From Dehalococcoidia bacterium (lineage in GTDB: Bacteria > Chloroflexota > Dehalococcoidia > Dehalococcoidales > UBA1222), in the NCBI GenBank assembly GCA_009776515.1, contig WRNP01000005.1, forward strand, positions 1 through 33,068: DNA of 33,068 nt. The letters are read 5' to 3'. Under the pieces are notes generated by a model. That model made no database searches. It saw only the letters and a list, made by a program, of their open reading frames with translations, and had not been told where the DNA came from. This document shows positions 1-33,068 of this stretch, in pieces. Numbering within the stretch: the first letter of the stretch is position 1; every line of letters begins with the position of its first letter. Position numbers and translations under genes: made by a program.

Positions 1-480
1 CCGCCGACCGAGCCGACGACAACTACGCCTACCATCACGACGACCACCACTACAACTCCGACTAGAACGGATGACCCAAGGGATACGATACCGCCATCAT
101 CTCTTACCACGCCCACTACAACCCCACCAGCGCCTCCATCAACAGCAGGTGGGGACTGGGCCCTCCTTAACCTCATTTTGGCCATCCTGGGAGCTCTCCT
201 GGCCATAGGAGCCATCATCCGTGCTTTCTTCTGGCATGGTCGGGACGAAGACCGCTATGGTACCGAAGAAAAGAAGACCCGTCTCATTTGGCTGGTCATA
301 GCCGTTGTCCTGGCCATAATAGGTTTCATCGTCTTCTTCTTCACCGAAGATGTGAGTCTCCCAATACGCTTCGTGGATATCTGGACCATTGCCAACGCTG
401 TCATCTTCATCGCCGGTATCATCAGTGTCATACTGGCCTTCAAGCGAGAGGAGAAGGATTTTCAAGTGAACTCTCGTTAG
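1..480 (+). CDS. 3' part of a surface protein truncated by the window edge: Thr/Pro-rich linker plus three-TM C-terminal domain
   Basis: Frame 1 is open from base 1 (PPTEPTTTTPTITTTTTTTPTRTDDP...) through WALLNLILAILGALLAIGAIIRAFFWHG...TEDVSLPIRFVDIWT... to the stop at 478-480. The C-terminal ~98 residues closely match the C-terminus of the RCC1 protein at 22319-26368. Confidence 0.85.
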   Translation, partial: PPTEPTTTTPTITTTTTTTPTRTDDPRDTIPPSSLTTPTTTPPAPPSTAGGDWALLNLILAILGALLAIGAIIRAFFWHGRDEDRYGTEEKKTRLIWLVIAVVLAIIGFIVFFFTEDVSLPIRFVDIWTIANAVIFIAGIISVILAFKREEKDFQVNSR

Positions 481-508
481 GGTGAGATTACCCTAAACTA
501 ATCCCCTC

Positions 509-552
509 AATAGTGCACGGGTCACCATGAATTTGGTGGCTCGTGCACTATT
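509..552. terminator. Long inverted repeat downstream of the 1-480 gene, terminator-like but without a U tract
   Basis: AATAGTGCACGGGTCACC / GGTGGCTCGTGCACTATT: 18-bp stem with two G-T wobbles and an 8-nt loop, 28 nt after the stop codon. Confidence 0.55.
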
Positions 553-795
553 TGCAGGGCGTTCTTTCCTCCCTGCTGGTGGCATAACAGGATTTCCTTA
601 GAAACGTATGCTGAACCAGGTTTGGCAATAAGGGGCGATTGGAGCCCATAGTCCGCCTTACTTAGTCAGCAGGGGTTGCCATTTATCACCTCGGGTGACC
701 GAGAACCTTGATGATCTAATGACTCACCTGATTCATCCAGACATACTCTGTATACTAAAACTATCCACGAAATTCAGGAACGAAACATCTTATGC

Positions 796-801
796 TATAA
801 T
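796..801 (+). promoter_or_regulatory. Putative sigma70-type -10 box (TATAAT) upstream of ftsH
   Basis: TATAAT about 36 nt upstream of the ftsH ATG; the -35 region (ttcagg) is weak. Confidence 0.4.
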
Positions 802-836
802 TAAATCATCCCGGACTCTTGGAGTGAGCAGTTCAC

Positions 837-2771
837 ATGAAGATTGATTGGAAAAGAAGCCTAATAACCTGCGCCATCATCGCTGTGGCGGTGGTGGCGT
901 TTTTTACCCTGGTCCTACCCCCTGAAGAAGCGCTGGACGAAATCCCCATCTCTCAAGTGGTTGCCATGACCAAAGAGCATCGGGTGACCAGTATTGTCAT
1001 CAGCAGTGATGGCGTTACTCTGACCATCACAGATAAGGGTGGTCAAAAATATACCTCTTCTAAAGAATCGGGCGTCAGCATCAATGAATATGGCATGGAT
1101 CTTGCCGATATCAAACTTGTGGCCGAAAAAGCGGGCGGAGTTAATTGGGGCACTATCATCTACTACGTTGTGCCTATACTACTCATGGGAGGGTTGTTCA
1201 TCTTCATTTTAAGCCAAGCTCGTGGTGCTAGCAATCAAGCCCTCTCATTTGGGCGTTCCCGTGCCCGACTTTTTAGCCGAGATAAACCGACGGTGACTTT
1301 TGAGGATGTGGCTGGGGTGGAGGAAGCCAAACAGGATCTGCGTGAAGTGGTGGAGTTCTTGAAATCCCGCGAAAAATTCCAAGCCTTGGGGGCACGCATC
1401 CCCAAGGGCGTACTGCTCACTGGCCCGCCCGGCACGGGCAAGACCCTCTTGGCACGGGCGGTGGCAGGCGAGGCTGGCACACCGTTTTTTTCCATTTCCG
1501 GTTCGGAGTTCATGGAGATGTTCGTAGGCGTGGGCGCTTCCCGGGTCCGCGATCTTTTTGAACAGGCTAAGCGTAACGCCCCCTGTATTATCTTCATTGA
1601 TGAGATCGATGCCGTAGGGCGTGAGCGCGGTACGGGACTGGGCGGCGGACATGATGAGCGCGAGCAAACCCTGAACCAAATATTGGTGGAGATGGATGGT
1701 TTCGATACCAATACCAGTGTTATCGTCATGGCGGCTACCAACCGCCCGGATGTCTTGGACCCGGCACTTTTACGCCCAGGGCGTTTCGACCGGCGCGTGG
1801 TTCTGGATGCCCCTGATATCAGCGGGCGCGTTGCCATCCTTAAGGTGCATGTCAGGGGCAAGCCCCTGGACGGAAATGTCAACCTTGAAGTCATCGCCAA
1901 GCTTACGGCCGGTTTCTCCGGAGCTGACCTGGCCAATCTGGTCAATGAGGCGGCTATTTTGGCTGCCCGGCGCAATAAGAAAGTTATCGAGATGTCGGAA
2001 CTGGAGGAGTCCATTGACAGGGTCTTGCTTGGCCCAGAGCGCAAGAGTCGACGCATGACCGATGAGGAAAAGCGACTAGGGGCTTACCATGAGGCTGGCC
2101 ATGCTTTGGTAGGGCATCTTTCCAAACACCTAGAACCGGTGCGCAAGGTGTCCATCATCCCGCGCGGCATGGCAGGTGGTTACACCAAGTCGCTTAGGGA
2201 GGATAAGAAGTATCTCACCTTGTCCTATCTCAAGGATGAATTGGCGATGTTTTTAGGCGGGCGTTCCGCAGAGGAGTTGGTCTTCGGCGAGATCTCGACC
2301 GGTGCTTCCTCTGATATCAAGCAGGCAACCGACTACGCCAAGCGCATGGTGGTAAGTTGGGGCATGAGTAAAGAACTAGGGCCTCGCACTTTTGGTCAAA
2401 AGGAAGAGATGGTATTCTTGGGACGAGAGATATCTGAGCAGCGGGACTACGGAGAGGCGGTGGCCGACCAGATTGATGCTGAGGTCAATCGCATCATTCA
2501 GGAGGCTTATCAGACAGCCATAGGGTTGCTGACTGAAAACCGCGCCAAACTGGAACAGCTGGCCCAAGCGCTTCTTTCCAGAGAAACCTTGGAGGGGGAT
2601 GAGTTGGACAAGGTCTTTGACGAGCCTCCGCCGGCAATGACACCTGAGGATACAATGGCGTCACCCTCATCTGTAGCGGTCCAGACTGAGCATAAAGCGC
2701 GCACGAAACGGCGGGCTGTCCCATCTTTGCCCGATATAGCGCCGCCGCGGCAAGCGCCGCAACCATCATAG
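837..2771 (+). CDS. ftsH: ATP-dependent zinc metalloprotease FtsH
   Basis: 644 aa with N-terminal TM segments, Walker [15 protein letters not shown] region ([20 protein letters not shown]) and zinc protease motif HEAGH. Confidence 0.97.
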
Positions 2772-2784
2772 AGCTTTTCCAATC

Positions 2785-2834
2785 TTAAGAATGAGACCTG
2801 CCCCCAGATATGATAGGGCAGGTCTCATTCTTAA
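2785..2834. terminator. Perfect 19-bp inverted repeat between convergent genes, probable bidirectional terminator
   Basis: TTAAGAATGAGACCTGCCC-(12 nt)-GGGCAGGTCTCATTCTTAA between the ftsH stop and the stop of the convergent polyprenyl synthase; no U tract on either side. Confidence 0.6.
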
Positions 2835-2945
2835 AGGCTTGTTGCTACACAGCAGCGCCAGTATTGACACAACAGCAGTATCGTATTCACAGTATCGGGG
2901 AGGAGTGGCGGTTTCTGGAGATCTATGTTTAGCTTTGCTTTCCTT

Positions 2946-3914
2946 TTATATCTTCCGGAGCAATACATAATCCGCTAGGCAATACAGGGCTTCGCGGGCA
3001 GGTTTGGCGGGCAAATTGAGCAGGTTGGCTGTGGCGCGTTGGGTATATTTTGCGGCTTCCTGATAGCACTCGTCGATAATGCTTGAACCGCGCACTATCT
3101 CAAGCGCTCGCTGTATGTTGACCGCGATATCTTCGCGGGCGATGATCTTATCAATGGGATTGTCGTGTGGGTAGCGCTCGACAATTTTCATGGCGGGCAG
3201 GGTCACTGTGCCCTGCGCCAGATCCGCACCTACCGGTTTGCCCACCTCGGCCTCGGTGCCGATATAGTCCAGAATATCGTCCACAATCTGGAAAGCGATG
3301 CCCAGATTATAGCCATAGTCGCTTAAGATTTGCACGGCCTCCTCTGGGGCGTCGCTCAGCACTGCCCCAGATTCGGTTGCCAGGGTGAACAGGGCGGCAG
3401 TCTTGGCGGCAATGCGCTCAATGTACTGTTCATAGCTTTGGGGCAGCTTGAAAGCACTGAAAGCCTGCTTGATTTCGCCGCGAGCTATGACACCTAGAGT
3501 GCGGGAAAATATTTTAACGGCGCGAATACTGCCGGTATTGGCTGCCGTTTCACCGGCGTGGGCAAAGAGAAAGTCCCCCAAAAGAATGGCGAGGTCCACG
3601 CCCCAGACAAAATTGATGGTCGGTCGGCCGCGGCGCATGTCGGCAGAGTCGATGGCATCATCGTGTACTAAAGTGGCGATGTGCATAAACTCGGAGGAGG
3701 CCGCCATGGCCTGGTGGCGCTCCTTGCGGTAGCTATAGAGAGAACCTGCCAGAAGAGTTAGTGTGGGACGAACCATTTTGCCGCCCACCAAGATTTGTTG
3801 TAGCATACGTTGCATTTCCGGGAAATCTTGCTGAGAGTCGATAAGGCGACGAAATTCTGCCTCTACACTGTTCAGGCCGGGTTGGATGAGGGTGTAGACT
3901 TGATTAAGATCCAT
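2946..3914 (-). CDS. Polyprenyl diphosphate synthase (IspA/IspB/HepT-type trans-isoprenyl synthase)
   Basis: 322 aa with Asp-rich motifs LVHDDAIDSADMRRGRPT and FQIVDDILDY. Confidence 0.93.
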   Translation of the reverse strand: MDLNQVYTLIQPGLNSVEAEFRRLIDSQQDFPEMQRMLQQILVGGKMVRPTLTLLAGSLYSYRKERHQAMAASSEFMHIATLVHDDAIDSADMRRGRPTINFVWGVDLAILLGDFLFAHAGETAANTGSIRAVKIFSRTLGVIARGEIKQAFSAFKLPQSYEQYIERIAAKTAALFTLATESGAVLSDAPEEAVQILSDYGYNLGIAFQIVDDILDYIGTEAEVGKPVGADLAQGTVTLPAMKIVERYPHDNPIDKIIAREDIAVNIQRALEIVRGSSIIDECYQEAAKYTQRATANLLNLPAKPAREALYCLADYVLLRKI

Positions 3915-5577
3915 ATATACCCATGCGCTCCTGTTCCGCGGCGACTACGCCTTCCTCCAATTTGGCAAAGAGAATATGGGGTGGCTTGAGGGCTTGGCCG
4001 GCGGCAGGTATCACCAGGCGCCAGCCAGCTTTAGATACGGCTCCATCGAAGCCGAGGTATTCATGCAGGCGCTGAGAGCTGTGCGGCAGGAATGGGTAGA
4101 AGATCGTCTTTAAGGCGGAGATAACGCCGATGGCGGTATAAAGTGAGGTGGCAGCGGATGCGGCGTCATCTTTAATGGCTTTCCAGGGAGCCTTATCATC
4201 TAGATAACGGTTGGCAGCTTGGGCTAAGAACAGGGCTTCTTTGATAGCTTCTTTAAAGCGGCATCCTTCCAAGAAGCGGCCTACCATAATGACGGTGGTT
4301 TCTGCCTTGGCAAGAAGAGCCTCGCTGTCGGAGTCTAATGTTTCTGGCGTGGGCACCGCACCATTAAAACGTGTATAGGTAAAGCTCAATACCCGTTGCA
4401 CTAGGTTGCCATAGGTAGCAACCAGCTCGTCATTGTTACGCCGCACGAATTCCCGCCAGGAAAAGTCAGCATCTGAGCTCTCGGGCATATTAACCGACAG
4501 CAGATAGCGTAACGGATCAGCCTCGTAGCGGGACAAGAAATCATGCACCCAGATGGCCAAATTACGGCTTTTGGAGAACTTTTGTGATTCGATAGTGAGG
4601 AATTCATTGGCCGGGACATCATAGGGCAACCCCAAACTGCCGTAGCCCATGAGTATGGCAGGCCAGACGATGGTATGAAAGGGAATGTTGTCCTTGCCGA
4701 TAAAATAATAAGCCTGCGCCTGGCCATCATGCCAGAAATTCTGCCAGGCATCGGGGGTGCCCTGACTTTTAGCCCATTCGATGGCGGCAGAGAGGTAGCC
4801 AATGACGGCTTCGAACCACACATAGAGGCTTTTGCCAGGATAGCCGGGCAGCGGTAATGGGATGCCCCAGTCGATGTCGCGGGTGATAGCCCGATCTAGC
4901 AGTCCCTCCTCAAGATAGCGCTGGGTGAAGCGCCGCACGTTCACTCGCCAGTGTTCCTTAGTCTTCACCCAGGCGAGCAGGTCATCCTGGAAAGCGGAGA
5001 GTCTGAGGAAGAAGTGCTCCGATTCGCGGTAGATTGGGGTGGCGTGACAGAGCTTGCACTGGGCTTTGATAAGTTCGCTGGGGTTCATGGGCTTGCCGCA
5101 CTGTTCGCATTGATCACCGCGTGCCCCGGGAGACTGACAGATAGGGCAGGTGCCCTCCACATAACGATCGGGCAAGTGGCGCTGACATATTTCGCAGTAT
5201 GGCTGAGTGACCGCCTGTTTATAGACGAGCCCCTTGTCTAAAAGCTCAAGGAAGATATTTTGGGAGACGCGGGTGTGGTTTTCAGTACCGGTGGTCGTGA
5301 AAAGATCCCAGGAAATACCCAGCTTCTGCCAGTCTTCTAAGAAAAGTGCGTGGAAATGCTGAGCGATTTCGGCTGGGGTTTTGCCCTCTTGTTCGGCTCG
5401 GATGGCCACTGGCGTGCCGTGGATGTCGGAGCCAGATATCATCAGTACCTCATTGCCCATAGCGCGGTGGTAACGGGCGAAGATATCGGCGGGCAGATAG
5501 GCCCCAGCCACGTGTCCCAGATGCAGGCGCGAGTTGGCATATGGCCAAGCCACGCATATTAAGATACGCTCAGACAT
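3904..5577 (-). CDS. metG: Methionyl-tRNA synthetase
   Basis: 557 aa; HLGH signature (RLHLGHVAGAYLPADIFARYHR), two Cys-x2-Cys knuckle pairs, KFSKS motif. Overlaps the downstream synthase start by 11 nt. Confidence 0.96.
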   Translation of the reverse strand: MSERILICVAWPYANSRLHLGHVAGAYLPADIFARYHRAMGNEVLMISGSDIHGTPVAIRAEQEGKTPAEIAQHFHALFLEDWQKLGISWDLFTTTGTENHTRVSQNIFLELLDKGLVYKQAVTQPYCEICQRHLPDRYVEGTCPICQSPGARGDQCEQCGKPMNPSELIKAQCKLCHATPIYRESEHFFLRLSAFQDDLLAWVKTKEHWRVNVRRFTQRYLEEGLLDRAITRDIDWGIPLPLPGYPGKSLYVWFEAVIGYLSAAIEWAKSQGTPDAWQNFWHDGQAQAYYFIGKDNIPFHTIVWPAILMGYGSLGLPYDVPANEFLTIESQKFSKSRNLAIWVHDFLSRYEADPLRYLLSVNMPESSDADFSWREFVRRNNDELVATYGNLVQRVLSFTYTRFNGAVPTPETLDSDSEALLAKAETTVIMVGRFLEGCRFKEAIKEALFLAQAANRYLDDKAPWKAIKDDAASAATSLYTAIGVISALKTIFYPFLPHSSQRLHEYLGFDGAVSKAGWRLVIPAAGQALKPPHILFAKLEEGVVAAEQERMGIYGS

Positions 5578-5633
5578 AGGGCTTAATGTAGCATAAACCG
5601 ACGGAAAGGACCAGAGTGGGCAGTGACGTGCGG

Positions 5634-5894
5634 TTACGTCTGGGGCTCGGCCGCTACTTCGAGAACCTCGGTTTCCGGCAGGAAAGTTAGCACCATTTCG
5701 CCCTTGGTCTCACGGTGGTGGGCATAGCCCTTTTTTAGGGCATCATCGACGCAGTATCTCACCGATTTACCGCCGGAGTTAACCTCTTTGCCATGCCCGT
5801 CTTCGTCTACCACGAGGTACCTTTTGGGGTAGGGGATGACCTGCCCGCAAATATCACATTTGACTTGACCCACGGAAATACAACCACGACGCAT
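5634..5894 (-). CDS. Small conserved-looking hypothetical protein with a CxxC putative metal site
   Basis: ORF 5634-5906; the ATG at 5894 (MRRGCISVGQVKCDICGQVIPYPKRY...) is used here. AAAGGAGC lies upstream; an in-frame TTG at 5906 is an alternative start. Confidence 0.65.
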   Translation of the reverse strand: MRRGCISVGQVKCDICGQVIPYPKRYLVVDEDGHGKEVNSGGKSVRYCVDDALKKGYAHHRETKGEMVLTFLPETEVLEVAAEPQT

Positions 5895-5938
5895 TGTTTT
5901 GCTCAAGCTCCTTTATATCGTTTGGTGTCTTATTTTGC

Positions 5939-6754
5939 CTATTTTGTTTCAAGCCACAGCCTGTACAGATCCTTGCGAGACAGCCCGCTGACTGCGGCGA
6001 TCTCGGTCACAGCATCTTTGACGCTTCGCCCTGCACCGATCAGCTCCTTTATCTTGGCGCTCAATTGAGTGTGGGGCACATATCCAGTGCCCGGCTCGGC
6101 GCCGGCGATTACCAGAGTGAACTCACCGCGCGGAGCACTAAAATAACTCAGAGCCTCCGTAGCTGTGCCGCGGAAGACCTCTTCGTGTATCTTTGTCAAC
6201 TCCCGACATACGGCAAGGCGACGGTTGCCCAACACGGATATTATATCACGTAAGGCCTCGTTTAGGCGATGTGGCGCTTCGTAGGCGACCAGAGTGGCCG
6301 TCTGACCAAGGGCGTCCTCCAAGAATTTGCGACGGGCGTTTCCCCGACGGGGCAGAAAGCCCAAGTAGTGGAAGCGATCGGTGGGCAGTCCGGATACGGC
6401 GACGGCGGTAACGGCTGCAGACGGACCGGGCACGGGGATAACGGAGAACCCCAAACGCTGGGCTGCTACGACAAGCTCGTAACCCGGATCGGAGATACCC
6501 GGCATGCCGGCCTCAGAAACCAGGGCCACATCGCCACCCTCAAGCGCTTGGAGCAAGTGGTCCAGCTTGGCGCTTTTGTTGTGCTCAAAATAGCTGATAA
6601 GGGGGGTGCGGATGCCGAAGTGGGTGAGCAGGCATCGGGTGGTGCGTGTGTCCTCAGAGGCGATTAAGGAGACCTCTTTCAAAACGCGAATGGCCCGGAG
6701 CGATATGTCCTCCAGGTTACCGATGGGGGTGCCCACCACGTATAGAGATGGCAT
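5939..6754 (-). CDS. rsmI: 16S rRNA (cytidine-2'-O)-methyltransferase RsmI
   Basis: 271 aa; starts MPSLYVVGTPIGNLEDISLRA, with SEDTRTTRCLL and EAGMPGISDPGYELV, typical of the SAM-dependent RsmI family. Confidence 0.95.
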   Translation of the reverse strand: MPSLYVVGTPIGNLEDISLRAIRVLKEVSLIASEDTRTTRCLLTHFGIRTPLISYFEHNKSAKLDHLLQALEGGDVALVSEAGMPGISDPGYELVVAAQRLGFSVIPVPGPSAAVTAVAVSGLPTDRFHYLGFLPRRGNARRKFLEDALGQTATLVAYEAPHRLNEALRDIISVLGNRRLAVCRELTKIHEEVFRGTATEALSYFSAPRGEFTLVIAGAEPGTGYVPHTQLSAKIKELIGAGRSVKDAVTEIAAVSGLSRKDLYRLWLETK

Positions 6755-6789
6755 AGCTTAGTTTAGCACAAAGGGTAGGCGGCGGTGGT

Positions 6790-8634
6790 TTAGATACACT
6801 CTTTAATTTTCCGAGCGAGGGCAGCATTGAAAAGGGGCTGGGCAGCGATTTCGTCAACCGTAGCCTCCCTAAGGCGTGCTACTGAGCCGAAGTTCTTGAG
6901 AAGGGCTTTTTTGCGGCGAGGGCCAATGCCTGGTACGTTGTCCAGGGTGGAAGCGAAAGTCTGGCGTTTACGGAGGTTGGTATGGTAGCCCAAGGCGAAG
7001 CGATGAGCCTCGTCACGTACACGTTGGAGGAGCTGGCGACCAGGAGAACTTGCGCTTAAGCGAATGGGCTGAGCCAGACCGGGCACAAAAATCTCCTCAT
7101 GCTCCTTGGCCAAACTGGCTACGGGGACCATCGAGGCCTCAACGGCCTCAAGGGCGGTGCAGGCCGACCTCAACTGCCCCTTGCCGCCGTCGATAAGCAC
7201 CAAACCCGGGAGAGCAGCCCAGTTGCCTTCCCCTTGGCCGTCCTTAGCACGGGCAAAGCGGCGCCTAAGCATTTCCTCCATCATGGCATAATCGTTAGCA
7301 CCCTGTATGGTCTTGATACGGAAGCGGCGGTAATGGGAAGGCCTGGGGCGTCCTTCCTCAAAAACAACCATACTGCCAACGGCAAGCTGCCCCTGGATAT
7401 TGGAGATGTCATAGCCCTCAATGCGCTGGGGAGTTTCTGGTAGCCGTAGTACGGCCTTGAGTTCCTCAAGAGCCTCACCGAGGGCCTGAGGCTGCGAAAG
7501 GTGCTTGATGCGCAGTTGCTCCAAGGCGCGCTGAGCGTTAGTTTGTACCGTTTCCATCAATTCCTTGCGGGGGCCGCGCTTGGGTACGGCCAGTCTCACT
7601 GCTCCGCCGCGCTTTCGTGTGAGCCACTCTTTAATGACACTCTCGCCTTCCGCGGGGTGTTGCAATAGGATCAGTGGCGGGATATTTTGCGAGACGGCAT
7701 AGTATTGCATGACAAAACTGCCCATGGTGGCGGAAGGCTCCTCGGCGTTTGTGCCTTGCAGTAAAAAACCTTCTCGTCCCAGGAGTTTGCCGCCACGGAT
7801 GAAAAATACCTGTACAAATGCCTGATCGCCGTTCTGAACGAAAGCAGCGGCATCGGCATCACCCCGCACGCGGGTTGCGACGCGTTGCCAGGCGACTACC
7901 TCACGCATGGCTTTTATCTGATCGCGCAGTCTGGCGGCTGCTTCGTAGTGCTGGGCCTCCGCGGACTGTTTCATGCGTTTCATGAGTGACTGCTCTAGCC
8001 TTAAATGCTTGCCGTCTAAGAATTGGATGACACCTTGAATAATCTCGCTATACTCCTTGCGTTCCAGCTGTCCGGTACATGGCGCAAGGCAATGGCGCAT
8101 ATCGTATTCCAGGCAAGGGCGCTCTCGGCGTTGGTTGAGGTCGGTATTGCAGGTACGGAAAGGGAAAATACTTTTAGCTACATCCAGCGCTTGGCGGATG
8201 GAATAAGCGCTGGCGAATGGTCCGAAATAGCGTGCGCCATCGCTGGCTACGCAGCGCACCACCTGCACCCGAGGCCAGTCTTCATTCAGGTCTATCTTGA
8301 TGTAGGGGTAGCCCTTATCGTCTTTTAAGCGGATGTTGTATTCGGGCCGAAAGCGCTTGATCAGATTCAGCTCTAGGATGAGGGCTTCTTCTTCAGACCG
8401 GGTAACGTAGAAATCAATATCGTTGATGCGGCGCACGAGTTGAACTGTTTTTGGCGTAAGATCGCTGTCGTTGAAATACGAGCGGACGCGGCTTCTAAGG
8501 CAACCTGCCTTGCCAACGTAGATGACTTTACCCGCAGCATCTTTCATGAGGTAGACGCCGGGGCTCTCTGGCAGCGAGCTTAGGCGTTCGGTGACGATGG
8601 CCTTAATGGGTGTAGGCATAATGCGTGCAGGCAT
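6790..8634 (-). CDS. uvrC: Excinuclease ABC subunit C
   Basis: GIY-YIG N-terminus (LPESPGVYLMKDAAGKVIYVGKA), UVR region, C-terminal VPGIGPRRKKALLKNFGS HhH. The start is probably M31 (8634) or M36 (8619) of the 644-aa ORF. Confidence 0.95.
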   Translation of the reverse strand: MPARIMPTPIKAIVTERLSSLPESPGVYLMKDAAGKVIYVGKAGCLRSRVRSYFNDSDLTPKTVQLVRRINDIDFYVTRSEEEALILELNLIKRFRPEYNIRLKDDKGYPYIKIDLNEDWPRVQVVRCVASDGARYFGPFASAYSIRQALDVAKSIFPFRTCNTDLNQRRERPCLEYDMRHCLAPCTGQLERKEYSEIIQGVIQFLDGKHLRLEQSLMKRMKQSAEAQHYEAAARLRDQIKAMREVVAWQRVATRVRGDADAAAFVQNGDQAFVQVFFIRGGKLLGREGFLLQGTNAEEPSATMGSFVMQYYAVSQNIPPLILLQHPAEGESVIKEWLTRKRGGAVRLAVPKRGPRKELMETVQTNAQRALEQLRIKHLSQPQALGEALEELKAVLRLPETPQRIEGYDISNIQGQLAVGSMVVFEEGRPRPSHYRRFRIKTIQGANDYAMMEEMLRRRFARAKDGQGEGNWAALPGLVLIDGGKGQLRSACTALEAVEASMVPVASLAKEHEEIFVPGLAQPIRLSASSPGRQLLQRVRDEAHRFALGYHTNLRKRQTFASTLDNVPGIGPRRKKALLKNFGSVARLREATVDEIAAQPLFNAALARKIKECI

Positions 8635-8766
8635 TTTAACATAATTTGCAGCAATGGCTTCCGAACACAAGATGTTGCTACGCCAGATCGGCTGTGGCAA
8701 CGAGGCAAAGGCATGCCACGGCATGGGCAGGCCTCGGCCAGTTCTGCGTTATTAAGCTTTCTGAGA

Positions 8767-9384
8767 CTAGCCTTTTTTGGGCGGGCGTGCTTTTCCTGAT
8801 GCACTCTGCGGCGAGGCCATGGCTCGTATGCGTGTTTCGGCTTCAGCAGCCCGAGCCTGGATGCGCCCCGCAAGATCGGCGGATACGGCCAGAATCTCAC
8901 CAATGGCTGAAGTCGTGAATATACCTAGGCTGGCGATCTCGGCTGCGGCTTGAGATGCCCGATCTGCAGCTTCTTCACCGGCGCGTCGGACCTCTTCGGC
9001 TTTCTCACTAGCCTCGGCAGCCATCTGGCGCAGTGTGTCTATGGCTAACCGTGAGGCTTTATCGGCCTCGTCGGCTTTAGCGGCGGCTTTTTCAGAAGCC
9101 GCGATGGCTGCCCGGGCAATTTGATCCGCTTTATTGGCGGCTTCGGTGGCGGCTCGAGTTGCCTGTTCTGCAGCTTTCTCGCCGGCTGCACGGGCTGCCT
9201 CAGAGGCCTGCGTGGCGGCTATGGCTGCCTCACCTGAGAGCTTAGCGGCGGCTTCGGCACGACGGGCGGCCTCCGTGGCTTCGCCTATGGCGGCTTCCAT
9301 CTCATCCAGGATCTGGGGGAGGGGTTTGGTTAAAATCTTAGAGCGGCGTACTTCTTTGTTTTCGGACTCGGTGTTTGCGGGCAT
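8767..9384 (-). CDS. Ala-rich predicted coiled-coil / amphipathic-helix protein of unknown function
   Basis: ATG at 9384 with AGGAGGAG just upstream. Sequence dominated by Ala/Glu/Lys/Arg (EAARRAEAAAKLSGEAAIAATQASEAARAAGEKAAEQATRAATEAANKAD...), ending in a basic tail KARPPKKG. Confidence 0.75.
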   Translation of the reverse strand: MPANTESENKEVRRSKILTKPLPQILDEMEAAIGEATEAARRAEAAAKLSGEAAIAATQASEAARAAGEKAAEQATRAATEAANKADQIARAAIAASEKAAAKADEADKASRLAIDTLRQMAAEASEKAEEVRRAGEEAADRASQAAAEIASLGIFTTSAIGEILAVSADLAGRIQARAAEAETRIRAMASPQSASGKARPPKKG

Positions 9385-9533
9385 TCTTCTCCTCCTAATT
9401 CCCAATCAAATTATAGCACTTCCCCTTTTTTTCAAAACCGAGCCATACAATAGTGGAACAAACTCGGCTTAAAATGTTGCCCTTCTGCGGTAGAAAATTT
9501 TGACCATTCCGGCTTAGCGGTAGCCATAAAGGC

Positions 9534-9561
9534 TTGCAATACATCGGAGTTATGTTAAAAT
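9534..9561 (+). promoter_or_regulatory. Putative sigma70-type promoter for the recombinase gene
   Basis: TTGCAA - 16 nt - TAAAAT, about 70 nt upstream of the GTG start. Confidence 0.4.
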
Positions 9562-9628
9562 ATGGGTCAGTTTTGCATTCCCCCGACTAAGCTAGGCCAA
9601 TGTTCGGGGAGACCAAAAGGAGTGAAAA

Positions 9629-10546
9629 GTGAAAGATGACGTCCAGAGCTTCATAAGCTACCTGCGTGTCGAGAAAGGCTTTTCCGGCAATACCACTTTG
9701 GCCTATGAGAACGATCTGAAGCAGCTCGCTGATTTTGCTGCCGGTCTTGCCGGGAAAGAGAACCTGCCGAGTTGGGATAGCTTCAGCCGCGAGGACATGC
9801 TTGGTTACCTGTTAAATTTGAAAGAACGCAATTATGCGGTGACGACGGTTGCCCGCAAGGTAGCCGCCGCCAAGTCTTTTTTTGGCTTCTTGGTATCTGA
9901 GGGAAAATTGAAGACCAACCCCATGGATAACATCAGCTCCCCGAAGGTGGGTAAAGCCTTGCCAGACACGCTGACCGTATCCCAGGTGCGCGAACTTTTA
10001 GCTCAGCCTACCAAGTCGGGCTCGCCGGAAGCTAAGCGTGACCGCGCGATGCTGGAGCTCCTATATGCATCCGGTATGCGGGTTAGCGAGCTCGTAAACC
10101 TTGATCTAACCGATGTGGACACTAACAACGGCCATGTGCGGCCCTTTGGCAAGGGTAAAAAAGAGCGCCTGGTGCCTATCTACCCTGGGGCAGCTCGCAT
10201 GGTTGATGAATATATCAAGGACGTGCGCCCGCGCTTTGTGCACAACGTAGCAGAAAAAGCTCTATTCGTGAATCAGCGAGGCGACAGGCTGACCCGCCAG
10301 GGATTGTGGCAGATCCTCAAGGGGTATGCCCGGCAGGCAAATTTGGAACATCGGGTGACCCCGCATACCCTGCGCCACAGTTTTGCTACCCATATGCTTA
10401 ATGGCGGGGCCGATCTCCGCTCGGTACAGGAACTTTTAGGACACGCCAACATTTCCACCACCCAAATTTATACCCATCTTACTTCTGATCATATCCGTCA
10501 GGCCTACGATAAGGCCCATCCCAGAGCGAAAGCAAAGGAGAACTAA
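9629..10546 (+). CDS. Tyrosine recombinase, XerC/XerD type
   Basis: 305 aa, GTG start after AAAGGAGTG; catalytic region HTLRHSFATHMLNGGADLRSVQELLGHANISTTQIYTHLT and C-terminal AHPRA. Confidence 0.94.
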   Translation: MKDDVQSFISYLRVEKGFSGNTTLAYENDLKQLADFAAGLAGKENLPSWDSFSREDMLGYLLNLKERNYAVTTVARKVAAAKSFFGFLVSEGKLKTNPMDNISSPKVGKALPDTLTVSQVRELLAQPTKSGSPEAKRDRAMLELLYASGMRVSELVNLDLTDVDTNNGHVRPFGKGKKERLVPIYPGAARMVDEYIKDVRPRFVHNVAEKALFVNQRGDRLTRQGLWQILKGYARQANLEHRVTPHTLRHSFATHMLNGGADLRSVQELLGHANISTTQIYTHLTSDHIRQAYDKAHPRAKAKEN

Positions 10547-10803
10547 TGGCCCGCAAATATGTTACTCCCAAAAAAAAGCGAAGCCACACGGTTGCCCCTG
10601 CCCACCATAAGCTGCCGGAAAGTGCGCCGCTGGCCAGCCCCGAGATTTCGGTAGCCTATTCATCGGCAGCGAAAGCTACACCAACCCCTGTTGCTGCCGA
10701 GTCGGTGAAATACGAGAGCTTGCCGCGGGAGCTTAGGCGGACGGCGCTACTTACGGTCATCACTATAGCTATCATGATCGTGTTGTGGCTGATATTCCGC
10801 TAG
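10546..10803 (+). CDS. Small membrane protein, coupled to the recombinase gene
   Basis: 85 aa; TAATG overlap with the preceding stop; basic N-terminus and one C-terminal TM (LRRTALLTVITIAIMIVLWLIFR). Confidence 0.7.
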   Translation: MARKYVTPKKKRSHTVAPAHHKLPESAPLASPEISVAYSSAAKATPTPVAAESVKYESLPRELRRTALLTVITIAIMIVLWLIFR

Positions 10804-11051
10804 ATTGGACAGAGCTCTTGGCCCTGGTTAAAACCATGGGTGGGAGCCAGGTTGTTAGCAAGCGGCGATGTTTGCGTTGATATCAGATTTGTTAGGGTAT
10901 CGGAGTTGTTAAAAGCGGTGCTGGAGGCAGCGTATTGAGTGCCTTTCTGGATCGACACTAAAAGACGGCCGCTATCTGATGTAGTTTTTTACTGCCAAAT
11001 GTTAGTCCGGATGGACATGGGTAAAAAATAACCAGGAAAGCAGGTATCTGA

Positions 11052-13115
11052 ATGAAACAGTATCCCTCGGAAAAGATACGCAACATTGTGTTACTCTCCC
11101 ACAGCGGGGCAGGCAAGACCACTCTCTCCGAGGCCCTGCTTTTTGTAACTGGGGCGATTAACCGCCTGGGCAAGATTGAGGCCGGTAATACCACTTCTGA
11201 TTACGATCCTGATGAGGTCAAACGTCACATTAGCATCAACCTTTCCATACTGCCCTGCGAATGGCATGAAACCAAACTGAATCTGATTGACTCGCCGGGC
11301 TATATAGATTTTGTAGGCGAAGTGCGCTCGGCAGTGCGCGTGAGCGAAGGGGCTATCATCGTGGTGGCCGCTACCTCGGGCATCGAGGTCGGCACTGAAC
11401 TCACCTGGGGTTACGCCGAGGAAGCGGGGCTTGCCCGGATGGTCTTTGTCAGCAAAATGGATCGCGAAAATGCCAATTTCTTAAAGGTGGTTGAGCAGTT
11501 TCGGGCGCGTTACGGGGCAAAGTGTGTCCCGCTACAGCTCCCCGTCGGGTCTCATGTCGATTTTAAAGGGGTTGTCGACCTTCTGTCCATGAAGGCGTTT
11601 ATGGGTTCGGCTTCAGAAGAAGGTGATATCCCCGCCGAATTTGCCAGCAAAGCTCAGGAGCTTCGCGCTCAAATGGTAGAAGCGGTAGCGGAGACCGATG
11701 ATGACCTGATGGAAAAATACTTGGGCGGTGAAGAACTAGGCCAAAACGAGCTTGCGGCGGGGCTCAAAAAAGCTGTCGCTGGCGGGAAAATCATTCCTAT
11801 TTTGGTCGGCTCCGGGCTTCAGAACATTGGAGCGCGGGAGTTGCTTAATGCCATTGTAGAGTTTATGCCGTCGCCGCAGGGCTGTCCCATTGTTTTTGCC
11901 GAGGACTCTGCCGTTAAGGATGCCGATATAAGTGGCCCTCTGTCTGCCCTGGTTTTTAAGACGACGGCTGATCCATATGTGGGGAAACTCACTTACTTCC
12001 GAGTCTTTACTGGTGCCATGGACAGCAATTCTCAGGTTTGGGATGTGAACCAAAATGCGGCTGAGCGCATAGGCCAGCTTTACATGCTGCGCGGCAAGGC
12101 CCAGGAAGCGGTAAACCGTGTGGAAGCGGGCGATATTGGGGCGGTGGCTAAACTCAGCGCTGCGGCAACAGGCGATACCCTGGGTATTCAGGACAAGGCA
12201 GTCAAGCTCCCGCCCGCTACCTTTCCCAAGCCCATTTTCAATGTGGCAGTGCATCCCAAGACAAAGGCTGACTTGGATAAGATGGGCACTTCACTCGTAC
12301 GTCTGACTGAAGAAGATCCCACCTTGCGGGTGTACCGTGATCCCGATACTGCCGAGACTATCCTCTCTGGCATGGGAGATACTCAAGTAGATGTTGCTGC
12401 CGAGAGGATGCAGCGCAAGTTTGGGGTAGGGGTGGATCTTAAGCCGCCTAAGGTGCCCTACCGCGAGACTATCACCCGTAGCGTGAAGGCGGAGTTCAAG
12501 CATAAGAAGCAGACCGGCGGGCACGGCCAGTATGGTCATGTAATGCTGGAGCTGGAGCCTCTCCCGCAAGGCAGTCCGAACGAATTTACAAACCGCGTGG
12601 TAGGCGGTGCTATTCCCAAAAATTATATTCCGGCAGTGGAAAAGGGTGTCGTAGAGGGCTACAAAGAAGGTATGTTGGCCGGCTACCCGGTGGTAGGTAT
12701 ACGCGTGGCTGTTTATGACGGTAGCTTCCATCCGGTGGATTCCTCGGAAATCTGTTTTAAGATTGCCGGTTCCCAAGCGCTGAAGAAGGGTCTTGCCGAA
12801 GGCAATCCTATCATGCTGGAGCCTATTGTTAAGATCAAGGTTACGGTGCCTAACGATTTTACGGGGGACATCCTTTCCGACCTTAATACCAAACGGGCTC
12901 GTGTGCAGGGCATGAACCCTCATGGTGATATCAACACCATTGAGGCTGAGGTCCCCATGGCCGAAATGCTACGGTATGCTACGGATCTAAAATCCATTAC
13001 CCAGGGACGTGGCACCTATGTCTTAGAACTCAGTCATTACGAACAAGTGCCCTCTCATATAACCGAAAAGATTATTGCCGATAGGGAGGCGGAAAAGGCC
13101 GCCGAGGACAAATAG
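11052..13115 (+). CDS. Elongation factor G-like translational GTPase (EF-G2-like)
   Basis: 687 aa; P-loop SHSGAGKTTL, LIDSPGYIDF, SKMDREN, and EF-G domain IV/V-type sequence at the C-terminus. Confidence 0.92.
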   Translation: MKQYPSEKIRNIVLLSHSGAGKTTLSEALLFVTGAINRLGKIEAGNTTSDYDPDEVKRHISINLSILPCEWHETKLNLIDSPGYIDFVGEVRSAVRVSEGAIIVVAATSGIEVGTELTWGYAEEAGLARMVFVSKMDRENANFLKVVEQFRARYGAKCVPLQLPVGSHVDFKGVVDLLSMKAFMGSASEEGDIPAEFASKAQELRAQMVEAVAETDDDLMEKYLGGEELGQNELAAGLKKAVAGGKIIPILVGSGLQNIGARELLNAIVEFMPSPQGCPIVFAEDSAVKDADISGPLSALVFKTTADPYVGKLTYFRVFTGAMDSNSQVWDVNQNAAERIGQLYMLRGKAQEAVNRVEAGDIGAVAKLSAAATGDTLGIQDKAVKLPPATFPKPIFNVAVHPKTKADLDKMGTSLVRLTEEDPTLRVYRDPDTAETILSGMGDTQVDVAAERMQRKFGVGVDLKPPKVPYRETITRSVKAEFKHKKQTGGHGQYGHVMLELEPLPQGSPNEFTNRVVGGAIPKNYIPAVEKGVVEGYKEGMLAGYPVVGIRVAVYDGSFHPVDSSEICFKIAGSQALKKGLAEGNPIMLEPIVKIKVTVPNDFTGDILSDLNTKRARVQGMNPHGDINTIEAEVPMAEMLRYATDLKSITQGRGTYVLELSHYEQVPSHITEKIIADREAEKAAEDK

Positions 13116-13326
13116 ATCTGGCTTGATTACGCCAGAGCCTGGCTGCGCGGTGTGGATGCGCCGGGGTTATGCAGGAGCGACCTAAATTGATGGCATGATG
13201 ACGGTTGCTAGTAGCAAGCGCGGAAAGCAAGCAGTTGCGCAACGCTTTAAGAATGGGGAGTTCCTCGGATGACTCCCCATCTTTTGGTTCAAAAATTATT
13301 TTAGCTGAAACGAAAAGAGAGTCTTT

Positions 13327-14316
13327 ATGCAATTTATTTTACTGCTGGGCGGATTGGCTCTTATTATCAAGAGCGCCGACACTTTGATTGAGGCTACGTC
13401 TAGCATTGCCCTGAGATACGGGGTGTCGACATTTGTCGTGGGTATTACGATTATTGCTTTTGGTACCAGCGCTCCTGAATTGGTGGTAGGATTGGTGTCT
13501 GCCATAAGCAAGACCAACGAGCTTTCTTTGGGCAATATCATCGGGGCTTCTTTTGCCAACGCGGCCTTAATCGTTGGTATAGCAGCCATAATCTTCCCCT
13601 TAGCCGTCAAGAACACGGTGATCAAACGTGAACTACCGATGTTGATCTTTGTACAATGTGTTCTGGGTTTTATGATCCTGGGCGATGGCAAAATGACCAG
13701 GGTTGAAGGAATAGTATTGCTCCTGGGGTTTGTGGGGTTTATTGTCTATATTATCAAAACTGCCAAAGGGCACCAGATTATCGCCACCGAAAGTAACGAT
13801 AGCCGCAGTATTGCTGGCGGCGGAAATAATATTGCGGAGAACACGATAGGTGTCAGGGAAGACGGCTCTGTTAAGCTGTGGATCCTCAGCGCCATCGCTT
13901 TAATCGGCCTTTTTGTCGGCGGGAGATTGGCTGTTGATAGCAGTACCAGAATTGCCGAAAGTCTTGGCTTGAGCGAAACCATTATCGGCTTGACGGTGGT
14001 TGCCATCGCTACGACCATGCCTGAGCTTATGACCAGCATCATGGCGGCTAGGAAAAAGGAGCCCGATCTTGTACTCGGTAACTGTATCGGTAGCATTTTG
14101 TTCAATATACTATTGGCATTGGGGCTGTCTGCCGCTATAAATCCCATTGCAGTTCAAGGGAATATGGCATTAGACATATTGCTCATGATACTGCTGACAG
14201 TTGCAATTTTGATCGTGGCTCTTGTTAAAAAACGAATCTCAAGAGTGTGCGGAACCATATTGGTGGCGGGTTACGCTATTTATCTCGGTTTTAAGGTAGT
14301 GGCTGTCTTTCTGTAA
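13327..14316 (+). CDS. CaCA-family cation/Ca2+ (Na+/Ca2+ exchanger-like, YrbG-type) antiporter
   Basis: 329 aa, multi-TM, two alpha repeats: FGTSAPELVVG...LGNIIGASFANAALIVG and ATTMPELMTS...LGNCIGSILFNILLALG. Confidence 0.9.
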   Translation: MQFILLLGGLALIIKSADTLIEATSSIALRYGVSTFVVGITIIAFGTSAPELVVGLVSAISKTNELSLGNIIGASFANAALIVGIAAIIFPLAVKNTVIKRELPMLIFVQCVLGFMILGDGKMTRVEGIVLLLGFVGFIVYIIKTAKGHQIIATESNDSRSIAGGGNNIAENTIGVREDGSVKLWILSAIALIGLFVGGRLAVDSSTRIAESLGLSETIIGLTVVAIATTMPELMTSIMAARKKEPDLVLGNCIGSILFNILLALGLSAAINPIAVQGNMALDILLMILLTVAILIVALVKKRISRVCGTILVAGYAIYLGFKVVAVFL

Positions 14317-14385
14317 ACCATCGCCAATAAAAAAACAGCCGGTCGCCCAATGTTTCCTATGGGCATATTTCGGAAACAACTTTTC

Positions 14386-14414
14386 TTGACAACTGATCTT
14401 GCTTGGTGTACGCT
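14386..14414 (+). promoter_or_regulatory. Putative promoter of the T-box/trp transcript
   Basis: Consensus TTGACA at 14386-14391, 17-nt spacer, weak TACGCT -10. Confidence 0.4.
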
Positions 14415-14429
14415 ACAGCAAATTGAATA

Positions 14430-14720
14430 TTGTCAAACCATTGACGCAGAGGTAAAAACAGCCTAGGCGCTGTACAGAGAGTTCGGCTTAGCTGAGAACC
14501 GAATAGAGATGCCGGCTGTTAAATGGGCTGCCGAGGGCATGGTCAAAGGTGTTAGTGGCACCGAGTATTCCATGACGTGACGCATACGTGAGTTGCGAGG
14601 GATATGTTTGTATCCCGCAGAGAGCACAGAGTTGTTTCTGTGAAACAAGGTGGCACCGCGAATCGTCGGTATTCGTCCTTGGTAGAGCATATAGCTTTAC
14701 CAAGGATTTTTTTATTTTCG
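14430..14720 (+). promoter_or_regulatory. T-box leader, tRNA-Trp responsive
   Basis: Stem I motif CAGAGAGTTCGGCTTAGCTGAGAACCGAA; specifier-type TGG at 14524-14526 (TTAAATGGGCTGCCGAG); stem III-like GGGATA/TATCCC (14599-14616); canonical T-box AAGGTGGCACCGCG with matching CGTCCTT; terminator 14677-14705 followed by T7. Sits directly upstream of trpE. Confidence 0.93.
14677..14713 (+). terminator. Intrinsic terminator of the T-box leader, competing with the antiterminator
   Basis: CCTTGGTAGAGC-ATATA-GCTTTACCAAGG: 12-bp stem with one G-T pair, followed by ATTTTTTT. The 5' CCTT is also the antiterminator partner of AAGG in the T-box. Confidence 0.88.
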
Positions 14721-14773
14721 CCAGCCTTAGGCGTTGTGGGTGGGATATAAAGTTTTTCTGAAGGAGTATTCAT

Positions 14774-16234
14774 ATGATCAGGCCTACTTTGGAAGAGGCC
14801 AAGCGCTTATCGCCCGGCCATACCGTAATCCCTGTGGCGTTGGAGATCTTCTCCGACCAGAAGACTCCAATTGAAATCCTGAGGAACATACGCAAACGGA
14901 ATGACGGCTGGTATATCCTAGAGAGTGTGAACGGCGGCGACAGTTGGGGGCGCTATTCATTTTTAGGATATAAACCCGTTATGACCATAAGTGGGACAGG
15001 CGACACCATTGTGTTAAAAGATGGCAAGGGGGAGACGAGGATTACTGCTGGCCCCGTTGGCATGATCAGGGGGTTACTCTCAAGGCAAAAAAGTCCGCGC
15101 ATCGCGTATCTGCCGCCGTTCACGGGCGGGCTCGTGGGTTATTTCGCATATGATTTTGTCAGACATTTCATACCAGGGCTGAGACTCACGGCGATTGATA
15201 GCGAGAATTTTTGGGATTTCCAGCTGATGTTGATGGAAAAGGTGATTGTGTTTGACCATTACAAGCAGAAGATCTTCATTGTTGCCAATATCCCCACGGA
15301 AGACCTTGAGGGTAGCTATGTCAACGGTGTCACGGAACTGCGGGATATAGAAAAGACCATTTTGTCTGCCGTCTTGCCCTCTGATGAGGAGCCTTGCCGC
15401 TGTGGTGAATTTACGCCAGCTTTTTCGAAGAATGAATTCCGCGGAATGATTGAAAAAGTTAAGAGCCATATCGCTGAGGGCGACATTTTTCAGGCGGTCA
15501 TCTCGAACCGTTTCAAAGCCTCGTTCAAAGGTAGTCTCATCAATGCCTACCGCCTACTCCGCACCAGCAATCCCTCGCCATATATGGTCTGTATGGGCCT
15601 CGGCGATTTGGAGATTGCCTGTTCTTCGCCGGAAACCTTAGTTGCCCTGCGGGATGGGGTAGTAAGCTCTTTCCCCCTTGCCGGTACCTGCCCGCGCGGT
15701 AAAAATGAGGATGAAGACGCTCTTTTAATCAAAGCCCTGTTGCAGGACGAAAAAGAATTGGCTGAACATGACATGCTGGTTGATCTTGCTCGGAACGACA
15801 TCGGCAAAGTGAGCCGTTTTGGCAGTGTAAAAACGAATCAGTACCGACAAATAAAGAGTTTTTCCCATGTTAGCCATATCTCTTCGCATATTACAGGAGA
15901 GCTTTGTGAAGGCAAAGATGCTCTTGATGTGATTGCTGCCGCTCTTCCCGCGGGAACCCTTTCTGGCGCACCTAAAAAACGAGCCTGCGAGATCATCGAT
16001 GCGGTTGAGGGCATAAAACGCGGAGTGTATGGCGGTGCAATAGGTTATATCGATTTTGCCGGAAATATGGACATGTGTATCGGCATTCGCTTAGCAGTAC
16101 TCAAGGGGGGTAATGTGTATGTCCAGGCCGGAGCCGGCATTGTGGCGGACAGCGACCCGGAAAAAGAATTCCGTGAAACTCAAAACAAAGCGCGGGCTAC
16201 CATGGAAGCCCTGAAGCACAGCCAGGAGGTGTGA
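14774..16234 (+). CDS. trpE: Anthranilate synthase component I
   Basis: 486 aa; chorismate-binding motifs (ERLVDLARND-like LVDLARNDIGKVSRFGSV, PAGTLSGAPKKRACEIID, GGAIGYIDFAGNMDMCIGIR). Confidence 0.96.
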   Translation: MIRPTLEEAKRLSPGHTVIPVALEIFSDQKTPIEILRNIRKRNDGWYILESVNGGDSWGRYSFLGYKPVMTISGTGDTIVLKDGKGETRITAGPVGMIRGLLSRQKSPRIAYLPPFTGGLVGYFAYDFVRHFIPGLRLTAIDSENFWDFQLMLMEKVIVFDHYKQKIFIVANIPTEDLEGSYVNGVTELRDIEKTILSAVLPSDEEPCRCGEFTPAFSKNEFRGMIEKVKSHIAEGDIFQAVISNRFKASFKGSLINAYRLLRTSNPSPYMVCMGLGDLEIACSSPETLVALRDGVVSSFPLAGTCPRGKNEDEDALLIKALLQDEKELAEHDMLVDLARNDIGKVSRFGSVKTNQYRQIKSFSHVSHISSHITGELCEGKDALDVIAAALPAGTLSGAPKKRACEIIDAVEGIKRGVYGGAIGYIDFAGNMDMCIGIRLAVLKGGNVYVQAGAGIVADSDPEKEFRETQNKARATMEALKHSQEV

Positions 16235-16237
16235 ATA

Positions 16238-16822
16238 ATGGTTCTGATTATCGATAATTACGACAGCTTTACTTACAATCTCTATCAAATGGCGGGGACA
16301 TTTATACCGGAAACCAAGGTGGTATATAATGATCAATGTGACATAACGAATATTGAGACCTGCGAGCCATCGCATATCATCATCTCTCCCGGCCCTGGCC
16401 GACCGAAGGATGCGGGAATATGCGAGGAGGCTATCCGCTATTTTGCGGGTAAAATACCCATTCTTGGGATCTGCCTCGGACACCAGGCGATTTGCGAGGC
16501 TTTTGGGGGAACTATTGCCTATGCGAAAGTCTTGATGCACGGCAAAAAAAGCACGGTGCACATTGCTAATGGGAGTCCGATCTTTCGTGGTCTGCCGCCC
16601 ATGCTTGAAGCAGGACGTTACCACTCGTTGGCGGCGGAACGAAGCGCCTTGCCTGACGAGCTGCTCGTCATCGCAGAAACGGATGATGGGGAGGTCATGG
16701 GAGTTAAGCATCGGGATTTTGACCTTTATGGCCTACAATTCCATCCCGAATCCATTTTAACACCGAACGGCGGGAGAATTGTGGAGAACTTTCTGAAGAT
16801 AAGGACGGCCGCAGATGATTGA
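16238..16822 (+). CDS. trpG: Anthranilate synthase component II (glutamine amidotransferase)
   Basis: 194 aa; IIDNYDSFTYNL, SPGPGRP, GICLGHQAI (catalytic Cys), QFHPESILT. Confidence 0.96.
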   Translation: MVLIIDNYDSFTYNLYQMAGTFIPETKVVYNDQCDITNIETCEPSHIIISPGPGRPKDAGICEEAIRYFAGKIPILGICLGHQAICEAFGGTIAYAKVLMHGKKSTVHIANGSPIFRGLPPMLEAGRYHSLAAERSALPDELLVIAETDDGEVMGVKHRDFDLYGLQFHPESILTPNGGRIVENFLKIRTAADD

Positions 16823-17831
16823 GCAAGCAATCCACGAAATATTGGATGGGCATCATCTCAGCTCCGATACTGCCAGAGAGGTCATGATGCAGATGATGGA
16901 AGGAGAGGCCCGCGATTCCCAAATGGGAGCTTTTCTGGCGGTGATGCGTTTTAAGGGCGAGAGTATTGAGGAGATTACGGCCTGCGCCGAAGTCATGCGC
17001 GAAAAATGTGTAAAACTACGCCCGAAAACAGACGTACTGGACATTGTGGGTACGGGCGGTGATGAATTATTCAGCTTCAACATCTCCACTATTTCTGCCT
17101 TTGTTGTCGCAGCGGGCGGGGTACCGGTCGCTAAGCACGGTAACCGCAGCGTGTCCAGCAAATGCGGAAGCGCTGATGTGCTTGAGGCATTGGGGGTTAA
17201 GCTGCTACTGACCGCCGCGCAAAGCGAGGCTGTATTGGAGAAAACGGGCATGTGCTTTATGTTGGCGCAGATATACCACTCAGCCATGAAGTATGTTGCT
17301 CATGTGCGAAAAGAACTTGGTGCGCGCACCATATTTAATATACTAGGGCCTTTGGCTAATCCCGCAGGGGCGAATATGCAACTTCTAGGGGTATATGACG
17401 AAAACCTGGTTGAACCCTTGGCCGGGGTGCTGAATAATCTTGGCGTAAAACGCGCCATGGTCGTGCATGGACACGACGGGCTTGACGAAATCACTTTAAC
17501 AGACACGTCAACAATCTGCGAGGTAGCAGACGGAAAGCTTAATAGTTATTTTGTTACGCCCGAACAATTTGGTTTTTCGCGTTGCAGCCCCACCGAACTG
17601 ACCGGAGGCAGTCCTGAGGAAAACGCTGAAATTGCGCGGCGCATCCTCTCGGGGGAAAAAGGGCCTAAACGAGACACGGTGGTGCTCAATGCCGCGTGCT
17701 GCCTTTATATGGGGAAAAACCATGTCACGATGCGCGAATGCGTTAGAGCAGCGCAGAGGATAATCGACAGCGGGCAAGCAATGGACAAACTGGATGATTT
17801 TGTCCGTGTTACGAATGAAGTAGCAGCATGA
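16815..17831 (+). CDS. trpD: Anthranilate phosphoribosyltransferase
   Basis: 338 aa; DIVGTGGDELFSFNIST, AKHGNRSVSSKCGSADVLEALG, FNILGPLANPA; overlaps trpG by 8 nt. Confidence 0.96.
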   Translation: MIEQAIHEILDGHHLSSDTAREVMMQMMEGEARDSQMGAFLAVMRFKGESIEEITACAEVMREKCVKLRPKTDVLDIVGTGGDELFSFNISTISAFVVAAGGVPVAKHGNRSVSSKCGSADVLEALGVKLLLTAAQSEAVLEKTGMCFMLAQIYHSAMKYVAHVRKELGARTIFNILGPLANPAGANMQLLGVYDENLVEPLAGVLNNLGVKRAMVVHGHDGLDEITLTDTSTICEVADGKLNSYFVTPEQFGFSRCSPTELTGGSPEENAEIARRILSGEKGPKRDTVVLNAACCLYMGKNHVTMRECVRAAQRIIDSGQAMDKLDDFVRVTNEVAA

Positions 17832-18592
17832 ATTACCTTGAATGTATTGTTGCTTCAACCAGAGAACGTGTTAGACGGGATAGGCGGGTGGGACTGCCCC
17901 CGCAAAGCCCGAAGCTACGCAATCCTTTTCTCTTCGAGCAAAGCCTGCAAGGACCGGAGATGGCGTTTATCTGCGAAATAAAAAAGGCATCGCCTTCAAA
18001 GGGCATGATTGCAGATGCTTTCCCGTATCTTGATATCGCCCGAGAGTATGAAAACGGTGGGGCTAAGGCCATTTCCGTGCTGACCGAGCCGGAATTCTTC
18101 CAAGGCGATGATCGTCACCTGGCCGAAATTCGCGAAATTGTAAATGCCCCGCTCCTTCGTAAGGACTTTGTTATTGATACGTTTCAGATAGAGCAGGCTG
18201 CTTGCCTTGGGGCTGATGCCGTACTTTTGATCTGTGCGCTTTCTACCCCAGTGCAGATAGCCGGATATATTCAAAAGGCAGACCAATTGGGGTTGTCCTG
18301 CCTGGTTGAAGCGCACGATGAAGGTGAAATCAAGATTGCCCTTGATGCAGGGGCGCGAGTGATCGGCGTCAACAACAGAGACCTTAAGACGTTTAAGGTG
18401 GATCTGAATACCAGCCTGAAACTCCGAGAAATCGTGCCGAGAGACATAATATTTGTGTCCGAAAGTGGTATTCGCACAGCAGAGGACGTTGATACTTTGC
18501 GGCGATATGGAATAAATGCCGTGCTGGTCGGAGAGGCACTTATGCGCTCTCCCGACAAGCAAGCAGCTCTTAATGATCTGCGCGGAAGATAA
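17828..18592 (+). CDS. trpC: Indole-3-glycerol phosphate synthase
   Basis: 254 aa; FICEIKKASPSKGMI, AISVLTEPEFFQGD, LLRKDFVIDTFQI, GVNNRDLKTF, SESGI; ATGA overlap with trpD. Confidence 0.96.
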   Translation: MNYLECIVASTRERVRRDRRVGLPPQSPKLRNPFLFEQSLQGPEMAFICEIKKASPSKGMIADAFPYLDIAREYENGGAKAISVLTEPEFFQGDDRHLAEIREIVNAPLLRKDFVIDTFQIEQAACLGADAVLLICALSTPVQIAGYIQKADQLGLSCLVEAHDEGEIKIALDAGARVIGVNNRDLKTFKVDLNTSLKLREIVPRDIIFVSESGIRTAEDVDTLRRYGINAVLVGEALMRSPDKQAALNDLRGR

Positions 18593-18594
18593 AT

Positions 18595-19221
18595 ATGAGC
18601 AAGGTTAAGATTTGTGGTTTGCGCTGCGTTGCGGACGTGGATGCTGTCAATGTGGCGCTGCCAGATTTTGTTGGGTTTGTCTTTGCCGACAGCCACCGCA
18701 GAATTGATGAAGTGACGGCATCGGTCATGAAAGAAAAACTTGATACCAGGATTTTGGCTGTGGGGGTTTTTGTTAATCAGGAGATAGAATATATCGCGAA
18801 TCTGTATCTAAAAGGGGTTATTGATTTAGTGCAACTTCACGGAGAAGAAGATGATGGATATATTCGGCGGCTTCGAGAACGAACAGGCAGTCAAGCCAGC
18901 AAGATCATGCGTATCATCAAGGCCGTTGCCATAGGCAAGGCGTTGCCAGCTTTGCCACATGGGGCGGATTATTTATTGTTTGATACCGCCTCAAAACAGC
19001 GCGGCGGTACCGGGGAAGCTTTTGACTGGGGTATTCTGAAAGATTATCACGGACAACCGTTTTTTATAGCTGGCGGACTTTCAAAATCAACGGTTGTCAA
19101 GGCGATGGCGCTGCTTGCGCCTTTCTGCGTTGACGTAAGTAGTGGGGTGGAGACAGCAGGGGTAAAAGACGCGGAGAAAATTGCTGAGTTTGTGCGCATG
19201 GTAAGGAAGGATAGCTCGTAA
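18595..19221 (+). CDS. trpF: Phosphoribosylanthranilate isomerase
   Basis: 208 aa; VKICGLRCVADVDAV, DFVGFVFA-SHR, VQLHG, LFDT, FIAGGL, VDVSSGVET. Confidence 0.94.
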   Translation: MSKVKICGLRCVADVDAVNVALPDFVGFVFADSHRRIDEVTASVMKEKLDTRILAVGVFVNQEIEYIANLYLKGVIDLVQLHGEEDDGYIRRLRERTGSQASKIMRIIKAVAIGKALPALPHGADYLLFDTASKQRGGTGEAFDWGILKDYHGQPFFIAGGLSKSTVVKAMALLAPFCVDVSSGVETAGVKDAEKIAEFVRMVRKDSS

Positions 19222-19299
19222 AACAGCATCGCGTGACCACTAGCCAATGGCCGAATGTCAGGGTATCCCCAACGGTATTGAGTTTACACAAAGTATTTG

Positions 19300-19411
19300 A
19301 CACCATTGCATGGCGTTACGGATATCCCAGCTCCCTTCTTGCTGCGGCAATGTTATTATCATACTTGAGATAAAGCTGCACCGCCCTCGTCCGTTCTTGG
19401 TGGGAATGCAT
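19300..19411 (-). pseudogene. Decayed N-terminal fragment of an IS3-type transposase OrfA
   Basis: Minus-strand translation from the ATG at 19411 with AGGAGG at 19418-19423: MHSHQERTRAVQLYLKYDNNIAAARRELGYP*RHAM..., i.e. the IS3 OrfA HTH N-terminus pattern (RxxAVxLY...AAxxRELGYPSRxxL) broken by an in-frame stop, then diverging. The lower boundary is approximate. Confidence 0.65.
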
Positions 19412-19457
19412 GGACTGCCTCCTGTATATATTCGGTCCAGGATTCCGTCCGCACCCC

Positions 19458-19485
19458 CTATATCATCGCCAGTGGGATGATATAG
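19458..19485 (-). terminator. Perfect 10-bp hairpin that includes the stop codon of the DUF4143 gene
   Basis: CTATATCATC-(8 nt)-GATGATATAG; the stop codon (19458-19460) lies in one arm. Confidence 0.35.
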
Positions 19486-20678
19486 TTCTTTTCGTTAAGC
19501 TGGAGAACATTGTTGGCCAGGCAAATGATGCCGCCGTCGCCTATATTGACGCCCTTGATGTCGCTAAGCATGCCAAAAGACCTGATATCCCTTTCATCGG
19601 GCTCGGCTTTTATTTTTATCTCCATAGGATAAAGCGTGTTGTTCTCAAAGATCAGCAAATCAATTTCTTTCTTATTGCCATCCCTGAGAAAGTACAGATC
19701 CACTTCTTTCCCGGCATTTGTGTAGCTCTTCAGTATCTCCGAAACAACAAAGCTCTCAAAAAAGCTGCCGTTGTTTGCCCCAATGGACAAATTCTCAGCA
19801 GACATCCAGCGAGTTAGATAAGAGGCTAGACCGATGTCCAGAAAATGCAGTTTCGGTGTTTTGACCACTCTCTTGATTGCGTTATTGCTATAGGGCTTTA
19901 GCAAATATATGATTCCGCTTGTCTTCAAGATGGACAGCCATCTTTTAGCTGTCGGTACGCTTATTCCGATATCGCTTGCCAGCGAAGACAAGTTAAGCAA
20001 TTGTCCTGACATGGCTGCGCAGGCGGTCATGAATGCGTAGAAGCTGACCTCGTCTGCAACTTGTGTGAGCATGCGTACGTCACGTTCTATATAGCTCTTA
20101 ATATAGTCAGCGTAAAAATCTGCCCAATCATAATGCCTGTTCAATACAAGCTCGGGCAAACTGCCCCGATGGATCTTTTCCCAAATCTCAGGTATGCGGA
20201 GAACGGTTTTGTCGGCGTTGCGCGCCTTAAGATACTCAAAGGTCGGCATAAAGGGTTTATTCCAAGCCTCGCCGACCATTTCTCTCATGGATAACCCCAA
20301 TAGCTCCAAAATCCCAGCTCGCCCAGCCAAGCTTTCGGTAACATTTTTCATCAGCTCAAAACTTTGCGAGCCAGTAAGAAAGAATTCCCCCTTATTCCGG
20401 CCGTTGTCTAGATGAATCTTAATATAATGGAATATTTCTGGTGCATATTGCACTTCATCAACGAAAATAGGTGGGGGTGTGATATTGAAAAAAGTTGAAG
20501 GTGAATCAATGGCACGCCTCCTGATTGGCAGGTCATCAAGGGTGATTTTGGGAATATCCGGCTTAAGATTCTCAATCAGTGTGGTCTTCCCCACTTGCCT
20601 TGCCCCCGTGACAACGACCGCGCCTTTCACATCTGCGCGCCTTAATACAGCTTCTTCAATATGCCGCTTAAGATACAT
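19458..20678 (-). CDS. ATP-binding protein, AAA_14 / DUF4143 family
   Basis: 406 aa; VVTGARQVGKTTLIENL (Walker A), IFVDEVQYAP (Walker B), FLTGSQSFELM, winged-helix region, and C-terminal nuclease-like segment (FFESFVVSEI...EIDLLIFENNTLYPMEIKIK). Confidence 0.92.
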   Translation of the reverse strand: MYLKRHIEEAVLRRADVKGAVVVTGARQVGKTTLIENLKPDIPKITLDDLPIRRRAIDSPSTFFNITPPPIFVDEVQYAPEIFHYIKIHLDNGRNKGEFFLTGSQSFELMKNVTESLAGRAGILELLGLSMREMVGEAWNKPFMPTFEYLKARNADKTVLRIPEIWEKIHRGSLPELVLNRHYDWADFYADYIKSYIERDVRMLTQVADEVSFYAFMTACAAMSGQLLNLSSLASDIGISVPTAKRWLSILKTSGIIYLLKPYSNNAIKRVVKTPKLHFLDIGLASYLTRWMSAENLSIGANNGSFFESFVVSEILKSYTNAGKEVDLYFLRDGNKKEIDLLIFENNTLYPMEIKIKAEPDERDIRSFGMLSDIKGVNIGDGGIICLANNVLQLNEKNYIIPLAMI

Positions 20679-21099
20679 GGCCTGCCCTAATGATTACGTT
20701 AATGTTATAACCGATGTTAAAATAACATAAGGAAACGGCAGAGTCAAGCGTAAATCAATTTGTGGGTGCTGGTCTGAATTGATCGGTGGACATCCTCTGA
20801 TTTTAAATAAGAATTGGCCTTCAATAAGTCCCCATTTGCAATAAACCTGGCATCAATGCGGTTCACCTTGGGCTTGAGCGTCATGAATGCAAAACCAGCA
20901 GGTCTGCCCAGAAGACACAGCTCGCCTGCTATGCCAAAGAAAGCTTGCTGCGATTGTTAAAGAGTTCAGGGCACTCTACATCCATTTACCGATGCATTAT
21001 AGGCTGGAACCCAAGTGTTGACAATTGCGGACACTGGGTGCATAGTTTGTGTGGCGTTGGTAACCATTTCTGGCAATCTGTAAATGGAGGGAAGCGAAA

Positions 21100-22131
21100 A
21101 TGCCTGCATATACCTCAATAAAGAAAATCACAGATGGGTCTGAAAGAACCCGCATTGTAGAAAAACTTCTGGCGCTTCGCACTCAACTTGACCAGCAGAT
21201 TCCGGCTAAAACTGCTACCGATACACTTTTGCTTGCCACATGGAATATCCGCGAATTCGGTGATAATCGGCGCACGGAAAGTCTTCACTACTTGGCGGAA
21301 ATCGTTAGCCGGTTCGATTTGATTGCCGTGCAAGAAGTCGCATCCAATTTGGGTGGAATACAAAAGCTTGTTTCTCTGCTAGGCCACAATTGGGATTACA
21401 TTGTAACGGATAGCACGGAAGGTACGGCGGGTGGTGGTGAGCGCATGGCGTTCATCTACGACAGGTGTAAAGTTTTTTTCCGCAAAATGGCTGGGGAGTT
21501 TGTCTTGCCGAAAACAAAGCTTCTTGGAGAAGGGAAGCTTCAATTTGCGCGCACGCCATTCACCGTTGCTTTCCAAGCCGGTTGGTTTCGGTTTGTCTTG
21601 GTTACGGTTCATATACTATATGGCACGAGTAAAAAAGAAGACCCGCAACGTGTTGAAGAAATTTCTGCTGTTGCTAAATTCATTAAGGATCGCGCCAAGA
21701 AGGAAGATGAAAATTATATCCTGCTCGGTGATTTTAATATCTTCAACACCGGCGATGCTACTATGAAGGCGCTCGAAAAGCAAGGGTTTTATATTCCGGA
21801 TGCCATTCGCGAGCATCCATCAGATTTGGGCCAGACAATGCATTATGATCAGATAGCGTTTAAGCTGAAGATTGAGAATAATATGACTGTCTTCGCCGAG
21901 GGAAAGCAGCGGGCTGGGGCCTTTGATTTCACGGAGACGATTTATCCCCTGCGGGACCTAGATGTGTATCGTGGATATTTTGAGGAGAAAGTACTGGCCG
22001 GAAAAACAGAGAAACAGATCGAAAAATACTACCTGTCCACCTGGCGCACCTTTGAAATGTCTGACCACCTGCCGCTTTGGATTGAACTTAAAGTAGATTT
22101 TAGCAATCAGTATCTCGCAAAGATAAAATAA
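21100..22131 (+). CDS. Endonuclease/exonuclease/phosphatase (EEP) family protein
   Basis: 343 aa; LLATWNIREFG, LIAVQEV, YILLGDFNIF, and MSDHLPLWIEL, the ordered EEP fold motifs; GGAGGGAAG upstream of the ATG. Confidence 0.88.
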   Translation: MPAYTSIKKITDGSERTRIVEKLLALRTQLDQQIPAKTATDTLLLATWNIREFGDNRRTESLHYLAEIVSRFDLIAVQEVASNLGGIQKLVSLLGHNWDYIVTDSTEGTAGGGERMAFIYDRCKVFFRKMAGEFVLPKTKLLGEGKLQFARTPFTVAFQAGWFRFVLVTVHILYGTSKKEDPQRVEEISAVAKFIKDRAKKEDENYILLGDFNIFNTGDATMKALEKQGFYIPDAIREHPSDLGQTMHYDQIAFKLKIENNMTVFAEGKQRAGAFDFTETIYPLRDLDVYRGYFEEKVLAGKTEKQIEKYYLSTWRTFEMSDHLPLWIELKVDFSNQYLAKIK

Positions 22132-22318
22132 CATGAATAACTAGGATCAATGTTGGGCTCGGATGGCGAAGGCGGGATGCAGAGAATCGCAAAATAGATA
22201 CTTTAGTCATCCGTATCGCCTTTATCGGCTCAAATCTCCGCTCCCATTGCTCCCAAATATCAAGGGGGTAGTAACGAATATTACAATATAACCCCTTTTG
22301 TGTGAGGAGACTGAGCAA

Positions 22319-25300
22319 ATGGGCATCATAAAAAATAAACCCAACCTAAAACAGCTCTTGTTGGTACTGCTGATCGCCATATTGGTCGTAGCAATAGTGC
22401 TGGCTGGCACACCGCTACTCACCCAACCTAAAGTAAGCGCTGCCCCGGGTGATACCTATGCGGTACCTATGGTCTCAGCCGGAGGCAGTCATACGGTTGC
22501 CCTGCATAATGACGGCACCGTCTGGGCTTGGGGTTCTAACGAATACGGACAGTTGGGTAACAACTCCACCGCAGGCAGCCTGACCCCCGCACGGGTAGTT
22601 GGCCCGGGAGGGGTTGGTTTTCTCGCCGATATTATTGCCGTCTCAGCTGGAGATGCTCACACTGTGGCTCTCAAAGATGATGGCACCGTCTGGGCCTGGG
22701 GGGCTAATAATCACGGCCAATTGGGTAATAACTCCACCGCCGACAGTCTGACACCAGTGCAGGTAGTAGACCCCGACGACATCACCGGTTTTCTTGCCGA
22801 CATTGCTGCCATATCTGCCGGAGGCCTGTACACCGTAGCCCTTAAAGCTGATGGTACGGTATGGACCTGGGGAGCTAACAGCGATGGCCAATTGGGTAAC
22901 GACTCCTCTGCGGATAGCTGGATACCTGATCAGGTACGAGAGCCATGGGGAGGCGTCAATTACCTTACCGAAATCATCGCCATCTCGGCCGGATACGCTC
23001 ACACAATAGTCCTCAAAGAAGACGGTACTGTATGGGCCTGGGGACAGAATTATTATGGTCAGTTGGGTGATGGAACTACTACCAGCAGCAGTACTCCGGT
23101 ACAGGTAATCAACCCCATGGATGTCACCGGTTTCCTCACCGACATCGTTGCCGTATCGGCTGGATATTATCACACGGTAGCCCTAAAAGCTGACGGCACC
23201 GTATGGGCTTGGGGATATAATTTCTACGGTCAACTGGGCGATAGTACTGATGCTCATCGCTATTCACCAATACAGGTACCCGGTCTGCTCGAAGTGGCGG
23301 CCATCTCGGCCGGATATGCTCACACCGTAGCCCTTAAAGCTGATGGTACGGTATGGGCCTGGGGATTGAATAGCGCTGGCCAACTGGGTAACGATTCCTC
23401 TACTGATAGTTGGATACCTGATCAGGTACGAGAGCCTTGGGGAGGCGTCAATTACCTTACCGATATTATCGCCATCTCGGCCGGAGGTTATCATGCAATT
23501 GCCTTGAAGAGTGATGGTGCCGGCGAAGGCACCCTTTGGTCATGGGGAGATAATGATTTTGGTCAGCTTGGCGACGGTACTGCCGTAAACCGCCTTGCAC
23601 CTGTACAGGTTGTTTATTATAACTTTATCGCTGTCTCCGCCGGATATTCTCATACAATGGCCCTGAAATATGATGGCACGGTATGGGCTTGGGGATGGAA
23701 CAATTTAGGACAATTGGGCAATGGTTCTACTGCAAACAGTTTCAAGCCTGTACAGGTGCGCGGTCTGGGAGGCGCTGGTTTTCTGACTGATATAGTCACT
23801 GTCGCGGCTGGAAACTATTACACGGTGGCTCTGAAAGAAGACGGCACGGTATGGGCCTGGGGATATAACAGCCAAGGCCAACTGGGCGACGGCACTAATG
23901 GCGCAGGCGCAAACCGTAGCGTGCCAGTACGGGTTATCGACCCAACCGATGACACCGGTTTTTTGACCGGTATCATGGCTGTTGCGGCTGGTGTTAATAA
24001 CACAGTAGCCCTAAAGGAAGCTGGCACGGTATGGACATGGGGAGGAGGCCTGTTGGGAAATGGCACCACTGCGAGCAGTAGCGTGCCAGTACGGGTTATC
24101 GACCCAACCGATGACACCGGTTTTCTGACCGGTATCACTGCTGTTGCGACTGGGCAGGATCACACAGTAGCCCTAAAAGAAGATGGCACGGTATGGACAT
24201 GGGGATACAACTTCTATGGGCAGATTGGCGATGGCACTAATGGTGTAGGCACAAACCGCAACGTGCCCGTACAGGTTATCGACCCAACCGATGGCACCGG
24301 TTTTCTGACTGATATAGTCGCCGTCGCGGCTGGAAGCTATTACACGGTGGCTCTAAAAGAAGATGGCACGGTGTGTGCTTGGGGTTATAACAACTACGAC
24401 CAGTTGGGCGATGGTAACGGCGGCCTTGGCGTATATAGTAGCGTGCCAGTACAAGTTATCGATCCAACCGATGTCACCGGTTTTCTGAGCGGCATCATTG
24501 CTGTTGCGGCTGGACAGGATCACACAGTAGCCCTAAAAGAAGATGGCACAGTATGGGCTTGGGGACTGAACATTAACGGCCAACTGGGTGATGACACTGA
24601 GACAAATCGACTTGCGCCAGTTCAGGTACGCGGACCGGGCGGCGGTGGCTTTTTGACTGACATAGTGGCTATTGCGGCTGGAGTTAATCACACAATGGCC
24701 CTGAAGATTGATGGCACGGTATGGGGTTGGGGGCATAACCAATTTGGGCAGGCGACGGGTGATACAGGATATACCCACGTCCTTACGCCCACGCGGGTTT
24801 TCTCCCCTGCTCCCTTCACAGTATTGTTGGACATCACTCCTCCCATCGGTATCATCAGCTTCGTACTTAACGATTATGGCTCTTTCATCACCGCAAACAC
24901 TTTTGGGGTATTTCGCAAGAACACCACTTTTATCACCATAACAGCCCAAGACGATCTCTCTGGTATCAAATCCATTGCCTATCTTCTATCCGATAATGTC
25001 TACCTAGATGCAGCGGCTATGAGTAGCGTCATCTGGACATCTTATCCCAAAGACGGGTTCAGCATATCGGCCAACTACAGGGGTTTCGCCTATGCCCGCA
25101 TTGCCGACAAGGCAGATAACATAACCATTATCCGCTCTGATGGTTTGGTGGTATACACAGATAGCACTCCTGCTATCACATCGCTCAGTTATGTCTATGC
25201 TTCTGCTTCTGATCAAGATCTCGCGGTGACAATGAGCGGCAATACTATAGACAAAATCATGAACGGCGCCGTCACCCTCGTATTTGGCGTCGACTACACG

Positions 25301-26368
25301 GTAATGGGCGATGTCATTACCTTCAAAGCCGCTTATCTTGACAGTTTAAGCATTGACGATTACACCATTACCGTCTATTACAACCCCATGGGTGTAACTT
25401 ATGTAGATGCCCCAGGCAACGAAGCTCCCGATACCACCACCGTTAACCTGATGATATACCAGCCGTACGATGTTATCTATACCTATAGCGGCACTATTCC
25501 CCTGGGTGCCCCGGCTGTGCCGTCGCTAGAGAGCTTTGCTCCCAACACAATGGTTAGCGTAGCACCACCACCGACCCTATCTGGTTATACTTTCAGCGGG
25601 TGGAGTACTGCCTCAGCGGGGGTCAGTATCAGTGGTGGTAGTTTCTCCATGCCAACAAGTGATGTGGTTTTCACTGGCACGTGGATGCCAAACACTCCAA
25701 TCACCACGGCCACATCGACGACATCGACGCCCATCACTCCTCCCAATACCGTCATTCCCACCACTCCCGTTTCTTCTATTCCCACCACGGTGATCGTGAG
25801 TCCCACCCCTTCCGGTACTACTACCACACCGACTCCGTCAACCACGCCTACCACTGCCCCAACGAGTTCAACCACCTCGGCTATCTCAGCCACCCCACTG
25901 ATACAAGATCCCACTGAGACCGGCACTCTCCCAACAACGACCGCTATGGGTGGTAGCACCTCACCCACCACCACGACCGTAGCTCCCTCTACCACCCCGA
26001 ATACGAAGACCGGTGATGGCAACGATTACTGGGCCCTCCTTAACCTTATCCTGGCCATCTTGGGGGCTCTCCTGGCCGTAGGGGCTATTATCCGAGCTTT
26101 CTTCTGGCACGGTAAAAACGAAGACCGCTACGGTATAGAAGAAAAGAAGACCCGACTCATCTGGATCGCCATATCTGTCGTCCTGGCCATAATAGGTTTT
26201 GTGGTCTTCTTCTTAACCGAAGATATGAGTCTCCCAATGCGCTTCGTGGACATCTGGACCATCGTCAATGCCGTCATCCTCATAATCGGTATCATCAGTG
26301 TGATGCTGGTCTTCAAGCATGAGGAAAATGACGCAATGAAACCAGCCACTAACGGAAGAGGGGAATAA
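22319..26368 (+). CDS. Large secreted, membrane-anchored RCC1-repeat surface protein
   Basis: ATG at 22319 after GAGGAG (the track ORF starts at a TTG at 22298). Signal-peptide-like N-terminus (LKQLLLVLLIAILVVAIVLAG), 14 copies of [VI][SA]AG..HT.ALK.DGTVWAWG.N..GQLG, downstream Ig/X2/InlB-like modules, Thr/Pro/Ser linker and 3-TM C-terminus. Confidence 0.93.
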   Translation: MGIIKNKPNLKQLLLVLLIAILVVAIVLAGTPLLTQPKVSAAPGDTYAVPMVSAGGSHTVALHNDGTVWAWGSNEYGQLGNNSTAGSLTPARVVGPGGVGFLADIIAVSAGDAHTVALKDDGTVWAWGANNHGQLGNNSTADSLTPVQVVDPDDITGFLADIAAISAGGLYTVALKADGTVWTWGANSDGQLGNDSSADSWIPDQVREPWGGVNYLTEIIAISAGYAHTIVLKEDGTVWAWGQNYYGQLGDGTTTSSSTPVQVINPMDVTGFLTDIVAVSAGYYHTVALKADGTVWAWGYNFYGQLGDSTDAHRYSPIQVPGLLEVAAISAGYAHTVALKADGTVWAWGLNSAGQLGNDSSTDSWIPDQVREPWGGVNYLTDIIAISAGGYHAIALKSDGAGEGTLWSWGDNDFGQLGDGTAVNRLAPVQVVYYNFIAVSAGYSHTMALKYDGTVWAWGWNNLGQLGNGSTANSFKPVQVRGLGGAGFLTDIVTVAAGNYYTVALKEDGTVWAWGYNSQGQLGDGTNGAGANRSVPVRVIDPTDDTGFLTGIMAVAAGVNNTVALKEAGTVWTWGGGLLGNGTTASSSVPVRVIDPTDDTGFLTGITAVATGQDHTVALKEDGTVWTWGYNFYGQIGDGTNGVGTNRNVPVQVIDPTDGTGFLTDIVAVAAGSYYTVALKEDGTVCAWGYNNYDQLGDGNGGLGVYSSVPVQVIDPTDVTGFLSGIIAVAAGQDHTVALKEDGTVWAWGLNINGQLGDDTETNRLAPVQVRGPGGGGFLTDIVAIAAGVNHTMALKIDGTVWGWGHNQFGQATGDTGYTHVLTPTRVFSPAPFTVLLDITPPIGIISFVLNDYGSFITANTFGVFRKNTTFITITAQDDLSGIKSIAYLLSDNVYLDAAAMSSVIWTSYPKDGFSISANYRGFAYARIADKADNITIIRSDGLVVYTDSTPAITSLSYVYASASDQDLAVTMSGNTIDKIMNGAVTLVFGVDYTVMGDVITFKAAYLDSLSIDDYTITVYYNPMGVTYVDAPGNEAPDTTTVNLMIYQPYDVIYTYSGTIPLGAPAVPSLESFAPNTMVSVAPPPTLSGYTFSGWSTASAGVSISGGSFSMPTSDVVFTGTWMPNTPITTATSTTSTPITPPNTVIPTTPVSSIPTTVIVSPTPSGTTTTPTPSTTPTTAPTSSTTSAISATPLIQDPTETGTLPTTTAMGGSTSPTTTTVAPSTTPNTKTGDGNDYWALLNLILAILGALLAVGAIIRAFFWHGKNEDRYGIEEKKTRLIWIAISVVLAIIGFVVFFLTEDMSLPMRFVDIWTIVNAVILIIGIISVMLVFKHEENDAMKPATNGRGE
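22472..24834 (+). repeat. 14 tandem RCC1-type coding repeats (about 50-60 codons each)
   Basis: Counted by eye from the translation: each unit begins [IV][SA][AT]G and carries the (D)GTVWAWG...GQLG core. Fourteen units would fit two seven-bladed propellers. Confidence 0.88.
26026..26365 (+). repeat. Second copy of the C-terminal 3-TM coding module (paralogous to about 152-470)
   Basis: Nucleotide stretches such as TGGGCCCTCCTTAACCT, GAAGAAAAGAAGACCCG, GTCCTGGCCATAATAGGTTT and GAGTCTCCCAAT are shared in the same order and frame. Confidence 0.85.
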
Positions 26369-26550
26369 GAGTCATGTATGTCGGTTCCCCTATTCCCAGG
26401 GCAGGGCCAAACAATTCTTTCTCCACTGACAGTTCCCTACATATTTCAGCATACTGTTTTTGGCTTCCCATACAAAACAGCGGAGAGCACTATAAGATTT
26501 CCATGTCATAATATAGCCCTCGACGGCATAACGGCGAGGAAAGGGCAGCA

Positions 26551-27141
26551 ATGTTGAAGAGCGTGTTGTCACTTCTCTTGGCGCAGATATTGCTCATTGC
26601 GCCCTTCGGGTGCTCCATGAGCGTCACGCCTAGCGCCACAATTGAGGTCAAAGATTTCTATATTATTTATGAAAGAGATCCATCTGACAGTATCGCGTTC
26701 ATTGAATGGGACCAGTTTGGCAATGCCATCTCTATAACTAGTAAACCCGAGAATCAATTCAAGGTTTTGCTGGATACAAAGAATAATATTCTAGGTAGAG
26801 TATTTGATTTGCAAGGTCAACAATACGCCTACATCAGTATCCATATGCCCCCTGAAGATTTGCAGGCTATCTACGACGCTGTTATCAAGTATGATATCAA
26901 ATCACTCAGTAGCCCCGATGTGCTGAGCCCCGATGAGTGGGTATTATATGGGAATGGGTATTATCGAATCACGTTTTTCCTTGAGGGCGAGGTATATTCA
27001 GTTACTTATCGTGAGCGCGTAATTTACTCAATGCAGCCAGCATATCAGAATTTGCGTTCATTCCATACTGTGTTGAATTATTACTACAAAAATACTGATG
27101 AATATAAGAGTTTTCCGCCGGTGATGACCACGGCAGCGTAA
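26551..27141 (+). CDS. Hypothetical secreted protein, possibly a lipoprotein
   Basis: 196 aa; hydrophobic N-terminus MLKSVLSLLLAQILLIAPFGCS with a Cys at a weakly lipobox-like position; no recognised domain. Confidence 0.65.
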   Translation: MLKSVLSLLLAQILLIAPFGCSMSVTPSATIEVKDFYIIYERDPSDSIAFIEWDQFGNAISITSKPENQFKVLLDTKNNILGRVFDLQGQQYAYISIHMPPEDLQAIYDAVIKYDIKSLSSPDVLSPDEWVLYGNGYYRITFFLEGEVYSVTYRERVIYSMQPAYQNLRSFHTVLNYYYKNTDEYKSFPPVMTTAA

Positions 27142-27436
27142 CCCGACGGCGCCATGTGGTTTGAATGGGGTATGTGTGCTTTCGTTTTCATCCGGCTCAG
27201 CCCACACAGGCTATACCAGGCAAGCAAAATAGTTGTGTTTGGTATCAGTGGTGATGCGCTCGCATCACATCAATGCTGACTACGGACAAATATTTATCGC
27301 CGGAATTCGGCCTTGCTCTGGTATGCCCGCAGCATCTGCTTTGCACTGGCGGCAGTGGGGAAATTGCCGGGTATATTGCCCATGATTTTGTTCGCACCTC
27401 TTGGGTCAAACAGTAGCGACGCGTGGCTTGATGAGG

Positions 27437-28267
27437 TCAGCTCGCCAAGGTGACTTGGAGTACGCGGGTGATGCCGGCTAGGTCGCTGAAAACTTGTGTT
27501 GAGGACCCCGGTAGGGCCAGGCGGAGTAGGTGGCAGACAGCTCGCTCTTGCCCCCAGCCTATTTCTAGCAATACCATTGCCTTTGAGTTAAGCTTGCTCG
27601 GAGCTTTCCGTATTAGACGGGAGATGACACCCAAACCGTCGCTGCCACCGTCCAAAGCCAGGCGCGGCTCACCGGTGTCGGGCAGCTCGTTTGATCTTAC
27701 GTAAGGCAGGTTGGCAACCATGATATCGACGGCTTGTGGCAGAGGTGTCACGAGGTCGCCTGCAAAAAAAGTGATCTTATCCGCAACGTCTAGGAGTTCT
27801 GCGTTGTGACGAGCTGTTTTGAGGGCTGCGCCGGAAATGTCGATGGCATACAGTTTGGCCTTGGGCAGATGTTTGGCGAGGGAGATGGCCACCGCTCCGC
27901 TACCGGTGCCGATATCCGCTACTATTGGTTCCGCATAGCCCTCTGCGGCCGCGAGGGCCTTCGCGACCAGAAGCTCCGTTTCCGGGCGGGGAATCAGCAC
28001 CGATGAATTTACATAAAACATAAGACCGTAAAATTCGCGCTGGCTTGTGAGATAAGCAGTGGGTTCACCCGCTAGGCGGCGTCCGAGCAGGGCGAAGAAA
28101 GCATTCTCATGCTCTGGAGAGAGCTCTGTTTTGTGGCGCGTATAGAGTTCGGCGGCATTTGCGGCCAGGATATGGCGGAGGATGAGTTCGCTTTCCAGGG
28201 AGGCCTCGGCAATGCCGGATCGGTACAGCCGAGTTTGTCCCTCTTTTAAGGCTTCGAGCACTGTCAC
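27437..28267 (-). CDS. prmC: Peptide chain release factor N5-glutamine methyltransferase
   Basis: 276 aa; YLTSQREFYGL...LIPRPETELLV, DIGTGSGAVAISLAKHLP, NLPYV in the NPPY position; GTGA overlap with prfA. Confidence 0.93.
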   Translation of the reverse strand: MTVLEALKEGQTRLYRSGIAEASLESELILRHILAANAAELYTRHKTELSPEHENAFFALLGRRLAGEPTAYLTSQREFYGLMFYVNSSVLIPRPETELLVAKALAAAEGYAEPIVADIGTGSGAVAISLAKHLPKAKLYAIDISGAALKTARHNAELLDVADKITFFAGDLVTPLPQAVDIMVANLPYVRSNELPDTGEPRLALDGGSDGLGVISRLIRKAPSKLNSKAMVLLEIGWGQERAVCHLLRLALPGSSTQVFSDLAGITRVLQVTLAS

Positions 28268-29334
28268 ACCAAATTGGCCTCAAGTTGCTTGGCCTGCTCG
28301 CTGGCGGCAACGGCATTGATGAGTTCGTCCAGGTAGCCTTCCAAAACCCGCGGCAGGTTATGAATGGTGAGTCCAGTTCGGTGGTCGGTAATTCGGTCCT
28401 GGGGGAAATTATAAGTACGTATCTTTTCCGCCCGCTCGCCGCTACCGACCTGACAGCGTCGTTCGGCAGAAATCTCGCTTTCCCGTTTTTCCCGCTCAGC
28501 ATCAAGCAGCCTGGCGCGTAACACGGCCATGGCTTTCTGCCGGTTGCGGAGCTGCGAACGCTCGTCCTGGCAGACGACTACGGTATTGGTGGGTAGATGG
28601 GTGATGCGCACTGCCGTGGCTACCTTATTGACGTTCTGCCCACCCGCACCGCCGCTATGGAAGATGTCTATCTTCAGATCAGCGGGATCAATGTCCATCT
28701 CAACTTCGTCGGCTTCAGGTAACACGGCCACGGTCGCGGTTGAGGTATGGATGCGCCCTGAGGCTTCAGTAGTCGGCACGCGCTGGACGCGGTGCACCCC
28801 ACGTTCGTATTTTAAGCGGCTAAAAGCCCCCCGGCCCCTCACTTCAAAGACAATCTCCTTAAGGCTGCCCAAATGGGGCTCGCTACGATCGATGACCTCT
28901 GCTTGCCAACCTAAGAGTTGGGCATAACGGGAGTACATACGGAATAGGTCGGCAGCGAATATGCCCGCCTCATCGCCACCTGTGCCGGCACGAATCTCCA
29001 TGATGACATCGCGCTCGTCATTGGGATCTTTGGGCAAAAGAGCTTTTTTCAGCTCTTCCTCTTCTTGCTCGAGGCGTTTCTCCAGGGAGGCTGTTTCCTG
29101 TTTTATAAGCGTTCGCATTTCGTCATCAGCCTCATTGATGAGCAACTCACGGAGCTCGTCCAGCGAGCGAGCGGTCATTTGATACTGCCGATAGCGCATG
29201 ACGACATCTTCCAATCCTGCTCGTTCTCTGGCTAACGCCTGCAACCGGCGCGGGTTTTCCGCCGTTTCCGGGACGGCCATCTCGTGTTCAATATCATTAA
29301 AGCGCTTTTCGATTTGGGATAGTCTGTCTATCAT
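28264..29334 (-). CDS. prfA: Peptide chain release factor 1
   Basis: RF1-type HRVQRVPTTEASGRIHTSTATVAVLPE, GGQ motif (HSGGAGGQNVNKVATAVRI), KIRTYNFPQDRITDHR. The ATG at 29334 is preferred over the TTG at 29346. Confidence 0.95.
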   Translation of the reverse strand: MIDRLSQIEKRFNDIEHEMAVPETAENPRRLQALARERAGLEDVVMRYRQYQMTARSLDELRELLINEADDEMRTLIKQETASLEKRLEQEEEELKKALLPKDPNDERDVIMEIRAGTGGDEAGIFAADLFRMYSRYAQLLGWQAEVIDRSEPHLGSLKEIVFEVRGRGAFSRLKYERGVHRVQRVPTTEASGRIHTSTATVAVLPEADEVEMDIDPADLKIDIFHSGGAGGQNVNKVATAVRITHLPTNTVVVCQDERSQLRNRQKAMAVLRARLLDAEREKRESEISAERRCQVGSGERAEKIRTYNFPQDRITDHRTGLTIHNLPRVLEGYLDELINAVAASEQAKQLEANLV

Positions 29335-29393
29335 ATGTTGCCTCAAAGTCTAATTTTAACATGGGTATGGGGCACGCTCCAAAAAAGGTTGCT

Positions 29394-29424
29394 AAAGAAA
29401 GGGAGGAGGCTATAGCCTCCTCCC
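29394..29424 (-). terminator. Intrinsic terminator of the acs gene
   Basis: Perfect palindrome GGGAGGAGGCTATAGCCTCCTCCC (29401-29424); on the minus strand it is followed by TTTCTTT, 20 nt after the acs stop. Confidence 0.8.
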
Positions 29425-29444
29425 TGACGTTGAACGACTCGGCT

Positions 29445-31400
29445 TTAGCCGCCTGTGCCGCGGCAGGCTCGCTTTAACTCCTCATAGGCCTCTTGGGCTT
29501 CCTGGACCGATGTCTGGTCATCCAGGGTGGACATATCGCCGATGGCAGTACCCGAGGCGACGGCTTTCAATACTCGGCGCATGATCTTGCCGCTACGGGT
29601 CTTGGGCAGCTTGTCCACAAAAAGGATTTCGTCGGGGATGGCGACGGTGCCGATAACTGTACGCAGATGCTTGACAAGCTCTCGTTTGAGATCGTCTGAG
29701 GGTTGGGTATCGGCACATAGGGTAACGAAGAGGACAATGGATTCGCCCTTGACATCATCGGGTTTAGAAGTCGCGGCGGCCTCTGCCACGCTGGCATGGC
29801 CAACAGTGGCATGCTCTAACTCAGCGGTGCTAATACGGTGTCCGGATACTTTAATGACCTCGTCGGAGCGGCCCAGGAGCCACCAATAGCCATCGCTGTC
29901 TTTCATGGCGAAATCGCCCGGTACATACCAGCCTGGGAAGCGTGACCAATAGACTTGCTGATAGAGTTCGGAGGCACCAAAAACATCAAGTAGCATACCT
30001 GGCCAGGGATGCCGGATGACGATATAGCCCGTAGTATTGGGCGGCACCTCTTTGCCATTGGCATCTACCACGGCCGTATCGACACCTGGCATGGGCAGGG
30101 TGGCAGAGCCAGGCTTCAAGGGATAATGCTGGATTCCTACGCAGGGGGAGATCATGAAGCCGCCAGCCTCGGTTTGCCACCAGGTATCAATGATGGGGCA
30201 ATTTTCCTTGCCGATGTTTTTATAGAACCATTCCCAGGCCTCGGGGTTGATGGCTTCGCCGACGGTGCCTAGCACTTCAAGGGTAGAGAGGTTGTGGGCG
30301 CTAAGCCAGTCCTCGCCAAACTTCATGAACATACGGATAGCAGTGGGTGAGGTGTAAAGGGCAGTCACGCTATACTTATCCACGATATTCCACCAGCGAT
30401 TGATGGAGGGGTAATCTGGAGCCCCTTCGTAGATGACCGAGGTCAGCCCCAGTGCCAGCGGAGCGTAGATGACGTAGCTGTGGCCGGTGATCCAGCCGGC
30501 ATCGGCGGTACACCACCAAACCGAGTTATCATTGGGGTTAAATGCCCATTGCAGGGTTTTGGTAATCCACACCAAATAGCCTCCCGTGCCGTGGAGGATC
30601 CCTTTTGGCTTGCCGGTGGTGCCGGAGGTATAGAGAATAAAGAGCGGGTCAGTCGAATCCATGGATTCGGGGGTGACGAATGTTCTTTCGGCACTGGCTA
30701 GGTCGTTGTACCAAACATCGCGCGTGGGATTAAAAGGAGCCTCATGGTCGGTATACTTAATGACTAAAACTTTTTCCAAGTCTGGGCAGGCTGCCGCTGC
30801 TTCATCCACAACTTCTTTCAGCGGTAGAATCTTGCCGCGTCGATAGCCACCGCTTGCCGTGATGATGAGACGGGATTTGGAATCATTGACGCGGTCGGCA
30901 ATGGCTTGAGATGAGAAGCCGGAGAAGATGATGCTGTGTACTGCCCCCAGCCGGGCGCAGGCCAGGGTAGCTACCACCAGCTCAGGGATCATAGGTAAAT
31001 AGATGGTTACTCGGTCACCCTTGCCGATGCCAAGTTTTTTTAGGACGGCGGCGAAAGTATTGACTTCTTCGTACAAGTCGCTGTACGAAAGCGTGCGCGT
31101 GGTTCCGGTTTCGCCTTCCCAGTAAATGGCCACCTTGCTCTTGCGCCAAGATTTGGCGTGGCGATCTACGCATTGCACTGAGGCATTGAGGCGCCCGCCA
31201 ACAAACCAGCGTCCGTAGGGTGGCTGCCAGTCAAGCACCTTATCCCAGGGCCGATCCCACTGCAAATCGGAAGCTTGGTCGGCCCAAAATGCCTCCGGGT
31301 CTTCCAGAGCTCGGCTGTAGAGCTTTTGGTAACGACCCAGGGGCCAGAAATAACTGGCAGTGGGTAAGCCCGTTTTGTCACCATTTTTCTTGATTGACAT
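29445..31400 (-). CDS. acs: Acetyl-CoA synthetase (AMP-forming) or a close acyl-CoA synthetase
   Basis: YTSGTTGKPKGILHGTGGYL, DTWWQTEAGGFMISP, GDFAMKDSDGYWWLLGRSDEVIKVSGHRISTAELE, KTRSGKIMRR. ATG at 31400 with GAGG upstream (the track ORF starts at a TTG). Confidence 0.94.
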   Translation of the reverse strand: MSIKKNGDKTGLPTASYFWPLGRYQKLYSRALEDPEAFWADQASDLQWDRPWDKVLDWQPPYGRWFVGGRLNASVQCVDRHAKSWRKSKVAIYWEGETGTTRTLSYSDLYEEVNTFAAVLKKLGIGKGDRVTIYLPMIPELVVATLACARLGAVHSIIFSGFSSQAIADRVNDSKSRLIITASGGYRRGKILPLKEVVDEAAAACPDLEKVLVIKYTDHEAPFNPTRDVWYNDLASAERTFVTPESMDSTDPLFILYTSGTTGKPKGILHGTGGYLVWITKTLQWAFNPNDNSVWWCTADAGWITGHSYVIYAPLALGLTSVIYEGAPDYPSINRWWNIVDKYSVTALYTSPTAIRMFMKFGEDWLSAHNLSTLEVLGTVGEAINPEAWEWFYKNIGKENCPIIDTWWQTEAGGFMISPCVGIQHYPLKPGSATLPMPGVDTAVVDANGKEVPPNTTGYIVIRHPWPGMLLDVFGASELYQQVYWSRFPGWYVPGDFAMKDSDGYWWLLGRSDEVIKVSGHRISTAELEHATVGHASVAEAAATSKPDDVKGESIVLFVTLCADTQPSDDLKRELVKHLRTVIGTVAIPDEILFVDKLPKTRSGKIMRRVLKAVASGTAIGDMSTLDDQTSVQEAQEAYEELKRACRGTGG

Positions 31401-31467
31401 CAGTTCCTCGCTTTGGTCGTAATTTGCCAAATATCAACGCCCGGGCAAGGGCAGGGAACGAACACGT

Positions 31468-32532
31468 TTAAGCTAGACCCGGCCAAATTTGGCCGCCGGT
31501 CTGGCAGTAATCACGAGGAAGAACTATATGGTCACCAACAATACAATCGCTCAGGCGGGTGCCAGATCCCAGAGTGCAGTTGTGGCCCACGACCGAGCCC
31601 TCAATGCTACCGCCTGCTCCAACTGCGACATTGTGCCATATTATGGCATCGCTGACAATAGCTCCTGCTTCCAGGCGGCACTGTGGCCCGATGACCGTCG
31701 GGCCAGAGATGACGACGCCCTCGCCGATACAACAACCATCGCCGAGGAGCACAGGGCCTTGCAGTCGGGCAGTGGGGTGGATCTCGGGCTGGTTATGAAC
31801 CGCTTGCCCCCCTGGAGAGGAAAATGCCCGCTTGTAGAGGAGGTCTCGATTGAGCTGGTGATATTTAGCTGGGGTGCCGATATCCATCCAGTAGCTGGTA
31901 TCGGCGAACGAGAAAATCGGCTTACCGCGCGTAAGCAGAGCGGGGAAGACATCCCTTTCGAAGCTCATCACTGTGTCAGCGGGGATGGCCGATAATACGT
32001 CCGGCTCAACGATATAAGTTCCAGCGTTGATCAGGTTGGTGGTGACCTCTTGTGCTGATGGCTTCTCTAGGAACCGGCGCACACGGCCGTCCTTATTCGT
32101 TTCCACCAGGCCGTAGGCGCAGGGATTGTCCACGGCGGTAAGAGCGATGCTAACCTTGGCGCGGTGGGCTTTATGACTTTCTTGCATGGTGGCAATATCA
32201 AGACCGGTGAAGATATCGCCGTTCATTATGAGGCAGGCCTCGCGTATATGGCCGAGCGCATTGCGAGCCGCCCCCGCTGTGCCCAGAGGGCTCGGCTCGA
32301 CGACATATTTAAGATCCATCCCGAGGGCGCGCCCATCGCCGAAATAGCTCTCCACGGCCGGGGCTAAGTGACTTAAGGCCAGCACTGCCTCGCGTACTCC
32401 GTAGTCGGTCAGCCGCTTGAGTACATGTTCCAAAAACGGTACATTCAGTACTGGCACCATTGACTTAGGAGTATGCAAGGTGAGGGGTCTCAGGCGCGTT
32501 CCCAGCCCCCCGACAAGTATGACTGCTTTCAT
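31468..32532 (-). CDS. NDP-sugar pyrophosphorylase (mannose-1-phosphate guanylyltransferase-like) with C-terminal left-handed beta-helix
   Basis: 354 aa; MKAVILVGGLGTRLRPLTLHTPKSMVPVLNVPFLEHV, NGDIFTGLDI, and C-terminal hexapeptide-type repeats. Confidence 0.9.
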   Translation of the reverse strand: MKAVILVGGLGTRLRPLTLHTPKSMVPVLNVPFLEHVLKRLTDYGVREAVLALSHLAPAVESYFGDGRALGMDLKYVVEPSPLGTAGAARNALGHIREACLIMNGDIFTGLDIATMQESHKAHRAKVSIALTAVDNPCAYGLVETNKDGRVRRFLEKPSAQEVTTNLINAGTYIVEPDVLSAIPADTVMSFERDVFPALLTRGKPIFSFADTSYWMDIGTPAKYHQLNRDLLYKRAFSSPGGQAVHNQPEIHPTARLQGPVLLGDGCCIGEGVVISGPTVIGPQCRLEAGAIVSDAIIWHNVAVGAGGSIEGSVVGHNCTLGSGTRLSDCIVGDHIVLPRDYCQTGGQIWPGLA

Positions 32533-32765
32533 AGGCTCACTAATAAAACGTTAATGATACCAGACTTGTTTATCCTTTGCCATTACGCCTTGGCTCATCA
32601 GGGGAGTTGCATAAAAATGATTACCGGGAATCCCTAATGGGAACACGCTTCTTGACGAGTTAGCAGTTCACTGGTTCCCGCACGCAAGCGAGAAGATGAC
32701 CATTGTGTACAATATCACTATAGGCTGTGAATCGGTGCAACCAATGCGGTAGTTCAATTCACTAT

Positions 32766-32809
32766 ACCAAGCACAGAGGCACCGCCGTGGCGGTGCCTCT
32801 GTGCTTGGT
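32766..32809. terminator. Perfect 21-bp inverted repeat with a 2-nt centre, terminator-like
   Basis: ACCAAGCACAGAGGCACCGCC-GT-GGCGGTGCCTCTGTGCTTGGT, 27 nt beyond the stop of the minus-strand gene at 32836; no U tract. Confidence 0.55.
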
Positions 32810-32835
32810 TAAACCACTTACTAATCTAAAGAGCC

Positions 32836-33068
32836 TTAAGACTTCCTTGCGTACATCACCACCATCAACACAAGTGCCACCACTAATAAGGCAGCTAGAA
32901 CTACCAGCCACCATGGGAAATTCGAAGCCTCTTTCTCTATCTCGGTATTAGTTATGGTAGCGGTTCTCTGAACTTCCGTCGGTACCGTAGCAGTGATGGT
33001 AGTAGGAACGGTGGTAGGAACAACGGCCGTAGTAGCACTGATCACTGTGGTAGGAATTGTTGTAGCCA
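32836..33068 (-). CDS. 3' part of a Thr-rich surface protein with single C-terminal TM, truncated by the window edge
   Basis: The minus-strand frame is open to the window end: ATTIPTTVISATTAVVPTTVPTTITATVPTEVQRTATITNTEIEKEASNFPWWLVVLAALLVVALVLMVVMYARKS*. Confidence 0.75.
   Translation of the reverse strand, partial: ATTIPTTVISATTAVVPTTVPTTITATVPTEVQRTATITNTEIEKEASNFPWWLVVLAALLVVALVLMVVMYARKS

Follow-up and report, generated by a model that had tools for sequence, protein, structure and literature searches.

The window is a 33,068-nt stretch of a Dehalococcoidia bacterium (contig C5), drawn from an assembly of 1.34 Mb that is 91.5% complete. On its forward strand, an open reading frame at positions 22319–26368 (ATG at 22319, stop codon at 26366–26368) encodes a protein of 1349 aa, with a Shine-Dalgarno-like GAGGAG at 22304–22309, 9 nt before the ATG. 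The neighbors include trp genes, prfA, prmC, an acyl-CoA synthetase gene and ftsH, among others; an operon or multi-gene system was rejected, since these are housekeeping genes and the open reading frame has no partner among them. Just downstream, positions 26551–27141 hold a lipoprotein-like gene of 196 aa that belongs to no Pfam family and is present in four copies in this genome and in some copies in the relatives G233 and G247.

Profile searches, inspection and hydropathy revealed a modular layout. A Lys-rich start followed by a hydrophobic segment reads by hydropathy as an export signal, and the predicted signal peptide covers residues 1–42 (22319–22444; core, residues 13–31) up to a putative cleavage site. 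Fourteen RCC1 repeats, counted by inspection and each 48–60 aa long, occupy residues 49–829. The Pfam RCC1 profile matched 13 stretches with 561.5 bits against a cutoff of 21.7 (E = 7.6e-173) and WD40_RLD matched the array at E = 9.8e-226, values that exclude chance. Repeats 1–7 (residues 49–435; 22463–23623) and 8–14 (residues 436–829; 23624–24805) correspond to predicted propellers A and B. The non-repeat modules (residues 830–1123) comprise an Ig-like/OmpL47-like stretch with putative boundaries (about residues 840–950; 24836–25168) and a weak OmpL47-type match (NF047446; residues 868–898; E = 0.0016), a CBM_X2 domain (PF03442; residues 957–1022; 25187–25384; E = 2.2e-12), and an InlB/Listeria-Bacteroides B-repeat (PF09479/PF18998; residues 1050–1118; 25466–25672; E = 1.3e-5); searched against the PDB, this module region of 300 aa returned no match. 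A 113-aa linker (residues 1124–1236; 25688–26026) composed of 37% Thr, 18% Pro and 12% Ser leads into a C-terminal tail with three further hydrophobic peaks (residues 1240–1258, 1280–1298 and 1314–1332). The original prediction, made from the DNA letters, had described the same succession of signal-peptide-like N-terminus, 14 RCC1 repeats, about 300 aa of modules, linker and three hydrophobic segments, and our searches confirmed it.

We compared each half of the array with solved seven-bladed chains. The first half matched UVR8 at E = 4.7e-63 and the second at E = 8.8e-46, and both also matched RCC1 (1a12). Leaving out frames cut by contig ends, relatives carry 14, 14, 7, 7 and 7 repeats, plus one with 12, and viral RCC1 proteins mostly carry 7 or 21, with some at 18 and 8. 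The clustering of counts at 7, 14 and 21 thus supports two seven-bladed propellers, and the WRAP domain offers a precedent of a 14-blade array folding in this way (PMC9218822). AlphaFold modeling of residues 43–1125 reached a pLDDT of 36 and a pTM of 0.32 on a shallow alignment of 14 rows, made of viral and L084 RCC1 proteins, in which the repeats were probably mis-registered. Homology and repeat counting therefore support the 7+7 double propeller that had been proposed from the repeat number, and the predicted structure does not add to it.

The blades also bear on how the array arose. Blades 3 and 6 share 84% identity at the protein level and 85% at the DNA level, and identity at an offset of seven blades (59%) is not above that at offsets 1–3, so duplication of a whole propeller (blade i resembling blade i+7) was rejected. 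Because of this close pair and the lack of any special likeness at offset 7, the array seems to change through single-blade copying, as is known for propellers in general (PMC9218822).

Across the 14 repeats, entropy reached 2.5–3.0 bits at five positions per blade and lay below 1 at most scaffold positions. Two of the variable sites separate AG from HT and three lie around the N of WG-x-N-xx-GQ; Tyr, Trp, Phe, His or Asn often fill them. In an alignment with UVR8, the AG-xx-HT pair falls on the Trp/Arg of the GWRHT motif, which lies at the UVR8 dimer face. Such a pattern would resemble a binding ring; RCC1 repeats in general may share it, and it is not specific evidence for one. Binding is a broad term here, since RCC1 propellers also include inhibitors such as BLIP-II and exchange factors, and neither CBM_X2 nor the InlB repeats are proof that the protein binds carbohydrate or a host.

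The C-terminal tail is an already described, curated NCBIfam domain found as the C-terminal part of surface proteins. The FILTED model (NF052597, "FILTED domain-containing surface protein") matched residues 1238–1338 of 1349 (anchor at 26030–26332), scoring 93.9 bits where the cutoff is 40, and none of the papers in the collection searched names FILTED. From a 70-sequence alignment, AlphaFold2 predicted three long helices (H16–43, H53–81 and H87–116; mean pLDDT 69), in agreement with the three C-terminal transmembrane segments initially proposed. Lys and Arg are more frequent in loop 1 than in loop 2 in 56 of 64 FILTED tails; the net charge of loop 1 is slightly negative across the tails, so the positive-inside argument draws on Lys/Arg counts only. 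Helix 1 would accordingly run inwards under the positive-inside rule, leaving the N-terminal head outside. The motifs WALLNLI, F-LTEDM and D-W-T recur among tails. Conservation extends across all three helices, a span of about 100 aa, and is strong in the second loop (TEDM..M..D.WT). Against the PDB, the FILTED profile found no credible match (best E = 0.59), and a Pfam "Tetraspanin" match to the tail (E = 6.7e-5, under cutoff) was set aside as a generic membrane-helix match. An LPXTG-type motif before a single C-terminal transmembrane segment is absent from the protein, which has three predicted helices instead.

The genome encodes seven FILTED tails. Besides the tail described above, the window holds that of a second FILTED surface protein, which the contig start truncates so that its C-terminal end remains at positions 1–480, with a Thr/Pro linker and a tail at 157–459 on the forward strand (80% identical over 104 aa), beside an FtsH-like gene at 837–2771. 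Another FILTED protein (L021:3763–5547, contig C80) has a GGG-rich beta-helix head similar to chlamydial polymorphic membrane protein repeats. A small protein encoded on contig C61 (L022:6094–6837) combines a lone RCC1 repeat with a Val/Thr linker and one transmembrane helix; it may be a remnant, or may supply one blade to an assembly of several.

We then considered what such a tail could anchor to. In this 91.5% complete genome, neither sortase (PF04203; positive controls in 3 genomes) nor penicillin-binding transpeptidase (PF00905; search control worked) had a match, which makes anchoring to peptidoglycan very unlikely. The cell is apparently wall-less, and the anchor presumably works in a membrane without a cell wall. 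A linker spanning the envelope, as originally predicted, keeps its spanning role and loses the wall it was to cross: with apparently no peptidoglycan, it would instead pass through an S-layer or glycan coat.

Among Dehalococcoidia, FILTED is confined to a narrow group. Across the class it exceeded the cutoff in one of 148 genomes, the window's own, and within the order all genomes above it belong to three genera (g1, g117 and g119) of the window's family. RCC1 and FILTED are both expanded in these three genera and both absent from the sister genera g2 and g118; RCC1 without strong FILTED occurs in nine further genomes elsewhere in the order. Other RCC1 chassis in relatives combine Ig-like and FIVAR domains with one helix, or take a lipoprotein-like form, or join the array to a subtilase (L140) or to Rhs/YD-like repeats (L148). 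On viral contigs from IMG/VR (L151–L161, one of the RCC1-bearing contigs being 372 kb long), neighboring genes carry 7 RCC1 repeats each, or a single frame carries 18–21; these are possibly virion surface or tail proteins. A further paper retrieved for RCC1 (PMC10804542) was discarded, as "RCC1" there is a strain name only. The nearest FILTED tails outside this genome belong to termite-gut Dehalococcoidia MAGs, a kind of MAG already described from higher termites (PMC7024585). From these relatives, we infer that the organism comes from a termite gut.

Beyond the class, genome contigs were scanned with a single conserved peptide pattern, which limits the sample; the 66 loci recovered belong to Dehalococcoidia, Coriobacteriia, many Clostridia and archaea. 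Many of the 66 are insect-gut MAGs, judged by isolate names and termite MAG studies, and tails were found in termite-gut Firmicutes too. The archaea are Ca. Bathycorpusculum, Nitrososphaerota and Ca. Methanoplasma; their FILTED-type tails (L063–L067, L071, L073, L074, L076, L080, L083, L099 and L109, mostly insect-gut) end proteins of up to 1774 aa, with two genes close together in L064 and L067. All four archaeal assemblies checked contain ribosomal L15e, and genes for Vhu-like hydrogenase and ADP-forming-type CoA ligase occur close to archaeal tails. Given L15e and these neighbors, contamination is an unlikely source. In a weak tail tree of 129 columns, Bathyarchaeota and Nitrososphaerota formed one group (support 87) next to the Dehalococcoidia tails, with Methanoplasma placed elsewhere; two entries of FILTED into archaea would be the simplest count, not proof. 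The heads and stalks on these tails vary: InlB-type repeats occur in 36 of 55 other FILTED proteins, along with MBG, MucBP, fn3 and Cna_B domains, and RCC1 repeats in only one (L044/L084, of the same bacterial family).

Taken together, we favor a single-chain surface-display protein, in which a membrane-anchored FILTED tail carries a stalk and a two-propeller binding head, and we put its probability at about two in three. The NF052597 match, the three predicted helices and the RCC1 homology support the original proposal of a surface-displayed, membrane-anchored binding protein; we infer the topology, the closure of both propellers, the role of the stalk and the binding function. The signal peptide would direct export, and the FILTED tail would hold the protein in the cytoplasmic membrane with its N-terminal part outside. 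The Thr/Pro/Ser linker and the Ig-like, CBM_X2 and InlB-type modules would form a stalk through the outer coat, at whose far end the two seven-bladed RCC1 propellers would act as binding head. On a near-invariant scaffold, this head would vary at set positions in the loops of each blade. In a wall-less gut-type cell, the head would most likely adhere to or capture a ligand in the gut, such as a particle, a glycan, a neighbor or a host protein.

A different reading takes FILTED as a sorting or processing signal akin to LPXTG, PEP-CTERM or MYXO-CTERM, with an intramembrane protease cutting near helix 1 and the head released or attached elsewhere. The C-terminal position, the short conserved motifs and the many heads borne by one tail would suit such a signal, as would the Pro-Leu motif, TPLA or VPL for example, that many Firmicutes tails have 10–20 residues before the first helix. 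That motif is absent from the protein studied here, however, and the genome has no sortase match. Known single-helix sorting tails are shorter than a FILTED tail with its three conserved helices, and cleavage near helix 1 would not need the strongly conserved second loop. We therefore regard a sorting signal as unlikely.

The protein might also build the cell coat as an S-layer-associated component, in place of binding a ligand. A cell without penicillin-binding transpeptidase presumably has a coat of protein or glycan, and the FILTED paralogs are numerous and carry stalk repeats. Their heads, however, range from RCC1 and beta-helix to InlB and Cna_B, unlike those of a lattice protein, and most relatives in the order do without FILTED, which makes a structural role distinctly improbable. 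Least credible is a surface-bound enzyme inhibitor or decoy, shielding the cell against an enzyme of the gut or of a competitor. The analogy would be BLIP-II, a secreted bacterial binder of the same RCC1/BLIP-II propeller group (PMC9218822), and no target can be named here. BLIP-II, moreover, is small and soluble.

Of the leads from this locus, the spread of FILTED among gut bacteria and archaea is the most interesting. We tentatively propose, as a possibility that falls well short of probable, that FILTED is a surface anchor independent of sortase and wall, which among gut microbes has crossed bacterial phyla and also entered archaea, and that streamlined Dehalococcoidia built variable heads on it. 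One of these would be a double RCC1 propeller, with the variable residues at its fixed positions forming a recognition surface. A small-genome, apparently wall-less Chloroflexota lineage could then expose large binding proteins at its surface while lacking both sortase and peptidoglycan, and an anchor common to termite-gut bacteria and archaea would mean that surface-protein parts are shared across domains within one habitat.

Set against known systems, the protein shares with FILTED proteins (NF052597) the three-helix C-terminal tail, signal peptide and low-complexity linker; like most members examined, it also has an InlB-type repeat close to the tail, and it departs from them in its RCC1 head. 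With LPXTG/sortase InlB-type adhesins it has in common a head, stalk repeats, a Thr/Pro linker and a C-terminal anchor, but its genome has no sortase or transpeptidase match, LPXTG is missing, and three helices stand in place of one. Its repeat sequence and fold family are those of RCC1/BLIP-II and UVR8 propellers, yet nothing here indicates an exchange-factor, photoreceptor or beta-lactamase-inhibitor function. The idea that the gene represents an undescribed system did not hold: the tail is NF052597, the neighbors are housekeeping genes, and RCC1-propeller surface proteins are known from other symbionts. Seven-bladed RCC1-type propellers, with surface presentation proposed, have been predicted in Hepatoplasmataceae HCTKY_2170, together with Ig-like domains (PMC10928387), and in the Saccharibacteria minor pilin PilX2 (PMC12206443). 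Unlike either, the protein described here has two predicted propellers in tandem and a FILTED anchor. It is thus a known propeller head on a curated anchor class, unusual in its host lineage and in the combination.
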